This document shows positions 1 to 64,000 of a stretch of 64,000 nucleotides of DNA, piece by piece. The stretch comes from Turneriella parva DSM 21527 (GTDB lineage: Bacteria; Spirochaetota; Leptospiria; Turneriellales; Turneriellaceae). The first letter of the stretch is position 1. Every line of letters starts with the position of its first letter. The DNA is taken from NCBI RefSeq assembly GCF_000266885.1, contig NC_018020.1, positions 310,001-374,000 of the forward strand, written 5' to 3'. A program made the translations under genes and the position numbers. Below the pieces are notes generated by a model. That model saw nothing but the letters and a program-made list of their open reading frames with translations. It did not search any database and was not told where the DNA came from.

Positions 1-138
1 GAAAAATTCAGACTCAATGCCGAGAAGACGGCACGGGCTCTCAATGCCGAGGCCAATGCAAAAGAATTGATACGCATCGTGCGGGAGACCCTTGGCAACA
101 AATCCCTACTGCCTGTGCGCAGGAGCAAGAAGAAATGA
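1..138 (+). CDS. C-terminal end of an unidentified protein (truncated by window edge)
   Basis: An open frame runs from base 1 to a TGA at 136-138 and gives 45 residues ending in a basic tail (RRSKKK). Its stop overlaps the ATG of the following acetyltransferase as ATGA, so the two are translationally coupled and in one operon. The fragment is alanine-, asparagine- and lysine-rich and looks helical, like the tail of a sugar-modifying enzyme or glycosyltransferase, but there is too little sequence to name it. The downstream genes suggest polysaccharide biosynthesis. Confidence 0.7.
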   Translation, partial: EKFRLNAEKTARALNAEANAKELIRIVRETLGNKSLLPVRRSKKK

Positions 139-764
139 CCAACCAAGGAATAATTGAAGATCCTCCTTTTGTCCATCCAACTGCTATTGTTGAGGATGGT
201 GCCAAACTCGACGCGGCCGTAAAGGTCTGGCATTTCTGTCACGTTCGCAAAGGCGCACACCTTAAACCAGGTGTATCCATTGCAAGGGATGTCTACGTTG
301 ATGTCGACACTACTATAGGCGAAAATACTCGCATACAGAATGGTGTTAGTATCTACAAGGGTGTAAGTATTGCCGATTGGTGTTTTGTTGGCCCCCACGT
401 GATATTCACAAATGATCAACGCCCAAGGGCAGGCAATCGCAATTGGGAAATCACACCGACGATCCTCGATACCGGGGCCTCGCTTGGGGCCGGGGCGATT
501 GTGCGCTGCGGAGTGACGATCGGAATGTTCGCTATGGCAGGGGCAGGCGCTGTTATCACCAAGTCAATTGAAGAGTTTACGCTGGTCACAGGCTTTCCAG
601 CAAAGCCTATCAGCAAGATTTGCGCCTGTGGCCAATCTATGCTCGACCTTTCGACCGGCCCGGAGTCATATCTACAGCCTTGTTGCAGCCAAAACCTTGA
701 TCCCCGACTGCTGAGAATTGCGCAAATCAGGCTGAGGGAACTCCAAAACCGCGCGGAAGAATAG
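135..764 (+). CDS. Sugar N-acetyltransferase, left-handed beta-helix (WlbB/WbpD-like)
   Basis: A 209-aa protein with hexapeptide repeats over roughly residues 12-150 (for example IGENTRIQNGVSI, LGAGAIVRCGVTIG), the mark of trimeric left-handed beta-helix acyltransferases. The HPTAIVEDGAKL start, the central VIFTNDQRPR segment and the late VTGFPAKPI motif resemble WlbB/WbpD enzymes, which acetylate the 3-amino group of UDP-2-acetamido-3-amino-glucuronate using acetyl-CoA in the cytoplasm. A Cys-containing tail (CACGQ, later CC) follows the helix and could bind metal. The ATG overlaps the preceding stop. The exact substrate is inference from family and from the polysaccharide setting. Confidence 0.85.
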   Translation: MTNQGIIEDPPFVHPTAIVEDGAKLDAAVKVWHFCHVRKGAHLKPGVSIARDVYVDVDTTIGENTRIQNGVSIYKGVSIADWCFVGPHVIFTNDQRPRAGNRNWEITPTILDTGASLGAGAIVRCGVTIGMFAMAGAGAVITKSIEEFTLVTGFPAKPISKICACGQSMLDLSTGPESYLQPCCSQNLDPRLLRIAQIRLRELQNRAEE

Positions 765-794
765 GACAATTATTTAAGAGACAACGAAATACAC

Positions 795-2831
795 ATGTGT
801 GGCATATCCGCGATCTTCTCCAAGAACAATTTCCGGAGCGATGAGTTCATCGCCATGACAGACGTCATCCGCCACCGCGGACCTGACGACGAAGGTTATG
901 CGACTGTCTCAGCAACCGGTAAGATTTCTTTTTTCGCGGGCAAAGATACTCCGGCCGCGTGCCGCTCAGCGAGCCAGAAGAAAAAATATCCCTACTTGCC
1001 TGATGCACGGCTAACCGCAAATAGCCTTTCGACGGCGAAGAAAGGCGAAGGCCAGATAATCGCTGCGTTGGGGCACCGCCGCTTATCGATCGTCGACACC
1101 TCCCCGGCGGGTCACCAGCCGATGACATTTGATAACCGCCTGGCAATTGTCTACAACGGCGAAGTCTATAACCACATTGAACTGCGCAACGAGCTAGAAG
1201 CGCGCGGCCGCCGATTCGTCTCGCACAGTGACACTGAAGTCATACTTCAAGCATACGATGAATGGGGAATCGCCTGTCTCTCAAAATTCAATGGTATGTT
1301 CGCCTTTGTGATCTATGACCTGCGCAACGATCATGTTTTCGCGGCGCGTGACCGTTTTGGCGTAAAGCCACTCTACTACTACAGCTCTGGCGATGCCCTC
1401 GCATTCGCGAGCGAGATCAAACAGTTTACGGTGCTCGAGGGCTGGCAGAGCAAACTGAACAGGCGGCGCGGCTATGATTTTCTGGTCTATGGCATTCATG
1501 AACATACTGACGAAACTTTTTTTGAGAACGTGTTTCAGTTTAGCCCAGGCAGCTTTTTCTACGGAAAGCGGGAGGCTTTACTCGGCAACAACCCCAGAAT
1601 TGACACCTCTAAATGGTATATTTTCCCTGCAGAGAAGAAATTCCGAGGTAGCTTTAATGATGCAGCCGCACAGTTTCACGAACTGCTAAAAGATTCGGTA
1701 CGTTTGCGACTAAGAGCCGATGTGCCGGTAGGTTCATGCCTTTCTGGTGGCATGGATTCTTCGGCAATAGTCTGTGTCATGAATGAATTGCTGAAAGAAC
1801 AAGGGGCACATGCCCTGCAGAAAACATTCTCGGCCTGCGCCAAAGAAAAGGCATTTGACGAACGCGAATTCATTGAAGTCGTCGTAAAGCATACCGGGGT
1901 CAAAGGGCACTATATTTATCCACAACTGAAGGATCTATTTCGAATCTCTGACAAAATTCTTTGGCACCAGGATCAACCGTACGGTTCGACGAGTATTTTC
2001 GCACAGTGGAACGTTTTTGCGCTGGCGCACAAGCACCGCGTCAAAGTGATGCTCGATGGGCAAGGGGCCGATGAACAGCTGGGGGGTTACGCCTCGTACT
2101 TTATGCCGTGGCTCGCAAGCCTCGTGCGTAGCTTTCGCTGGCTGAAACTCGCGCAAGAAGCGAAGGCCCTTCACCAGATTCATGGGGTCAATATGGGGCG
2201 GCTATCCTGGTTTGCCGCCAATACGTTACTGCCCATGCCTGTCCGCTCGTACCTGAAGAAGCATCTACGCGGCGTAAAACTGGCGCCAGACTGGCTTCAT
2301 ATGGAAAGACTGGGTTTTGATGCATACGATCTGCCCCGGCAGCTGGGTATAACCACGAGCAGGTCGATTCGCGACCTGAGCCTTTCGCAGCTCACGGGTT
2401 CGAATCTGCAGATGCTGCTGCATTACGAAGACCGCGACTCGATGGCACATTCTGTCGAGTCGCGCGTACCCTTTCTCGACTACAGACTTGTCGAACATGT
2501 ATATTCATTACCCGATGACTATAAGATCTATAATGGTCGGACCAAGTTTGTCCTCCGCGAAGGGCTCAAGAATGTATTGCCCGAGAAGATTTATTCCCGC
2601 AATTCAAAACTCGGCTTCGCCACGCCTGAAGAAATCTGGGTTCGGCAAGACGCCCCCTACGAGTTTAGAAAGCGTCTGAAGGTGGCAGTCGAAACCAGCG
2701 ATGGGCTGATTGACCCGTCGATTCAAGAATTACTGGAACAACAAATCTCTGGTAGGGCAAGTTTTTCTTTTCTCATTTGGCGCATCTTGTCATTCAGTGA
2801 TTGGCTACGAATATTTAGCGCCCAGATTTAG
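795..2831 (+). CDS. asnB: Asparagine synthase (glutamine-hydrolysing), AsnB type
   Basis: A 678-aa class II glutamine amidotransferase. It begins MCGISAIF, so Cys2 becomes the N-terminal nucleophile after Met removal, followed by RHRGPDDEG and the YNGEVYNH glutaminase motifs. The synthetase half carries the pyrophosphate loop SGGMDSSAI near residue 317 and DGQGADEQLGGY. About 40 extra residues (near 50-90, with a Lys-rich stretch) lie between the RGPDDEG and GHRRLSIVD segments, where typical AsnB enzymes are short. Next to a sugar acetyltransferase and a glycosyltransferase it may amidate a sugar acid in the surface polysaccharide instead of making free asparagine. That role is inference. Confidence 0.92.
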   Translation: MCGISAIFSKNNFRSDEFIAMTDVIRHRGPDDEGYATVSATGKISFFAGKDTPAACRSASQKKKYPYLPDARLTANSLSTAKKGEGQIIAALGHRRLSIVDTSPAGHQPMTFDNRLAIVYNGEVYNHIELRNELEARGRRFVSHSDTEVILQAYDEWGIACLSKFNGMFAFVIYDLRNDHVFAARDRFGVKPLYYYSSGDALAFASEIKQFTVLEGWQSKLNRRRGYDFLVYGIHEHTDETFFENVFQFSPGSFFYGKREALLGNNPRIDTSKWYIFPAEKKFRGSFNDAAAQFHELLKDSVRLRLRADVPVGSCLSGGMDSSAIVCVMNELLKEQGAHALQKTFSACAKEKAFDEREFIEVVVKHTGVKGHYIYPQLKDLFRISDKILWHQDQPYGSTSIFAQWNVFALAHKHRVKVMLDGQGADEQLGGYASYFMPWLASLVRSFRWLKLAQEAKALHQIHGVNMGRLSWFAANTLLPMPVRSYLKKHLRGVKLAPDWLHMERLGFDAYDLPRQLGITTSRSIRDLSLSQLTGSNLQMLLHYEDRDSMAHSVESRVPFLDYRLVEHVYSLPDDYKIYNGRTKFVLREGLKNVLPEKIYSRNSKLGFATPEEIWVRQDAPYEFRKRLKVAVETSDGLIDPSIQELLEQQISGRASFSFLIWRILSFSDWLRIFSAQI

Positions 2832-2928
2832 ACCAATGCGGTAACATTCTCTTGATTTCTAATACGCGCTCGCTCGGTAAATTTTTCGAAACATGTTCCA
2901 CTGCATCCAGTCTTCCTGAAAAATATAG

Positions 2929-4239
2929 GTGTCCATGAAAAAAAATGTGCTCTACCTGACCTGGGGAGAGGACCTGCTCACCAGCGGCATTTTGGAAAAC
3001 CAGGTCATTAACCAGCTGATTACGACGCGCCGCGTTTTTCCCCAGGTTTCATACTCTTTTCTCTGCGCTATGCCAGTCTTCTGGAAGAAACGGCATCGCG
3101 CGCAGGCGCAAATCCTGCACGAAAAGATTGATCGCTTGGAAAAAGCAGGAATCCACGTAAAAGTTGTCTACTATTGGCTGCCAGTGCGGGCACGCTACAT
3201 GGCAATAGTGCTGCACCCGCTATTCATCGCAGCATTCTTCTTCTGGCTGAAACAGATCACCAATATCTGCAGGCGTCAAGAAATCCATCTCATCCATGCC
3301 AGGGCATATACTGGCGCCATTGTGGCGGCGGCCGCGAAAAAATTGCTTCGTTTGAAGGTCCCGCTCGTGTTCGATACACGCGGACTCTACGTCGATGAAC
3401 TGCTGCAGCTGGGTTTCCTCAGAGAGGGCAGCTGGTGGCACCGGCAATGGAAAAGGGCGGAGCGCACCACGTATGCCTGCTCAGCCAGTATCATCACCGT
3501 CAGCGAGCCGTTTTCTGAATACGTACGCGAACATTTCTCACTACCTGTCGACAAAGTTCAGACGATTTTCACCAGTGTTGATTCGGACGTATTCACACCT
3601 TCAGTAAAGATCGCCAATGCGCGAATGAGGAGACTTAAGATTGCCGCGCCGGTACTCGCGTATTGCGGAGATCTGGGTGGCAGTAGCTGGCATAGTACTG
3701 CGTCATTGTTTGCCTTATTTGGGCAAGTGCGCCGCAAGTTCAGGAAAGCCAGCCTGCTGGTTATCTCTCCGGCAAGCAGAGAGAGTATTGATCGAGAAGT
3801 GCTGACGCATTTTCCTGACAGAAGAAATGAGCTCATGGCTAATTGCCGGTTTATGCGGACCTACAACGCCAGGGAAACCGCTGCGGCCCTTTCACAGGCA
3901 GACTTTGGAGTATTCAGCTACCACGATTCTGCTAACCGCGGCCCGCGGCACTTGCAGGAAATTGTACTCGGTTCAAAAACGGGCGAATACCTGGCAGCCG
4001 GCCTGCCGATTTTGGTCAACCATACAGCCAAAGCTGCTGCTGCAATAGTTAGAGACCATAGATTGGGAATAGCCTATAATATAGGCGACGTGAAATCATT
4101 GCATCGGCAGTTAGGCGGCCTGGTGAAGCAATGGTCTGCATATTCGCAGCGCTCCCGCAAGTATGCCCTGAATCATTTTGAGGCAGCTAGTATAGCACGA
4201 TCGCACCGCTTAATCTATGAGAGACTAAGCAAGCCCTGA
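2929..4239 (+). CDS. Glycosyltransferase, GT4/GT-B type
   Basis: A 436-aa protein with a GT-B layout: an N-terminal Rossmann half with LIHARAYTGAI and VFDTRGLYVDEL, a linker with ITVSEPFSEYV, and a C-terminal half with GSKTGEYLAAGLPILVN, the E-x7-G signature region of GT4 retaining transferases. A hydrophobic stretch near residues 85-105 could associate with the membrane. The frame opens with GTG at 2929; the ATG at 2935 is an equally good start, and neither has a strong Shine-Dalgarno sequence. It lies 97 bp after asnB and just before an unknown gene. Donor and acceptor sugars cannot be read from the sequence. Confidence 0.85.
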   Translation: MSMKKNVLYLTWGEDLLTSGILENQVINQLITTRRVFPQVSYSFLCAMPVFWKKRHRAQAQILHEKIDRLEKAGIHVKVVYYWLPVRARYMAIVLHPLFIAAFFFWLKQITNICRRQEIHLIHARAYTGAIVAAAAKKLLRLKVPLVFDTRGLYVDELLQLGFLREGSWWHRQWKRAERTTYACSASIITVSEPFSEYVREHFSLPVDKVQTIFTSVDSDVFTPSVKIANARMRRLKIAAPVLAYCGDLGGSSWHSTASLFALFGQVRRKFRKASLLVISPASRESIDREVLTHFPDRRNELMANCRFMRTYNARETAAALSQADFGVFSYHDSANRGPRHLQEIVLGSKTGEYLAAGLPILVNHTAKAAAAIVRDHRLGIAYNIGDVKSLHRQLGGLVKQWSAYSQRSRKYALNHFEAASIARSHRLIYERLSKP

Positions 4240-4255
4240 AAACAGTAGTCTGCGC

Positions 4256-5017
4256 ATGGATATCAGAATTTCGCAAATTTACTATGACCCGGCTCAACTG
4301 CCCACGCTGGAAAAGGCATTTGTCCCCTTTGACAATACTGAAAACCCCAATCGCGAGTTTGCCGAATATTACATTTTTGAAAAGGAATATGCATCGGGCA
4401 AGATCCTGCCCGACGCGCACGTAGGTTACGTTTCCTGGAAGTTTGGCGCCAAAACCCGCCTGTCGGGCGATAAGTTTTTGAATTTCATTGAGGCAAATCC
4501 TGGCTATGACGTTTATTTCATCAATCCTTTTCCTTTGCAGGTGAAATTCTTCTGCAACCTTTGGCTGCAGGGTGAATTTTATCATCCAGGAATTCTTGAG
4601 CTGGCACAGGGCATTTTCAGGGCAGCGGGCTACCCCAACCAACTGGCGAAAGAGATCCATGACAGCTCGACAGCACTCTACTGCAATTACTGGGTAGGCA
4701 ACCGCAGATTCTGGGATACCTATATGGATTTCGTTCAACCCTTGGTGAATATACTCAGGAGCGGGTTGGGCGAAGCGGAAAAACAAAAGTTGCACTCGAT
4801 TGCAGACCACGGTAATGACTTCTCTTTCATCGCCTTCATCATCGAACGCTTGTTCACAACGTTGCTAAATTCCAATACCAGCATTCGTCACCTCGCCTAC
4901 CGTCATAGCTACGCGGATATTCGCAGAAAATACGGTCACGCAGGTGCTGTTATCCATAAGATCTTTCCTGACAACAGCCGGATTTTGAACTGCGCGTATA
5001 GCTGGCTAAAAAAATAG
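4256..5017 (+). CDS. Unknown protein of the polysaccharide cluster
   Basis: A 253-aa soluble protein rich in aromatic residues, with no signal peptide and no membrane segment. Recognisable stretches are AFVPFDNTENPN near the N-terminus, HVGYVSWKFGAKT, and NPGYDVYFINPFP followed by NLWLQGEFYHPG. I have the impression that proteins with this pattern occur in O-antigen and capsule loci, but I cannot name a family or reaction. It starts 16 bp after the glycosyltransferase stop and is probably co-transcribed. A transferase or glycan-modifying role is a guess from position only. Confidence 0.75.
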   Translation: MDIRISQIYYDPAQLPTLEKAFVPFDNTENPNREFAEYYIFEKEYASGKILPDAHVGYVSWKFGAKTRLSGDKFLNFIEANPGYDVYFINPFPLQVKFFCNLWLQGEFYHPGILELAQGIFRAAGYPNQLAKEIHDSSTALYCNYWVGNRRFWDTYMDFVQPLVNILRSGLGEAEKQKLHSIADHGNDFSFIAFIIERLFTTLLNSNTSIRHLAYRHSYADIRRKYGHAGAVIHKIFPDNSRILNCAYSWLKK

Positions 5018-5081
5018 CAGACACCATACCGCTCAGCCTCTTTCGCCTTGTCCGCTTGATCCGAGCATCTATACTGTTCTA

Positions 5082-5393
5082 ATGGACGAAGAGCGCTTTC
5101 GCCGCGAAATTGCCGAGCTCAAAGAGCGCGAAAAAAAGTTACGCTCTTCGAATAAGAAACAAACCGAGTCGACCGACGAGTCGCAAAATCGCTCGAATGC
5201 GATGCGCTACACCTGGCTCGGCGCCGAATTTGCCGCAATCTTTTTTGGTTTTGTCTGGGGTGGGCAATGGCTCGACGCAAGGTTCGGCACCAAACCTTGG
5301 CTCGTACTCGTGGGCATCTGCGTCGGTTTCAGCATTGCGCTCTACCGGCTGATTTTTGTCGCGAAGAAACTCGGCGAAGCTGACGACGAATAG
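5082..5393 (+). CDS. AtpI/AtpZ-like F0F1-ATPase accessory membrane protein
   Basis: A 103-aa protein with a charged N-terminal region (about 1-40, likely coiled coil) and two membrane segments (about 45-65 and 70-92), with GGQWLDARFGTKPW between them. This matches the short AtpI/AtpZ-type proteins that precede ATP synthase operons and assist c-ring assembly or Mg/Ca transport. No atp genes lie in this window, so it is detached from its usual neighbours; ispE starts 4 bp downstream. The identification rests on length, topology and the GGxWLD pattern. Confidence 0.7.
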   Translation: MDEERFRREIAELKEREKKLRSSNKKQTESTDESQNRSNAMRYTWLGAEFAAIFFGFVWGGQWLDARFGTKPWLVLVGICVGFSIALYRLIFVAKKLGEADDE

Positions 5394-5397
5394 ATGC

Positions 5398-6441
5398 ATG
5401 GCGCAGCAGCACCTGATGCATACTGTTTTTGCCCCGGCGAAGATTAATCTCGGCCTTCGCATCACCGGCCGGTTTGCCAACGGCTACCACCGCCTCGAAT
5501 CGTTGTTTGTGCCCGTGTCGCTGTTCGACCGCATCGAAGTGAGGCTCTCAGCGGCCGACCGCGTTCAACATATCTGGCCGATTGGCGAACCTACGCCCAA
5601 ACGCCGGCTGCTGTCTCTGGGGGCGCTCAAGAACCCCTTGCTATGGAAAACCATAGCTCTGGTGCGAGAGAGGCTGCGCGACCATGCGGATTTAGAATTG
5701 CCGCGCGTTGCGGTCACGGTCGATAAACGTATTCCCTCGCCTTCAGGGCTGGGCGGCGCTTCGTCAGATGCGGCTGCGCTGATTCAGGCGCTATGCCTCG
5801 TGGCAAAAGCCGCGGCGCCCGACAAAAGCGCGCAGATTAATGAGGCTTTGCAATCCGACTTATTTCTCAAAGAAACCACACAGCTCGGGGCCGACGTACC
5901 CTATTTTTGGCGCTACGGCCTTGAGGCTCGGGCAGCGATGCTCAACGGCATTGGCCACGAACTTGCGGCACTCGAAATCAATAACATAGGGGGATTTCTC
6001 TGCGTACCGCCATTCGGCTTTTCGACAGAACGCATGTTCGCGCACGTGCGAAGCCTGCCATTGCCCACCGCCGAGGCGACAGGCGGCGAATCTGCCGCAT
6101 CTAAATTGGCTTTACGCCTCAGCGAAATTCCCTATTCGGACGAGGTCGTCTTTGGTGTGAAATTCGTGCAAAACGATTTTGACCGGGCTGCGGCAGCGGT
6201 TTTCCCGAATGAAAGCCGGTTGCTGGCGCAGGCAAAGGTGGCGATTGCCCGAACGGTGAACCAGTTCTTCGGTTCGGGTTTTGTAGTCGGAATGTCAGGT
6301 TCAGGGGCAGCGCTATTTGCCGCCACAGAAACACCGGTTTCGCAAACGATGCTGGCAGCGTATTCGGGTGTGCTTCGCGCACGCCTCGGCCGCGACTGGC
6401 GTGTATTTACTTTTTCTACGGCGGGCTTACGCCCGCCGTAG
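5398..6441 (+). CDS. ispE: 4-diphosphocytidyl-2-C-methyl-D-erythritol kinase
   Basis: A GHMP kinase of the MEP isoprenoid pathway that phosphorylates CDP-ME in the cytoplasm. The N-terminal substrate motif FAPAKINLGL, the ATP-binding loop SPSGLGGASSDAAA and the late glycine motif MSGSGAALFA are all present. The open frame reaches back to 5356 inside the preceding gene. I place the start at ATG 5398, 4 bp after the preceding stop; ATG 5416 is an alternative that puts the conserved AKINL motif nearer the usual distance. The protein is 347 aa, longer than a typical IspE of about 290, with extra segments before the GHMP loop and after the middle. The last codons are part of a transcription terminator hairpin. 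Confidence 0.93.
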   Translation: MAQQHLMHTVFAPAKINLGLRITGRFANGYHRLESLFVPVSLFDRIEVRLSAADRVQHIWPIGEPTPKRRLLSLGALKNPLLWKTIALVRERLRDHADLELPRVAVTVDKRIPSPSGLGGASSDAAALIQALCLVAKAAAPDKSAQINEALQSDLFLKETTQLGADVPYFWRYGLEARAAMLNGIGHELAALEINNIGGFLCVPPFGFSTERMFAHVRSLPLPTAEATGGESAASKLALRLSEIPYSDEVVFGVKFVQNDFDRAAAAVFPNESRLLAQAKVAIARTVNQFFGSGFVVGMSGSGAALFAATETPVSQTMLAAYSGVLRARLGRDWRVFTFSTAGLRPP

Positions 6442-6447
6442 AAAAAG
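6410..6447 (+). terminator. Perfect 17-bp hairpin overlapping the ispE stop codon
   Basis: Arms 6410-6426 and 6431-6447 are exact reverse complements with loop TTAC, and both end in a five-base A/T tract. The left arm encodes the last ispE residues. The hairpin separates ispE from the tRNA-Gln that starts 5 bp later, so it probably ends the ispE transcript. Confidence 0.8.
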
Positions 6448-6451
6448 CTAT

Positions 6452-6523
6452 TGGGCCGTAGCCAAGTGGTAAGGCAGCGGATTTTGATTCCGCCATGCGA
6501 AGGTTCGACCCCTTCCGGCCCAG
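6452..6523 (+). tRNA. trnQ: tRNA-Gln (UUG anticodon)
   Basis: A complete 72-nt cloverleaf. The acceptor stem TGGGCCG pairs with CGGCCCA, followed by discriminator G. The anticodon stem GCGGA/TCCGC encloses the loop TTTTGAT with anticodon TTG at 6484-6486. The T arm is GAAGG TTCGACC CCTTC. CCA is not encoded. The window also holds gatA, so charging through Glu-tRNA(Gln) amidation is plausible. Confidence 0.97.
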
Positions 6524-6525
6524 CA

Positions 6526-6646
6526 ATAGGTTTGCCTCCAAAGCATGCCTTCCTAGTGCGACGCAGGCAGCGAAGCGCTTTAGCAGGCGTTTGGCATAGC
6601 CAAGCGCCGAGGCCTGCGACGCACGGCATGCGACGGGGCAAACCAT
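6526..6646. repeat. Large cloverleaf-like palindrome after tRNA-Gln
   Basis: About 120 bp fold as nested inverted repeats: GGTTTGCC with GGCAAACC at the ends, then GCATGCC with GGCATGC, GTGCG with CGCAC, CGCAGGC with GCCTGCG, and an inner 10-bp hairpin (GGCGTTTGGC, loop ATA, GCCAAGCGCC) with one G-T pair. The segment GCGCTTTAGCAG, hairpin, CGAGGC recurs in the palindrome at 15709-15848 with a different hairpin between. It could be a structured RNA or a DNA element of a dispersed repeat family. Confidence 0.8.
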
Positions 6647-6654
6647 ATGACCTG

Positions 6655-6678
6655 AAAACCGCCTTCGGCGGTTTTTTT
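6655..6678 (+). terminator. Intrinsic terminator
   Basis: Stem ACCGCC/GGCGGT with loop TTC, preceded by A residues and followed by seven T residues. It is a textbook rho-independent terminator closing the tRNA-Gln/palindrome transcript ahead of vapBC. Confidence 0.88.
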
Positions 6679-6701
6679 GTGGGCTTTTTTCTGGCCTTAT
6701 A

Positions 6702-6723
6702 GCCATATAGATGGTAATATGGC
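6702..6723. promoter_or_regulatory. Probable VapB operator palindrome
   Basis: GCCATAT and ATATGGC lie 8 bases apart immediately upstream of the vapB start codon at 6727. Ribbon-helix-helix antitoxins commonly repress their own operon through such palindromes. This is assigned by position and symmetry only. Confidence 0.5.
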
Positions 6724-6726
6724 CCT

Positions 6727-6993
6727 ATGAAGACGACGATCCAGATTCCCGATGATATCTGGCGAAAGCTGAATATTGAGGCGGCCGAAAATCACCAGAA
6801 GGGTTTTTCGGGCATAGTCGCAGAGGCAGTTGAAAGCTACCTGAAGCGAAAAGATCGGGCACGTCATTTGAACGAGCGGCGAAAACGCAGGCAAATTGCG
6901 GGTGAACTTTTTGGGTCCCTGAGCTCAGCAGAAGCTGTAGACGAACTCAGCAATTTGCGCGAACGTCGAAAACAATGGCACACAAATTCGTAG
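6727..6993 (+). CDS. vapB: VapB-type antitoxin, ribbon-helix-helix
   Basis: An 88-aa protein starting MKTTIQIPDDIW, the beta strand and first helix of a ribbon-helix-helix DNA-binding fold, with GFSGIVAEAVESYL as the second helix. The basic, Arg-rich C-terminal half would wrap the toxin. It overlaps the PIN-domain gene by 19 bp, the usual coupling in a type II toxin-antitoxin pair. Expected role: neutralise VapC and repress the operon at the palindrome just upstream. Confidence 0.85.
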   Translation: MKTTIQIPDDIWRKLNIEAAENHQKGFSGIVAEAVESYLKRKDRARHLNERRKRRQIAGELFGSLSSAEAVDELSNLRERRKQWHTNS

Positions 6994-7376
6994 CCGACAC
7001 ATCAATACTGATCGAATTCTTTCGAGGCGCGCCAGAAGTCAGTTTCATTGCAGAGTCCTTCGAAGAAGGAAATATTTGTATCCCTTCTATAGTACGCTAC
7101 GAGCTGCTGTGCGGCGTAAAATCTGCGAAACACCGAGAGCAAAGGTTGCGATTTTTTGAAGCATGCCAGATGATCGATTTGACACCCGCCATCGCAGACC
7201 GGGCTGCTGAAATCTACTCTGCACTCAGAGAGCGGGGCAAGACACTTGATCACGAAGATATTTGGATCGCAGCGACGGCTCTCGAACACGACCTGCCGGT
7301 TGCAACGCTTAATTTACGCCATTTTGAAGCCATTGCTTACATTCCAAAACGAAGTGCGATAGGGCTGCGAAAGTAG
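6975..7376 (+). CDS. vapC: VapC-type PIN-domain toxin with an IS-derived C-terminus
   Basis: A 133-aa PIN-domain RNase. The acidic residues expected for Mg binding are visible: Asp in VADTS (residue 8), Glu in YELLCG (about 43) and Asp in DHEDIW (about 96). Such toxins cleave tRNA or rRNA when free of antitoxin. The last residues after HFEAIAY (IPKRSAIGLRK) are encoded by the left end of the IS30-family element that begins at 7341, so the natural C-terminus has been replaced. Without the IS the frame would stop soon after HFEAIAY (LP, stop), so the exchange is short and the catalytic core is untouched. Whether it is active cannot be judged. Confidence 0.88.
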   Translation: MAHKFVADTSILIEFFRGAPEVSFIAESFEEGNICIPSIVRYELLCGVKSAKHREQRLRFFEACQMIDLTPAIADRAAEIYSALRERGKTLDHEDIWIAATALEHDLPVATLNLRHFEAIAYIPKRSAIGLRK

Positions 7377-8302
7377 ACCTCGGCCGGGGTTCGGTAATTC
7401 AGCCGCTTGCGTGGTCGGTTATTTAGTAATTTAAGCGCTGCGTCAACCTGTTCCTGGTCGATGCGCCGAAAATCTGTGCCTTTGGGAAAAGACTCGCGCA
7501 GCAGGCCGTTCGTGTTTTCGTTCGTACCTCTCTGCCATGGCGAGCCGGGGTCACAAAAGTAGATGCCGCAGTTCAGCACTTGCTGCAGGTCGCGGTAGCC
7601 ACTCATCTCGGTGCCCCGATCGTAAATGATACCCCGCAGCCGTTCGTTATCGATGTCGGCGAATAGGTCGCGCGCTGCAGCGTTAAACTGTGTCACCAAT
7701 TTGCGCTCCAGTTTCGCCGCGAGCAAGTAACGCGAATGCCTTTCGACGAAAGTTGCAATCTGCCCGGTGCCCATTTTACCCTCGACCAAATCGCCCTCCC
7801 AGTAGCCGGGTTTGCGTCGCGTCAAAGCTTCGGCTGGCAGGTCGTGAATGCGAAAAAACCCTTTGTTTTCAGCCTCAATCCTCACTTTGCGCTTGTATGG
7901 TTTGCCTTTGCGGCGCAGGCACAGGCGATAAAAATTCGATGTGCCGGATTTCTTGCGCACATGATTGTAAATCGTCTGCATGCAGACACCGTCGAAACGT
8001 TCTAGGCGCATGCGGCCTGCGATCTGTTCTGGTGACAGCGTCGACTTGAGCGATGCTCCGATCTCTGACCAAAGCTCTGGTGTAACCTTCGCGGCGTTGG
8101 TATTAGTCTGGCGCTTTCGCGCCTCGTCTCTGGCGCACCGCGCGCTGTAATGTCGTGGCATTGAATTACGCCGAATCTCTCGAAAAATAGTGCTCGGGTG
8201 TCGCTTAAGATTTCTGGCGATTTGGCTGGCCTTGAGGCCCTCAGCAAGGCTTTCTTCTATACGCAGTCTTTCATCATTTGATAGTTGAACGTAGGGTCGC
8301 AT
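7337..8302 (-). CDS. IS30-family transposase
   Basis: A 321-aa DDE transposase with an N-terminal helix-turn-helix (LSNDERLRIEESLAEG, QIARNLKRHPSTIFREI) typical of IS30. The catalytic triad is visible as Asp in GYWEGDLVEG, Asp in IIYDRGTEM and Glu in NENTNGLLRE. I chose ATG 8302, which has GGAG seven bases upstream; a TTG at 8335 would add 11 residues. The stop codon (7337-7339) lies just outside the left inverted repeat, in former vapC DNA, so the enzyme borrows its stop from the target while vapC borrows its stop from the IS. The gene is intact and could be active. Confidence 0.92.
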   Translation of the reverse strand: MRPYVQLSNDERLRIEESLAEGLKASQIARNLKRHPSTIFREIRRNSMPRHYSARCARDEARKRQTNTNAAKVTPELWSEIGASLKSTLSPEQIAGRMRLERFDGVCMQTIYNHVRKKSGTSNFYRLCLRRKGKPYKRKVRIEAENKGFFRIHDLPAEALTRRKPGYWEGDLVEGKMGTGQIATFVERHSRYLLAAKLERKLVTQFNAAARDLFADIDNERLRGIIYDRGTEMSGYRDLQQVLNCGIYFCDPGSPWQRGTNENTNGLLRESFPKGTDFRRIDQEQVDAALKLLNNRPRKRLNYRTPAEVYFRSPIALRFGM

Positions 8303-8394
8303 CCGGGGGCTCCGTGGTCGTTTTTCGCAAATCAACCTCGAAACCCGGGAGCGGCCTTACATTACTTTATCCCTTTCGCACTTCGTTTTGGAAT
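7341..8394. mobile_element. IS30-family insertion sequence, 1054 bp, apparently complete
   Basis: Terminal inverted repeats of about 24 bp, starting ATTCCAAAACGAAGTGCGA at 7341 and mirrored at 8371-8394, differ at only one position (base 20). One transposase gene fills the element on the minus strand. Size, single ORF and DDE enzyme fit IS30. No clear target duplication is visible beyond at most one base. It sits in the 3' end of vapC. Confidence 0.88.
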
Positions 8395-8498
8395 CTGCCT
8401 TGAGCGCTTGCAGCTCTACGCACATCGCAGGTGACGACTTGATGGACAACAATCTATAACTCTGTTGACATCGGCAAGCGCACGCTCAGTGCTGCGAT

Positions 8499-9134
8499 AT
8501 GACCGAAGCCAAGCGTCCATCGCCCCTTAAACGTAAGTATGTCATCGATCTGAAATTTCAGGGCAAGTTTATCGTCACGGCCGTTGTGCCTCTGATGATC
8601 TTTGTGCTGGTGCTGGCGTTCGGTTTCATGTACGCCGTGAACAGCATCGCGCGCGAGTACCAGTTCGAGAATACCGCCGAGCTGATTCAGAAACTATCGA
8701 CCACGCTCGGGAACGACGCCACCTCGGGTCTTGTCTTTCAGAAGGTAAAGCTCTACGGCGTGCTCGCTCTCTGCGCTCTCGCTCTGGTGATGGCACTCTC
8801 TCTCAGCATACTGTTTGTCTTGTTCTCTCACCGCATCGCGGGGCCGGTGATGCGTATTCAGCGCACTTTCGAAGACGCGCTGCACGGCGACCTGACACAG
8901 CGTATTCGCTTGCGTGAAAAAGACGAGCTGAGGGCGACCGCCGACCAGCTGAACCATATGCTCGATTCACTGCAGTCGCGCATTCGCCGCATCGACCAGA
9001 TGTCGCGCTTCATGCACGATACACTCGAATCCATGCTGCTCGAAGCCCCGCCTGAAAAGAAAGAGCAGCTTTTGAAGCTCGACGACCTCGCCCGCGGGGT
9101 TAAAGAAGCCATTGCGGATTTTAAACTGCAATAG
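8499..9134 (+). CDS. Membrane protein with HAMP domain, no output domain
   Basis: A 211-aa protein with two membrane helices (about 24-45 and 88-112) flanking a short periplasmic segment, then a HAMP domain (RIAGPVMRIQRTFEDALHGDL, REKDELRATADQLN) and a C-terminal coiled coil. It has no kinase, cyclase or methyl-accepting output module, so it may signal through a partner or modulate another HAMP receptor. I recall stand-alone HAMP proteins of this size in Leptospira. It starts with ATG 8499, about 100 bp after the IS, and is likely monocistronic or joined with the next gene. Confidence 0.8.
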   Translation: MTEAKRPSPLKRKYVIDLKFQGKFIVTAVVPLMIFVLVLAFGFMYAVNSIAREYQFENTAELIQKLSTTLGNDATSGLVFQKVKLYGVLALCALALVMALSLSILFVLFSHRIAGPVMRIQRTFEDALHGDLTQRIRLREKDELRATADQLNHMLDSLQSRIRRIDQMSRFMHDTLESMLLEAPPEKKEQLLKLDDLARGVKEAIADFKLQ

Positions 9135-9185
9135 ACCGGCACGGCTATAAGACCCTACACGCTCTGGCCCGAATTATATGCGGCC

Positions 9186-9830
9186 GTGATGGCCGACATC
9201 GACTACGCCGCGTGGTTTAGGTTCGCTCTGAACTCGATCGGGCGACCCGGTAAACATCATATTCTGGAACTCTTTGCCGGCCATGCTCCGATGGCTCCGA
9301 TAGCAATGGCCTATGGGCACGTGAATCTTGCGCTGGATATCGAACCCAAGATGCTTGAACACGCGACTGGTGCGCGTGCAGCAGCCAACGCGCTCTTTTT
9401 GCCACTCGCAGACGGCATATTCGACCTGGCGCTCGCGACCAATGCTTCGATCAACTATTTGCCAGAGAATGCCGCGCTTGCGCACCACTTATCTGAAATC
9501 GGTCGCGTACTGAAACCGGGCGCGGTCTATGTCTTCGACTGCTGCACGCCGGGGCGCGCAGAAACTCTGCACTTGCGATCGATGCGGTCAGCCACAGGTG
9601 AAGTTGAATTCTCTCACCAATATGACCGGGTGAAAGGTATTCTGCAAACGCTTGTGACTGTCAGCGGTCGGGGCAGCGAAGAGCACAACCAGCGTATTTT
9701 TACTGAACCCGAAATCAGGCACGCGGCTAAGGCAGTGGGCCTAAAGGCCGAACAGACGGTAGCAAACTATGGCCTGCCAGTTGGCACGGGCGTCGAGCCG
9801 ATTGTCACCTGGGTGCTGCGGCGCGCGTAG
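9186..9830 (+). CDS. Class I SAM-dependent methyltransferase
   Basis: A 214-aa Rossmann methyltransferase. Motif I is ILELFAGHAP, the acidic end of strand 2 is ALDIEP, motif post-II is ADGIFDLALATNASINYL and motif III is RVLKPGAVYVFD. The frame starts with GTG 9186 then ATG 9189. In-frame codons before this (from about 9147, with TLWPELYAAV) read like a natural N-terminus but contain no ATG, GTG or TTG, so the true start is uncertain. Its 3' end overlaps the convergent MFS gene by 26 bp. The substrate is unknown. Confidence 0.82.
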   Translation: MMADIDYAAWFRFALNSIGRPGKHHILELFAGHAPMAPIAMAYGHVNLALDIEPKMLEHATGARAAANALFLPLADGIFDLALATNASINYLPENAALAHHLSEIGRVLKPGAVYVFDCCTPGRAETLHLRSMRSATGEVEFSHQYDRVKGILQTLVTVSGRGSEEHNQRIFTEPEIRHAAKAVGLKAEQTVANYGLPVGTGVEPIVTWVLRRA

Positions 9831-11076
9831 CCTTGGTGTAGGCTTTCAGCAAAATCGCTGAGATAAGAAACGCCAGCGCGGGCACGCCGACAAAAAGAAG
9901 AGTAATTGTCTGCCCGACAGAAGCCACCCTCTGTGCAGGGTTGTAACCCGCAAGGCTGAGTGCCACACCGATCACAAGCGGCGCGCATGCCATGGCCGAT
10001 TTGTTCACGAAGGTGAACGCTGCAAAATAAAGCCCTTCTTCTGTATCTTTGCCGCCGGTTGTGAACGCCACCTCTTGCGGCACGAAAAGAATCACCGCAC
10101 CGGCAAAGCCACCGACCAGTACCGCGAACACAGTCAGATACCAGGTGTGACCCGCCTGCGTCAGCAGCACCGTGGGAAAAATGCACACAATCGCTGCGAG
10201 GGCCAGCATCCAAAGTTTGAGACGGCTCGTGCGCCGCGCGAGCAATGACCACAGCGGCACAAAAAGCGTTGCGCTGAGCAAGAACACAACAGCGAGGGTT
10301 ACACCCAGCTCTTTGTTGCCGAGCACATAGTCGGTGTAGTAAAGCGAGACTGCCAGCAGCGTCGTCGCTGCGAATTGATTGAAGAAGCTCATCGCCGCCA
10401 CCAGCGCAAAGCGTCGGTTTTCGGCGAGCTTCGCGAGTGCTCGGCTGAATGAATGCCCTGCCGCATCGACCGGGGTTACCGGGTCATTGTATAACATGAC
10501 AGGTATAGACCCGACCAGCACAAGCGGCAACAGCATCGCCACTACGGCATAAACGAGCATCGGCGCTGATTTTTCTTGCAGCGGCACGAGCAGCCCCAGC
10601 GCAACGCCCCCGAGAATAGTACCGAAATTTTCGGTAACGACGCGCGAGGCAAAAAATGGCAATTTAGGCAGTACGCGCTGCAGCGCCGCAAGCCAGGCAT
10701 AATGGGGAATATAAACGAGCGTGACGCCCAGGTACAGGGTAAAAATGCCGACGGCTGCCATTGCATATTTCGCCGTGGTCGCGCCGGCAAAGACTTCGAG
10801 AGCAGGCAAGAACGCCAAAATCAGGCCGCCCGCCAGCGCGAAGAGACCGAGACCTATAAAAACGCGGCGTCTGCGCAGGCGGTCAGACCAATAACCGCAA
10901 ACCGGGTCGAGCACCGCGTCGGTGGCCCTGCTCGCAAAAAAAATGGCGCCGATGATCGCGCTGTCGAGCAGCAGGGTATCGGTTGCAAATTTCTGGTAGA
11001 ACTGTGAGACGACGAACTGCACAAAGCCCCCGAGCAGCATCGGCAGTGCCAGAATAACAGTGGTTGAGGTCTTCAC
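9805..11076 (-). CDS. MFS transporter, GPH (sugar-cation symporter) type
   Basis: A 423-aa protein with about 12 hydrophobic helices. The N-terminal half has RATDAVLDPVCGYWSDR followed by RRRR, the conserved helix 2-3 loop of the MelB/GPH symporter family, and the second half repeats the six-helix unit. Members import or export glycosides, nucleosides or lysophospholipids with H+ or Na+ in the inner membrane. It is transcribed towards the methyltransferase and overlaps it. The next gene upstream on this strand ends 55 bp away. The substrate cannot be assigned. Confidence 0.82.
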   Translation of the reverse strand: MKTSTTVILALPMLLGGFVQFVVSQFYQKFATDTLLLDSAIIGAIFFASRATDAVLDPVCGYWSDRLRRRRVFIGLGLFALAGGLILAFLPALEVFAGATTAKYAMAAVGIFTLYLGVTLVYIPHYAWLAALQRVLPKLPFFASRVVTENFGTILGGVALGLLVPLQEKSAPMLVYAVVAMLLPLVLVGSIPVMLYNDPVTPVDAAGHSFSRALAKLAENRRFALVAAMSFFNQFAATTLLAVSLYYTDYVLGNKELGVTLAVVFLLSATLFVPLWSLLARRTSRLKLWMLALAAIVCIFPTVLLTQAGHTWYLTVFAVLVGGFAGAVILFVPQEVAFTTGGKDTEEGLYFAAFTFVNKSAMACAPLVIGVALSLAGYNPAQRVASVGQTITLLFVGVPALAFLISAILLKAYTKATRAAAPR

Positions 11077-11131
11077 TGCGCAGGCTTATTTTGCCGCAGC
11101 GCGCGCAAACCAGAAAATCCGGTAGCTCGCG

Positions 11132-12649
11132 CTAAGGCTCACTCAGCGCAATGCGGTAGGCGCGCTCTGCCGGCTGTGTGAAAAGGTCGACGCAGGTAAT
11201 TCTCAATAGGTCATCTGAGGCAAAATCGGCCTCGTAAACCAGCGGCGCCTTACCGCGGGTAACTTTCACAATCTTACCCGCGCGCAGGTGCTCGAGGCTG
11301 AGTTTACACCCGAGCTTGCTTTCGAGGCGAAGTTGCCGGCGCACCTTCTCTGTCAGCTGCAGCCTGTAATAGTCGACATCTTGCGGGGGATTGATAAATC
11401 CCCATTTATACGTCGCGTCGATGAGGGTATCGGCCGTTTCAACCTGGCCATTCGGCTCAGCTTCGTTTTCATCGCTGAACTGAGATTCGCTGACCTTGAT
11501 TTCATAGGCGGCAGCTTTCAAAGTTTTTTTCGCTGCGCGCCGCGGCTGCACCGAGAAGATGAGACTTTCGCCCGCTTCGAGCCGGGCATTCTCGATGACT
11601 TCTGAATTCGGCGCCGAGTATTCGTAGTTTCTCGTCAGGCCGTTGCGCTGCTGCAACGCAAGACGCAGTTGTGCCGCTGCTGCGCTTTCGAGCGAAATGC
11701 GAACCAAAACGGAATATTCACGCTGGTTCAGATAGGCGAAATAGTCGATATCATTGCGGCTGCTTAAGGCGCCGGTGATCACACCCTGGGTTATTTCGGT
11801 AGCTGCTTTGGCTGAATCATTGGGTTCTATCTCATTGCGGTTCTGGTGTGCAGAAAATTCGAGAATCAGGTCGTAATAGTCACGGCTAACGGTTTCGCTC
11901 TGGCGGGTGCCTGTAACGCACAGGTAGATTTTCTCTTGCTGTGAAATTTTGACGCCCGCTATTTGCAGCACTTTGCCGTAAACGCCGGTTCTGACTGCCA
12001 GCGGCGCGGCAGGTTTGCCGCCATAGACGAATAACGATGGCTGAATACCATCGACTGCGGTGAGCCTTACGTCTAAAAACCCCGCGCTGGTTGGCGGCGT
12101 GTGCACATAACAATCTCGTTCGGGACTGGATTCACCATCGGCCAAATTTTTGTCTGGCCCGTAAAAACCCGAAGCATGCAGACCCGGCATTGGCGTCGCT
12201 GTGGCCGGTGTCTGGTTCGGTTCGCGTTCGACATCTGCGGGTGCCCGAAAGCGACGGTAAAAGAACTTGAGCATACCGGGTGTGCTCGTCGTCGCAGAAA
12301 TTTCGATGCGGGCCTCACCGGCCGTCAGCAAGATCGGCGACACCTCTTCGCCGACGCCTTCGGGTCGGTCGTCGACCACCACGAGCGGCCTGTCGCTGTT
12401 TTGAAAAACGGCGATGCGGGTGTCGCTGCCTTCAGCGGCCGCAAGTTCTGCACGCAGCATCTGTGGTTCGCCAAGCGTCAGGCGCACCACAATGCGTGAC
12501 TCGCCTTTGGGAAAAATTCCCGTCAGTACCTGGTCATGGGCAAGCTCGACAGGTTTGCCTTGCCGAATGTGATCGGTCGACAGCTGCAGCGACGGCTCGC
12601 GGCAGAGCGGCGACAACGCCAGCAGCAAAACCGGCCACTGGCGACGCAT
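11132..12649 (-). CDS. Predicted lipoprotein with EPN / pre-peptidase C-terminal-like domains
   Basis: Starting at ATG 12649 the protein has 505 residues. A basic start (MRRQWP), a hydrophobic core and Cys near residue 15 (ALSPLC) suggest a spirochaetal lipoprotein signal. Three EPN motifs followed by alanine-rich segments (EREPNQTPATATPM, EIEPNDSAKAATEI, EAEPNGQVETADTL) mark repeated beta-sandwich domains of the bacterial pre-peptidase C-terminal type, each with a D-x-DYY or D-x-DYF segment. The open frame extends further upstream through the next gene, but that part does not look coding here. The start lies 1 base after the stop of the upstream small gene, so they form an operon. No peptidase domain is seen; it is probably a binding or structural protein at the cell surface. 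Confidence 0.75.
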   Translation of the reverse strand: MRRQWPVLLLALSPLCREPSLQLSTDHIRQGKPVELAHDQVLTGIFPKGESRIVVRLTLGEPQMLRAELAAAEGSDTRIAVFQNSDRPLVVVDDRPEGVGEEVSPILLTAGEARIEISATTSTPGMLKFFYRRFRAPADVEREPNQTPATATPMPGLHASGFYGPDKNLADGESSPERDCYVHTPPTSAGFLDVRLTAVDGIQPSLFVYGGKPAAPLAVRTGVYGKVLQIAGVKISQQEKIYLCVTGTRQSETVSRDYYDLILEFSAHQNRNEIEPNDSAKAATEITQGVITGALSSRNDIDYFAYLNQREYSVLVRISLESAAAAQLRLALQQRNGLTRNYEYSAPNSEVIENARLEAGESLIFSVQPRRAAKKTLKAAAYEIKVSESQFSDENEAEPNGQVETADTLIDATYKWGFINPPQDVDYYRLQLTEKVRRQLRLESKLGCKLSLEHLRAGKIVKVTRGKAPLVYEADFASDDLLRITCVDLFTQPAERAYRIALSEP

Positions 12650-12650
12650 C

Positions 12651-12977
12651 TTAAAAAGAAGGAACAGGAATGATGCCCGCTTGCAGAGACTCGGCGATAA
12701 GCCTAAACTCTTCGCTTTCGACACCCACGCCGAATGCGTCGTCGCTGCGAAACATCGCCCGCAGAATCTCGCGATTCTCAGCCCCGCGCGCCCGGGCGGT
12801 CTCAACGGCGCCTATCAGCTGCTTCACGTCGCCCGCGGCGGCGAGAATAGAAATCTGTATCAGGTCGAAGACGTAATCGGGCGGGGTATCGGGCGTGAGC
12901 TCGCCTGCAAGAGCGGGTGTATACCCGACGGCGACCGTGGTCTGCTGACCTTGCGCGTGATCGAATTCAGCGACCAT
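12651..12977 (-). CDS. Small unknown protein, operon partner of the EPN lipoprotein
   Basis: A 108-aa soluble protein starting at ATG 12977, which has AGGG about seven bases upstream; a GTG at 13001 in the same frame is less likely. The sequence is acidic and alanine-rich with predicted helices (DLIQISILAAAGDVKQLIGAVETARARG, then SEEFRLIAESLQAG). I do not recognise a family. Its stop is followed after one base by the lipoprotein start, implying coupled translation. Confidence 0.65.
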   Translation of the reverse strand: MVAEFDHAQGQQTTVAVGYTPALAGELTPDTPPDYVFDLIQISILAAAGDVKQLIGAVETARARGAENREILRAMFRSDDAFGVGVESEEFRLIAESLQAGIIPVPSF

Positions 12978-13061
12978 AGCGACCCTGATTGCGCGCCGCA
13001 CAAAACGTCAAGCCAAAACAGAAAAATGCGGATTGCCCTGTTTACTGTTTTTGCGCGGCTT

Positions 13062-13099
13062 CCCTTACAGCAACTCGATTCAGCGAGTTGCTGTAAGGG
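13062..13099. repeat. Perfect 16-bp inverted repeat between divergent genes
   Basis: Arms 13062-13077 and 13084-13099 are exact complements (left arm CCCTTACAGCAACTCG) around the loop ATTCAG. It lies in the 151-bp gap between divergently transcribed genes, so it could be a protein-binding palindrome or an RNA hairpin in the leader of the 13129 gene. No T tract follows, which argues against a simple terminator. Confidence 0.75.
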
Positions 13100-13128
13100 C
13101 TACTCAATCGCACGTTCCTTGACGGAGT

Positions 13129-14898
13129 GTGTTCGTTACCCTGCCTGCACGAATGCATTTTATTCGTTTGGCGAATGCCGCGCAGATGGCGCTGCCGATA
13201 CTGTTTCTGGTACATTGCAGCACCTCGCAGAAAAAGGCGAGCCTGCCGGCAGAACTTGTCGAATCCACCTTTCGCTATACCGCTAACGACACCGACAATT
13301 GTGCCGGTTCACAGGGCATTTGCCTGTCTTCAGATGCGGTCACCCGCCATTTGCCTGCGGGCGCCGTTTCGGGCAAGGTTTCGATTGACCAGAACGTCGT
13401 CACCAATGCCGACTACCAAAAGTGCGTCGCTGATCTGCACTGCGAAAAGAATGCGTATTCGGCGAAATTACCCAAGGCCCTCGCGGCAGATAGCGCCCCC
13501 GCGCTGGGGCTAAACTTCGAGGCTGCGATGCGGTACTGCGCCTGGGCGGGTCGCCGCATGCCCACGGTCGCAGAACTCAAAGCGGGGTTGACCGACCCCG
13601 CATTCGCGCGCACCGACTACCGAGAATGGTCGAACGACTGGGCGCTTTCACCGGGTGCGAGCTGCACACAAAAAGACCGCAACCTCTGTGAACCGGCCAA
13701 CCCAATGGGCATCTGCAGCGGGGTTTTCCCGTGCAATGCGAGTCTGAAGCTTAAGCAGACTGTTGCGCCGCAATCGGCTGAAGTGACGCCGCTGGCGCAC
13801 ACGACCAAAGACAAGCTCGCGTTTCGCTGCGCATCAGACTTTGCTCCGTCAACCGCTGCGCCTCCGTGGATGTTGAAGTCGCCCCCGGCGCCGCTCGCCG
13901 ACCCGGCGCCGCTCAGCGCGTCTGAGCGAGCGCTACTGCACAACCTCGAGGCGACCGACACGCTCAACAAGCCGATCTGCAAAGAAAAGTTTACGTCTCC
14001 CGCGCACTGCAAAGACCCCGTGACGTATTTCACTCCTAACGAATCGCAAAACTACCAGTTCGCGCCGTACATTCGTAACCTCGGGGGTGGGTATGCAGGC
14101 GTCGCCGCCGATGCAAACTATTCGTACATCGCCGCAGCGCGCAGCCGCTTCGTGTGGCTGTTTGACTTTGATGTGAACATCAATGCGCTGCACCGCATTA
14201 TTCGCGCAATGGTGCTCGAATCACCGACTGTGCCAGAATTTTTGCAGAAATTCGAAAAGAAGAACAATAAATCAGCGTTGGAAATTCTGGAGAAATATTA
14301 CAAAGACCGCGACGATCTCGATTTTATCCAGCAGGTCTACCGCAATAACTTTGCGAGCCTGTCGAAGCACTACAAGGCCAGCGCAGCGCCAGACAAAAAA
14401 CAGGGGGAGTTCGGATGGTTACGCTTTGCCGACAACTACCGGTATATTCGGCTGCTCTACACGCAAGACCGTATCACGATTGTACCCGGCGACATGCTGA
14501 AAGACAAGTCGATGCGTTCGATCGGCAAATCTGCGCGCGCGCTCGGCGTGCCGATTCGTGTGTATTACCCGAGCAACGCAGAAGAATTCTGGAACTATAC
14601 CTACAACGATTCAAACTACAAGAAGAACATACTTTCGCTGCCTTTCGACGAAGCCTCGATTACCTTTCGCTCGGTGCACGAATACCCGTGGCACCCGACC
14701 TATCGCAAGGGCTTCAAAGGCTTTTGGCACTACGTTGTGCACGGGGCATACAACTACCAGAAGCGGCTGCTGCTGCCCCACTACGATTACATGGATTATT
14801 TCAAGATGCACCGGGTAGTCTCAAAAACACGCGCTGATTTCAGTACGATTGAGATTCCCAGCGCGATACCGAAGGGCATTCTCGAACAAGACCGCTGA
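13129..14898 (+). CDS. Lipoprotein with N-terminal FGE-like domain fused to a Leptospira-type domain
   Basis: A 589-aa protein (GTG 13129; ATG 13153 is an alternative). A signal sequence ends in LFLVHCSTSQKK, a lipobox with Cys near residue 30. Residues about 80-240 look like a formylglycine-generating-enzyme / SUMF1 fold: VVTNADYQKCVADLHC, then NFEAAMRYCAWAGRRMPTVAEL and LAFRCASD near its end. The second half (about 310-580; YIRNLGGGYAGVAADANYSYI, RSRFVWLFDFDVN) resembles the proteins I know as the LIC_10091 family of Leptospira; that link is from memory and unverified. The catalytic cysteine pair expected of a true FGE is not obvious, so the first domain may be structural. The MBL lipoprotein follows after 5 bp. 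Confidence 0.75.
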   Translation: MFVTLPARMHFIRLANAAQMALPILFLVHCSTSQKKASLPAELVESTFRYTANDTDNCAGSQGICLSSDAVTRHLPAGAVSGKVSIDQNVVTNADYQKCVADLHCEKNAYSAKLPKALAADSAPALGLNFEAAMRYCAWAGRRMPTVAELKAGLTDPAFARTDYREWSNDWALSPGASCTQKDRNLCEPANPMGICSGVFPCNASLKLKQTVAPQSAEVTPLAHTTKDKLAFRCASDFAPSTAAPPWMLKSPPAPLADPAPLSASERALLHNLEATDTLNKPICKEKFTSPAHCKDPVTYFTPNESQNYQFAPYIRNLGGGYAGVAADANYSYIAAARSRFVWLFDFDVNINALHRIIRAMVLESPTVPEFLQKFEKKNNKSALEILEKYYKDRDDLDFIQQVYRNNFASLSKHYKASAAPDKKQGEFGWLRFADNYRYIRLLYTQDRITIVPGDMLKDKSMRSIGKSARALGVPIRVYYPSNAEEFWNYTYNDSNYKKNILSLPFDEASITFRSVHEYPWHPTYRKGFKGFWHYVVHGAYNYQKRLLLPHYDYMDYFKMHRVVSKTRADFSTIEIPSAIPKGILEQDR

Positions 14899-14903
14899 CG
14901 CCG

Positions 14904-15686
14904 ATGAAACGCACGGCGCTGGCGATCAGTTTGCTCTTCGCCGGCTGCCAGCTCGCGGGTACAAAACCCGGCGAGAAGCCCCAGGTCTACGCTCTCAAAT
15001 ATGCTGAAAGCGACTACCCCGCGCGTCTTGTCAATTCACGGCAAACGAACGGCAAGGTCTATATGCATTGGCTTGCATACCTGGTCAGGTCACCGGATGG
15101 CGGTCTTACGCTCATCGACTGCGGCTTCAGCGACCCGGCGCTGGTGAAGAAGTTTGCGCTGCGTGGCTTCAAGCCTGTGAGTGAAATTCTTGGCCAGCTT
15201 CAGATTATGCCGCAGCAGATTCAGACCGTCATTTTGACGCACACGCATTTCGACCACGCACTCGACGTGGGGCTTTTCACGTCTGCCAACGTCTATGTTC
15301 ACGCAAGCGAGGCGGCCAAACCCGAATCTTCGCAGCTGACAAAGGTATTCGCGACGCTCGGCGACCAAAATCGGCTGCGACAAATTCAAGACGGCATGCA
15401 GATTGGCCCAGCGCTCGAGGCTATCCATATCGCGGGCCATACGCGCGGCTCGCTCGTCGTGCGGCTCGGGGCGCAACCCGTGCCGACAATCTTCACCGGC
15501 GATGAATGCTATTTCGCCGAGGCCTGTCATCAGGGCATTGGACTGCCGGCGGCGGCGGCATTCGATAGAAATAAGAACCGGGCCTTTATTCAGTCAATTA
15601 GACCTGACACAAGACTTTTAACAGGCCACGAGCCCCACAAGACGGGCGGCAGGTGGATTTCGCCTGAAATCTTTTTATTTGATTAA
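14904..15686 (+). CDS. Metallo-beta-lactamase-fold hydrolase, predicted lipoprotein
   Basis: A 260-aa protein. MKRTALAISLLFAGC is a clear lipoprotein signal with Cys15. The MBL-fold zinc ligands are visible: HTHFDH (about residues 113-118), His in HIAGHTRG, Asp in IFTGDE and a late His in LLTGHEPH. The arrangement resembles lactonase/AttM-like members, but substrate and activity are unknown. A surface or periplasmic location follows from the lipobox. It is co-transcribed with the preceding lipoprotein gene (5-bp gap) and followed by a hairpin. Confidence 0.85.
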   Translation: MKRTALAISLLFAGCQLAGTKPGEKPQVYALKYAESDYPARLVNSRQTNGKVYMHWLAYLVRSPDGGLTLIDCGFSDPALVKKFALRGFKPVSEILGQLQIMPQQIQTVILTHTHFDHALDVGLFTSANVYVHASEAAKPESSQLTKVFATLGDQNRLRQIQDGMQIGPALEAIHIAGHTRGSLVVRLGAQPVPTIFTGDECYFAEACHQGIGLPAAAAFDRNKNRAFIQSIRPDTRLLTGHEPHKTGGRWISPEIFLFD

Positions 15687-15688
15687 AA

Positions 15689-15707
15689 GGTTCCTGAAAA
15701 AGGAACC
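15689..15707 (+). terminator. Short hairpin after the MBL lipoprotein gene
   Basis: GGTTCCT and AGGAACC pair around an A-rich loop, 2 bp after the stop codon. It is a possible terminator but lacks a long T tract; the larger palindrome that follows may complete it. Confidence 0.5.
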
Positions 15708-15708
15708 T

Positions 15709-15848
15709 GTTAGCAGGCATCCGGAACCGCAAAGGCGAAAAGCAGCAAAGTCGCTTGCTTGCAAGCGACGGCGCGCTTTAGCAGTCATTTGCGGACGCAA
15801 ATGACGAGGCTTTTCGCGTTTGCGGGAGTTTTTCCGGAGCCTGTTAAG
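15709..15848. repeat. Large branched palindrome, same family as 6526-6646
   Basis: About 140 bp between convergent genes. Outer arms near CCGGAACCGCAAAGGCG pair with the right side (CGCGTTTGCGGG, then TCCGGAGCCTG). Two inner hairpins are exact: GTCGCTTG with CAAGCGAC, and GTCATTTGCG with CGCAAATGAC. The second sits between GCGCTTTA(G)CAG and CGAGGC, as in the copy after tRNA-Gln, where the hairpin sequence is different. The right end overlaps the stop codon of the minus-strand gene at 15844. A half copy is at 32669-32742. Confidence 0.8.
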
Positions 15849-16989
15849 GTGTCTTTTTCGGCGCAGCCGAAAAATCTGTCTTATACCTTTTGGTGCCACC
15901 CGCATGGCACCGAGGCGCCTGCTTCAACTGGTCACGCTGGTAGATCTCATCGAACCAGGTATAAATGGGCTTACCGCGCAGGTACTTCTTGTACCGATCT
16001 GACCAGCGCAGGTTGTCGCGGCAGCGCACCGTAGCCGTAAAGACCCCCTCTGCGTTCGTGGCGAGTTCATAGACCGCGATATCTTCAGAATCTCCCGCCT
16101 GGTAAACAATGGCGATCTTTTCACGCTTGCCGAGACTATCGCGCGCCGATTCGAGCAGTTTATTGAACTGCTCACGGCTGGTGTATTCCCAGTCGAGGGC
16201 GTTACTCGCGAAGACGACGCTGACATCGCCTGCGCGCGGCGCCAGGTTCGCGTCGTGTATAAACCCCAGAACCAATTCGGTTTTCGGCAATTGCTGCTGG
16301 CTCACATAGTGATCGAATGCGCTGCGGCAATGCACCTTTTCAGTCTCCATGCAGAGCGAGACTTCGTTTTTCACCTGTTCCCGCTTGGGTGGGCGCATGT
16401 CAAAATGCGCCACCCAGCCCAGTTCTAAGCGTTGCAGCAGTGCCATCGCATCGGCCTGCCGTTCGTTTGCCCGCACGAGCTCTTGAAAATCGTAATGTGC
16501 CTTCAGAATTCGCCAATCGATATCAATTGCTGCAAACCGCTTACACCGCATGTGCTGAAACATCATATAAAACTGCGTAAAGCCAACCGTGTAACAGTCT
16601 TTCGCCTCTGGGTACAGCTCTTCGATGAGCGCGAAACTTTTGTGCACGCCCCGGTCGTTCATTTTGAAAAAATTGAAACAGCCCGCGAGCATCGTCGGTA
16701 ACACGTTGTTATACCACTTCTCTTCAGGGTCTTTGCGAAAGTCGAGGGTCTTCGAAAATTCTTGCGCGACAGCCTCGTCGTAAGGCCGCATCTGGAACAT
16801 CATTTCGCAGATGACATCGCCCTTTTCCTCAAGCCGGTGAAAGAGCTTTTTGATGCTGGTGTTACGGTAGCTGCTATCGCTCACGGGGGCGATGAAATTT
16901 CTGTGTTCAGGTGTAACCTGCAGTTTCGCGGTTGTGCTGCAGCGTATAAGAAATACAACCAAGAAGAACAGCAACGCCAGATGTTTCAA
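15844..16989 (-). CDS. Predicted lipoprotein of unknown function
   Basis: A 381-aa protein. The signal is hydrophobic and ends FLVVFLIRCSTT, giving a loose lipobox with Cys17. The mature part is mixed alpha/beta with several Cys residues (YTVGFTQFYMMFQHMRCKRF, AAIDIDWRILKAHYDF, TELVLGFIHDANLAPRAGDVSVVFASNAL). The latter segment reads like a Rossmann-type methyltransferase-like strand order, but no cofactor motif is certain. Its start overlaps the stop of the upstream gene by 4 bp (ATGA), so it is the third gene of a coupled operon 19469 to 15844. Confidence 0.75.
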   Translation of the reverse strand: MKHLALLFFLVVFLIRCSTTAKLQVTPEHRNFIAPVSDSSYRNTSIKKLFHRLEEKGDVICEMMFQMRPYDEAVAQEFSKTLDFRKDPEEKWYNNVLPTMLAGCFNFFKMNDRGVHKSFALIEELYPEAKDCYTVGFTQFYMMFQHMRCKRFAAIDIDWRILKAHYDFQELVRANERQADAMALLQRLELGWVAHFDMRPPKREQVKNEVSLCMETEKVHCRSAFDHYVSQQQLPKTELVLGFIHDANLAPRAGDVSVVFASNALDWEYTSREQFNKLLESARDSLGKREKIAIVYQAGDSEDIAVYELATNAEGVFTATVRCRDNLRWSDRYKKYLRGKPIYTWFDEIYQRDQLKQAPRCHAGGTKRYKTDFSAAPKKTP

Positions 16990-18158
16990 CGGCTTTCTCC
17001 CGGCTTCAGCGCAAAATCAATGATGCCAAAATGCGAAATGGTCTTGCGCTTCACCAAACCATTGTAGCGTTCAACTTTTGTAGTTTTTAACAGATTATTG
17101 CCGCCGCTGCCATAGGGCTCACGCCCGTTGCGGCCGAGCACCTCCATGACCACATTGCCCTGCGCGTTCGAATAGCGCAATACCCCTTCGGCTGTCTCTC
17201 TCGCTTCGAGCTCGAGTGCGCGAATCATGATGGCGTTTACGGGAAATGCATCGGGTTTGTCGACCCGAACAATGGAATAGTACGAGCGGCTCTTCTCGGG
17301 CATGATCTCGTCGCGAATAAATGCGATCAGGTCAAACAGATCGTCGCTGATACGAAAATTGCCTTCAATGTCGATCAGACTCTTGATGCGCTTGGCCCCT
17401 GCCGGGGGCGGGGAGTGATATTTGACATAGTAATCGAGATATTCTTTGGGGCTCAAATCCGCCGTTTTGTAAGATTCGATCTCGTGCGTCGCCTCGCGCC
17501 GCAGAAATGCATTGCGGCTTACAGTACCATTGCTGTAGGCGATAAACTCATAGTCGACATCGAACGGAAACAAATCAGCAAAGAGCGGCCAGGCGTTCTC
17601 TTCGATGAGGGGCCACTCGGGCCCCACTCTGCCAAACCAATAAGAGCGGTTATGGCAAAGAGACATAACGGGCAATATCACGCCTTCTTCGCGCTCAGCG
17701 GGTGGTTTTTTCACATAGATGAATTCACCGGGAAAGACGAGCAGCTTCTGTGGGTCTTTGGCTGCATAGTCAACGATGGCAGGGGTCAGAAAAGATTTGT
17801 GGTACCCGAACGTATCGCCGCGAAAGGGTATAACGAGTGTGCGCTTAGTTGCTTCATCGGCATCTGCCCCAAAGGAGACCATGAGCGGCCACCCCTGAAA
17901 TTCGCCGAGGTAGTGTGAAAAACTATCGGCAGGTTCGAAGTAGTCGAATGATTTGTTTCTGATCTTGAGTTTAACAGGTGCTGCCGACTGCGATTCATCG
18001 ATGCAGTCGTAAATTTTACCCACATGTGCATCACCGATCGGTCTATAGCGCGAGCTGATATGCTGTGAAAATTTTAACTTCGTCAGCTGCGGCGCTGCGT
18101 GAACGGCGAACGTGGCTAAAAACCAGACCAGAGTCTTTATCGCGTGAGAGACACTCAT
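16986..18158 (-). CDS. Exported protein of unknown function, paralogue of the 18171 gene
   Basis: A 390-aa protein with a probable cleavable signal peptide (hydrophobic 8-20, AVHA-AP). It aligns by eye over most of its length with the upstream gene: both contain a GWP segment, RTLV(I)xxRG(D/E)xxGxHKS, a Tyr-Val-Lys/Asp segment, a CHxRxY segment, IxYSN.T.xRN, a DIEGN or DMEGN motif and (I)VRVDK/ARIDKxDA near the C-terminal third. I do not recognise the family. It lies 12 bp after the paralogue and overlaps the next lipoprotein gene by 4 bp. It is probably periplasmic or surface-associated. Confidence 0.75.
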   Translation of the reverse strand: MSVSHAIKTLVWFLATFAVHAAPQLTKLKFSQHISSRYRPIGDAHVGKIYDCIDESQSAAPVKLKIRNKSFDYFEPADSFSHYLGEFQGWPLMVSFGADADEATKRTLVIPFRGDTFGYHKSFLTPAIVDYAAKDPQKLLVFPGEFIYVKKPPAEREEGVILPVMSLCHNRSYWFGRVGPEWPLIEENAWPLFADLFPFDVDYEFIAYSNGTVSRNAFLRREATHEIESYKTADLSPKEYLDYYVKYHSPPPAGAKRIKSLIDIEGNFRISDDLFDLIAFIRDEIMPEKSRSYYSIVRVDKPDAFPVNAIMIRALELEARETAEGVLRYSNAQGNVVMEVLGRNGREPYGSGGNNLLKTTKVERYNGLVKRKTISHFGIIDFALKPGESR

Positions 18159-18170
18159 GATAAACCTCGG

Positions 18171-19469
18171 CTATTGAATGCGTGCCAGACTGATTTCAAG
18201 AGGCGCCTGTTTGAGCGATTCGAGAAAATTCGTCGTAGTGAGCACACGCTCGACTGTCCAGTCACCCATTTTAAAGTGTGTCGCGCGCGGCCGCTTGATT
18301 TGTTTGCCCGTATAAACCTGCATGCGGGTGAGTTTGCGAATATCACCTGACGTACCGCGGTAGAAAGGTTCGTAAGGGTTTGTGACGAGATCGAGCACCA
18401 CATTCTGCCGGTCATTCGTGAAGCGAATTACGCCATCGGCATCTTCGACGCCGGTAAGGTCGAGCGCCGCGATCATCGCCAGGTGACCTGCGTACGCATC
18501 GTATTTGTCAATGCGCGCCGCGCTATAAAAAAATTTTTCGGGGTCGCGCTCTACCTCGAGCTTGATGTATGCAAGCATATCCCAGAAGGGTTTATTCACT
18601 TCGTAATTGCCTTCCATGTCGATAAAGCCCTTGATAAAGGGATAAACGCCCTCGGGAAAACTCGTGTTTAACAGATATTCGCCGAGAAAGCTCTTATAGT
18701 CTTTAATGTGTTTGAAATCCCACTGCTGCCCTTTTCTTATTCTGCGATCGAGCAGTTGGTTGCGTGGAGTGGTCGCGTTGCTGTAAGAAACGATGATTAC
18801 CGGATTTCGGTGCGCAGTCAGGCGCCAGAGCAGGCGTTTGCCACCGTCGTTCTCGAATCCGGGCGATTCGGTATTGATATAGCGATCGGGATATCTGCCG
18901 CGATGGCAGATCGGCGCAAGCGGTTTTTTGCCGCCGGTCGCCTTGTCGACGTAGCGATATTCATCGACGGTCACGAGCGTGGCGGCTGGCAGATCTTGGT
19001 AAAGGCGCAAGAACGAAGCGGTCGCGGCTGACTTATGAAAGCCCGAGGCTTCACCGCGCAGACCGACGAGCACAGTTCGGCCTGGCTGCATGCGCGAACG
19101 CCCATGGTAGCCGACAACAAACGGCCAGCCCGCCTCTTCTGCGAGGTAGAACTCCCGGTCATTGTGCGGTGCTTTCGGGAAAAGATCAAATTCAGCAAAC
19201 TGGGCCCTGAGCCCCGTGATGCCAGCGCTGTTTTCAATGCAGTCAAAATAGAGCTCGCGGTGCTGTGGCAAAATAGGGTGCGCGAGCACTGTCTCAATGC
19301 CGGGCATTTTCGCAAGTTCGGCAGCATCGGGCACCGCGACCCTGCCCGCGTTTGGGTCAGAAGCCGCTGCCGCACGTTTACCGCCTGCAGTACAGTTCTG
19401 CGAAATGCCCGCCAGAATTAGCAGCAGCGCGAGTAAGGGGGATATCCCAATCAAACGAATCAATTTCAT
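18171..19469 (-). CDS. Predicted lipoprotein of unknown function, paralogue of the 16986 gene
   Basis: Start at ATG 19469, giving 432 residues. The open frame runs to 19847 antisense to the bufA-like gene, but that extension is proline-rich shadow sequence. The signal region (MKLIRLIGISPLLALLLILAG) is followed by NCTAGG, possibly a lipobox. The mature part shares the GWP, GEASGFHKS, ICHRGRYP, SYSNATTPRN, DMEGNYEV and ARIDKYDAYAG landmarks with its downstream paralogue, so the pair arose by duplication. It is first gene of a three-gene minus-strand operon and is divergent from the bufferin operon, with 142 bp between the starts. No function is recognised. Confidence 0.75.
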   Translation of the reverse strand: MKLIRLIGISPLLALLLILAGISQNCTAGGKRAAAASDPNAGRVAVPDAAELAKMPGIETVLAHPILPQHRELYFDCIENSAGITGLRAQFAEFDLFPKAPHNDREFYLAEEAGWPFVVGYHGRSRMQPGRTVLVGLRGEASGFHKSAATASFLRLYQDLPAATLVTVDEYRYVDKATGGKKPLAPICHRGRYPDRYINTESPGFENDGGKRLLWRLTAHRNPVIIVSYSNATTPRNQLLDRRIRKGQQWDFKHIKDYKSFLGEYLLNTSFPEGVYPFIKGFIDMEGNYEVNKPFWDMLAYIKLEVERDPEKFFYSAARIDKYDAYAGHLAMIAALDLTGVEDADGVIRFTNDRQNVVLDLVTNPYEPFYRGTSGDIRKLTRMQVYTGKQIKRPRATHFKMGDWTVERVLTTTNFLESLKQAPLEISLARIQ

Positions 19470-19611
19470 TGTCTCGGCTATTATTTCTGCAGGCACATGC
19501 AGCGGCCACCAAATTGAAGCTGCACTTTTGTACTTTTTTCTTTTCGCACCACCCACGTTCACGGCATGCACACTCGGTGCCGGCTGCACAGCGGCCAGCA
19601 CGGGAGAACTC

Positions 19612-19875
19612 ATGAAAAAAACAAACTTATTAATGGGCGCGGCGCTGGCGGGTCTTGCACTTGCAGGCGGCGTCGGAGCGAAAGAAGGCAAAGCGAAAGC
19701 TGTCGAAGGCGAATGCCACGGTATCAATGGCTGCAAAGGCCAGGGTGACTGCGGAAACAAAGACCACGGCTGCGGTGGCCAGAACGCTTGCAAAGGCCAG
19801 GGCTGGAAAAAGATGACTGAAGCACAATGCAAGGCCAAGAAGGGCAAATTTAAGCCGATGTCGATGGAGATGTGA
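19612..19875 (+). CDS. bufA2: Bufferin-type RiPP precursor (BufA2-like), six cysteines
   Basis: An 87-aa protein. A signal peptide spans residues 1-23 (MKKTNLL, hydrophobic, GVGA). The mature part has Cys at 35, 41, 47, 54, 60 and 73 in ECHGINGCKG, GDCG, HGCGG, NACKGQGW and EAQCKAKKG contexts, with many Lys and Gly. This is the pattern of BufA2 precursors, whose cysteines are oxidised by an MNIO enzyme to thiooxazoles to make a periplasmic copper-buffering metallophore. GGGAG lies about six bases before the ATG. The next gene is the matching enzyme. The start is an internal ATG of a longer open frame. Confidence 0.88.
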   Translation: MKKTNLLMGAALAGLALAGGVGAKEGKAKAVEGECHGINGCKGQGDCGNKDHGCGGQNACKGQGWKKMTEAQCKAKKGKFKPMSMEM

Positions 19876-19876
19876 G

Positions 19877-21466
19877 ACGAACGAACTGACCGGGCTGGGA
19901 CTCAGAACCCGGCATTTTGACTATCTGCTTCGCCAGCCGACGGCCAACGTCGGCTGGTTCGAAGCCATTACCGAAAACTTCATCAGCACGCAGGGCGCGC
20001 CGCTTTACGTGCTCGAACAAATACGCGCCCGTTATCCCGTTGCATTGCACGGCGTGGCGCTGTCGATAGGCAGCTATGAGGGTCTGAACCCAAAGCACCT
20101 GCAGCGCATTCGTGAGCTGGCTCTGCGCATCGCACCCTTTCAGATTTCAGATCACCTGTGTTTCTCGCGCTTTCGCCGGCGGCAATACCATGAACTGCTA
20201 CCGCTGCCGCGAACTGAGGCGATGCTGCGCCGGGTGATCGCCAATATCGACCACGCGCAGACTTATCTGAAACGGCAGCTCGTACTCGAAAACATCTCTG
20301 CCTACCGTGAGCACCCGGCCAACGAGATACCCGAACCCGAATTTCTGAACACACTCGCAGAAAAAAGTGGCTGCAGGCTGCTGCTCGACATCAACAATAT
20401 TTATGTGAACGCGGCCAATTTTCGCTTTAACGCGCGCCGGTTTGTGAGAGAGATTAATCCGGCTTATGTCGTGCAGTACCACCTCGCCGGGTTCACCGAC
20501 ATGCACACGCATCTTTTTGACACGCATGCAGAAAAGGTACACGCCCCGGTGGTGCGCCTGTTTCGCGAAGCAAGGTACCACCTGGGCGAGAAGCGGTTTA
20601 GTCTCGAGCGCGACGACCGTATACCTGGCTTTGAAAGTCTGCTGCGCGAAACCCAGCGACTCGCGAGCGCGACACCGGTCAGCATGCCGTCGCGGTTTAA
20701 TTCGCCTCTGGCGATGCCCAGCAAATCTCAGCGAAATGTAATCGCCACCGAACCGCAGCCGATTGCCGAATGGCAACGGACATTTTATACGCTCCCCGCT
20801 TCGGTTGCAGAGACGCACTGCGGCACGCTCTCGCCCCGCGCGGCGCAAAAGGTTTACCGCGACGCCTACCAGATTCGTCTGACGAGTGCGCTCGCCGACA
20901 AGTTTCCTCTACTTTTTAAAACCCTGGGTGAGCGCAAAGCGAAGAGAATTCAGAAAGAGTTCATTGACGAAAACATTTCGACACACGAAGATTTGGCGCT
21001 CTATGGCAATAATCTGCCACGCTGGTTGAAAACGCGTTACGAAAGCAAGAGAGAGTGGCAAAAGCTGGCAGAACTCGACATGATACAATTTGAGATTTTT
21101 CACGCGATGCTTCGCGAAGGCGTATCAGGTCTTCTGCAGAAAAAAGTTTTTCTGGCGCCGACCACGCGAATCTGGTCTGCGAGCCCGAGCTACGTCGCGG
21201 TGCGTGCGGGTCGCGTTGTGCTGTTGCCGGCCGCGCAGCCGGGCATGCAGCGCCTGCTTTGCTACCGCGACGCATTCGCCGTCAAAGCCGTGCCGCTCAG
21301 CGCCGGCCAGCACCGATTTGTACGTCATCTGATGAAGCCCGTTCGTCTCGGCGCCGTGCTCGCGCGCGCAGAGCGTGAAAACTGGTTGCCGCCGCAAGAG
21401 GTGAAGAAGCTCTTTCAGGTGCTCGGCGTCGCCGGGGTGCTCGCATGCAGGCAGACGACCTCTTGA
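19877..21466 (+). CDS. Fused MNIO (DUF692, BufB) and DUF2063 (BufC) maturation enzyme
   Basis: About 529 aa. The DUF692 TIM-barrel part (about 1-275) keeps metal-ligand motifs: LHGVALSIGS, ISDHLCFSR, LENIS, LLDINNIYVNA, QYHLAG, DTHAEKVHAP and LERDDRIPG. The rest (about 290-525) is DUF2063-like: AEWQRTFYTLP, FPLLFKTLGERKAKRI, LALYGNNLPRWL, the partner that recognises the precursor. The domains are usually separate proteins; here they are one chain. The conserved N-terminus (TGLGLRTRHFDYLL, VGWFEAITENF) is in frame upstream of GTG 20009, but no ATG, GTG or TTG exists between the preceding gene and it. I place the start at ACG 19877, seven bases after GGAG; CTG 19886 is another option. It is probably the enzyme for the precursor at 19612. 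Confidence 0.85.
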   Translation, partial: TNELTGLGLRTRHFDYLLRQPTANVGWFEAITENFISTQGAPLYVLEQIRARYPVALHGVALSIGSYEGLNPKHLQRIRELALRIAPFQISDHLCFSRFRRRQYHELLPLPRTEAMLRRVIANIDHAQTYLKRQLVLENISAYREHPANEIPEPEFLNTLAEKSGCRLLLDINNIYVNAANFRFNARRFVREINPAYVVQYHLAGFTDMHTHLFDTHAEKVHAPVVRLFREARYHLGEKRFSLERDDRIPGFESLLRETQRLASATPVSMPSRFNSPLAMPSKSQRNVIATEPQPIAEWQRTFYTLPASVAETHCGTLSPRAAQKVYRDAYQIRLTSALADKFPLLFKTLGERKAKRIQKEFIDENISTHEDLALYGNNLPRWLKTRYESKREWQKLAELDMIQFEIFHAMLREGVSGLLQKKVFLAPTTRIWSASPSYVAVRAGRVVLLPAAQPGMQRLLCYRDAFAVKAVPLSAGQHRFVRHLMKPVRLGAVLARAERENWLPPQEVKKLFQVLGVAGVLACRQTTS

Positions 21467-22002
21467 CTAAACACGGTGACGCATTGTATGCGTTTGCCAG
21501 ACAGCGTCTCGACAACGACGACGACATTGCCGACTGCATTCAAGAGACATTGCTGGCGGCGATCAAGGGCAGCGCCGGCTTTGAAGGTCGGTCTGCCGAA
21601 CGAACCTGGCTGATCGGTATTCTCAAGTTCAAAATTATCGATGTCTTCAGGCGCCGCTCGCGCGAAATACCGTACGAGGCACCTGAGATGAACGATGAAA
21701 GCGAAAGTTTTGATAGCCACGGCCATTGGCAAAAGCAGCGGGCGCCGCGTTCTTGGGCCAAAACCCCGCTTGAAGAACTCGAGGGCGCCGAGCTCGCAGA
21801 GCATCTGAAGCGCTGCATCGGCCACCTGCCGGGACCTATGCGCATCGCGCTGACGCTGCGCGAACTAGAGGGATTTTCCACGCCAGAAATCTGTAAGACG
21901 ATCGGTGTGACGGCGACTAATCTTAACGTGATGCTCTACCGGGCGAGGCTGCACCTGCGCCGCTGCCTCGAAGAAGCGGGCTTTCAAGGTACAGAGAATT
22001 AA
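21445..22002 (+). CDS. ECF-type RNA polymerase sigma factor
   Basis: A 185-aa sigma-70 family protein with region 2 (ADCIQETLLAAIKG, RTWLIGILKFKIIDVFRRR) and region 4 (LPGPMRIALTLRELEGFSTPEICKTIGVTATNLNVMLYRARLHLR). The ATG lies inside the end of the enzyme gene (22-bp overlap), so it belongs to the bufferin operon. ECF factors are frequent in such operons and respond to metal stress. Expected role: transcribe this operon when the adjacent anti-sigma factor releases it. No target promoter could be recognised with confidence. Confidence 0.92.
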   Translation: MQADDLLTKHGDALYAFARQRLDNDDDIADCIQETLLAAIKGSAGFEGRSAERTWLIGILKFKIIDVFRRRSREIPYEAPEMNDESESFDSHGHWQKQRAPRSWAKTPLEELEGAELAEHLKRCIGHLPGPMRIALTLRELEGFSTPEICKTIGVTATNLNVMLYRARLHLRRCLEEAGFQGTEN

Positions 22003-22004
22003 AT

Positions 22005-22235
22005 ATGAACTGCTCAGAATATACCAGACATGCCTCAACTGCCCGCGATGAAAAGCCTTCTTTTAAAGCGCGTGTCGGCATGGCAATCCATTGGGTGCTC
22101 TGCATCTATTGCCGCCGATTCACGCGCCAACTCGGGGCGATCAGCCGGCAGCTACGGCGGCAAGAAGCAGACGCCAAAATGCCAGCCGGGCTGCGGCAAG
22201 AAATCGCCAGCAGATTTGAAAAGCCGGTGCAATGA
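22005..22235 (+). CDS. Putative zinc-finger anti-sigma factor
   Basis: A 76-aa protein starting 2 bp after the sigma factor. It has NCSEYTRHAS at the N-terminus and HWVLCIYCRRF in the middle, a His-x3-Cys-x2-Cys element typical of small zf-HC2 anti-sigma domains, followed by a helical basic tail. No membrane helix is present. The stop overlaps the next ATG by 4 bp. It is predicted to bind the ECF factor in the cytoplasm and release it on metal or redox change. Confidence 0.75.
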   Translation: MNCSEYTRHASTARDEKPSFKARVGMAIHWVLCIYCRRFTRQLGAISRQLRRQEADAKMPAGLRQEIASRFEKPVQ

Positions 22236-23230
22236 CAACTGCATCGCTTCGCTCAGCCTGGCTCTACCTGCCCTATGCCTGCGCTGCCGCGTATGTGGCA
22301 TTTCTCGGCACGCCATGGGAAAATACCTTCGACCTCGCGGCTCAGGGGCGCTTAGATCTGAAAGTCGCTTTTTTTTACCGCTTTCGTGATGCGCACTTCA
22401 TTGAAGGCTTTGGTTTTGCTGCGCCTGCGGTAACGGCTTTGCTGGCGGCGATTAAATTCACCGGCAGCCGTTGGTTGTGGGTAACGCTCATGCTCATGAC
22501 GGGCGCATTGGCTGGCAGCAGATCTTTGGCATTCAGAGTCTTTATGCTGCTGCCACTTGCCGCAGCAGTCTTTCTGGGCGAGGCTTTTCTGCTGTGGTCA
22601 CTCGGTCTTGCTCTCGCCGCGCAAGCGCTGTCGCTGCTGCGCCAGCTGCGGCTATCCGAAGGTGCAGGTATCGCAACAAAGCTGCAATCCGCAGCATGTA
22701 TCATGAGCCTCATTTTTCTTGCCCTGCTCATTGCTGCGCTCGCAAACCCCGTGCATGCAATTCACCGTTACCGGGTTCTGGCCGGCAAGGCAGTCAGCGA
22801 TCGTCTGAACGCTTACACGGGTCGTGCCAATCTGGCGATCGACGCCACCTGCGTTGCACTTCTGAATCCTGATGATCTGCACGGAATAAACGCGGTCGAA
22901 ATACTGGCAGCGAGTACGCTGAGAAATTTCTCAGAATTGCGCCTCGTCGACCTCAAAATTGTCGAGCGAAACTACAAACTCTTGAATCTTAAGAATGAAA
23001 AGGGGGATTTCATATTTTCTGAATCTGCGCGACTTTTTGGCAAATCGGAGTCTTTTTACGCCGAAGCACAGCGCCCATTCTGGACAGAGGCAGAGTCGCT
23101 TTGTCTCGTCGCCGCTTTTGAGACCAGCCCCGAGAAAGAAGAAGAGCCGTTTTCGCGTGCGCGCTTAATTTTCGACGCGCGCAAGAAGCTGGGCAAAGAC
23201 ACGAAGATTATTCGACTGCCGGGCCGGTAG
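22232..23230 (+). CDS. Membrane protein of unknown function, last gene of bufferin operon
   Basis: A 332-aa protein with about five or six hydrophobic helices in the first 180 residues (LYLPYACAAAYVAFLG, FAAPAVTALLAAIKF, WLWVTLMLMTGALAG, AFRVFMLLPLAAAVFLGEAFLLW, MSLIFLALLIAALA) and a soluble C-terminal domain of about 150 residues with no Cys-rich metal motif (one Cys in DATCVALLNP, one in SLCLVAAFE). Bufferin operons often carry a DoxX-like membrane protein, but the soluble domain makes that identification doubtful. It overlaps the anti-sigma gene by 4 bp, and its 3' end overlaps the convergent kdpE by 23 bp. Confidence 0.7.
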   Translation: MTTASLRSAWLYLPYACAAAYVAFLGTPWENTFDLAAQGRLDLKVAFFYRFRDAHFIEGFGFAAPAVTALLAAIKFTGSRWLWVTLMLMTGALAGSRSLAFRVFMLLPLAAAVFLGEAFLLWSLGLALAAQALSLLRQLRLSEGAGIATKLQSAACIMSLIFLALLIAALANPVHAIHRYRVLAGKAVSDRLNAYTGRANLAIDATCVALLNPDDLHGINAVEILAASTLRNFSELRLVDLKIVERNYKLLNLKNEKGDFIFSESARLFGKSESFYAEAQRPFWTEAESLCLVAAFETSPEKEEEPFSRARLIFDARKKLGKDTKIIRLPGR

Positions 23231-23904
23231 CCAGCCGATAGCCAACGGCAGGCTCGTTGATCAAGAGCTGGGGCGCATTGGGTATCGATTCGATTTTTTT
23301 TCTCAGCGTCGTGACGTAGACCCTGAGATAGTCCGTTTCATTTGCAAGGCCTGGCCCCCAGATTTCGCGCATGATCTGTTGCGTGGTCACAACTTTACCG
23401 GCGTTCTTTGCGAGCAGACACAGCAAATTGTACTCGGTGGGGGGTGAGGTGAATTTTTTGGCCATGCACAGTCACTTCGCGCATCTCAAAATCAATCTCG
23501 AGGCCCAACGCGCTGTATTTCGGCAATGTTGACACTACTGTGTTGCGCCTCAAAATTGCCCGCATGCGGGCGAGCAGTTCGCCCATGCCGAAGGGCTTGG
23601 TTACGTAGTCATCTGCACCGGCTTCTAACAGCGCAATCTTGTCTGCCTCGAGATCTTTGACCGATAAGACAATGACAGGCACCTCTGAAAATTCGCGAAT
23701 GCGCTTCAATAGATCGAGGCCATAACCGTCGGGAAGGTTAAGATCAAGCAGCACCAGATCGGGCTTCTGCCTGACGACCGCGTCGAGCCCCTCTGAGATG
23801 TTTGTCGCATCGGTGACGACAAAACCCTCTGCCTCGAGCCCGAGCTTCAGCAGCCTGCGTATTTGTTTTTCGTCATCAATGCATAGTACACGTATCGCGG
23901 CCAA
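23208..23904 (-). pseudogene. kdpE: Response regulator KdpE, frameshifted
   Basis: A KdpE-type OmpR-family regulator. The receiver domain (VLCIDDEKQIR, VLLDLNLPDGYG, VIVLSVKD, DDYVTKPFGMGEL) and the winged helix (TEYNLLCLLAKNAGKVV, then LRVYVTTLRKKIE) are complete but lie in two frames. A run of six G on the plus strand at 23439-23444 has one base too many: with five, the protein reads HLTPTEYNLL without a break and has 231 residues. I place the start at TTG 23904, one base after the kdpD stop and preceded by GGAG. The product as read would keep the receiver but lose DNA binding. A real mutation or a homopolymer sequencing error are both possible. Confidence 0.85.
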
Positions 23905-23905
23905 T

Positions 23906-26596
23906 TTATTTCTCTCCCGTGGGTATGCATCGGGGCAAAGTGAGTCTAAAGCAGGCCCCTCCGGTCGGCAGGTTCGATGCGGTGATAGATCCGCCATGCA
24001 ACTCAACGATTGCCTTCGCAATGGGTAACCCCAAGCCTGTACCTCCCGAATTCGCCTGAGCAGAACGCACGAATTTATCAAAAACGCTGTCGATGAGTTC
24101 GGGTGGCAGGCCGACACCATCATCTGATATGACAACCGTGAGATTCCCGGGTTCAGTAGCACTGCAGGTCAGTTGAATAGCAACACCGTTCTCATTATGC
24201 AATACAGAATTCACGACAATATTCATGATTGCCTGCTGCAACAGTGTATTGTCGCACTCGCAGGTAAAATCGTCACCCTGAAAGTCAACACTCAGGCTCG
24301 CGTTTCTGATTTCAGAACGCAGCCGTTCAGTCGCTTCAGTAATGGTATTGCGAAGATCGTAGCTCTGGCGATTGAGACGCATCTTGTTGGCTTCTATTCG
24401 ACTCATGTCGAGCAGGTTGCTGACCAGCACATTTAACTTTCGCGCTGCAATATCCACTTCGCTGAGCAATTCGCTCTGCACAGCGAAATTGTTTTCCGTC
24501 GATTTAAGCTGCATCGCCGAGACTGCCCCCAAAATTACAGCAATGGGAGTTCTCAGTTCATGCGAGATCGAATTCAAAATCGCCTCGTGCAGTTTTTCCG
24601 ATTCTTCGGCCACCCGCAGACGGCGGCGCTCCGAAGCAAGAAAATCTCTTTCAATCGTTATTGCTGCATGGTTGACAAACGCGAATAAAATCTCTTCTTT
24701 ATCGGGTGTCAGCCGAGCCTTTGCCGGCAAGCGTAGCCCCAGAACGCCCACAATGCCACCAGTCGAAATGAGCGGATAATACGTTGCAGCGGCGAGCGGC
24801 AGCGTATCGGTGTAGCGGCCGGCCGGTTTCTTGTGCTCAAACACCCAGAAGGCAACACTCGCCTCTTTCGCGCTGATGCGCCGGGTACTGGCGGCGGCTG
24901 GTTCAAGCGCCAGCTTGCCGCTCTTTTCGCGCAAATTTATCGAAACGCGGGCGCCGAAGAACTGTGCGATAAATTCGATGCAATTCTGCAAGGTTTCGTC
25001 GAGACTGGTTGAACGACTCAGCAGACGCGAGAAGCTATAGACCGCAGCGACCCGCTCTTCACGTGCCATGAGCGCACGCTCGCGCTGGCGCAGCCGCGCC
25101 ATCAGCGTACCCATGGCGAGGGCGACAGCAAAGTAGATGATGAGAGTCAGATAATCTTCGAGCTGAGCGACGTGCAGGGTATATTTGGGGGGAATAAAAA
25201 AGTAATCCCAGCCCAAGGCACTGATCGCCGCCGCAAGAACCAGTGGCCCACGCCCGACGAAAAGGCCGAGCACGATGACGACGGTGAGGTAGATGAGCGA
25301 AACCGCTGAATAGCCGATGGTCTCGAGAAACGGCATACAGATGAGCGTGGTGGCGCAGGTTGTGGCTATCGCAGCTAGATACTGCCTGCGCGAAGAAGTC
25401 AGATTCTGCAGAGACAAAAAATCTGCTGCAGACTTGCTGCGCACCGCCACACCAGCAGCGTGTATTTCGAGGTTTCCGCTCGATCTGACGAGCCGATCGA
25501 GAATCGAGCGGCCTGTCAGCCGCTGCCACAACGTATCGGGTGGCTTGCCCACGATCACCTGTGTAATGTTTTTCTGCCTTGCCAGCCGCAGAATGCCGGT
25601 GACAACATCAGTGTCTCGTACCGAAATGACTTCGGCGCCCAGCTCGCGCGCGAGGCTCATATTTTGAGCCAGAGATTTTTGCGCTTCAGATTTTAGGCTC
25701 GCCCCTGAGTCAATGTAGACGGCTATCCACCTTGCTTTAAGCTCGAACGCGCGCTGCCTGGCGAGGCGAATCAGGTTCTCGCCGTTCGCGCTGGGGCTGA
25801 CAGCTACGAGTATGCGCTCGGCAGTTTTCCAGGTTTCACCGATATTTTTCAGCGTACGGTAATGCTGCAGTTCGTTGTCGACAAAGCTCGCCGTAAAGTG
25901 CAACGCCATCTCTCGCAGTGCAGTCAGGTTTCCCTTGCGAAAAAAGTTATTGGCTGCCAGAACAGCCTTATCGGCCGCATAAATTTTACCTTCTTCAAGA
26001 CGCCTGATCAGCTCTTCGGGTACCAGATCGACCAGTTCAATATCAGAGGCCATGTCGACGAAACTGTCGGGCACTCGTTCTTGTACGTGCACGCTGGTAA
26101 TTGCTTCGACAGAATCGGCGACGCTTTCGAGGTGCTGCACGTTGAAGGCAGTCATCACATTGATTCCGGCGTCGAGCAGTTCCAGAATATCCTGATAGCG
26201 TTTTGGGTGCCGTGAACCGGGAGCGTTTGTGTGTGGCAATTCGTCGACAACGATCGTGTGCGGCTTTCTGCGCAGAGCGCCCTCGAGGTCAAACTCTTCA
26301 AGCAAAACATTCTGGTATGGCAGCGAAACCCGCGGTATAAGTTCAAGGTCTTCCATAAGCACCGCGGTGTCTTTTCTGCCGTGCGTTTCGACGAAACCGA
26401 GCACGACATCAACCCCCTCATCTTTGAGGCGGTGTGCCGCACGCAGCATTGCACACGTCTTGCCGACTCCGGCGGCCATGCCAAAGAAAATGCGCAGTCT
26501 ACCCCGCCGTTCGGTCTCGGTCTTGTTGACTGCCGAAAGAAGCAAATCGGCATCGGGTCGAAAATGGCCTTTGCGCTGATAAGACATGCCGATCAA
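23906..26596 (-). CDS. kdpD: Sensor histidine kinase KdpD
   Basis: An 896-aa protein with the full KdpD layout: N-terminal KdpD domain with Walker A GMAAGVGKT and VDELPHTNAPGSRH, a Usp-like domain (RILVAVSPSANGENLIRLAR), four membrane helices (about 400-500), a GAF-like region, the phosphoacceptor box SISHELRTP and an ATPase domain (ISDDGVGLPPE, GGTGLGLPIAKAIVELHGG). It senses K+ limitation and turgor at the inner membrane and phosphorylates KdpE. Start codon is TTG 26596 or ATG 26587, overlapping the kdpC end. The frame is intact, although its regulator and two of the pump genes it would control are broken. Confidence 0.95.
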   Translation of the reverse strand: MIGMSYQRKGHFRPDADLLLSAVNKTETERRGRLRIFFGMAAGVGKTCAMLRAAHRLKDEGVDVVLGFVETHGRKDTAVLMEDLELIPRVSLPYQNVLLEEFDLEGALRRKPHTIVVDELPHTNAPGSRHPKRYQDILELLDAGINVMTAFNVQHLESVADSVEAITSVHVQERVPDSFVDMASDIELVDLVPEELIRRLEEGKIYAADKAVLAANNFFRKGNLTALREMALHFTASFVDNELQHYRTLKNIGETWKTAERILVAVSPSANGENLIRLARQRAFELKARWIAVYIDSGASLKSEAQKSLAQNMSLARELGAEVISVRDTDVVTGILRLARQKNITQVIVGKPPDTLWQRLTGRSILDRLVRSSGNLEIHAAGVAVRSKSAADFLSLQNLTSSRRQYLAAIATTCATTLICMPFLETIGYSAVSLIYLTVVIVLGLFVGRGPLVLAAAISALGWDYFFIPPKYTLHVAQLEDYLTLIIYFAVALAMGTLMARLRQRERALMAREERVAAVYSFSRLLSRSTSLDETLQNCIEFIAQFFGARVSINLREKSGKLALEPAAASTRRISAKEASVAFWVFEHKKPAGRYTDTLPLAAATYYPLISTGGIVGVLGLRLPAKARLTPDKEEILFAFVNHAAITIERDFLASERRRLRVAEESEKLHEAILNSISHELRTPIAVILGAVSAMQLKSTENNFAVQSELLSEVDIAARKLNVLVSNLLDMSRIEANKMRLNRQSYDLRNTITEATERLRSEIRNASLSVDFQGDDFTCECDNTLLQQAIMNIVVNSVLHNENGVAIQLTCSATEPGNLTVVISDDGVGLPPELIDSVFDKFVRSAQANSGGTGLGLPIAKAIVELHGGSITASNLPTGGACFRLTLPRCIPTGEK

Positions 26597-27167
26597 AGTT
26601 TATCGAGGGCCAGGTTCAGCAATAGAACATTGATCCGCTCATCACCCAGAAACTGCCATTGAGGCCCCTCTGTCATGCTTGCAATCAGCGCGTAAAGCGA
26701 TGCCTTTCGTGCAAAGTCGAATTTTCGCTCCCGAGCTATGCGCTCAACCTGAAAGCGCGCCGCGCGCGGGCTGATATGCGGTCGAGCCCGCTCGCCGAAG
26801 CCAAAAGCAGCTCTGCCGGCGGCGCCTCGCCCGCTAAAGAAGCCGTCTTTTGCAGCGCGATTCGCTGCGCGTCGACCGACGCCTTCAAGTCGGCACTGGT
26901 CGGGCCCTTGTTCGACGCGCCCGAGGGCACTGTGCTGAAATCGCCGGCTGACGGCCGCGGCCAAAAATAATCTTCACCGCGAAAGCGCTGAGCGATAAGC
27001 GAAGAACCAATCGGTTCGCCTTTGTCGTTGCGCACGAGACTGCCATTGGCCGATTCAGCAAATGCGAGCTGCGCAATGCCGGTGACAAGCAGCGGGTAAA
27101 GCCCGCCACAGACGAGTGTCATGACGAGCAGCAATTTTGTTGCAATCAAAAATTCTGTGGGTTTCAT
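26593..27167 (-). pseudogene. kdpC: KdpC subunit of the K+ pump, frameshifted
   Basis: The N-terminal membrane helix (TKLLLVMTLVCGGLYPLLVTGIAQ) and the body (RFRGEDYFWPRPSAGDFSTVPSGASNKGP, then SASGLD) are in one frame. The expected continuation HISPRAARFQVERIARERKF, FLGDERINVLLLNLALD is in the next frame. One C is missing from a short C run near 26780: GAC CCG CAT would restore SGLDPHIS and give 191 residues, the usual KdpC length. As read, the C-terminal third of the protein would be lost. KdpC stabilises the KdpB-KdpA complex. It starts 20 bp after kdpB and has GGAGG upstream. Confidence 0.85.
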
Positions 27168-27186
27168 TAATCCTCCTTTTGCGCTT

Positions 27187-29385
27187 TCAAACCCAATGCA
27201 TCGCCGTGATCGCCATATCGATCAGCTTGATGCCGAGAAACGGAGTAATAAGGCCGCCGAGCCCATAAACCAGAAGGTTCTTGAGCACCACGCGATCGGC
27301 ACCCTCGGCGCGGTATTTCACGCCTTTGAGCGCAAGCGGCACAAGCGCGATGATGATCAGCGCATTAAAAATAACTGCGCTCAAGATTGCGCTTTCTGGC
27401 GATTGCAGCCCCATGATGTTGAGCGCCGCAAGCGGACCTGCCGCCGAAGTACTGGTGATGAGACCGTCTGCGGTTTCTGGCTTCCAGAGCGAAGTCGCAG
27501 CACCCGTGCTGAGCCCCTCGACTCCGCTCGGGATAAACTTCGTCGAAGCATAGAGTCCACCGAATAGCGCTGGCAAAATTGCGAAGTATTTCGAAACGTC
27601 ATTCGCAATGCTGAACGTCGTCAGCGCACCGCGAGTTATCAAAAGCTGTTTGCCGATTTCGACAATTTCGATGAGCTTAGTGGGATTACTATCGAGATCG
27701 AGCATGTTACCGGCCTCACGCGCCACTTGCGTGCCGCTGTTCATCGCTACACCCACGTCTGCCTGCGCCAGAGCGGGAGCATCGTTGGTGCCGTCACCGA
27801 TCATCGCAACAAGATGGCCTTTTGCCTGCTCATCACGAATACGCCTAAGCTTTGCTTCGGGTGTCGCCTGGGCAATAAAGTCGTCGACGCCGGCCTCAGC
27901 AGCAATGGCGGCGGCCGTCAGCGCATTGTCACCGGTGATCATTATGGTGCGTATGCCCATCTTACGCAGATCGGCAAAACGCTCTTGCAGCCCGCGTTTA
28001 ACTGTATCTTTGAGATGAATGACACCCAGAACCTGTTTGTTTTCAGCAACAACCAGCGGAGTGCCTCCCCGACGCGAGATGTCTTCGACAGTACGCCCGA
28101 TTTCGACAGGGTATACTCCGCCGCGCGACAACACAAGGGCGCGCACGGCTTCGGCTGCCCCTTTGCGTATTATGCGCTCAGGGTTAGCCTCGGTCATCGG
28201 TATGTCGATGCCGCTAAGACGGGTCACGGCGCTAAAAGGTACAAAGTTGCCGTGCTGCGCGAGCAGTTCGCGTCCCCGTAAGTTAAATTTTTCTTTGGCG
28301 AGCACAACCACCGAGCGTCCCTCGGGGGTTTCGTCTGCGAGCGATGCAAGCTGTGCCGCATCTGCCAACCGCCAGACATCGACTCCCGTGGCCGGTATGA
28401 ACTCTGACGCCATGCGATTGCCAAGGGTGATCGTGCCGGTCTTGTCGAGCAACAGAACGTCGATGTCACCGGCAGCCTCAATCGCCCTGCCCGATGTCGC
28501 AAGCACATTGGCTCGCATGAGCCTGCCCATGCCACTGATACCGATCGCCGAAAGCAGACCTCCAATCGTCGTTGGTATGAGGCACACGAGCAGCGCTATC
28601 AGCAAGGGTATCGACGTTGCCTCGCTGGCACCCGCAATGCCGCCTTGAGCCTCGCTAAAGCGCGCGTAAGGCAAGATCGCCACGACCGCAAGCAAAAAGA
28701 CGATCGAAAGAATCGAGAGCAGAATCGTCAGAGCAATTTCGTTGGGAGTTTTCGCCCTTATTGCACCCTCAATGAGCGATATCATTTTGTCGAGAAACGA
28801 GTGCCCGGGTTCGGCAGTGATGCGTATCTCAATGCGGTCGCTGATCACTCTGGTGCCGCCCGTTACAGCCGATCGGTCGCCACCTGACTCACGAATGACG
28901 GGAGCTGACTCGCCGGTAATCGCACTCTCATCGACTGAAGCGATACCACTGATAACTTCACCGTCGCCTGGAACCTGGTCGCCCGCCTCACAGACGACAA
29001 CCATACCTCGCGTGAGTTCACCTGCCGGAATTTTCTGTTCTGCGCCGTTTACCAAAACACGCGCCATGGTGTGCGTCTTTGCCTGCCTCAGGGCGTCGGC
29101 ACGCGCCTTACCGCGCCCTTCGGCGATCGCCTCGGCGAAGTTGGCAAAAAATGTCGTGAAATAAAGCCAAAGGGTAATCTGTGCGGTGAAGCCCGAGCTT
29201 CTGCCCTGAAGCATGTCGCGCAGCAAAAGGCCCGTACAGAACAGCGCACCAACGGTAACCATAAAGATGACAGGGTTCTTCATCTGCACGGCAGGATGAA
29301 ATTTTCTCAACGCAGACCAGAGGGCAGATTGGATTACCTGGCCCGTAAAAATGCCCTTTTTATTTTTTTGAATTCGTGCAACCAT
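27187..29385 (-). CDS. kdpB: K+-transporting P-type ATPase subunit KdpB
   Basis: A 732-aa protein starting at ATG 29385, with AGGAGG five bases upstream and the kdpA stop 12 bp before. P-type ATPase motifs are complete: ITGESAPV, the phosphorylation site [35 protein letters not shown]. Membrane helices lie near the N-terminus, before and after the cytoplasmic domains, with the KdpB-typical [11 protein letters not shown]. It hydrolyses ATP to drive K+ import through KdpA. The frame is intact, unlike kdpA and kdpC on either side. C-terminal part [19 protein letters not shown] is slightly longer than usual. Confidence 0.95.
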
Positions 29386-29396
29386 GAGAGTCCTCC

Positions 29397-31175
29397 TCAA
29401 ACCAGACGCCCGGCCGGCGCCAGAAGATGTTCGATAATCGGCCCGAGCGAAAGCGCCGGAAAGAACGTGAGACCTCCGACTAAGACAATTTCACCGACAA
29501 GAAGCGTGATAAATACAGAAGTGTCGGTGCGAAAAGTGCCCGCAGACTGCGGCGCAATTTTTTTGACGGCCATGCTGCCTGCAATAGCCAGAACCGGCAG
29601 AATCACCGCGAACCGCCCGACAAGCATCGCAATCGCCAGCACAGTATTAAAAGAGTTGGTGTTGGCATTGAGTCCGGCAAAGGCACTGCCATTGTTGCCG
29701 GCCGCCGAAGAGAAAGCGTACAGAATTTCTGACAAACCATGCGGGCCTTTGTTGTTGAGACTCGTGAGCGCCGCCGGCGAGATTCAGGCGATGGCTGACC
29801 CGATGAGAATCACCGCCGATGGCGCAACGATCGCGAGCATTGCCAGCTTAACTTCACGCGCCTCAATTTTCTTTCCGAGATATTCGGGGGTGCGCCCTAC
29901 CATCAGCCCTGCAAGAAATACCGTGATGATCACGTGCGTCAGCATACCATAAAGGCCTGCCCCCACTCCACCGAAGATGATTTCGCCCAACATGATATTG
30001 ATCATTGCTATCATTCCGGGCAGAGCCTGAAAACTGTCGTGCATTGCGTTAACCGAACCATTTGACGCCGCGCTCGTCGCCGCGCCCCAAAGCACGCTGT
30101 TAGTCAGTCCAAAACGGAGTTCTTTGCCTTCGAAGTTTGCTAAACCAGCAAAAGACGGATTTCCCCTGTATTCGAAGTAGAGCATCACTGCAAACCCGGC
30201 CAGAAATATTACGAACATGGCTGTCAGCACAGCGTAAGCATGCTTTTTCGCGCGAATCATCTCGCCAAACATCGCAACGCAGGCCACCGGAAGCAATAGA
30301 ATTGCGAGCATCTGCAGAAAATTACTGAGCGGTGTAGGGTTTTCAAACGGATGCGCGCTGTTAACGCCAAAGAAACCGCCGCCATTCGTGCCCAGCTGCT
30401 TAATCGCAATCTGCGACGCCGCAGGCCCCAATGGAATCAACTGTGTTCTGGCGTCTGCCGCCAAAGGCGACGCGTCGACAGGTGTCTGCTTGCCGGTAGC
30501 GGTATGCCTGGCGACTTCAGATAATGCTTTTTGGTGGTATTCGACCGTCGCCACCTCTTGGTACGCACCAAAACTCTGCACAACTCCCTGAGACGTGAGG
30601 GCTACGGCGAAGATAACAGAAAACGGCAGCAATACATAGAGTATCGCACGAGTCAGGTCGACCCAAAAATTTCCCAGTAACTCAGAACCCTTGCCGGCGA
30701 GACCTCTGGTAAGTGCGAGCAATACTGTAAATCCAGTTGCGGCCGAGACAAAGTTCTGCACGTTTAGCCCCAGCAACTGCACGAGATAACTTAGGGTGCT
30801 TTCACCAGAATATGCCTGCCAATTCGTATTGGTCATGAAGCTGACTGCCGTGTTAAGTGCCAACAGCAGAGGCACATCGGGCAGTTTCTGCGGGTTGAGC
30901 GGCAGGTGCGACTGCCACAGCTGCAGGGCAAAGACGACCAAGAACCCGACCATGTTGAAAACCAACAGTGCAGAGGAGTACTGTTTCGCGTTCATGCCAG
31001 ATTCTGCATGGATACCCGAAATCTGCCAGATCAACCTTTCACACGGCGCCAATGCGGGTGTAAGCCAGGTACGGTCGCCCTGAAACACGCGCGACATATA
31101 CCGGCCAATGAACGGTGCCGATATGAGCAGCACCGCGAAGTAGACCAATATCTGCAAAATGTCTATTGGGTTCAT
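29397..31175 (-). pseudogene. kdpA: KdpA channel subunit, interrupted by an in-frame TGA
   Basis: The KdpA pore protein has its selectivity-loop regions visible (NTNWQAYSGESTLSY, QLGTNGGGFFGVNSAHPFENPTP, AASNGSVNAMHDSF). After ILIGSAIA the frame meets TGA at 29784-29786 and then continues in the same frame with [38 protein letters not shown], the expected fourth repeat, up to the stop at 29397. The total is 593 codons including the TGA. A single-base nonsense change explains this. As read, the C-terminal part with the fourth pore loop would be lost, or made only by reinitiation at the ATG at 29735 in frame. It follows kdpF by 13 bp. Confidence 0.88.
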
Positions 31176-31188
31176 ATTCAGATATTCC

Positions 31189-31278
31189 TCAGAACATTTC
31201 GGGCCACACGACGGTGAACGAGAGATACAGAAGCAACGCGACTGCCGTAATTGCTGCGAACACGAGTTCGGTTTCCAA
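31189..31278 (-). CDS. kdpF: KdpF small membrane subunit
   Basis: A 29-aa protein with one membrane helix (LVFAAITAVALLLYLSFTVVW) directly before kdpA. It starts with TTG 31278, preceded by GGGAG at the right distance, and stops with TGA. Length, topology and position match KdpF, which stabilises the KdpABC complex. It is the first gene of kdpFABCDE; the promoter should lie in 31279-31400, but I could not pick -35/-10 boxes with confidence. Confidence 0.85.
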   Translation of the reverse strand: METELVFAAITAVALLLYLSFTVVWPEMF

Positions 31279-31513
31279 ATTTACTCCCTGAGAACTGCCG
31301 CAGGCCGTTGCAGGCCGTGAGGCTCCGTTCTCTGCCTATGAATATGCCGCGACGGGTTCAGTTCGCACGCATAAAAGCCGTTAACAAAACCCAACAACGT
31401 GTATAAAATCTGCTAAGGTACTGGCGAAATGTACCCGAAACACGGTTCACGATGTTATTGACAGTACCTGCCGCTTGTGTGAAGTCAGTGCCCGCAACAA
31501 ACGGGAGGCCAAT
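31279..31513. promoter_or_regulatory. Divergent control region between kdpF and the porin gene
   Basis: 235 bp hold no gene. The direct pair GCAGGCCGT/GCAGGCCGT at about 31302-31318 and a TTGACA at about 31463 (plus strand, towards the porin) are the only visible signals; no good -10 box was found for either side. If KdpE were functional its sites would be expected here. Confidence 0.4.
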
Positions 31514-32645
31514 ATGCTGCATAGACTTCGAGTACCTTGTGTGGTTGCAATAATGGGATGCGCGGCTCTCGCAGCCCAACCGGCAGCGACGACTGAGCTT
31601 AAACAAACGGATTCGGTTGTTCAGCCCTCTGCCGCACCGGCGCTCAAGGCCGGGTTTTACGTTGACACGTATTTTGCGGCGAGCGCATTCAGGCCTGCGA
31701 CGAGCGACCGGCAATACCTCACGCAGCTTGCGCGTGACCGCGAGTTCAACATCAATCTTGCACACCTCGAAGCTTCGGTCGAAGACAAACGGGACGAGGC
31801 CGCGTTGCGGTGCAGTTTGGCACCTCGGTAAACGCGAATTATCAGTTCGAAACAACTTCGGGCAAATACTCGAATCAACTTTCGCACCGAAATCTGCAAG
31901 AGGCCTATGTGGGTTACCGGTTATTCGAAAAATCTGGCTTGACGCCGGTATTTTTTTCGGTCACATTGGCGTTGAAAGCTGGCTGTCGCACAACAATATG
32001 AACTATAGCCGTGCGCTGATGGCCGACAATACCCCCTATTACTCCACCGGTGCAAGACTGTCTTACGAAGTGACCGCGAAGCTCAATCTGCAGCTTCATC
32101 TTCTCAATGGCTGGCAGGTCATTACCCCGACTAATCGGGACAAGAGTCTCGGCACACAAATCAGCTATGAAATTTTTAAAGACCTGAAAGTTGTGCATAA
32201 CACTTTTGCGGGCAATGTCGCACCCGATGACGCGACCACCCAGTACCGGTTCTACAGTAATCTGATACTGCAATACTCACCATTTCGAATTCTGCAATTC
32301 GCGCTCTCAGCAGATGCCGGCGCGCAGAAGAATGCCGCAAATAACGGCTATCGCCACTGGTATACCGGCGCTTTGCACGCACGGTATCTCATTACCGATC
32401 ATATGAACGCAGCGTCGCGCGTCGAATACTTGCTCGATAGAGACCAGGTTCTGCTCAACACCGCAACACAAAACGGCTTTCAGGTAGCCGGATTCACCAC
32501 GAACCTGAACTATCAACCTGTGGAGTATTATCTGCTGAGGTTAGAGTACCGAAATTTTTTCAGTAAAGACAGCATCTTCCAGCACAGCGACGGCGCACGG
32601 GCACAAGAACACCTCTTCACGGCGGCAATGAATCTGAAAATCTGA
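31514..32645 (+). pseudogene. Outer-membrane beta-barrel porin (BBP2-like), two frameshifts
   Basis: Starts at ATG 31514 with GGGAGG upstream; signal peptide MLHRLRVPCVVAIMGCAALAAQ. The barrel pattern (GFYVDTYFAASAF, FNINLAHLEASVEDKR, GRLSYEV-like strands, LLNGWQVITP, LEYRNFFSKDSIF) resembles the OmpL-like BBP2 porins. The reading frame changes twice: at about 31800, where one C is missing between RDEA and RVAVQFGTSVNANYQF, and at the A run 31928-31932, where one A is missing between RLFEK and IWLDAGIFFGHIGVES. With both restored it has 377 residues. It is divergent from kdpF. As read it would be non-functional. Confidence 0.8.
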
Positions 32646-32668
32646 CTCGCAGTTCTCTGAAAAAGCAG

Positions 32669-32742
32669 CCGGTGAGCAGGCCTCCGAAACCGCAAAAGCG
32701 AAAAGCAGCAAAGTCGCTTGCGTAGCCAGCGACTACGCGCTT
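32669..32742. repeat. Half copy of the 15709-15848 palindrome
   Basis: The sequence from AGCAGGC, through CCGCAAAAGCGAAAAGCAGC and AAGTCGCTTGCG, to CGCGCTTTATCAG matches the left half of the 15.7-kb element almost base by base, but the inner hairpin is AGTCGCTTGCGTAGCCAGCGACT (imperfect) and the right half is absent. It abuts the hisS stop codon, again a gene 3' end. Confidence 0.75.
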
Positions 32743-32744
32743 TA

Positions 32745-34016
32745 TCAGATTTGCTCGAGCGTTAGCTTCTGCTGTTCGCCCGTCGCGAGGGTCTTGACCG
32801 AATATACCGAGCTCGCGACTTCATCTTCACCCAAAATTATCACCCGCGCAATCTGCTTTTTTTCGGCCTCTTGAATCTGCTTGCCTAGTTTTGCTGCGCC
32901 GAGCGAAACTTCGCAGGTTTTGCCCCGTTGCCTCAGCTGCGACGCCAGTTTAAGCGCGTGAGCAGCGAGTTTTTCGTCGAGCAGCGCGATATAAAGTTCT
33001 ACCTGGCGCGGCTGGTCGTTTAGCAATCGGTGGGTGCGCAGAAAATCTTCAAGCGTGACATCGCCCATTCCGAAGCCGACCGCGTTCAGCGTCTCTTTGC
33101 CGAATGCGCCGACAAGATTGTTGTAGCGACCGCCACCGAAAAGCGACCTGCGGTTTTCAGGGTGCGTATCGAACACCTCGAAAACCATACCGGTATAATA
33201 GTCAAAGCCGCGCACAACCGCAGGGTCGTATTCAATGTAATTGCCGAGACCAAGATTCTCCAACGCCTGCATGAGTTCAACGATGTAAGACGCGCCACCC
33301 AGTTGCGGCCTGGCTTTCAGGTAATCGATTTTGTCATTCAGAAAAAGGTCGAGATTTGCCCTCTGCCCCGCCGAGACGCCCTCAGCTTCAAGCATCGCGG
33401 CGTATGCTTCGGGCTTCACTTTAGCGCGCTTATCCATCATGCGCGCGACGTTCGCCCATTTATCTTGCGGCAGCTGCAGTTCATCGCCCAGCACGCCATT
33501 CAAGATGGCGCGGTGTGAGAGATAGATTTTAAAGTGCGCGTCGCTTGCGCCGTAGCCGCGCAGCAAATCGACCGCGAGCTGCAACAGCTCAAGATCGGCA
33601 AGTTGTTCTGATGCTGCACCGAAGATATCGCAATTCAGCTGCCAGTGCTCCCTGAGGCGACCTTTGCCCGGCTGCTCGTAACGCCAGACGTTGGGTATCG
33701 AATACCAGCGTATCGGCTTTGGCGTTTGCTGAAAACGCTGCGCCACCATTCGCGCGACCGTCGGTGTCATCTCGGGTCGAATTGCCACGAGGCGGTCGCC
33801 GCGGTCTTTGAACGAATAAATCTGCTGGCCGACAATTTCTTCTGAGGTTTTGGCGAGATACAGATCGACTGGTTCGACGATCGGAGCGTCAATCTGGTCA
33901 AAACCATACGACCGCACCACCCGGTGCATGACTGAAAACATCGCTTCACGAAAGCGCATGTCTTCGGGAAAAAAGTCACGCGTGCCCTTATAGGGTTGTG
34001 TCGAGAGCTGTGCCAT
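32745..34016 (-). CDS. hisS: Histidyl-tRNA synthetase
   Basis: A 423-aa class II aminoacyl-tRNA synthetase. It starts with KGTRDFFPEDMRFRE (motif 1 region), has motif 2 with IRPEMTPTVARM and WRYEQPGKGRLREHWQLNCDIFG, the histidine-A loop VRGFDYYTGMVFEVFD, GGGRYNNLVGAFG (motif 3 region) and a C-terminal anticodon-binding domain (VELYIALLDEK, CEVSLGAAKLGKQIQEAEKK). The enzyme charges tRNA-His in the cytoplasm. Its ATG overlaps the stop of the epimerase gene by one base, so the two are coupled. Confidence 0.97.
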   Translation of the reverse strand: MAQLSTQPYKGTRDFFPEDMRFREAMFSVMHRVVRSYGFDQIDAPIVEPVDLYLAKTSEEIVGQQIYSFKDRGDRLVAIRPEMTPTVARMVAQRFQQTPKPIRWYSIPNVWRYEQPGKGRLREHWQLNCDIFGAASEQLADLELLQLAVDLLRGYGASDAHFKIYLSHRAILNGVLGDELQLPQDKWANVARMMDKRAKVKPEAYAAMLEAEGVSAGQRANLDLFLNDKIDYLKARPQLGGASYIVELMQALENLGLGNYIEYDPAVVRGFDYYTGMVFEVFDTHPENRRSLFGGGRYNNLVGAFGKETLNAVGFGMGDVTLEDFLRTHRLLNDQPRQVELYIALLDEKLAAHALKLASQLRQRGKTCEVSLGAAKLGKQIQEAEKKQIARVIILGEDEVASSVYSVKTLATGEQQKLTLEQI

Positions 34017-34984
34017 TATTTGACGCGAAGCTCTGCCAAGCCTTTCTCTACAGATATTGTTGGCCGATAACCCAATTCGCGCCTCGCCTTGCTGTCATCG
34101 ATTGTCATTTCGTGCGCCACCGTACCATACTCCTGCCAAGACATCGGGGGCTTTATACGCCCCCTGGTGACCCGGCTGATAAATGTCGTCACATGCAATG
34201 CCAGCCGCACGAGCCAGCGCGGCACGCTGCCAGAGGGCGCGGTGACACCCTGGGTTGAGAGCAGTTCAGTCACAAAATTGCGAAACGAGACGGGTGCGCC
34301 GTCGGTGACAAAGTAGATCTCCCCTCCTTTTGCTTTTGCCAGGGCAGCCTCTACACCTGCCACGAGATTCGCGATGTGCGTCGTCGAAGTCAGATAGTGC
34401 CCACCGTCGATCCATTTGAGTTTTCCCGTGTTGGCGGCATCGATCAATTGCGGTAATGCGGTGGTATCATCGCGGCCCCAGACGAAACGCGGGCGAATGG
34501 CACAAACGGCAAGGTTACCCTTTGATTCACCCAGCGCTGCGATTTCGGCGAGCGCCTTTGTGCGTGAATAATTGCCCGCATGGCGGTCGGGTATCGGGTG
34601 CGATTCATTGACGCGAATGAGCGGGTTGCCATCGGCCAAAACCGCCTCGGTACTTATGTGAATTCCCAATTTGACTTTTGCCTCACGGGCAGCAGCAAAG
34701 ACGGTGCGGGTTCCCTCGACATTGATGCGCTCTTGTTCGGGTGTACCCTCGCCGTGGTTGGTGTCTGCGGCAGCATGAATGACCACCTGGCATCCCTTCA
34801 TCGCTTTGGCAAGGGCCGCATGATCGAGCACATCACCCAGCGCAGGTTTGGCCCCGAGCTGCCGAAGTTTCGCGGCTGAGGCTTCGCTGCGCGCCAGGGC
34901 GATAATGCTGTGCTTCTTTTTTCTTAGGCCTCGAATCAGGTTTCGCCCAACATAACCGCTGCCACCCGTAATAAAAATTTTCAT
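34016..34984 (-). CDS. NAD(P)-dependent epimerase/dehydratase (extended SDR)
   Basis: A 322-aa extended short-chain dehydrogenase. GGSGYVGRNL at residues 7-16 is the NAD-binding glycine motif, LGDVLD the adenine-binding turn, and YSRTKALAE holds the catalytic Tyr and Lys. The pattern with DGGHYLTSTTHIANLVAGVEAAL and the DGAPVSFRNFVTELL segment is like 3-beta-HSD/NSDHL-type sugar or sterol dehydrogenase homologues. Substrate unknown. It lies between gatA and hisS on the same strand (27 bp after gatA, 1-bp overlap with hisS). Confidence 0.85.
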   Translation of the reverse strand: MKIFITGGSGYVGRNLIRGLRKKKHSIIALARSEASAAKLRQLGAKPALGDVLDHAALAKAMKGCQVVIHAAADTNHGEGTPEQERINVEGTRTVFAAAREAKVKLGIHISTEAVLADGNPLIRVNESHPIPDRHAGNYSRTKALAEIAALGESKGNLAVCAIRPRFVWGRDDTTALPQLIDAANTGKLKWIDGGHYLTSTTHIANLVAGVEAALAKAKGGEIYFVTDGAPVSFRNFVTELLSTQGVTAPSGSVPRWLVRLALHVTTFISRVTRGRIKPPMSWQEYGTVAHEMTIDDSKARRELGYRPTISVEKGLAELRVK

Positions 34985-35011
34985 GCGCTATGAACCTAAA
35001 GTTTATTTTGT

Positions 35012-36445
35012 TTAGAGTACCGCTCGTTTCTGCGGAAACTCAGCCTCGATGGCGCGCCCGAGCGCAAAGAGCCGGTCTTCAGAAAAGTTCGGCCCCTGCA
35101 GCTGCATGCCAATCGGGAGGCTGAGAGCCCCGTCACCATCAGCCGGCCCGGGAACCGACAAAGCGGGTATGCCAGCGAGACTCGCGCCAACGGTCAGCAC
35201 GTCTGAGAGGTACATTTGTACGGGGTTTGAAGTTTTTTCACCGAGCTTAAACGCCGGCGACGGAGTGCACGGCATCAGAATCGCATCGACCTCAGAAAAT
35301 GCGTCGGCGTAGTCTTTCTGAATCAGCGCGCGCACAGCCTGTGCCTTTCCATAGAAAGCATCATAATATCCACTCGAAAGGGCGTAAGTGCCGAGCAAAA
35401 TACGGCGTTTCACTTCGGGGCCGAAACCTTCGGTGCGCGAACGCTCATAAACTTCGTTCAGATTCTTTGCGTTCGCGGCTCGGTGGCCATAACGAATGCC
35501 GTCGAAGCGCGACAGGTTCGCCGAAGCTTCGCTCGTTGCGGTCAGGTAATAAACAGGGATACCATATTTCTGGTTCACAAGCTGAACTTTTTTAACAGCC
35601 TTTACCTTGCCTTTGAGAAATGCCAGCGTCTTGTCGAACGATGCACGTACCTCGGGTGATAGTCCCTCGAGCATGCTCTCGTCGATGCCGAGTGTCACGT
35701 CACTGAGCGAGCCAGACCATTTCTGGTATGCAGAATCGGGCATCGAGGTCGAATCTTTCGGGTCGTGCCCTTTAATTGCATTGTGGATTATCTCCACATC
35801 GCTGACAGTGTGCGCGAGCGGGCCGATCTGGTCGAGGCTCGATGCGAAAGCAACCAGACCAAAACGGGAGACAGTGCCATAGGTGGGCTTAAGGCCCGCA
35901 AGACCGCAGAACGCCGCAGGTTGACGAATAGAACCGCCGGTATCTGAACCGAGCGCAACCGGCAAGAAGCCTGCCGCAACCGCAGCAGCCGAACCACCCG
36001 ACGAACCACCGGGTGCGCGCTCGGTATCGAAAGGGTTGCGCGTCATTTGAAACGCCGAATTTTCTGTCGACGAGCCCATCGCGAATTCGTCCATATTGAG
36101 GCGGCCCATTGTTACAAACCCGAGTGCCTGCAGCTTTTCGATCACAGTTGCCGAAAAAGGCGACACATAACCGTCGAGAATTTTCGAGGCACACTGCGTC
36201 ACCCGCCCGGCCGTCACTATATTGTCTTTCACGCCGATCGGTATACCGTCGTAAGGCGAGAGCGCTTTACCCTGCGCATGGCGCTCTGCCGACGCGGCCG
36301 CAGCCTTTTGCGCCAGATCGCGTTCAACCTCGATGAACGCGCGAATGGTGCCGTCATGTTTGTCGATGCGGGTCAGCGTATCGTTTAAGAGCTCAACGGG
36401 CGATATTTTACGCGAAACCAGATCGCGCGAGAGGTCAGACAGCAT
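35012..36445 (-). CDS. gatA: Glutamyl-tRNA(Gln) amidotransferase subunit A
   Basis: A 477-aa amidase-signature protein. The Ser-cisSer-Lys triad is present: Lys in VKDNIVTAG, Ser in GSDTGGSIRQPA and the GGSSGGSAAAVA loop. It hydrolyses glutamine and passes ammonia to GatB for conversion of Glu-tRNA(Gln) to Gln-tRNA(Gln). gatB and gatC are not in the window. The tRNA-Gln (UUG) at 6452 is its expected target. It starts with ATG 36445 and is followed 27 bp later by the epimerase gene. Confidence 0.96.
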   Translation of the reverse strand: MLSDLSRDLVSRKISPVELLNDTLTRIDKHDGTIRAFIEVERDLAQKAAAASAERHAQGKALSPYDGIPIGVKDNIVTAGRVTQCASKILDGYVSPFSATVIEKLQALGFVTMGRLNMDEFAMGSSTENSAFQMTRNPFDTERAPGGSSGGSAAAVAAGFLPVALGSDTGGSIRQPAAFCGLAGLKPTYGTVSRFGLVAFASSLDQIGPLAHTVSDVEIIHNAIKGHDPKDSTSMPDSAYQKWSGSLSDVTLGIDESMLEGLSPEVRASFDKTLAFLKGKVKAVKKVQLVNQKYGIPVYYLTATSEASANLSRFDGIRYGHRAANAKNLNEVYERSRTEGFGPEVKRRILLGTYALSSGYYDAFYGKAQAVRALIQKDYADAFSEVDAILMPCTPSPAFKLGEKTSNPVQMYLSDVLTVGASLAGIPALSVPGPADGDGALSLPIGMQLQGPNFSEDRLFALGRAIEAEFPQKRAVL

Positions 36446-36487
36446 AAGAACGAGTCTTACGAATTAAGACCCACCGTAAAGCATTGG

Positions 36488-36516
36488 GCCGGTTGATGAG
36501 GCGATCATCAACCGGC
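36488..36516 (-). terminator. 12-bp hairpin at the end of the PilZ gene
   Basis: Arms 36488-36499 and 36505-36516 (GCCGGTTGATGA and its complement) with loop GGCGA. The hairpin spans the PilZ gene stop at 36508 and lies before gatA, so it could end the PilZ transcript. No long T tract follows. Confidence 0.6.
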
Positions 36517-36933
36517 TTCGAATTCAAAGCCTGCATTCACGAGCTTGCCGTCGAGTTCTTTTACCCAGCGAATCGACGCCTTGAGCACGCGTTCGGGTTC
36601 AATCTGAATGATACAGGTGTTGCCGACGATCAGGTTTGCGGTCAGCGGGTTAGCGCGCATAAACACGAGCGAGCAGCCGCCCGCCGACTGGTCGACGAGC
36701 AGGGCATTCAGCTGCGGCACGAAAATGCTGCCGGGCAGTTGCAAAAAGCTGATATCGAATGAAAAGCCGATAAATGTCAGCCGGGTCACGAGTTTACGCG
36801 CCTCATACCGCCTGTCGCTGATAACCCTGCGCGCGTCTTTAGCGGTCTTGACCTTCGTTGCCCTGTTGCGCTTGCCAGAGCCTGGAGCGGCTTTTTTTGT
36901 CTTTGTAGATTTCTTAGCGGTAGACTTGGCCAT
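36508..36933 (-). CDS. PilZ-domain protein
   Basis: Start at ATG 36933, giving 141 residues. A Lys/Ala/Thr-rich basic N-terminus (about 1-35, STAKKSTKTKKAAPGSGKRNR) is followed by DRRYEARKLVTRL, in the place of the PilZ RxxxR motif, and a beta-barrel with LLVDQSAGGCSLVF (the DxSxxG motif) and GFEF at the end. PilZ domains bind c-di-GMP. The RxxxR looks weak (RRYEAR), so binding is uncertain. The gene ends in a hairpin and is downstream of a lipoprotein gene on the same strand. Confidence 0.75.
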   Translation of the reverse strand: MAKSTAKKSTKTKKAAPGSGKRNRATKVKTAKDARRVISDRRYEARKLVTRLTFIGFSFDISFLQLPGSIFVPQLNALLVDQSAGGCSLVFMRANPLTANLIVGNTCIIQIEPERVLKASIRWVKELDGKLVNAGFEFEAG

Positions 36934-36990
36934 GCAGAAGCAAGCCACAGCAGCGGCGGTGGCTGTCAATTCGGTCTGCAAAAGCAAACA

Positions 36991-37416
36991 TTAACGCCCG
37001 CTTTCGCGCACGAGCTTACCCCTGAAGGTAATCTTGCTGCAACCGGGAAAAAACGGCAATACAGCCGGGGCAATCACATAGGCGAAATTATTCATATCGC
37101 AGCCTTCGTTCTCGATCTCAAAGTTCACGACGCCGTGCGCCCCACGCGTCGCAATCACCTGATTGAAATCGGCTACCTGCTTCTTCGTATCGCCGATCGG
37201 CACAAAACTGTACACCAGCGACCAATAGCGCCTCGTCACTTCAATATCGCCGATAATGTCAACGCCCGCACCGTTCGCTTTAATCTTACCGTCAGAGCCA
37301 TAGATCTGCGGCGACATCGACACGGCATATTGCATGTCGTTCAGAGAAACGGTATGCCGGCTGCCCGCGCAGTGCAGCACGAGTAAAATGAGGATTACCC
37401 AAGACACGTTTCTCAT
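36991..37416 (-). CDS. Predicted lipoprotein, bacterial TRAB/YbjQ-like length, unknown function
   Basis: A 141-aa protein. MRNVSWVILILLVLHCAGSR is a lipoprotein signal with Cys16. The mature domain (GVDIIGDIEVTRRYWSLVYSFVPIGDTKKQVADFNQVIATRGAHGVVNFEIENE) has the strand-helix-strand order of small periplasmic proteins of unknown role. The title likeness to YbjQ is only by general pattern and should not be relied on. It overlaps the next upstream gene by 4 bp (ATGA), forming an operon with 37413 and 37919. Confidence 0.65.
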   Translation of the reverse strand: MRNVSWVILILLVLHCAGSRHTVSLNDMQYAVSMSPQIYGSDGKIKANGAGVDIIGDIEVTRRYWSLVYSFVPIGDTKKQVADFNQVIATRGAHGVVNFEIENEGCDMNNFAYVIAPAVLPFFPGCSKITFRGKLVRESGR

Positions 37417-37925
37417 CGGCGTTTGCGACCTGCACGCTTTTCTTTCTTGAGGCGGCCTGGCTTTGGCCGATCACCCCGAACTGCTTTTGAAGGATTGACT
37501 GTCACGGGTGTCAGATAATAAGAACGCTCAGGGTCGCGCGTGAGCTTTGAGCCCGTATAGCCCGATACGCGAATCCAGTCTTTGTCGAGATAGAATAAGA
37601 CACCCATAAAAACGTAGCTGCCGAATTTGACTTCGCTGATGCGGCAGTCACGCGCGCCGAGCAGAGTGGCGGCGGCGAGCCTGTGGTCGAGCTTGTGCTG
37701 CTGGTGAATGTACCAGTCGAATGAGTTTGCCGTCGGCGTGTCGAGAATTTCAATCTCTGTCGAGAAATCAAACTTGCGTGCCGCGTCGACGGGCACCCTC
37801 TCACCGCCGATCTGCCGAATTTCACCCACCATAATCGGGTGGTTCGTGGTCTGCGGCTTCATGACAAAGGGCCGGCCACATTGCAGTGCGGCGAGCAGCG
37901 CGAAACCGGTAAAAATCCTCACCAT
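37413..37925 (-). CDS. Predicted lipoprotein of unknown function
   Basis: A 170-aa protein with a lipoprotein signal (MVRIFTGFALLAALQCGRP, Cys16), a short central domain (EIRQIGGERVPVDAARKFDFSTEIEILDTPTANSFDWYIHQQHKLD, then VKFGSYVFMGVLFYLDKDWIRVSGYTG) and a strongly basic tail (KPGRLKKEKRAGRKRR) that might bind DNA, LPS or another acid partner. Its start overlaps the upstream surface protein stop by 7 bp, and its stop overlaps the downstream gene. No family recognised. Confidence 0.65.
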   Translation of the reverse strand: MVRIFTGFALLAALQCGRPFVMKPQTTNHPIMVGEIRQIGGERVPVDAARKFDFSTEIEILDTPTANSFDWYIHQQHKLDHRLAAATLLGARDCRISEVKFGSYVFMGVLFYLDKDWIRVSGYTGSKLTRDPERSYYLTPVTVNPSKAVRGDRPKPGRLKKEKRAGRKRR

Positions 37926-38992
37926 GAAAAACGCGCCCCCAGGGTAACGCCATAGGTCGAATCGCTGGTCATATGAGCGAGAGTGAAAAGCCGCATTTTC
38001 CAGATATTGAACTGCGGCCCGGCAAACATGCGAAAACCCACGCCGCTAACCTTGCCGGTTTCTGTTGTGTTGAAGCGCGCATAGTCGCCCGCCGTCGATG
38101 TGCCATCGACCTTTACCGCGCCCGAGACGTTCGCGGCAAGTTCGGCATTTGTCAGCACGTGAAAATCAGCAGCCGCGCCAACGACGAGCGACAAGAAATA
38201 GAGCAATGATACGTTCGTCGACACTTCAAGCGGAATCACGTGCGTCGTGTACGCGAGACTCAGCGAGCCCGTCGGCTCGTAGACGATGTTCTTGCCGTTG
38301 CTCGTGAAGTTGATCGTCGCGAGTTTTTCGGTACTCTCTACTTTAAACTTTGTTGTGGAGTACGTGTAGCCGAGCCCGATATCCAAGCCACCCCAGGTCA
38401 CGAGCGCAAACGGCACTTTGCGGGGTTGCAGCAACTTATATTGTAGGTAGAGACTGCCCGAAAGCGCGTCGATGCTGTAAGACTGGTAGCTGACTGAAGG
38501 CAGCAAAAAGAATGAAGCGTAGATATTCAGGTTCTTCGGATCAAACCAACCCCTTTTTCGAAGAGTCGTTGTCTTTAGGCTGATGCCGAGCGTCGCCGTC
38601 GCCGAAAACCCTGTGCCCACATCGGGCACCGTCTGCGCGCTGAGGCGTTTGCCCAGGGCTTCAAGGTCACCATAGCCCGTCGGCACAGAAATGTTGCTCA
38701 CGGCGAGCGTGGTCGCGGCACCGAATGAAAAAACCTGCATGTTCGAGCCATAATCGGCAACCCGGCCCTGCGCCGCGACAGCGTATGCGCGCGCCATATA
38801 CCCTAACACCGAAGAGAGGTTGCCGGTTTGAAATTTTGAATTGATCTGCGAACAGACCTCGTTTTCGATTTCTGTCTGAAAAGGCGCACCTGAGGTCGCG
38901 CTGACGGTCACGGGGCCGCAGACAGTCTCGGCCTTAAGCTCTGCCGACGCGAACGCAGAGAGCAACAAGAACCCAAGGGAAACCCGCCGCAT
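37919..38992 (-). CDS. Lsa36-like surface/outer-membrane protein
   Basis: A 357-aa protein with a cleavable signal peptide (MRRVSLGFLLLSAFASAELKAE). The mature start has a Cys pair (VCGPV, EVCSQINSKF), then GNLSSVLGYMARAYAVAAQGRVADYGSNMQVFSFGAATTLAV, a segment similar to the Leptospira Lsa36 surface protein family as I remember it. The C-terminal two thirds alternates polar and hydrophobic residues and ends in GARFSW with a terminal aromatic, as beta-barrels do. It is first gene of a three-gene minus-strand operon. Extracellular-matrix binding is known for Lsa proteins; here it is only a suggestion. Confidence 0.7.
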   Translation of the reverse strand: MRRVSLGFLLLSAFASAELKAETVCGPVTVSATSGAPFQTEIENEVCSQINSKFQTGNLSSVLGYMARAYAVAAQGRVADYGSNMQVFSFGAATTLAVSNISVPTGYGDLEALGKRLSAQTVPDVGTGFSATATLGISLKTTTLRKRGWFDPKNLNIYASFFLLPSVSYQSYSIDALSGSLYLQYKLLQPRKVPFALVTWGGLDIGLGYTYSTTKFKVESTEKLATINFTSNGKNIVYEPTGSLSLAYTTHVIPLEVSTNVSLLYFLSLVVGAAADFHVLTNAELAANVSGAVKVDGTSTAGDYARFNTTETGKVSGVGFRMFAGPQFNIWKMRLFTLAHMTSDSTYGVTLGARFSW

Positions 38993-39020
38993 ACTCTACA
39001 TTATCGGCGCCAGCTACTGC

Positions 39021-39058
39021 GTAAATAAGGAAGTGGCGAACGCCACTTCCTTATTTAC
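39021..39058 (-). terminator. Perfect 18-bp hairpin after mdh
   Basis: Arms 39021-39038 and 39041-39058 are exact complements with a two-base spacer (AA). The stem includes TAAATAAGGAAGTGGCG, and starts 3 bp after the mdh stop. On the minus strand the 3' arm ends in TTATTTAC, an A/T-rich tail. A strong terminator for mdh that also separates it from the surface-protein operon start at 38992. Confidence 0.82.
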
Positions 39059-39060
39059 TT

Positions 39061-40044
<984 letters not shown>

Positions 40045-40080
40045 TCAACCATCGGGCAATTTTGAGCCCGCAGGCCAACT

Positions 40081-40278
40081 AGGCGGAAACTTGCGAAGCC
40101 TAATACACACCGCGCAATTTCTTGGCGTTGCGAATTGCGATGCCGCCAAGAGCGACAAATCAGCGCAAATTCGGGCGGCTTTGCGCCCCTAGCATAGCGG
40201 ATCGTTTCGATTCGCGGAGGAATTTGCGCTGATTAGCAATTCGCAAGGGCAAGATAATGCGCATCAGCGAGTTTCCGC
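40081..40278. repeat. Large nested palindrome at the 3' end of the LTA-synthase gene
   Basis: Outer arms AGGCGGAAACT (40081) and AGTTTCCGCCT (about 40268-40278), the right arm encoding the last residues of the 40264 gene. Inside, TTGCGAATTGC pairs with GCAATTCGCAA, and AATCAGCGCAAATT with AATTTGCGCTGATT. Two hairpins fill the centre (GGGCGGCTTTGCGCCC; GCGGATCGTTTCGATTCGC). The whole forms a cruciform of about 200 bp between the 40264 gene and the mdh start. No coding frame is apparent. Confidence 0.8.
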
Positions 40279-42153
40279 CTGGTTAGCAGGGGCTATGCGG
40301 TTTTTTGCGATGGCATAGCCCATGACGCCGAGGTAGTCTTTAAGAGCCTGCAGCTTTGCCGCGGCGAGCGGTGCAGGCTGCAGCAGGTTTTGCCACGCCG
40401 CGTCTTGGCTCATGTTGTAGTGACCGCTATAACCCTCAGTGTCGAATAAAACGCTCAGCAGCGCACCGTTTTTTTCGGTGATGAATCCCCCCGCGTGTTC
40501 AATGTCAATAAAGGCAAAACGTTCACCTTTAGCTGTCAGCGATTTACCCATCGCGGCGTGCAGGGTTGGTAACTGTAAAAGCGACACGAGCGTCGGTAGC
40601 ACGTCGAGTTCAGACGCGACACGCGCGTCACGCCGCGGGGTCACGAAGCCGGGTGAATAGATCAGCAACGGTATATGGTACGAATCGCGCCCCTGCGCTT
40701 CGTCGAACGCATGGTCGGCCATAAGCACAAAGACGGTTTCACGAAACCATATTTTTTTCTCGGCAGCGGTGAAAAATTCCCGCAACGTCTGGTCACTGTA
40801 ACGCAGCGCATTGTAATATTTCGCGCGCGGTATGGTCTCGTTATACCAGGCATTGCCCGCAGGCAGAGTAAAAGGCGGGTGAGGATGCAGAGTGTACATG
40901 ACAGAAACGAATGGTTTGGGTGCGGCGTCGATATCGCTGAGCACGCGGCTGAACGCGACGTGGTCATAGACGCCCCAGACACCGTCGTGCGGCGCGTCTG
41001 CAGCGAAACTTTCGCGTGTGACAATGTTTTCAAAACCGGCAAGCCGGGCGAACGCATTGAATCCCATTGAACCGGCGCTGGCTGCATAGGTGAAAGAGGT
41101 CGAATAGCCGGCAGATTTGAATACCGAGCCCATGCCGCGCTGAAAATTCTGCTCGAAGGGCGACGTTATGTACAGCGAACCAAAAAGCGTCGGTATGCTG
41201 CTGATTGCCGATGGCAGCGAAGCAATCGAACGTCGACCCGTCGCATAGGCATTCGTGAAAAACCAGCCCCTCGCTGCGAGCGAATCGAAGAAAGGTGTCG
41301 CCCCTGTCTTGTCACCAAAAACCCCGAGCCGTTTTGCCGACCACGATTCGAGAATAATAAAGACGACGTTCTTTTTGATGGCAGGTGAACCTTGCTGAAC
41401 TCGCAAAAAAGGTAGGGCGTCGCTGATGAAACGCTCGTTATCACCGGCGATAATGCTGCGCGCACGCGCCACACTCTCGCCGTCAGATATCACGGGAAAG
41501 CTGCTGCGGTTAAACATCGAGTAAAACGAGGTGTAAATACCGTTTAGCGCAAAATCGCCGTGCGCCTGCGAAAGGTGCACGAACGCATCGGCAGGCCGAA
41601 CAGGCCTACCCTGCAAACCGCCGCGCGTAAATAACAGGGAAAGAAAAGCAAAAGCAGCCACCACGGCCGCCTGCCTGAAATGCCGGCCACCACCCGACGC
41701 CGAAGGCAATTGCTTTTCGCTGCGCACCAGCACACGCCAACCAAAGAAGAATGCGACGCCCGCAACGAGGTAGATCAGGGGAACATACGTGTAATCTTTC
41801 AGCGCCATCAGCGAGACATCGAAGAAATTCTGGTAATAGAGCAACAGCTCAACAGTCGAGTGTTTGCCTGCCTGGCGATAATAGGCGAGATCGCCGACGA
41901 CAATCGTGAGGCCGTAGTACGTGATAAATCCGCAAACCCAAAGCGCGATTTTGCGTACCCGGCCGCCGCTGGGCGACAAGATGTACACAAGCCCCGGTAA
42001 GAAGAGCGCGGGCGCGACGGTGGCCAGAGTAAAGCGCAGCGCCACGAGCCACGCAATTGGCGGGGCCGCGGTCGTCAGAAACAGAATGTGAAAAATGCAG
42101 TGCGAGAGCACCAGCATTGCGGCAAAGATCAGATAGGCATAGAGCAGACGCAA
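40264..42153 (-). CDS. LTA-synthase-like membrane sulfatase (phosphoglycerol transferase family)
   Basis: A 629-aa protein with about five N-terminal membrane helices (1-185) and an extracytoplasmic alkaline phosphatase/sulfatase domain. Metal and nucleophile landmarks: KKNVVFIILESWSAKRLG, then YATGRRSIASLPSAI (nucleophile position), VSVMYTLHPHPPF, and LMADHAFDEAQGRDSYHIPLLIYSP. Spirochaetes lack lipoteichoic acid, so a role in transferring phosphoglycerol or phosphoethanolamine to a periplasmic glycan or lipid is more likely; that is inference. Start codon TTG 42153. The 3' end lies in the outer arm of the large palindrome. Confidence 0.88.
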   Translation of the reverse strand: MRLLYAYLIFAAMLVLSHCIFHILFLTTAAPPIAWLVALRFTLATVAPALFLPGLVYILSPSGGRVRKIALWVCGFITYYGLTIVVGDLAYYRQAGKHSTVELLLYYQNFFDVSLMALKDYTYVPLIYLVAGVAFFFGWRVLVRSEKQLPSASGGGRHFRQAAVVAAFAFLSLLFTRGGLQGRPVRPADAFVHLSQAHGDFALNGIYTSFYSMFNRSSFPVISDGESVARARSIIAGDNERFISDALPFLRVQQGSPAIKKNVVFIILESWSAKRLGVFGDKTGATPFFDSLAARGWFFTNAYATGRRSIASLPSAISSIPTLFGSLYITSPFEQNFQRGMGSVFKSAGYSTSFTYAASAGSMGFNAFARLAGFENIVTRESFAADAPHDGVWGVYDHVAFSRVLSDIDAAPKPFVSVMYTLHPHPPFTLPAGNAWYNETIPRAKYYNALRYSDQTLREFFTAAEKKIWFRETVFVLMADHAFDEAQGRDSYHIPLLIYSPGFVTPRRDARVASELDVLPTLVSLLQLPTLHAAMGKSLTAKGERFAFIDIEHAGGFITEKNGALLSVLFDTEGYSGHYNMSQDAAWQNLLQPAPLAAAKLQALKDYLGVMGYAIAKNRIAPANQAETR

Positions 42154-42197
42154 ATTAAGATAAGTCGACCGGGCTTCGACGGCAGCCGGTCAAGAAT

Positions 42198-42284
42198 TTA
42201 CCGGTAGACCAAGCCGAGGGGCGTCAATGGCCCCTGGCAGATTGCGAGGCCAATACTCAATGCAACGAGGAGCCGCTCGTTCAC
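42198..42284 (-). CDS. Possible 28-aa peptide coupled to the small membrane protein
   Basis: A GTG at 42284 overlaps the TGA of the upstream small gene as GTGA and opens a 28-codon frame (MNERLLVALSIGLAICQG, PLTPLGLVYR) with one hydrophobic helix. Overlap and hydrophobicity suggest it may be translated, but no equivalent follows the related small gene at 51138, so it may be chance. Confidence 0.3.
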   Translation of the reverse strand: MNERLLVALSIGLAICQGPLTPLGLVYR

Positions 42285-42391
42285 TTGGGAATTTGTTTAC
42301 GAACTTCACGTGCGACCATCTTCGAGAGACCAACAGCAAATAAGTACGCAGCAAAGGCAAATGTTACTGCAGTTGCGATAATCATGAGCAT
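42281..42391 (-). CDS. Small one-helix membrane protein, paralogue of the 51138 gene
   Basis: A 36-aa protein: a short start, a hydrophobic helix (MIIATAVTFAFAAYLFAVGLSKM) and a basic tail (REVRKQIPK). The GLSKM segment directly after the helix is identical to that in the 37-aa protein at 51138-51251, and both genes lie immediately downstream of a giant repeat lipoprotein gene on the same strand. The conserved position, length and motif argue that they are real genes and work with the giants or in the membrane near them. ATG 42385 is an alternative start. Confidence 0.65.
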   Translation of the reverse strand: MLMIIATAVTFAFAAYLFAVGLSKMVAREVRKQIPK

Positions 42392-42497
42392 GCCATAACC
42401 AGAACTTAAGCAAGGCCGTTCGCTTCGTCAAGAAATTAGCAATGCTTTGATCACCAATACACAGAGTAATGACCATTCGGTAATATCAGCCGCGGAG

Positions 42498-42620
42498 GAC
42501 ACAGAGCCGCACGGAGGAAAGATAGCACTAATTAAGTCATTCCCGCGCAAGCGGGAATTTAGGCTGATGTCGTCATGGGCGTGGATGCCCGCCTGCGCGG
42601 GCATGACCGTGTGGGCTCTT
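42498..42620. repeat. Palindromic repeat with two GC-rich hairpins
   Basis: Downstream of the giant lipoprotein gene at 42633. GTCATTCCCGCG, AAGCGGGAAT form one hairpin at about 42536-42558, and GTCATG with GCCCGC, GCGGGC, CATGAC forms a second at about 42572-42607. Flanks AGAGCC.GCACGG and CCGTGTGGGCTCT pair imperfectly around both. It has the look of a widely known intergenic repeat type, different from the families at 56-59 kb. Confidence 0.7.
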
Positions 42621-42632
42621 GGTCCGTTCCCT

Positions 42633-45600
42633 TTACCACAGCCCTGGGCCGATCTGTGCGCAGATTTGCTGCCACGAGAATGGTGAAGCTGTGAGATTGC
42701 TGTAGGTCGACCTGTCGCCGCAACCGAGCAAGAGCAGCGTATCTGTCAGGTCGATTGTGTTCGTGTTCACCATGTTGATCAGCGTCTGCGTCGGCGCGAC
42801 GCCGCTGAGATTGTTCAGAATGGAACCCGCGATGTGCTGCGGACCAAGACCCGGTAAATTCACTGCATAAGCGTTTGTCCAAATGCCTGCGCCACCCAGG
42901 GCTACGCCTGACTTGAGGTTGTCGGTCAGGCCGTCTGAGGCGATATCGACAACGCTGCCCAAACCAAAGTTTTCGCTGAAGTAGCCCTTGCTGCTCGCGG
43001 CAGGTATCGTCACACCGTGGTGCAGCAGACGCACCATGGCTTCGCGGGCAGAAATGTTCGGCGTTGCGCCGTTGTAGGTGATTGAATAACCACGGGTAAC
43101 ACCAGCGGTGCTAGTGATGCCCGTCGCATCGCGGTCAATCAGCTGAATGAGCTGGGCGGCGTTCACCGAGGGCTCTGAGACGCTAACAAAAGTCAGCCGC
43201 CCGTTAACTAATTGATTAACTATCGCCGATGCACCGTCAGCATGCGAGACGAAAGGATTTTCCCCTATCACCACTTTGGCCCCAACCGGACAGCCGGTTC
43301 CCGTTGGGAAACCAGAAATTGCAGTAATGCGGCCAGCCGTGACTGTAGCAGTCAGAGCCGCACCAGTACAGCCCACGACTTCCACTACGGGCGCAGGTAG
43401 GGGGAAATTCGGATACCCACAGCCGGCGTTTGTAATCGTAACGCCTGTCACAACACCACCGGTTATGGTTGCCACAGCCTCTGCCCGACCGCCAATTTTG
43501 ACAATTCGACCGTGACCGTAATTTATACCACCGGCTGGATACCCGACCTCGTTACCAATTATTGAACAACCAGTAAGGGCGCCACCTGTTGCCGTCACCG
43601 TACAAGTTGCGCCTGAGCCACCCGCACCTGAAATTGGACAAACGTCGCCAGTTGTGTAGCCCGAGCCCCCGTAGAAACTGGATAATCCCCCAGGGGGCGC
43701 CGCAATACTGCCGCTAGCCTGACACGTAACATTGACGCCACTTGCCGTACAAGTGGGGTTCGCTGCATAGCCGCTGCCGGCATTGGTGACCGTGACTGCC
43801 CCGATTCTATTAACGCGCGCTGCTGCGACGGGCTGGGTTGTACAACCTCCGGTAAATGAGACAGCAGGCGCTACAGTATAACCGCTGCCGGCATTGTCGA
43901 TACGAATACGACTAACTTGCTGCGCAGAAGAATCAAAAATAGCCGTTGCAGCAGCACCCGTACCTACCCCAGCAATATTCACGGTTGGCGCGCTCGTACA
44001 TCCCGCGCCGTAAGAAGTCAGCTCGATTGCGGAGACCTGGTTTGCAGTCGTGGTGCCAAATGTTGCTGTCGCACCAGCACCACCTCCGCCAGCTATCGCT
44101 ACGGCACCCGCTGTTACGGCGTTGCCTCCATTATACCGAAGTTGTGCAACCAATTCAGTCAAAGCCGCAACGCCAATACCTGAACTGGTATTGATGGCTG
44201 CCGAATTGTACGGTGCCATCAGCTGGGCAATCATATCGTGGTCAATACTCGGCACTGTGACCAGCGCATCAACTTCCCGTGCATCGCCTAAGTTCTCCAT
44301 CAAGTGGACCATCTTGTAAACATCTTCGCGCGCAAGAGAATTCAATAGATTTATCAGGTCATTTATGCTCGCATTGTTGTTTCGTGAAGCATCAACTGTG
44401 CCGTTCACCACGCCGACTAAATTGCTCGAGCGCGTTACTCCATTTATGAGTGCGCCTAGCTTATCTCCGTCTGTCACGCCATTTATGAGCGTGACGATTG
44501 TGCCGGGCGAACCGGTTATATGGTTGATAACATTGACCATTTTACCGAGTCCAGTAGCACCAGTCGAGGTCGCAGTAGGAAACCCTCTAAAATCATTGGG
44601 GGGATTATAGACACATCGCCCAGTGATGGCGGTAGCAGTGCTGCCTGTTCCGCCGCCAGCATCAGTGATGGTAATCGCTGGAGTTGAGCCAAGCGCTAAC
44701 CCAGACCCCTCAGAAAGAATTACGATTGCACCTATACGGCCACTCGCGTCGACCAGAGCGCGCCCAGTACCGCCACCCGGAATTGTAACAGTTGTTTGCC
44801 CTGAATATGCGGTTCCGAGACCTGGTGTTATTGCGGCACCTGTCACGCCTGATAATGGCAGTGCTGCCCCCGCCGAATTGGTTGGCGTAGCCCAGCAATC
44901 ATTGCCAGTAATTTGATTAACGAGCAGAGCAGTATTTTGAGTACTATTGATTAAAAGACCGGCAATGATATCTCTGAGTTGAGTCATATCAACTTTGTTA
45001 ATCAAGAATCGCATATCTTCAATCTCGCTGATGAAGCCGATTAGATTAGACAATTTTTGACCTGCGGCAGAAAGGTCAGGCAAGGCCGCGTCGTCTGTTT
45101 TTGAACCGCTAGCAACCTGATTAACAAGTCCTCGCTTGAAACATGACATGCCCGCAGTGCCGCCTTCTGCCACAGCGTTGTAGCAAGCCATTTTTAGTAC
45201 ATCGTATGTTGTACCTAGGTACTGCACGAGGTAAGAGATACGGTTGCGTTTCGCTATGATGTTGTTCCCCGGGTCTGGGGCCACATTATCGATTAGATAT
45301 GAAGCCGTACGCAGTTCGTTATTGGTACTCGGCCCTGGGTGTACCGCGTTGGGATTAATGTTGTTGAGCAGCACCATGAGATTATCTATACCACGATTCG
45401 GGAAAGTAGCTGTGGCAATGTGTGTCGCTGAATCGAAGCCATCGTCAATCTGGTAAATTAAATCCATCATCCTGTTGACGTTGGTGACATCGTTGATGGT
45501 TCCAACCAGTTTGCTATTCCATTCTGTACTGCCGCCTTGTGGCGCTGTAAAGTTTTGAAAATTACATTGCTTATCCTGTTCTGCGACCGCTAAGGAGGTA

Positions 45601-46766
45601 TCGACTATGAACGGTGCGTAAGGCCCCCCGGCCGGACAATATGGCCCCACCCCACCCCTATGTTCGATAACAACGGTTAGCCTGTCCGTGAAATAGCGGA
45701 TTTGCGCTTCATCTTCTGCGAGCCGAATCGCCAGAGAAGCGGGATTCTGAGTGCGGCGACCATTGATTAGCACCCCCATTTTGGACGTATCTTGGACATC
45801 TCTGAGGATCGCCAAAAGATTCTGCAGGCCCTGCAATTGGTAGGTGTTCACCGCAATATCGGTCCACAGATCTCCGGTGCCATCATAGGTTGTCAGTACA
45901 TTGGCTGCGTCGACATAAACGCAATTCGAGTTGACTTGCCCACCCACCGGACATGCATTGCGATCAAATGAGTCCAAGAGGAATACCATGTCGCGCCCAT
46001 CATAGGTCAAATTTAGAAGGTCGTAGAGTTTTCGTGGGCCAGTTAGGGCTTCACTGCTGAGATTTGCATCTGTCAGCGTCGGTGTGTCGAAGGCTGCAAC
46101 GACATAAGCCAGCTTCATGAGATAGCGATAGTGCTCCACGGTAACGAGATAAGGTGCCACGTGTAGCGTTGGACATGTCGCAATTGCGCAAGAAACCTGA
46201 AGCGCCTGATTAGCTGGCAAACCATATTCGGGATAATTATGGCGTATACCATCAATCAAAACCTGTAGGCCTCGATTGCTGACGCCATTGAGTAGCTGCA
46301 CCATTAGATTGGGCACATGAAAATGCTGCCAAGTACAACCATTGAGGTTGGCAACGGATCGCGCATCAAAACCATAACCCGATGCAACCGGCACTGTGTT
46401 CGCACGCGTGCAACCCACGCGTTTGATCGCGAGAATAAGTTCAAGCGTATACGTCGCGCCAATCCCCTTCACCAACGTAATCAGTTTATCTTCGTTGACT
46501 TTCGCAAGAATATATAGCAGATCGCCGACGGGAATTCCCGGCAGCGTGGTGTCGTTTGGGTTTCTGAGTAAAATGTTGAGCTCAGCTTCACCGACACGGC
46601 GCGCAAACTTGCCGAGCACTTCGTTCTGCGCCTGGGTCAGTTTCACCTGCTCAGGCGGCGTTGCCCTACCAATGCAGGCAATAAGCACTGGCAGCAGCGC
46701 AATCGCGAATATTGACGAGCGTAAGCGAGTCAATAATCGCACTTGTGGTGAGCGCAGCCGAACCAT
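42633..46766 (-). CDS. Giant repeat lipoprotein A
   Basis: A 1377-aa protein. Signal: basic start, LRSSIFAIALLPVLIACIG, Cys31 as lipobox. The N-terminal 600 residues are helical with repeats such as LLNGVSNRGLQVLIDGI. Near residues 745-800 a 13-residue unit recurs (NGVTDGDKLGALI, NGVTRSSNLVGVV). Residues about 890-1170 hold glycine-rich beta repeats of GSGY type (NAGSGYTVAPAVSFTGG, NAGSGYAANPTC, GGSGYTTGDVCPISGAGGSGATC), similar in style to phage-tail and adhesin repeats. The C-terminus (about 1240-1377; NISAREAMVRLLHHGVT, GCGDRS) is shared with the 51646 protein. The ATG overlaps the stop of the upstream beta-barrel gene (TAATG). Surface exposure is inferred. Confidence 0.82.
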   Translation of the reverse strand: MVRLRSPQVRLLTRLRSSIFAIALLPVLIACIGRATPPEQVKLTQAQNEVLGKFARRVGEAELNILLRNPNDTTLPGIPVGDLLYILAKVNEDKLITLVKGIGATYTLELILAIKRVGCTRANTVPVASGYGFDARSVANLNGCTWQHFHVPNLMVQLLNGVSNRGLQVLIDGIRHNYPEYGLPANQALQVSCAIATCPTLHVAPYLVTVEHYRYLMKLAYVVAAFDTPTLTDANLSSEALTGPRKLYDLLNLTYDGRDMVFLLDSFDRNACPVGGQVNSNCVYVDAANVLTTYDGTGDLWTDIAVNTYQLQGLQNLLAILRDVQDTSKMGVLINGRRTQNPASLAIRLAEDEAQIRYFTDRLTVVIEHRGGVGPYCPAGGPYAPFIVDTSLAVAEQDKQCNFQNFTAPQGGSTEWNSKLVGTINDVTNVNRMMDLIYQIDDGFDSATHIATATFPNRGIDNLMVLLNNINPNAVHPGPSTNNELRTASYLIDNVAPDPGNNIIAKRNRISYLVQYLGTTYDVLKMACYNAVAEGGTAGMSCFKRGLVNQVASGSKTDDAALPDLSAAGQKLSNLIGFISEIEDMRFLINKVDMTQLRDIIAGLLINSTQNTALLVNQITGNDCWATPTNSAGAALPLSGVTGAAITPGLGTAYSGQTTVTIPGGGTGRALVDASGRIGAIVILSEGSGLALGSTPAITITDAGGGTGSTATAITGRCVYNPPNDFRGFPTATSTGATGLGKMVNVINHITGSPGTIVTLINGVTDGDKLGALINGVTRSSNLVGVVNGTVDASRNNNASINDLINLLNSLAREDVYKMVHLMENLGDAREVDALVTVPSIDHDMIAQLMAPYNSAAINTSSGIGVAALTELVAQLRYNGGNAVTAGAVAIAGGGGAGATATFGTTTANQVSAIELTSYGAGCTSAPTVNIAGVGTGAAATAIFDSSAQQVSRIRIDNAGSGYTVAPAVSFTGGCTTQPVAAARVNRIGAVTVTNAGSGYAANPTCTASGVNVTCQASGSIAAPPGGLSSFYGGSGYTTGDVCPISGAGGSGATCTVTATGGALTGCSIIGNEVGYPAGGINYGHGRIVKIGGRAEAVATITGGVVTGVTITNAGCGYPNFPLPAPVVEVVGCTGAALTATVTAGRITAISGFPTGTGCPVGAKVVIGENPFVSHADGASAIVNQLVNGRLTFVSVSEPSVNAAQLIQLIDRDATGITSTAGVTRGYSITYNGATPNISAREAMVRLLHHGVTIPAASSKGYFSENFGLGSVVDIASDGLTDNLKSGVALGGAGIWTNAYAVNLPGLGPQHIAGSILNNLSGVAPTQTLINMVNTNTIDLTDTLLLLGCGDRSTYSNLTASPFSWQQICAQIGPGLW

Positions 46767-47923
46767 TAAAATAACCCCGCTGTATAGCCCAAAAGAATGA
46801 CAATGCCACTCTGCGACAGCCGCGCGGTACGCGTTTTGACAAGAAAGTCTTCACTGTAGGTCACGGCAAAATTGCCGTTGGTGTTTTTGGTTTCGGTGAG
46901 TGAGCCACGGCGGTTCAGCGTCACGTTGTATTCTTGCCACTGGTAGCCGATGCGTAAATCAAGATAATGGCCGCTCGTCACGTGGTACTGAAAACCAATC
47001 GCCGGCATAAAACGAAAACCAAAATCGTTGATAATACTCTCTTGCAGGTTCGCTTCAAGCGTATACAAGACCTGATCGCCGCCTGCAACCGTTGAAAAAG
47101 GTGAGGAGTTAATCGTGTACTTGCGCTTGCCATAGACGAGCGACAGGCCCACCTCGAAACCGCCATAAGGCATCAGCTTTCGGTCAAACAGGCCACGCTC
47201 ATACCAGTAGAAAAAGCTCATGCCGGGCGATACAGTCAAGAGGCTCTCATCAACCGTGAGCTTGCCCTCATAGCTACGCGTTGCAGTACAGTTGGCACAG
47301 GTTGCCTCAGGGTCATAATAGGCGAATGGACCTGAAAGCGTCTGCGCCGTCTGCTTATAGAGTGGCGCCATATAGGCATGAAAGCCAATGCGCAGAAATT
47401 TCTTGTCTTTCGCCCATTTCGCGTTGCGCAGCCCCGGCAACTGGTCGATGTTCACACCCAAAAGGCCTTCAATACCGACGGCGTAGTTCATCGCACCGTT
47501 CTGCTGCAGCGGCACCGGCACGTTTGTCGAGCTGTTCGAAGAGCTCGCCTGCCGAAACATATCTTGTTCAATAGAAGTTTTGCGCGTCTCTGCCCAGTCA
47601 GAACTTTCTTTAGCAAGCACGATGCCACCCCGCCAGGTTAGCTCACCGAGATAAAAGTATTTCTTGCGCATCTGCGCGAGCGCCCCATCGACCTTCGGCA
47701 TTTTGCTGATCGCCGCACCCTCACCCGGCGCCGGAAAATCCATTGGGCCGGTGGTGACCGACGAATCTGCTGGCGCAGATTCTGTAGGTTTTAGTGATTG
47801 CGCGTAGATGTCACCCTTCGACAGGCTCAGGGTGACAACGACAACGACCGCTGCGCGCCACACGAAATGCTGTGACGTGCTTCGCGTCTCCGCCCCCAGT
47901 GCTTGTCGAAGCATGACTTTCAA
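46766..47923 (-). CDS. Outer-membrane beta-barrel protein OMP4, repeat-derived N-terminus
   Basis: About 385 aa (TTG 47923, ATG 47914 or GTG near 47863). The mature part alternates as a beta-barrel (KKYFYLGELTWRGGIVLA, FLRIGFHAYMAPLY, MPYGGFEVGLSLVYGKRKY, HYLDLRIGYQWQEYNVTL) and ends GYTAGLF. The signal region is unusual: MLRQALGAETRSTSQ and VVTLSLSKGDIYAQ are translations of two dispersed repeat copies (about 47876-47914 and 47810-47836) flanking the hydrophobic segment HFVWRAAVVVVV. The gene therefore uses mobile-repeat DNA for its export signal. It overlaps the next gene, giant A, by one base and the upstream OMP3 by 4 bp. Confidence 0.8.
   Translation of the reverse strand: MKVMLRQALGAETRSTSQHFVWRAAVVVVVTLSLSKGDIYAQSLKPTESAPADSSVTTGPMDFPAPGEGAAISKMPKVDGALAQMRKKYFYLGELTWRGGIVLAKESSDWAETRKTSIEQDMFRQASSSNSSTNVPVPLQQNGAMNYAVGIEGLLGVNIDQLPGLRNAKWAKDKKFLRIGFHAYMAPLYKQTAQTLSGPFAYYDPEATCANCTATRSYEGKLTVDESLLTVSPGMSFFYWYERGLFDRKLMPYGGFEVGLSLVYGKRKYTINSSPFSTVAGGDQVLYTLEANLQESIINDFGFRFMPAIGFQYHVTSGHYLDLRIGYQWQEYNVTLNRRGSLTETKNTNGNFAVTYSEDFLVKTRTARLSQSGIVILLGYTAGLF
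47810..47836. repeat. REP-like hairpin family B, copy inside the OMP4 signal-peptide coding region
   Basis: Arms GTCACCCT and AGGGTGAC with loop TCGACAGGCTC (other orientation GAGCCTGTCGA). It is the same as the copy at 58905-58931. A longer relative, with ATGCTTCGACAAGC, occupies about 47876-47914 at the gene start. Confidence 0.9.
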
Positions 47924-49092
47924 AACACAATCCCCGCTTGAATGAAACCACCGAGCATTTCAAACTTGTTGACTTCTTGCGTTTTGAAACCGAGCGAACT
48001 GAGCGGAAACGACCCCACGAGCGTATCGCCGAGAATCGCCTGGCCAGTGCCGTCGACATCGCGATTTAAATAAACAAAGCCATAATTGGCCCCGATACGA
48101 AATTCTGTCTGTGTGTTTAAGAATTTCGACCACGGCGGCGGCCGGTATGTGAGGTGAAGACGAAAGATCGGGCCGATGTCGGTGACGTTCGTCGAGTTGG
48201 CTGTACCCTGCAGCACGCGCGATGCAAGCGCATCGTATGGCGGCACCGGAGTCACCGGGTCGGTGCGCACCGCCTTGAAAGCAATCTGCTGTGAAGTCGA
48301 GAGAATCATTGCGCCGACAGCGCCGCCGACACTCATGCGCCCCCATTTGCGCGTGAGAAATACATAATCGTACGCGATCGAAGGTGTGAGAATCCACACG
48401 TCTTCGTTCATGGTCATTTTGAAATCGTATTCGCCACGTCGGCTTGTCGGGTCGACGAAGCCGAGTTTTGCGAGAGGACAATCGGTGCCGGTGCAACCAC
48501 CCGAAGTCTCGTTCAGCGTCATCTTGGTGTCGAGGTCGACTGTTTTCAGCGGCACGAGACCCGCCAAACCAAACTCAAGTTCAACCTGGTGTTTACCAAA
48601 ATAGAAACCAAGAGAAAGATTACCCGTTGGCAGAAAGTGAGTCGGCGCGCGCTGCACTTTTTGCGCAGTAGACATGGTAATATCTGAATTAAAGGTTAAT
48701 ACCTTCATGTTCAGGGTGTCTCCGCCAAAGGCGCCTTCGATCTGTTTGATCACGCCCTGAAATTCAGAACCGAGATTAAAATAATTCACGGTGGTAGATG
48801 CCTTGATGTACCAGGTGTGCGTAAAGAAAGCGCGGTTGGCGCGCGGGTCGAGCTGCGTGATCGAGCCGATATTGGTTTCGTTATAGAGATCTTCGACTGC
48901 CGCCTCTTCGGTGACAAGATTACCCTTTGCGTCGATACGCTTTTTGAGAGTTTTCTTCTTTAACTGAATCGTACCAGCCTCTTGGGCGTGCGTCACCGCA
49001 GGCGCAACAAGGCAGACCACCACGGACGCAGCGAAGGCTGCCGACAGAAACCGGAGAAACTTAGTGAACACGTGTTTATTTATTATGTTCAT
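47920..49092 (-). CDS. Outer-membrane beta-barrel protein OMP3
   Basis: A 390-aa protein with a signal peptide (FLRFLSAAFAASVVVCLVAPAVTHAQ) followed by a lysine-rich segment (QLKKKTLKKRIDAKG). The remainder has barrel-type strands (TWYIKASTTVNYFNLGSEFQG, HQVELEFGLAGLVPL, ILTPSIAYDYVFLTRKWGRMSVGGAVGAMIL, EFRIGANYGFVYLNRDVDG) and ends GGFIQAGIVF with a terminal Phe, as expected for BAM-dependent barrels. It overlaps OMP4 by 4 bp at its 3' end and OMP2 by 4 bp at its 5' end. Same size class as its neighbours, so probably a gene family. Confidence 0.82.
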   Translation of the reverse strand: MNIINKHVFTKFLRFLSAAFAASVVVCLVAPAVTHAQEAGTIQLKKKTLKKRIDAKGNLVTEEAAVEDLYNETNIGSITQLDPRANRAFFTHTWYIKASTTVNYFNLGSEFQGVIKQIEGAFGGDTLNMKVLTFNSDITMSTAQKVQRAPTHFLPTGNLSLGFYFGKHQVELEFGLAGLVPLKTVDLDTKMTLNETSGGCTGTDCPLAKLGFVDPTSRRGEYDFKMTMNEDVWILTPSIAYDYVFLTRKWGRMSVGGAVGAMILSTSQQIAFKAVRTDPVTPVPPYDALASRVLQGTANSTNVTDIGPIFRLHLTYRPPPWSKFLNTQTEFRIGANYGFVYLNRDVDGTGQAILGDTLVGSFPLSSLGFKTQEVNKFEMLGGFIQAGIVF

Positions 49093-50078
49093 AGTTCATG
49101 ACTGAGTGCCAAAAAAACGCCAGGGGCAAGTCCCAAATAGACTTCGTCGCTTGTGGTTGAAACTACTTTTTGGTAGATATTTTTGTCAGCCGCCGCTCCG
49201 GCGCGCTCGGCGAAAATGCCGGTACCTGAGTAGTTAATAACTCCATAGTGCACCGCACACGAAGCTACCAGAGCCATGTGTAACTTAGCGGTGAGCCGCA
49301 TGCGAACGCCCAGCTCTGCCCTGCCCGCGAGCAAAAATGCCATGGCATACGATTCTGTCGCACTTGCAGTGATCGTGTATGTGTCAGTAAATGCCCCCGC
49401 GCTGATCTGCTGCGGAGCAAGGTTTAACTCGTAATCGCGCTGGCCATTTTGCAGGGCCACGCCGAGTGACAGCGAACCGATAAACCGCCAGCCCTGCGGA
49501 TTACCGAGCTCGGTACCTAGCCCCACCATCGGCGCAATATACTGGTGGCGCTCACGAACGCTGAGCGACCCCGAATACGTCACGTCGGTCAGCGCCACAT
49601 GCTGCGCCTGCGCGTTCTGGTAGCGAAAATTACCCGCAGCGTCTAATACCTGCGAGCGCAGCGACATCGCGCCCTCTAACGAAAACAACGCAGAAAGAGA
49701 CGGCGATTTCGGCAAAAAGCGGATGCGCTCAAAGGGTATCTCCCACTCAGCGCGAATGGTTGGCATCGTCAGAAATGATGAGGATGTATTTTCGAAACCC
49801 GGGCCTGTGCCCTTATAGATTATTTCTTGCGTTCTGAGAATATGCGTGTTGGCAAAAGATTCGGCCGCCGCGTAAGACGTTGGGTCGCTAACTAGCGGCA
49901 TCGCCGCGCGGCCGCCGAGGTAGAAACTGAAGTAGCCCGGCCGGCCGATGGATTTATCGCCCTTTTCATTCACCACGGCATCGGTTGCAGCCCCGGCCCA
50001 GGTGTTGCCAAACACCGTTGCCGTCGGCGCGCAGAGAGCAAGCGAAAAGAACAGCTTTTTCACTGGCTCTCGCTCCAT
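49089..50078 (-). CDS. Outer-membrane beta-barrel protein OMP2
   Basis: Start at ATG 50078 (or GTG 50066, beginning KKLFFSLALC), giving 329 residues; the open frame continues upstream through the neighbouring gene but that part has no signal-peptide character. Signal peptide KKLFFSLALCAPTATVFG. Barrel-like strands (GYFSFYLGGRAAMPLV, PTIRAEWEIPFERIRFL, GWRFIGSLSLGVALQNGQRDYELNL, GRAELGVRMRLTAKLHMALVASC) and a C-terminus LSHEL without the usual final aromatic. It is second of the four barrel genes, 49 bp after OMP1 and overlapping OMP3. Confidence 0.78.
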   Translation of the reverse strand: MEREPVKKLFFSLALCAPTATVFGNTWAGAATDAVVNEKGDKSIGRPGYFSFYLGGRAAMPLVSDPTSYAAAESFANTHILRTQEIIYKGTGPGFENTSSSFLTMPTIRAEWEIPFERIRFLPKSPSLSALFSLEGAMSLRSQVLDAAGNFRYQNAQAQHVALTDVTYSGSLSVRERHQYIAPMVGLGTELGNPQGWRFIGSLSLGVALQNGQRDYELNLAPQQISAGAFTDTYTITASATESYAMAFLLAGRAELGVRMRLTAKLHMALVASCAVHYGVINYSGTGIFAERAGAAADKNIYQKVVSTTSDEVYLGLAPGVFLALSHEL

Positions 50079-50127
50079 ACAAGATGAGACGCCAACAGAG
50101 TACAAAAGACGACAGCTTTGCCCTGCT

Positions 50128-51084
50128 TCATAGTTTGATTCCGCACCGCACAGTGACAGACGGCAAAATCGAGAAAGTATCTTGTTCGCTCTGAACTCCC
50201 AACGCCTGAGAACTCTGCGTGAAAGCGACCGACGTGGCGCCGACAAAGTTCGTGTAGCCTGAGTTCTGCAGGCGCATCAACAGAAACACCGCCGAAGCGC
50301 CGAGTTCAAAATAGACGCGCGTGTCGGGCCGCTGGTAACGCAGCGTTGTGCCCAGAACCGGCCCGAACGCATAGACCGATTCGGTGGTCAGCTCGCCCTG
50401 CACCGCGCGCACGTCGGCAATCTGCGCACATGGCACCGACCCACCCGTTGTGCAGCGGTTAACCGAAAACTCGGTGCGCGCTGCATAGACCTGCGTCATG
50501 ATGCCCAGCTCGCCCGCCAGCGCAAATTCACCACCGATGGCGGGCCCCAAAATTTTCGTATAAGACATACCGACTGTGATTGCATAGAAGCGCAGATTCG
50601 TGCGGATCTCAGAATCATAAGTGGCCTTGCCCGAGGCGCTGACAAAGTTCACCGCAGCCAGCGGGCAGGTTGCATATTGCACGCCGCTGCAAGTTGTCGC
50701 TTCGCTGAGCTGGTAGCTGCCGGCATAGTATGCAGATGTCTGCGGCACAATGCCGCTGAGCGCGCCGAAAAAGGCGACCTTCGCCTGCCCTGCATTAAAG
50801 TCAGACGAGATTCGCAGCTCGGGCAAACTGATCAGGTGATATGCCGAAAGTGTCTCACCGGTTTCACCCTTCCAGGTTGAACGATAATCGGTGCCCGCAC
50901 TTTGCCCCACAATCGGCGCAGCACCTGAATTTAGAACCTGCTTCTGTAGATTGTCATTCAGTGTGCTGTTCAGCATCGAGTTCAGCTGCATACCATAGCC
51001 CAATGACAACCTGGTTTCTGCTGCGACGGGCGCAGCGCAGATAAGCGCCAAGAGTGAGAAACAGATAAGTCTGCGCCGGCGCAT
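50128..51084 (-). CDS. Outer-membrane beta-barrel protein OMP1
   Basis: A 318-aa protein with a clear signal peptide (MRRRRLICFSLLALICAAPVAAE). Strands alternate (TRLSLGYGMQLNSML, GQAKVAFFGALSGIVPQ, LRFYAITVGMSYTKILG, VYFELGASAVFLLMRLQ) and a Cys pair (TTCSGVQYATCPLA) sits in a predicted loop, as in OMP family members here. It ends SVTVRCGIKL. First of four consecutive barrel genes that run, mostly overlapping, into the giant lipoprotein A gene; 53 bp after the small membrane protein gene. Confidence 0.8.
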   Translation of the reverse strand: MRRRRLICFSLLALICAAPVAAETRLSLGYGMQLNSMLNSTLNDNLQKQVLNSGAAPIVGQSAGTDYRSTWKGETGETLSAYHLISLPELRISSDFNAGQAKVAFFGALSGIVPQTSAYYAGSYQLSEATTCSGVQYATCPLAAVNFVSASGKATYDSEIRTNLRFYAITVGMSYTKILGPAIGGEFALAGELGIMTQVYAARTEFSVNRCTTGGSVPCAQIADVRAVQGELTTESVYAFGPVLGTTLRYQRPDTRVYFELGASAVFLLMRLQNSGYTNFVGATSVAFTQSSQALGVQSEQDTFSILPSVTVRCGIKL

Positions 51085-51137
51085 TGTTATATTATCGGAC
51101 GTTTGATTTACGAAGTTCGCGACCTTCTGGCAGAAAG

Positions 51138-51251
51138 TTATGAGCCCTTTTGCATGCGTCGCGCCGCAAGCATTTTCGAAAGGCCCAGACCAAGAAGGTA
51201 AAGCCCGCAGACGAACATGATGCTGGCTGAGATACTGACTGAAAGGCTCAT
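51138..51251 (-). CDS. Small one-helix membrane protein, paralogue of the 42281 gene
   Basis: A 37-aa protein: MSLSVSISASIM, helix FVCGLYLLGLGLSKM, basic tail LAARRMQKGS. It shares GLSKM at the end of the helix with the 36-aa protein at 42281. It lies downstream of giant lipoprotein B and before the OMP operon. CAAGGT precedes the ATG closely. Function unknown; perhaps a membrane anchor or assembly factor for the giants or barrels. Confidence 0.65.
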   Translation of the reverse strand: MSLSVSISASIMFVCGLYLLGLGLSKMLAARRMQKGS

Positions 51252-51645
51252 ACCTTGATGCATCTTACCTCACAGCGCAAAAAGCTTGCGCTGAATAAAA
51301 GTCACGTCTTTGTACTCTCGCCCCTTCGACAAGCTCCGATGACGGAGACCCGAGACCGGTCACAGGGTGACAATGGCCCAGCGCACGTCAAACGGTTACG
51401 AAATGACGGCCACATTTTGTCACGCTGTGCCTGTCGAATGGTGGCAAGACATTCCAGGCTCAAATTCTTCTCTGCGTCGCGCAAGATGTTCAGCCATAAT
51501 GGCAACCGCGTTTCAGTGCGGCTACACGAGCTCGACGTGGTAATGAACCTGACCTGCATTGTCCCATGGACAATCTACAGAAGACCTTTTCACCAGACAC
51601 TCTTGAGGCTGAGGGCACGCATTAGTGAATGCGCGCCCCCAAAGA
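51252..51645. other. Gene-free 394 bp holding degenerate REP-like copies
   Basis: Between giant lipoprotein B and the small membrane gene. Apart from the long-form repeat at 51320-51371 and a weak copy near 51419-51445, I see no gene, tRNA or convincing terminator. Confidence 0.6.
51320..51371. repeat. Long-form copy of REP-like family B
   Basis: A copy of about 52 bp between giant B and the small gene: CCCCTTCGACAAGCTCCG, an inner CGGAGACCCGAGACCGG segment and CAGGGTGAC at the end. Long copies carry extra hairpin DNA between the arms; the same plan is seen at 58748-58800 and 58950-59005. A weaker short copy is near 51419-51445 (GTCACGCTG, GCCTGTCGA). Confidence 0.7.
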
Positions 51646-54600
51646 TTACCACAAATTTGGCGTATGCGTGCTGCAGCCGGTGAAAAAGGTCGTCGCCGCA
51701 GCACCGCCGGTCTGAACTCGGTCAGCGCAACCCATCAGGACAGGAAACTCTTGAAGGCCAGTTGTATCGCTTCCCAGCAGGTTGATTACCGTCATTGTGC
51801 TGTTTGATCCGGTGAGATTGCCAAGAATATTACGCCCAATATATACGGAACCAACTCCGCTAAAGTTGAAGTAACCTGCCGGCCAGCCCGCACTGATGTA
51901 TGTTACGCCTTCCTTTATCAGACGTACCATTGCCTCGCGGGCCGAGATATTAGGCGAAGTACTGGCGTAAGTGGCCGCATTGTAGAGTGGCGCCTTCTCC
52001 GTATTCGCAAGCAGCTGCGCCAAGTTGTCAGCAGGTGTTGATAGACTCAGCGCTACCACAGTGCCACCATTTATTTGGCCTACAAGTGCCGTTGCGTTGT
52101 CTCCGTGGCCAGCATACGGACTATCACCAATTATGACGGTGGGGTTTACCGGACAGCCAGTTGCTGCTACGACCTCGTTGATAGCGGTGACAACGCCGCC
52201 GGCAGATACTGTCGCATTATAGCTGCCTGCCGTTGCGCACTCATTTGCGCCAGAGAGAAGCCTCGCAGATATAGTGCCGGGCGTATAACCACAGCCGCTA
52301 TTCGTGATGGTGAAGCTGGTAATGGCACCGGTACCGACGTTCACGTTTGCCTTAGCTTGGGCCCCGCCGCCGATGGTAACGACCTGGTTATCAATGTAGC
52401 TGGTCCCACCCGTGATGGCTGAACATCCTGTCACCGCGCCAGCCGTGACCTGAACGGTACATGTTGCGCCGCTGCCACCGGCACCAATAACCGGGCAAAC
52501 CTGGCCGTTTACGTATCCCGAACCGCCATTGAAGTTCGTGAGACCCGTGCCCGGCGTGGTGTTTATGGGCCCGGCAACAAGGGCTGTAGCCTGGGCGCCT
52601 GTACCGCCACTGCCAGTCATGGGTGCACCCGAGATCAAGAAGCTATCTGTGTAGCCAGTGCCCCCGTTTGTTACGCTGAAGCCGATGATTCCGCCTGTAG
52701 CATATGTGAGGGTCGGCGCTGTGGCGGGTGCGGGCACAAAAGTAAATGTCGGTGCCGTGCAGCCACCAGTACCATTATTCGTCAAATAAACCCCGACAAC
52801 CTGAAAGTTCGCAGTGCCATCAATGCGGGCCCCTACAACCCGCGCCTCTGCGCCGGGGCAGGTGCCGCCGATTGTTAAACCTGTAGGCATCGCGGTGAAT
52901 GAGCCACCAGCAGTCAATGTGAGACGAGTTAATGTCGTCCCGGATGGCGCGGGCGAGACGATGCTTTGAGCAATGGCACCACTGCCACCGCCAGCCGTCG
53001 TTGTTGCGCCGCTAATGGTGATAGAACCAGTATAACCTGATCCCCCGGCCATCGCCAACGAGCCAATCAGCGCGTTCATATCAGCAACACCAACACCAGA
53101 GGTCGACGTGACACCGCCTGCATTTGCTGTCGTCGTGCCAGTGCCAGCAGTTGTGATATCAATCACTGCTCCGCCGCGCGTGGTGCCAACACGAATATTG
53201 TTCGCATCTACAACCGTCACGACGAAATACGCCTGCCCGGAGACCAGCGGCGCGGGTAACGTGCCGCCCACATTCGAAAATATGACCAGGCGATCGACGG
53301 CGAGACCGTGGCCAGCCCAGGTTATATTTTCGTTTGCCGGCGTAGCCGTGACTACTGCTGGGACAGTCCCAAGAGTCGCGTGTGTCGCCATGAGCTGAGC
53401 GATCAACTCGTGGTCAGGCCCTGGGAAGGTAGCCGTCGGGGTCTCGTAAGCACTCCCAATCGCCCCGATCAGAGATACCAGCTTGCTAATCTCTCCCCTT
53501 GGCAGGTTGTTCATCAATGCGACGAGATCGGTAGTCGATGTGCCATAGCGTACGTCCGTAACACCATTGAGAAGCCCAACAATATTTGATGAGCTAACAG
53601 TCTGATTGATGAGATCGGCCATCTTGTTGATATCCAAGACGTCATTGAGAAGATTTTTGAGCTGCACCATCGCTGCAGACGTGGTCGCGCCTGAGATGAA
53701 CTCAATTACGTTGACCATCTTGCCCATACCGGTTGCGTTACCCGAAGGATTACCACGCCCCGGAACAGTGCCTGGCAGAAATGCGTTCGCGCCCGTAACT
53801 GTGTTGATGAGCACCGCTAGCTTACCTGTCCCGTTATCTGGTGCCGTGCCGATTGCCATGAATGACACGAGCTTCGACATTCTGATAATTGAGCTCACGT
53901 TTTCGGTTACGAATACCAGCTGAGAAATGGTCGTCGTATTCTCCACAATCTTGACCAGGCGACGGCCGCCGGCAGAGAGAGCTGCGGTATTGAGCGCATC
54001 ACCTGCGGGACCGCGTGGATACACATGAACATCCGCATCGTTGTGCTGAGAGTAGGTAGACACATGATTCACTAAATCAATAATTTTCGCTGGGGTTATG
54101 CTATCGATCATCGTGACGAGCTTTGTGGAGGAGGTCACGTTTTCGACCAAATGAACCAGAGTCAAAACAGCCCTATCGCGTTCGCCCCAGAAAGCACCGT
54201 TGCCAGATGCTTCACACAACCCCGCGTCAGAAGCGGTTGTGTTAGCAGCGCCAAGATTATATTGGTAATCTGCGCCACTGGCCTGCGTTGCAGAATTGCC
54301 GTCGGCATCACTTGAAGCACCATTTGAGCAACCTGGTATCTCTGATTGTTTGAAGATGCCATTAATGACCGTCGCGAGATTCGTCGTATTCGTAACGCCC
54401 CAAATCAGGTCGATAATCTTATCTGTGTTTGTTACGCCATTGAGCAAATCACCGACCTTGAGAGGCCCTTCTTGCGCTTGTGACAACGTCTGCATCAATA
54501 CGCGTAATTTGCCCAAGTAGGTGGTTGTCAGCGACGCATCAGCCTGGAACGCCTCGTTGAGATTATCAAAAGTGCGCTGTCCGTCCATCACTTGCACGAG

Positions 54601-56490
54601 ACGAGGTACATTTGCTGGGTTCAATAGTTCTACAACCTGAACAAGGTTATTCATGTCGTTATTAACTTGCATCGAGGTAATGACACCACCTGCGAACTGT
54701 GCGGTGATGGTCATGCCTGAGCACCCGCTGACAGCAAAGGTCGTGGCAGCGCTGATACCTGACGACCCGCCAGGTGTGACGACTGAGATATAGGCAATAC
54801 GCTGGCCGACGATAAAAGCCTTTATCGTGCCCGCAGTGATAGTACCACCACCACCCGAGACAGTCACATCGTCAGACCCGTCAACAACCGTGCAGGTCGC
54901 GGCGCCAGCAGTACCGCCGAGGTTATTGAGCAGATCATAAACATCATTCGCATTTTTGAGATCTTGGACGAGCTGAACCATTTTGGTCATGCTCGAGACA
55001 CCATCGACGAGGTTCATGACCTTGTAATAAGAAGCCGCCGGGGTAACGCCGTTGATAATATCTGCGAGGCGAGCCACAGTCGTTTTTGAAGATGCTGGCG
55101 TCACGGCAGTGAGGGTCTTGGGACCGTCGGCACCACAACCCGAACCAGCGGAGACGACATAATGCCCAGTTGTCTGAATAATACCGCCCAGAACATTCAA
55201 GTGAATGGTCGGCTGTACGGTACAACCGGTCACGCTGACTGTAACTCCCGGCAGGTAGTTAGTGCCGCCGCTGCCACCACCAATAGTAAAAGCGCCGACT
55301 GGAATATTTCCTGCGCCGCCAGTCACGGTATAGGTATGAGTTAAACCGGCACCTGCAGTGCTAAACGGCAAACCGCGGGATGCCGGGCCACCCGGACCAA
55401 CACCCCAGGTCTCAGCCGGCGAAACCTGGCCTGTCCAGGTAGCACCATCTTCAGCCAGATTCAAGAAACTCCCAAGATTTGTGGGTGAGAGAACGTTGTT
55501 CATGATATTAATCAGAGTATCAGTATTAGTAACGTTGTTGATCAGATACCCCATTTTTGTGCCATCGCTCACGGCGTTGACTACCGGAACCAACTTTGCT
55601 GTAACGTTTGCAACCGTGACGCCAGCGATTGTTGAATATCCGCCGACAGGCGTCGTACTCAGCAATGCCCGCATTCTCTGAATGTCCGACGTAGACTCCA
55701 TAATTTCGACGAGCCTGTTTGCGTTCGAGACGCCCTTGATCATGGGTGCAAGCTTGTTTGTAACATCAGCTGCCGACAGGTTAGTCAAGAGGGGACAAAG
55801 CTTCAGTGCACACGATGAAACGCCCGGCTGGACGTGCGCGACAATTTTCGCGAGTCGCTGAACATAAGCCTGTTGATTCGCGGGGGTTTCAGTTGTTGCG
55901 ACTGCGAGACTCCGTGACAAATCAAATCCAGCAGGACCCATTAGATCAACGAGCTTTGCTTGCACTTCGGAAACGGGATTGAGCGTATTGATAATTGCGG
56001 CCAAATTGCCGACTGTATCTTGGTCGCTAGGAACCGCGCCACCAGCAGTGTTGACATTGGCAGAAATGGTAGTCGTCATTTCAATATCAACCTGCTTGAT
56101 AAGATAAAGAGTTATTATTGCACCCAAACCGGTTCGCCCGCCCGGTCCCGTACCGACAATCAGGTCGTTGCCGATGAGGGCAACAAATTTTGAAGTGGCG
56201 GCTGCACCTGAGCCTGTGGTGATTTGCTCTATGAGTTGCACGAGGTTTGAGACACCAATACCATACGCCAGCAAATTGAGACTGTCTTGGCCGATACCAG
56301 CATAGAGCTGATCAGTTTTTTCTTGGCCGACGAGTGCCACCCATTCTTCATAGGTCGGTGCGGCTTTGCCTGCGTCGTTTTCCATATTTTGTGCGAATTT
56401 GGTCTTTGATGACCTTGCACAATTGAGAGCGAAAGCTGCTGCTGCCACGAGTAACAGACCTGCCTTCAGGTGTCTCTTGAATTTGCTCAT
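51646..56490 (-). CDS. Giant repeat lipoprotein B
   Basis: 1614 aa from ATG 56490, which has GGAG six bases upstream (ATG 56502 adds four residues). Signal LKAGLLLVAAAAFALNCARSS, Cys near residue 24 as lipobox. Helical repeats of about 13 residues are strongest near 690 and 970 (NGVTNTDKIIDLI, WGVTNTTNLATVI, NGVTDVRYGTSTTDLV). Residues about 1050-1100 (GHGLAVDRLVIFSNVGGTLP, AYFVVTVVDANNIRVGTT) resemble a module I know from phage tail proteins. Residues about 1150-1430 carry GSGY-type repeats with GGGSGA. The C-terminus (NISAREAMVRLIKEGVT, MGCADR) matches giant A. Same plan as giant A but longer, with different central inserts. Surface adhesin-like role is inferred. Confidence 0.82.
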   Translation of the reverse strand: MSKFKRHLKAGLLLVAAAAFALNCARSSKTKFAQNMENDAGKAAPTYEEWVALVGQEKTDQLYAGIGQDSLNLLAYGIGVSNLVQLIEQITTGSGAAATSKFVALIGNDLIVGTGPGGRTGLGAIITLYLIKQVDIEMTTTISANVNTAGGAVPSDQDTVGNLAAIINTLNPVSEVQAKLVDLMGPAGFDLSRSLAVATTETPANQQAYVQRLAKIVAHVQPGVSSCALKLCPLLTNLSAADVTNKLAPMIKGVSNANRLVEIMESTSDIQRMRALLSTTPVGGYSTIAGVTVANVTAKLVPVVNAVSDGTKMGYLINNVTNTDTLINIMNNVLSPTNLGSFLNLAEDGATWTGQVSPAETWGVGPGGPASRGLPFSTAGAGLTHTYTVTGGAGNIPVGAFTIGGGSGGTNYLPGVTVSVTGCTVQPTIHLNVLGGIIQTTGHYVVSAGSGCGADGPKTLTAVTPASSKTTVARLADIINGVTPAASYYKVMNLVDGVSSMTKMVQLVQDLKNANDVYDLLNNLGGTAGAATCTVVDGSDDVTVSGGGGTITAGTIKAFIVGQRIAYISVVTPGGSSGISAATTFAVSGCSGMTITAQFAGGVITSMQVNNDMNNLVQVVELLNPANVPRLVQVMDGQRTFDNLNEAFQADASLTTTYLGKLRVLMQTLSQAQEGPLKVGDLLNGVTNTDKIIDLIWGVTNTTNLATVINGIFKQSEIPGCSNGASSDADGNSATQASGADYQYNLGAANTTASDAGLCEASGNGAFWGERDRAVLTLVHLVENVTSSTKLVTMIDSITPAKIIDLVNHVSTYSQHNDADVHVYPRGPAGDALNTAALSAGGRRLVKIVENTTTISQLVFVTENVSSIIRMSKLVSFMAIGTAPDNGTGKLAVLINTVTGANAFLPGTVPGRGNPSGNATGMGKMVNVIEFISGATTSAAMVQLKNLLNDVLDINKMADLINQTVSSSNIVGLLNGVTDVRYGTSTTDLVALMNNLPRGEISKLVSLIGAIGSAYETPTATFPGPDHELIAQLMATHATLGTVPAVVTATPANENITWAGHGLAVDRLVIFSNVGGTLPAPLVSGQAYFVVTVVDANNIRVGTTRGGAVIDITTAGTGTTTANAGGVTSTSGVGVADMNALIGSLAMAGGSGYTGSITISGATTTAGGGSGAIAQSIVSPAPSGTTLTRLTLTAGGSFTAMPTGLTIGGTCPGAEARVVGARIDGTANFQVVGVYLTNNGTGGCTAPTFTFVPAPATAPTLTYATGGIIGFSVTNGGTGYTDSFLISGAPMTGSGGTGAQATALVAGPINTTPGTGLTNFNGGSGYVNGQVCPVIGAGGSGATCTVQVTAGAVTGCSAITGGTSYIDNQVVTIGGGAQAKANVNVGTGAITSFTITNSGCGYTPGTISARLLSGANECATAGSYNATVSAGGVVTAINEVVAATGCPVNPTVIIGDSPYAGHGDNATALVGQINGGTVVALSLSTPADNLAQLLANTEKAPLYNAATYASTSPNISAREAMVRLIKEGVTYISAGWPAGYFNFSGVGSVYIGRNILGNLTGSNSTMTVINLLGSDTTGLQEFPVLMGCADRVQTGGAAATTFFTGCSTHTPNLW

Positions 56491-56502
56491 TGTTGTCTCC
56501 AT

Positions 56503-56684
56503 TTACGGCCTTTTCTTTTCGGTATGACGATGCCTTTTTGCCTTACACGACGCTGAGCGCGCGCAAAGACAGAGGTCATGCCAACCCTACATAGTACTAT
56601 ATGGCCGCCAGAAGTTTTCGGTGCCAAAAAAAGTGAACGAGTGTATTTGTTTAGTGCGGTGCGGAAACGGGGGGCGGGGGGCGG
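56503..56684. promoter_or_regulatory. Upstream region of giant lipoprotein B
   Basis: 182 bp with no gene. On the minus strand a symmetric CATAGTACTATATG at about 56588-56601 with TATAGT as a possible -10 box and TTGGCA 20 bp before it; spacing is long, so the promoter assignment is weak. Confidence 0.35.
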
Positions 56685-56711
56685 CGTTGCCTGAGGTGCT
56701 CGAAGGCAACG
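56685..56711. repeat. REP-like hairpin family A, copy 1
   Basis: Arms CGTTGCCT and AGGCAACG around loop GAGGTGCTCGA. First of five short copies around the GIY-YIG gene. Confidence 0.9.
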
Positions 56712-56723
56712 TGGCATTTCTTG

Positions 56724-56750
56724 CGCTCCCTTCGAGCGCCTCAGGGAGCG
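56724..56750. repeat. REP-like hairpin family A, copy 2 with changed arms
   Basis: Arms CGCTCCCT and AGGGAGCG around loop TCGAGCGCCTC. The loop matches copy 1 in the opposite orientation; arm bases differ from copy 1 at positions that remain paired. Confidence 0.9.
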
Positions 56751-56812
56751 GTTTAGCTGAGGTGCTCGCAAAGGTGAGACCTGTGGTCGCGAAGCCAGCG
56801 ACGCGAACTTTC

Positions 56813-56839
56813 CGTTGCCTTCGAGCACCTCAGGCAACG
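56813..56839. repeat. REP-like hairpin family A, copy 3
   Basis: Arms CGTTGCCT and AGGCAACG, loop TCGAGCACCTC. Its right arm is the start of the 22-bp tandem array. A degraded long-form copy precedes it at about 56755-56805. Confidence 0.9.
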
Positions 56840-56937
56840 ATAATTTTGACCTCAGACAACGATAATTTTGACCTCAGACAACGATAATTTTGACCTCAGG
56901 CGACGATAACATTAACCTCAGGCGACGGAGAATTCGG
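56828..56937. repeat. Tandem array of five 22-bp units
   Basis: Units of CCTCAGGCAACG, ATAATTTTGA type, drifting to CCTCAGGCGACG, GAGAATTCGG. The first unit overlaps the right arm of copy 3, so the array grew from a hairpin arm. A similar array follows copy 5. Confidence 0.85.
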
Positions 56938-56962
56938 ACCAAGGGCAATGGCGAAGTTTCGG

Positions 56963-56989
56963 CGCTGGCTGAGGGGCTCGAAGCCAGCG
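56963..56989. repeat. REP-like hairpin family A, copy 4, 5 bp after the GIY-YIG stop
   Basis: Arms CGCTGGCT and AGCCAGCG around loop GAGGGGCTCGA. It differs from copies 1, 3 and 5 in arm bases but keeps perfect pairing and the loop. It forms one end of the putative unit with copy 5 inverted on the other side. Confidence 0.92.
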
Positions 56990-56994
56990 GGCCT

Positions 56995-57288
56995 TCATTT
57001 CGCTTTCGGCTTTGGGTTTGTGTCAGCCAATTTCGGCAAAGTATCATGCTTTTCTGCGATCAAAGCCAGCTTTTTTTCGCGGCGCCATCCCTGTATTTGC
57101 TTCTCTCGCGCATAGGCCACGTCAATGCGATCAGAAAATTCGCAAAACACCAACTTTACTGGTAGCCGCTTGCGTGTATGTTTGGCCCCGAGGCCGGCTT
57201 GGTGTTCAGCCAGGCGCTTTTCGAGGTTCCAAGTACTACCCGTGTAGAGAGAGCCGTCTTGGCATTCAAGTATGTACACCCAGGGCAT
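56995..57288 (-). CDS. Single-domain GIY-YIG nuclease 1, in a REP-like unit
   Basis: A 97-aa protein starting at ATG 57288 (an upstream in-frame ATG at 57321 reads through the repeat). VYILECQDGSLYTG carries the GIY-YIG motif in its VYI/YTG variant; TWNLEKRLAEHQAG has the conserved Arg, and YAREKQIQGWRREKKLALI holds the catalytic Glu. Such domains cut DNA with one metal ion. The gene is bracketed by hairpins of one family: 56963-56989 (5 bp after the stop) and 57297-57323 (8 bp before the start), in inverted orientation. The second half is closely similar to GIY-YIG 2. Confidence 0.85.
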   Translation of the reverse strand: MPWVYILECQDGSLYTGSTWNLEKRLAEHQAGLGAKHTRKRLPVKLVFCEFSDRIDVAYAREKQIQGWRREKKLALIAEKHDTLPKLADTNPKPKAK

Positions 57289-57296
57289 AGTCGATT

Positions 57297-57323
57297 CGTT
57301 GCCTTCGAGCGCCTCAGGCAACG
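57297..57323. repeat. REP-like hairpin family A, copy 5, 8 bp before the GIY-YIG start
   Basis: Arms CGTTGCCT and AGGCAACG, loop TCGAGCGCCTC, opposite in orientation to copy 4. Confidence 0.92.
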
Positions 57324-57400
57324 AAAATTTTTGGTCTTAGGCAACGACAATTTCGGCTTCAGGCAACGATAATTTCAGATTCGGGCAAGCATGATTTTTG
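57312..57400. repeat. Tandem array of four units of 22-23 bp
   Basis: Units such as CTTAGGCAACG, ACAATTTCGG and CTTCAGGCAACG, ATAATTTCAG start in the right arm of copy 5, mirroring the arrangement at 56828-56937 after copy 3. The units decay with distance from the hairpin. Confidence 0.8.
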
Positions 57401-57831
57401 AGGTTCAGTCAATTCGAGGGCCCGCTGGCCGCGATGCCATCATGGCGCTGGTGCGACGAAGTCTCGCTTTAGCGAGGTGCTCTGCGCGGCTGCGGTGCAG
57501 TCTCGGCGTTGCCTGCGACCGCAGGTCTCTGCTTCAGAAGTGCTCGCGAACGCGAGACCTGCGGTCGCGAAGGCAACGTATTTCAACCGCGTCAGGGATC
57601 GCAGCCCCGCAGGGGCGAAGAGCCCGACGGCGCAGCCGGGACGCCCAAAACATCAATGTTTTATAACAATTGCGTCATGAATCCCCCCCCTCGACAGGCT
57701 CTGCGGGCAGAGACTCCGTCGCAGGGCAAGTTTTTTGGCACTGCATAGTGAACAAATGACATCTATGTACAGTTTTTGGGGAAATCGCGTGAAAAGCGCC
57801 TGAAAATCAGTAACGCGTGGTGGGAGCCAAC
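57401..57831. other. Gene-free 431 bp, mostly repeat-derived
   Basis: Between GIY-YIG 1 and the lipase gene. It contains the long-form repeat at 57507-57578, GC-rich hairpin fragments at 57440-57500 and a family B fragment near 57687-57740 (CCCTCGACAGGCTCTGCGG). Apart from a GGGAG Shine-Dalgarno before the lipase ATG, no gene or clear promoter is visible. Confidence 0.65.
57507..57578. repeat. Long-form family A element
   Basis: Arms CGTTGCCT (57507) and AGGCAACG (57571) enclose a 15-bp inverted pair, GCGACCGCAGGTCTC with GAGACCTGCGGTCGC, and an inner segment (TGCTTCAGAAGTGCTCG). The GGTCTC motif recurs in long copies of family B. Confidence 0.82.
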
Positions 57832-58740
57832 ATGAAGTTTATCGTTCTCTCTTTATTAGCAGTTTCGTTTGCATGGGCCGGGTCGGGTAGCTCGACAAAG
57901 CCTCTGCAGGGTTCTTACCCGATTGTGCTCTCTCACGGTGTGCTCGGTTTTGACGACACGAAGGGCCTCGTCGGCGGCCTGATCAAGTATTGGGGCGGCA
58001 TGGACGAACACCTGCGCTCGCAGGGCGCTGCGGTGCTGACGCCGGGCACGAACCCGATGCAGTCGGTGCAAAACCGCGCGAATGACCAGAAGAACCAGAT
58101 TAATCTGTGGATCGCGGCGAACGGCTACAGCAAAGTGCACATTATCGCGCACTCGCAGGGTGCGCTCGTTTCGCGCTATATGACCAGCTCGCTCGGCATG
58201 GCGCCCAAAGTTTCTACAATTACGAGCATCAACGGGGTGAACCGCGGTACGCCCGTGGCGGATATAGCACTTGCTGTTATACCTTCGTGGTTGCAGCCAT
58301 CGGTCAACATCGTCATCAATGTCTTGTCGAAAGTGATCTATGGCAAAACGCAGCAAGACCTGATCGCGATGACTTCATCTCTCACCGTTGCCAATGTCAA
58401 TGCGCTCAACAACACGAACCCTAACATGGCGGGGGTGAAATATTACTCTTATGGCTCGCACATCACGCTGCCCGACCTGATTCAGCACCCGATTATGGGC
58501 CTTGCCTACCCGATCACCTGGACAGGGGGTGTCTTTAACGGCCAGGGCGGTACTAACGACGGCGTTGTGCCGCTGTCGTCACAGAAGTGGGGCACCTGGA
58601 AAGGCGGCCCGTCTTATGGCATTTTCACCACGGGCGTCGACCACATTCAGGCAACCAACTTTTCGTACATGGGTGAAACCTGGTACAACGTGCGCCAGTA
58701 TTACCTGACGATGGCGTCGAACGCGAAGAGCAATCAGTAA
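57832..58740 (+). CDS. Secreted triacylglycerol lipase (Pseudomonas-type, alpha/beta hydrolase)
   Basis: Start ATG 57832, preceded by GGGAG, giving 302 residues. Signal peptide MKFIVLSLLAVSFAWAG. The oxyanion segment is PIVLSHGVLGFDD, the nucleophile elbow IIAHSQGALVSRY (Ser), and the late acid and His are in GTNDGVVPLSSQKWG and TGVDHIQATNF. This is the pattern of lipase family I.1/I.2 with VNRGTPVAD after the nucleophile. It hydrolyses long-chain triacylglycerols outside the inner membrane. No lipase foldase gene is in the window. Flanked by repeat elements on both sides. Confidence 0.9.
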   Translation: MKFIVLSLLAVSFAWAGSGSSTKPLQGSYPIVLSHGVLGFDDTKGLVGGLIKYWGGMDEHLRSQGAAVLTPGTNPMQSVQNRANDQKNQINLWIAANGYSKVHIIAHSQGALVSRYMTSSLGMAPKVSTITSINGVNRGTPVADIALAVIPSWLQPSVNIVINVLSKVIYGKTQQDLIAMTSSLTVANVNALNNTNPNMAGVKYYSYGSHITLPDLIQHPIMGLAYPITWTGGVFNGQGGTNDGVVPLSSQKWGTWKGGPSYGIFTTGVDHIQATNFSYMGETWYNVRQYYLTMASNAKSNQ

Positions 58741-58747
58741 CGTATAT

Positions 58748-58800
58748 TGTCACCCTGCGATCCGTTTCGGGTCTCTGTCTCCAGAGCTTGTCAAAGGGTG
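58748..58800. repeat. Long-form copy of REP-like family B
   Basis: Starts GTCACCCTGCGATCC, continues with CGGGTCTCTGTCTCC and AGAGCTTGTCAAAGGGTGA. Outer arms pair as in the short form; the middle adds hairpin-forming DNA. Immediately after the lipase stop. Confidence 0.75.
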
Positions 58801-58818
58801 ATTGAAAAAACAAATCTT

Positions 58819-58845
58819 GTCACCCTGAGCTTGTCGAAGGGTGGC
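58819..58845. repeat. REP-like hairpin family B, copy 1
   Basis: Arms GTCACCCT and AGGGTGGC (one mismatch) with loop GAGCTTGTCGA. Confidence 0.88.
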
Positions 58846-58853
58846 TAACGAAG

Positions 58854-58880
58854 GTCATGGTTCGACAGGCTCACCATGAC
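58854..58880. repeat. REP-like hairpin family B, copy 2 with changed arms
   Basis: Arms GTCATGGT and ACCATGAC with loop TCGACAGGCTC. Differs from copy 1 in arm bases but pairs fully. Confidence 0.9.
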
Positions 58881-58904
58881 AAAGTATCAAAACAGAAAAG
58901 TTTT

Positions 58905-58931
58905 GTCACCCTGAGCCTGTCGAAGGGTGAC
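58905..58931. repeat. REP-like hairpin family B, copy 3
   Basis: Arms GTCACCCT and AGGGTGAC with loop GAGCCTGTCGA. It is the short copy nearest the stop of GIY-YIG 2. Confidence 0.92.
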
Positions 58932-58949
58932 CTGAAAACAATTCGGGGC

Positions 58950-59005
58950 ATGTCATCTTGCGACCTGTTTCAGGTCTACGTCTGCGGAGCTCGTCGAAGG
59001 GTGAC
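58950..59005. repeat. Long-form family B element overlapping the end of GIY-YIG 2
   Basis: GTCATCTTGCGACC, TTTCAGGTCTACGTC and TGCGGAGCTCGTCGAAGGGTGAC. It covers the last codons of the nuclease gene, so the C-terminal residues (RHPSTSSADVDLKQVAR) are repeat-encoded. Confidence 0.75.
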
Positions 59006-59294
59006 GTGCCGTTTTCGCCAGCTTTGGCAAATCTTCAAACCGCCCCTCAATCAGCGCGAGCTTTTTCTCGCGACGCCATTTCTTAATGCGCTTTTCCATT
59101 GCAAGGGCTTCAGCGGGTGAAGTGAACTGCTGAGCGAAGACCAACCGGACGGGTAAGCGCGTGCTGGTAAAACCTGTCGCAGATTGAAAATCATTGTGCA
59201 GGGCAACTCGCCGTTCAACATCATGAGTTACGCCAGTATAGTATGAACCATCAGCGCATTCTACTATATAGACTGATAGTTTGCGCCGGGGCAT
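58953..59294 (-). CDS. Single-domain GIY-YIG nuclease 2, in a REP-like unit
   Basis: A 113-aa protein from ATG 59294. SVYIVECADGSYYTG is the GIY-YIG motif; DVERRVALHN has the conserved Arg, and AEALAMEKRIKKWRREKKLALI the catalytic Glu. WRREKKLALI and the LPKLA segment near the end are shared with GIY-YIG 1. The last 17 residues after KLAKTA read through a long-form family B repeat. Upstream, a family B hairpin (59305-59331) lies 10 bp before the start, and 58905-58931 lies on the other side in inverted orientation. It is probably a nuclease of a repeat-mobilising unit. Confidence 0.85.
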   Translation of the reverse strand: MPRRKLSVYIVECADGSYYTGVTHDVERRVALHNDFQSATGFTSTRLPVRLVFAQQFTSPAEALAMEKRIKKWRREKKLALIEGRFEDLPKLAKTARHPSTSSADVDLKQVAR

Positions 59295-59304
59295 CTGGCG
59301 TCAA

Positions 59305-59331
59305 GTCATGCTTCGACGGGCTCAGCATGAC
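59305..59331. repeat. REP-like hairpin family B, copy 4, 10 bp before GIY-YIG 2
   Basis: Arms GTCATGCT and AGCATGAC with loop TCGACGGGCTC. Orientation is opposite to copy 3. Confidence 0.92.
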
Positions 59332-59353
59332 AAGAAACTTTTACCACGGTGAG

Positions 59354-59965
59354 TCAAAAATAAAAGCTATACATTCCGGCTGCACGCAGGCCGCCTGTGG
59401 CATCGGGAAACATCTCATAGCGCGGGCCTGAGCGGCGTTTTGCCGCGTCGGCCAGAGACCATGTGTGCGTAGCGCTCAAGAAGCGTAGCGCGACGTTGGT
59501 AACAATCGACACGGCGAAAAAGAGTTGGCCGCGTTCGGCGCGGTTCTTGATATCTTGCAGCGACAGATAATCGCTGCCGCCGGCCGGGTCGGCAAACTGC
59601 AACGGGTCGGGCTCTGACCTCTGCCTCAGCTCTGCGGCGACATACGCCGATTCATAAAACTGCCAGTTGCGGTACGCGACGTAGATGAGACCCAGGTTTA
59701 CCAGATTGCTGCTGAAATAGAGCGCGGCATAACCGGTTTCATTGTGCCGGTACATGCCATAGCCCGGCAACAGAAAGTCGATCGCCGCCATCTGCAGCGG
59801 TGCAGCAGGTTGCACGCTGTCGGCGGGCACGAAACGCGCGCGTGCAGCTTCGGGCGGCGCTGCGTGAACGCTACCCGCAGCGGTCAGCATGAAACATAAC
59901 ATGAAGGTGGCAGACTGCAGCACGCGAAGAGCGCGCGAAGAAACACGCAATCCGCGATATTTCAT
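59354..59965 (-). CDS. Membrane protein of unknown function, third gene of the MBL-MlaE operon
   Basis: A 203-aa protein with an N-terminal signal or helix (ALRVLQSATFMLCFMLTAAGSVHA, cleaved near HAAPP) and hydrophobic segments IDFLLPGYGMYRHNETGYAALYFSSNLVNLGLIYVAYRNW and FFAVSIVTNVALRFLS. The YFSSN and LLPGYGMYR patterns are like small membrane proteins of the DUF5683 kind, but I am not sure. It overlaps mlaE by 4 bp (ATGA). Role in lipid transport is suggested only by position. Confidence 0.65.
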   Translation of the reverse strand: MKYRGLRVSSRALRVLQSATFMLCFMLTAAGSVHAAPPEAARARFVPADSVQPAAPLQMAAIDFLLPGYGMYRHNETGYAALYFSSNLVNLGLIYVAYRNWQFYESAYVAAELRQRSEPDPLQFADPAGGSDYLSLQDIKNRAERGQLFFAVSIVTNVALRFLSATHTWSLADAAKRRSGPRYEMFPDATGGLRAAGMYSFYF

Positions 59966-60789
59966 AGGTAAAACAAGACCGATAGAAATGCATTCAAAAG
60001 AAACACGACAAAGAGCGAACGGATAACGGCCTTCGAAACATAAATCGGAATCTGGAACAGCGACTCGGGCTTAAAGCCATAGTACGTGCACGTCAGCGGA
60101 ATCACCATGCCAGAGACGATGGCCTTGATGAGAGTCGCCATCAGGTCGGTCATGGTGATCGAACGCGCGAGGTGGTCGACGAATGTCACAAACGGAAAAG
60201 ACGTGAACATCAGCGAAATCAGATAGCCGCCCATGATCGCGATGACGTCGAAATAAATGATGAGCAGCACGACTGAGATGACGCCTCCGAACAGGCGCGG
60301 CAATACCATGATGAGATGCGGATTAATGCCCATCATTTCCATCGAGTCGATCTCGCGGTGCATTTTCTGCGTGCACATTTCGGCGGTGATCGCTGAGCCC
60401 GAGCGCGCGAGCACAATAATCGCGGTCAGCAGCGGGCCGACTTCGCGCACGATCACGAGCCGCAAGAGATTGCCGATAAAGTTGTCTTGCCCCAGTTTCG
60501 GCAAGAAGGTGATCGCCTGAATAATCGTCGTCGCGCCGATTGAGAGCGCGATGATCGAAAGCATCGGCAATGCCTGCGCGCCGGTAAAGCGTACCTGGTT
60601 TGCCACGACGCGCACAAACGTGTCGAGGTGTTTGCCTCTGAGATGCGTCGCCGAAATGAAAACCTGACGACCAAACCAGTAATAATCGCTTAGGCCAAGC
60701 AAGAACTTTGTGAAGCCCGCGTTCGGCAAATAACGCTGAAAGAAGCCGTTGACCGACCTCTGTATTGTATCTGAGAAATTGCCGGTCAT
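59962..60789 (-). CDS. mlaE: MlaE-family ABC lipid-transport permease
   Basis: A 275-aa permease with five or six membrane helices. Recognisable MlaE features: VRFTGAQALPMLSIIALSIGATTIIQAI, IVREVGPLLTAIIVLARSGSAITAEMCTQKMHREIDSMEMMGINPHLIMVLPRL (the coupling-helix region with RxGxxxxAE) and GFKPES near the end. Mla systems move phospholipids between inner and outer membranes. The ATPase and MCE partners are not in the window; upstream is an MBL hydrolase whose stop overlaps this start by 4 bp. Confidence 0.9.
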   Translation of the reverse strand: MTGNFSDTIQRSVNGFFQRYLPNAGFTKFLLGLSDYYWFGRQVFISATHLRGKHLDTFVRVVANQVRFTGAQALPMLSIIALSIGATTIIQAITFLPKLGQDNFIGNLLRLVIVREVGPLLTAIIVLARSGSAITAEMCTQKMHREIDSMEMMGINPHLIMVLPRLFGGVISVVLLIIYFDVIAIMGGYLISLMFTSFPFVTFVDHLARSITMTDLMATLIKAIVSGMVIPLTCTYYGFKPESLFQIPIYVSKAVIRSLFVVFLLNAFLSVLFYL

Positions 60790-61649
60790 GAAGCCTGCGG
60801 TGAGCCTGTCGAAACCGCTTTGCGCGCCGCAAGCCGCTCGAACTCGTCGCGGTCGTGCGCGCTGAAAAGTTCAACTTCGTGGCCGCGATGCAGCTTCAGG
60901 TTTCTGAGGCGCTGCACGTTTTCAACGCGCGCTTCGTCGTCGACCGCCATCAGGCGCTGAAACACTTCGAGCCCAATCGGGCAATGCTCGTGTTCGAGGT
61001 CGAGCTGGCCTTTGTGAAAATACGCGTCGCCGCAGTGCAATAGCCAGTTGTCACCCGATTTCACCGCAATCGCCGTGTGGCCGCGCGTATGCCCCGTAAC
61101 GGGAATCAGCAGAATCTCATCGTCGCCCGCACCGGTCAGCGAACGTACCGCAGGAAAGCCAAACCATGTTTCACCCTCGAGTGTATAGCGCTGCCAGTCT
61201 GCCCCGTGGCTCCAGTGTACCTGGCGGTAGCGCTGCTTCTCGCCGAGAGTCGCCGGGTTCATCGCCGCAAGGTATTCGTCTTCGTAGATGTGCACCTTCG
61301 CTTTCGGAAAATCAGGCATGCCGCCCGCGTGGTCGAGGTCGAGGTGCGTCGGTATAATGTGGCGCACGTCGCTCGCTTTGAAACCCAGTGCTTCTATTTG
61401 CCGCACCGCAGTAAGAGACGGGTCAAAATTAGGATTAATCAGGGCAAGAAAGGCGGCGCCTAACCGTTCTTTCGGCGCGATCAGGTCTTCGGTGCCAAAG
61501 CCTGTGTCGACGAGCACAAGCCCATTGTTGGTTTCAACAAGCAGTGAGTGGCAGAGCATATGAGCCTGGCCGCCAAAAAGCCCACGGTCGTGCAGAAGGG
61601 CGCCACCGTGCGGGCAGAAGCTTGCAGTTTGCAGGTGGTGAATCTTCAT
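60786..61649 (-). CDS. MBL-fold hydrolase, lactonase-like
   Basis: A 287-aa metallo-beta-lactamase-fold protein. Zinc ligands: HLDLDHAGG (HxDxxD/H variant IIPTHLDLDHAGGMPDF), VTGHTRGHTAI, HCGDAYFH. The length and LVDTGFGTEDLIAPKERLG resemble N-acyl homoserine lactonase/AttM-like enzymes, but quorum-sensing function is not implied. The last residues (AVSTGSPQAS) are encoded by a degenerate family B repeat at 60797-60818 (GCGGT, GAGCCTGTCGA, ACCGC). First gene of an operon with mlaE and the 59354 gene. Confidence 0.88.
   Translation of the reverse strand: MKIHHLQTASFCPHGGALLHDRGLFGGQAHMLCHSLLVETNNGLVLVDTGFGTEDLIAPKERLGAAFLALINPNFDPSLTAVRQIEALGFKASDVRHIIPTHLDLDHAGGMPDFPKAKVHIYEDEYLAAMNPATLGEKQRYRQVHWSHGADWQRYTLEGETWFGFPAVRSLTGAGDDEILLIPVTGHTRGHTAIAVKSGDNWLLHCGDAYFHKGQLDLEHEHCPIGLEVFQRLMAVDDEARVENVQRLRNLKLHRGHEVELFSAHDRDEFERLAARKAVSTGSPQAS
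60797..60818. repeat. Degenerate REP-like family B copy in the 3' end of the MBL gene
   Basis: The loop GAGCCTGTCGA is exact, while the arms are reduced to GCGGT and ACCGC with one extra A. It encodes part of the C-terminus of the MBL protein. Confidence 0.7.
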
Positions 61650-61740
61650 CGGGTCAACCTTACCTCTGAGTTATAGACGACAAGCAATTCCCTGTGCTTA
61701 CGCCGGCGGCGATGTAACAGTTTTCTTTTTGAGAAAACTG

Positions 61741-62571
61741 CTATATTGAGAAATCAATCTCTGTGGTGACTTCGCGCGAAGGCCGCACGCGCACCGAGCT
61801 CTTGTTGTAGACGACCGAATAAGGCGCGACACTTTCGACTATCCAGGTGTTGCCGCCAATGACAGAATTTTTGCCAATCACGGTGGCGCCGCCCAGAATC
61901 GTTGCACCTGCATAGATGACAACACCCTCTTCAATCGTCGGGTGGCGTTTGGTCGTCGCGAGGCTCTTGTCAACTGAGAGAGCGCCGAGCGTGACCCCCT
62001 GGTAGATCTTAACGTTATCGGCAATCACCGAAGTGCCGCCGATCACGATACCTGTACCGTGGTCCATGAAAAAAGAGCGGCCGATTTTGGCAGCAGGGTG
62101 AATGTCGATGCCTGTCTTCTCATGCGCGTGTTCGCTGAACAGCCTCGGCAACGTGGCAATGCCGAGGCTATGAAAATAGTGTGCGATGCGGTAGACAGCA
62201 ACGCCGAAAAACCCCGGGTAGGCGAGCACCACCTCTTGCAGGTTTTGTGCAGCCGGGTCGCCGGCGTAAGCGGCCTCGGCGTCTTGCCAAAGCACGTCGT
62301 ATATTTGCGGTAATTCGGTCGTGTAGAATTTTTCGCTGAGTGCGGCCGCCTGGCCGTGCGCGAAAGGTTCAAGCAGTGTGGTGAGGGCTTTTTGCGAGGC
62401 GGCGAGCTCGTCGAGCCAAGCTGCGCTGCGGTCTTGCCCTACCCCATGCGAGCGCGCAAACAGCAGCGCCAGTAAGCCTGTTACATATTGACCCGCGTCG
62501 TCTTTTGTCGGCAGAAGAGTTTTGAACTCAACGCTGCGCGCCCTTACCTTTTCTAAGAGAAGGTCGTGCAT
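61741..62571 (-). CDS. cysE: Serine O-acetyltransferase
   Basis: A 276-aa protein with a helical N-terminal half and hexapeptide beta-helix from about residue 150: GIDIHPAAKIGRSFFMDHGTGIVIGGTSVIADNVKIYQGVTLGAL, then KRHPTIEEGVVIYAGATILGGATVIGKNSVIGGNTWIVESV. HPAAKIG, DHGTGIVIG and the catalytic His are typical of CysE/SrpH enzymes. It makes O-acetylserine from serine and acetyl-CoA for cysteine synthesis. Its start overlaps the stop of the upstream small gene by one base, so they are co-translated. No cysK is in the window. Confidence 0.93.
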   Translation of the reverse strand: MHDLLLEKVRARSVEFKTLLPTKDDAGQYVTGLLALLFARSHGVGQDRSAAWLDELAASQKALTTLLEPFAHGQAAALSEKFYTTELPQIYDVLWQDAEAAYAGDPAAQNLQEVVLAYPGFFGVAVYRIAHYFHSLGIATLPRLFSEHAHEKTGIDIHPAAKIGRSFFMDHGTGIVIGGTSVIADNVKIYQGVTLGALSVDKSLATTKRHPTIEEGVVIYAGATILGGATVIGKNSVIGGNTWIVESVAPYSVVYNKSSVRVRPSREVTTEIDFSI

Positions 62572-62756
62572 TATTTCGTGAGAAAATGGGTCAATTCAAT
62601 AGCGATGTGGTCGATAGCGAATTCGAGATAATCCCGGTCACGAATTCTCTCTTTATATTGAGTAATTCGCGCTTCTGTGGACGTGTACGAACGCTTGCCG
62701 AGTTCTGTCGTTTTGGGCAAGTTTCGCCTGCCCTTGTTGGCGAGTCTGCGAGCCAT
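62571..62756 (-). CDS. Small unknown protein preceding cysE
   Basis: A 61-aa protein from ATG 62756, which has AAGGAAGT upstream (longer in-frame extension to 62789 exists). Basic N-terminus (MARRLANKGRRNLPKT) then a helical acidic region (ARITQYKERIRDRDYLEFAIDHIAIELTHFLTK). The TAA overlaps the cysE ATG (TAATG). Family unknown; a regulatory or stabilising role for CysE is conjecture. It is preceded by a perfect 21-bp hairpin. Confidence 0.65.
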   Translation of the reverse strand: MARRLANKGRRNLPKTTELGKRSYTSTEARITQYKERIRDRDYLEFAIDHIAIELTHFLTK

Positions 62757-62775
62757 AGTTACTTCCTTGTAACAT

Positions 62776-62822
62776 TTTTGCGCGGTCATAAGCTGCCAGA
62801 AGCAGCTTATGACCGCGCAAAA
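62776..62822. repeat. Perfect 21-bp hairpin in the leader of the small gene-cysE operon
   Basis: Arms 62776-62796 and 62802-62822 (TTTTGCGCGGTCATAAGCTGC and its complement), loop CAGAA. It lies 20 bp upstream of the 62756 start, with the Shine-Dalgarno after it. No T tract follows on either strand in excess of five. It could be a terminator/attenuator of the cysE operon or a regulatory palindrome. Confidence 0.75.
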
Positions 62823-62992
62823 GAAATCTGGGCCATCCTTGGCCTGAATTTATTTTCGACCCGGGCTAAAGTTTGCTGTAGTGATTTTTTTGGCCGAAAA
62901 AGGCTAGCCCCGGGGTTTTCATTGACAGCCTGTTTCTTTGAGCGGGGCAGTAAACCAGTGACATAGTTCGGCTGAAGTCACTGCCATTAACG
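62823..62992. promoter_or_regulatory. Upstream region of the WecG-type gene
   Basis: 170 bp without a gene. TTGACA near 62925 is a possible -35 box, but no convincing -10 lies 16-18 bases after it. Confidence 0.3.
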
Positions 62993-63859
62993 ATGCGAAA
63001 CGACTTCTCTCTCGACCCGGTTCTTACCAATAAAGACGACTCAGACCCGATTCTGGAATACAAGAATATCGATACGTCTTTGCTCGCGGCACGGTGGGTG
63101 CTTTTGGGCAAAATTCCGTTCTACCAGGCGACGTCGGCCGACCTCGTGGCGCACTCTATCCACCGGCTCGACAAAATGCGCGAGAAGAAGAGCAAGTCGA
63201 CCGGGCAGTTTGGCGCGCAGCTGGTCTTTCCCTTCGACCCGTACCGTTATGTCTGGGTGCGCTTCAGAAAGCGTATGTTGAAAATGGTCGATGAATCGTT
63301 CATTAACCTGCCCGACGGCGCCGGCATGCTCTACATGTCGCGCGCACTGGGTAAGCCCCTGCCCGAACTCATATCTATGGTCGGTTACGCCATGAACCTG
63401 ATTCGCATTGCGCATGCAAAAGAGTACACTGTGTTTCTACTGGGTTCGCGCGATGAGGTGCTTGAAAAACTTTATACCAATTTTCGCCGGTCGTTTGCGG
63501 GCCTGCGCATCGTCGGGCGCCACAACGGCTACCTCAAAGGTGCGGCTGGCGAGCGTGTGCTCGAGGCAGTGCGAAAGACCGACCCGCACATTCTTTTTGT
63601 CGGCATGGGCTACCACCGCGGCATGAAATGGATTGAGCAGAACCGCGCGCAGCTCGGCGACCTGATCGTTGTCAATGTCGGCGGGTCGTTTGATACGCTC
63701 GCCGGTACGAAAACGAAAGCACCACACTCCGTGGCTGCAGCGGGTTATACTTGGCTCTGGCGCACAATCAACAAGCCCTACCGCTGGCACCGCCTGTTAC
63801 TCGTGGCGTACTGGTTCTTTGAAACCATGTATTTCAAATTCTTCAAAAAAGAAAAATAA
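62993..63859 (+). CDS. WecG/TagA/CpsF-type glycosyltransferase (GT26)
   Basis: A 288-aa protein. The GT26 signature region is FINLPDGAGMLYMSRALGKPLPE (Asp for sugar transfer) with YTVFLLGSRDEVLEKLYTNFRRSFAGLRIVGRHNGYL, and PHILFVGMGYHRGMKWIEQNRAQLGDLIVVNVGGSFD near the end. The family transfers ManNAc or ManNAcA to lipid-linked GlcNAc at the cytoplasmic face. A basic amphipathic C-terminus (YWFFETMYFKFFKKEK) suits membrane association, as known for TagA. Probably part of a surface glycan pathway. Start ATG 62993. Confidence 0.88.
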   Translation: MRNDFSLDPVLTNKDDSDPILEYKNIDTSLLAARWVLLGKIPFYQATSADLVAHSIHRLDKMREKKSKSTGQFGAQLVFPFDPYRYVWVRFRKRMLKMVDESFINLPDGAGMLYMSRALGKPLPELISMVGYAMNLIRIAHAKEYTVFLLGSRDEVLEKLYTNFRRSFAGLRIVGRHNGYLKGAAGERVLEAVRKTDPHILFVGMGYHRGMKWIEQNRAQLGDLIVVNVGGSFDTLAGTKTKAPHSVAAAGYTWLWRTINKPYRWHRLLLVAYWFFETMYFKFFKKEK

Positions 63860-63862
63860 GCC

Positions 63863-63889
63863 AACAAGTTACTGGTATAGCAACTTGTT
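63863..63889. terminator. Weak hairpin between convergent genes
   Basis: AACAAGTT and AACTTGTT pair around an 11-base loop. It follows the GT26 stop by 3 bp and ends in the stop codon of the minus-strand partial gene. It could serve both directions. Confidence 0.5.
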
Positions 63890-64000
63890 ATTGCGCGAGC
63901 GACCGGTACCACGCGCAGGCTGCCGGTGTACCGGCCACAATACCCGAAGATTCGAGTGCGCGTTTGTTGAAACGCATGGGCGCACCCGCTTTGTCGGCGA
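63888..64000 (-). CDS. C-terminus of an unidentified protein (truncated by window edge)
   Basis: An open frame on the minus strand ends at TAA 63888-63890 and continues beyond the window. Its last 36 residues include ADKAGAPMRFNKRALESSG and IVAGTPAACAWYRSLAQ. Convergent with the GT26 gene. Too short to name. Confidence 0.55.
   Translation of the reverse strand, partial: ADKAGAPMRFNKRALESSGIVAGTPAACAWYRSLAQ

Follow-up and report, generated by a model that had tools for sequence, protein, structure and literature searches.

Small GIY-YIG nuclease genes and their flanking hairpins in Turneriella parva: a candidate REP-like system without a RAYT

Two described systems come close to the locus considered here. 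The RAYT (TnpA_REP) proteins, with their REP, BIME and REPIN sequences, combine a nuclease gene lying between inverted hairpins with copies of those hairpins, in inverted pairs, throughout the genome. The second system is that of Ssn (site-specific single-strand nucleases) in Neisseria, reportedly published in Nature Communications in 2025: these GIY-YIG nucleases are reported to cut single-stranded DNA at NTS repeats and to have thousands of homologues, and here too a stand-alone GIY-YIG protein of small size goes with a repeat present in many copies around genes. The first-pass annotation of the present locus knew of no described REP system built on a GIY-YIG enzyme; the view that none has been described is probably wrong, Ssn/NTS being a described relative. 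Within the set of papers searched, none linked GIY-YIG with REP and none printed the repeat sequences given below; in the RepRanger paper there is no mention of GIY or of RAYT.

The nuclease described here differs from both. RAYT systems are the closest analogue in layout, but here an unrelated GIY-YIG enzyme takes the place of the HUH Y1 transposase, and the constant part of the hairpin is its loop rather than a GTAG/CGTC end tag, which these palindromes lack. Compared with Ssn/NTS, the present hairpins form a superfamily with GAG...CGA loops, the gene lies between direct repeats of an inverted hairpin pair, and the protein has a tail motif that predicts the loop. What may be new is the putative code linking tail and loop, together with the placement of the gene between direct repeats.

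Two nuclease-hairpin units in the window

The window, that is, the whole stretch of 64,000 nucleotides of Turneriella parva DSM 21527 that was analysed, contains a stand-alone GIY-YIG nuclease gene of 97 aa, P1 (56995-57288, minus strand; Pfam PF01541, E=1.4e-18). It lies between two hairpins in inverted orientation, CGCTGGCT-GAGGGGCTCGA-AGCCAGCG (56963-56989, plus strand), 5 bp beyond the 3' end of the gene, and CGTTGCCT-GAGGCGCTCGA-AGGCAACG (57297-57323, minus strand), 8 bp upstream of its start. This layout of a nuclease gene between inverted 27-nt hairpins had been proposed in the first-pass annotation, with coordinates that proved exact to the base; its description of differing 8-bp arms, perfectly paired around a common loop, is borne out for both hairpins, and the stem of the one at 57297-57323 can be extended to 10 bp. 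Folding of the two as single strands gave z-scores of -3.3 and -3.0. Beyond these, there are three more hairpins of the P1 loop class (56685-56711, plus; 56724-56750, minus; 56813-56839, minus), as well as a complete second unit at 58821-59331.

On the left side of P1 the order is a minus-strand hairpin CGTTGCCT (the one at 56813-56839), half-hairpins in a tandem array of 22-bp units (ACCTCAGGCAACGATAATTTTG x4.6, 56827-56927) and the plus-strand hairpin CGCTGGCT; on the right side it is again a minus-strand hairpin CGTTGCCT, a 22-bp array of similar unit (57314-57397) and the apparently decayed CGCTGGC. As the order of hairpin and array is alike on both sides, P1 lies between direct repeats of a composite, R, with the hairpin at 56813-56839 forming the outer end of its left copy. 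The same plan, (-A, +B), gene, (-A, +B), with arms matching on both sides, is seen in loci L074 and L106. In both P1 arrays the boundary between units falls within the loop and could indicate where a nick is made. The P1 unit adjoins a reading frame of 1618 aa (51646-56502) that begins like a lipoprotein and matches no Pfam family.

The second stand-alone GIY-YIG nuclease gene, P2 (58953-59294, minus strand, 113 aa; PF01541, E=2.1e-13), belongs to a unit 1.7 kb from P1 that also has inverted hairpins, with arms unlike those of P1 and a related loop. All four of its hairpins are of class A (defined below): one with the loop GAGCTTGTCGA (58821-58843, plus), GTCATGGT-GAGCCTGTCGA-ACCATGAC (58854-58880, minus), GTCACCCT-GAGCCTGTCGA-AGGGTGAC as the inner left flank (58905-58931, plus) and GTCATGCT-GAGCCCGTCGA-AGCATGAC as the inner right flank (59305-59331, minus). 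The hairpins of both units have the core TGAGN4TCGA in common. P1 and P2 lie in short reading frames (113 and 115 codons), and they are the strongest of five GIY-YIG matches in the whole genome (4,409,302 bases in two contigs).

GIY-YIG is the only domain found in P1, which has no HUH Y1 transposase domain, and the invariant tyrosines, arginine and glutamate usual for the fold, whose roles follow from what is generally known of GIY-YIG enzymes, are all retained. AlphaFold models had a mean pLDDT of 86.7 for P1 and 90.8 for its homologue at L074, with a low-confidence tail after the last helix. The nearest solved structures are the UPF0213 proteins BH0048 (PDB 1zg2) and EF2693 (1ywl), followed by Slx1; 1zg2 matches the P1 fold with E=1.4e-22 in a profile comparison and E=1.9e-5 in Foldseek. 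The UPF0213 proteins share their fold (~95 aa) and length with P1 and show a detectable sequence kinship to it. What sets the subfamily considered here apart is its hairpins together with a C-terminal tail that matches them; homologues outside the subfamily are without hairpins.

Hairpin copies, loop classes and their association with the nuclease

The P1 loop GAGGNGCTCGA, a subtype seen in the T. parva genome only, occurs in six copies in the window against 0.2 expected. Across the genome there are 39 copies of TGAGGNGCTCGA, as opposed to none of a reversed-pattern control, and most of them form inverted pairs about 20-115 bp apart. The constant part of the hairpin is the loop, while the outer arm consists of CG followed by variable bases. 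Among 31 sites picked by the loop alone, the arms paired at frequencies of 0.94, 0.94, 0.81 and 0.84 at positions 3-6 outward from the loop, compared with 0.50, 0.55, 0.37 and 0.31 after shuffling of the right arms among those sites. Arms that vary and yet remain paired display the covariation expected of a site that is recognised as a folded strand. As in the Ssn system, the repeat is present in many copies, and its putative status as a cognate site is suggested by its association with the gene.

For a wider view, 15 aligned small GIY-YIG proteins were used to scan one genome per species, which gave 80 loci; hairpins were counted if their stem had 5 bp or more and their loop read GAG-N3-7-[TC]CGA. 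In 60 of the 80 loci such a hairpin lay within 300 bp of the gene. Hairpin density within this distance (159 in 46.8 kb) exceeded that at more than 1.5 kb (24 in 537 kb) by 76-fold, so that the test for flank enrichment proposed at first pass came out positive. The share of hairpin-flanked genes in Spirochaetota, taken by growing distance from the subfamily, was 16/18, 9/22, 2/20 and 0/29, and the refuting condition set at first pass is thereby answered in favour of the association. Where hairpins were present on both sides, they followed the order plus, gene, minus in 42 of 64 loci. About a quarter of the close homologues are without these hairpins, and many of those belong to a group with a KK tail (see below).

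Three loop classes are common: A (GAGCYTGTCGA), B (GAGGNNCTCGA) and C (GAGCGNAGYCGA). In a set of 50 whole genomes the class found beside the gene was also multicopy genome-wide, with 3-120 copies of class C in C-flanked genomes (20 out of 20), 2-43 copies of class B in B-flanked genomes against 0-4 in the others, and 2-408 copies of class A in A-flanked genomes. Several classes coexist in some genomes, including that of T. parva. The loci labelled with a loop class span 14 phyla, and in 71 of 90 cases the closest protein from another phylum shared the class, whereas shuffling the labels within phyla gave an expectation of 40 (maximum 56 in 1000 shuffles). The loop class therefore goes with the protein and not with the host alone. 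The clustering with the nuclease clade that the first pass had proposed to look for in the hairpin arms is thus found for the loop class, and together with the flank enrichment it lends strong support to a nuclease-plus-hairpin unit analogous to RAYT/REP.

Similar arrangements with unrelated palindromes were seen around more distant small GIY-YIG genes of Alphaproteobacteria (loci L146, L150, L152 and L153, near 2500-3400): ACCCCGGGCTTGACCCGGGGT and its inverse in Sphingobium (L150), GCCCCGTGCTTGACACGGGGC and its inverse in Novosphingobium (L153), and a RIME-like composite in Sinorhizobium (L146, L152). The Sinorhizobium palindromes resemble the T. parva case in having a repeated composite on both sides, but differ from it in their unrelated hairpin sequence and more distant nuclease. 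One palindrome for one clade may be a general rule for small GIY-YIG proteins. No palindrome recognisable as the Neisseria repeat was found at 30 loci from the order to which L067 belongs.

At five loci (L012, L014, L015, L018 and L178) the nuclease frame continues through the downstream hairpins, which gives repeated peptide tails such as VTERSRSQ; proteins in the databases may carry hairpin-encoded tails of this type.

The C-terminal tail and the hairpin loop

Nearly all alignment columns that are informative on the loop class fall at P1 positions 85-96, in the C-terminal tail. Read from these columns, C-x-N-x-[TS] goes with class C, A-[YH]-R-D with class B and [AS]-[KR]-[NSG] with class A, while a K-K-x-[FWY] tail is found in genes without A, B or C hairpins, often together with a CTCGATACG palindrome. 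In the full table, tail and loop agreed for 50 of the 52 proteins with a class C tail and for all of those with a class A (24 of 24) or class B (12 of 12) tail, and 29 of 30 KK genes were without A, B or C hairpins; a further 43 proteins match no tail motif. At the loci obtained after the motifs had been fixed, a set that contained no class B case, all 17 calls were right (6/6 C, 3/3 A and 8/8 KK), and one of its KK loci (L295) has a hairpin with the unclassed loop GAGTTTATCGA. Another batch (L264-L293) agreed in 9 of 9 cases, its hairpins having been already visible before motif definition.

The CTCGATACG palindromes numbered 20 in 14.4 kb near KK genes and none in 59.4 kb far from them; the surroundings of other genes (81.8 kb) had 3. 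KK-tail homologues beside palindromes with CTCGATACG halves were seen at L019, L091, L139, L180, L296-L299, L301 and L320. These palindromes, in which the outer part is conserved and the inner stem variable, are apparently a fourth hairpin class.

One conceivable cause of the match is that the tail codons overlap the hairpins. This was ruled out, as the tail codons vary synonymously (the cysteine is encoded by TGC in 21 cases and TGT in 25, and 45 of 46 DNA strings are distinct) and a gap of at least 5 nt separates the motifs from the next hairpin of the same class. It is thus the protein that matches the loop, and the match does not arise from repeat sequence extending into the gene.

Pairs of proteins with similar cores and different tail classes provide a natural tail swap, and their loops differed in all 30 pairs. 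In the 18 closest of these the cores (positions 3-80) are 74-87% identical, L111 being without a readable flank; L075 (class B) and L085 (class C) mark the upper end, with cores 87% identical. Conversely, proteins with the same tail and the most distant cores (from 37% identity) had the loop in common in 24 of 25 pairs. A tree built from the cores only gave, at its well-supported branches, between one and four independent contrasts per class, nearly all of them concordant and too few for significance because the core tree is poorly resolved. The tail of P1 itself, LADTNPKPKAK, falls outside all four motifs, and its loop is a subtype of its own, so that the tail rule has been learned from the relatives of P1 and does not cover P1.

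Proposed element, site turnover and competing explanations

Taken together, the flank enrichment, the multicopy loops, the paired arms and the match of tail and loop indicate that the nuclease and its flanking hairpins are very probably an enzyme and its cognate site, in a REP-like system without a RAYT. P1 and P2 would then be small stand-alone GIY-YIG nucleases with the surrounding hairpins as their cognate DNA sites, each hairpin offering a conserved loop on arms of about 8 bp, which could have many sequences provided that they pair. Most likely the enzyme would recognise the hairpin extruded in single-stranded DNA, be it on the lagging strand, during repair or in incoming DNA, and would place a nick in or beside the loop, the short C-terminal tail reading that loop. 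Gene and hairpins would make up a two-part, REP-like selfish element, in which inverted pairs of hairpins spread to new places between genes, and the nuclease gene moves along with them, bounded on each side by a direct repeat of such a pair. GIY-YIG enzymes are hydrolases, not strand-transferases, and the spread would therefore proceed by host repair or recombination of the nicked DNA. Binding, cutting, the single-stranded substrate and mobilisation are what we infer from these patterns, and we regard the explanation as a whole, with P1 and P2 as parts of such an element and the tail as the reader of the loop, as probable.

The unit may be 'repeat-mobilising', as the first-pass name has it: copy number, site turnover and a horizontal-looking pattern were seen, but no insertion event was found. 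The intergenic site of P2, between a lipase-like gene (ending at 58740) and a gene at 59354-59965, measures 614 bp and holds P2 with its class A hairpins. At the orthologous site one congener (G193, locus L235) has an orthologue of P2 and a class A hairpin beside it, whereas in another (G202, locus L234, about 2457-2527) the site is about 71 bp long and, lacking a gene, contains a single inverted pair of class C hairpins. Since the three congeners differ at this site, different elements have been gained or lost there, which is turnover and not a transposition caught in the act. A MITE or insertion sequence would have terminal inverted repeats with a target-site duplication; the unit has inverted hairpins at its two ends, but no clean insertion with such a duplication was found, the congener's site holding a different element. 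In the genus of L097 the gene-hairpin island is missing from relatives that retain the left neighbour; their right neighbour differs, so there is no clean empty site. Among plasmid records, no pair of strains differing in the presence of the unit was found.

Among the competing explanations the most serious, though in our estimate considerably less likely, is a host-serving single-strand nuclease of the Ssn kind, whose hairpins tune DNA uptake, recombination or fork processing and are kept for their benefit. The kind of enzyme and the multicopy flanking palindromes are as in Neisseria Ssn/NTS, and intact nuclease genes are present across many phyla. On the other hand, the distribution is patchy (88 of 296 Spirochaetota and, in the phylum to which L066 belongs, 26 of 350 genomes at E<=1e-15), and the agreement of loop class across phyla and the turnover at one site also argue against it. 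These three observations favour a mobile or selfish element, which may nevertheless be of some use to the host.

A double-strand homing endonuclease, with the hairpins as incidental remnants of its target, is improbable. It would account for the GIY-YIG catalytic domain and for the absence of the gene from the orthologous site of one congener, but P1 has only 97 aa and is intergenic, with no long DNA-binding arm, further domain, intron or intein, and arm pairing that is kept despite sequence change points to a folded form. Even less credit is due to the idea that these are ordinary REPs or BIMEs made by a RAYT, with the GIY-YIG gene as a passenger in repeat-rich intergenic DNA: the copies do come in inverted pairs like BIMEs or REPINs, yet a passenger should show no agreement with the loop class from phylum to phylum and no tail motif from which the loop can be predicted, and no RAYT was seen at the P1/P2 locus. 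Finally, the hairpins might terminate transcription of the nuclease gene and its neighbours, being short GC-rich intergenic stem-loops that at the P2 site lie between convergent genes, but this reading was rejected as scarcely credible, as terminator-like sites were not in excess (2 found against 4.3 in shuffles), termination needs no conserved loop of 11-12 nt, and the match of tail and loop would go unexplained.

Returning to the two-part element, short palindromes with these loops are found in genomes of many phyla, and to our knowledge no enzyme has been identified for them so far. We lean, if only slightly, towards a still broader proposal, in which a widespread selfish REP-like system uses a hydrolytic GIY-YIG enzyme with a swappable tail of about 10 residues that reads the loop by a simple code, and which would explain the common palindromes of the TTCGACAAGCTCAG and TGAGCGNAGYCGA types. 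The small GIY-YIG proteins offer a candidate enzyme with a built-in test, namely the natural pairs in which cores of up to 87% identity go with different tails and loops. Should the code prove true in vitro, it would explain a large class of bacterial repeats, provide a second, non-RAYT route to REP-like elements and yield tiny nucleases with a predictable hairpin specificity.
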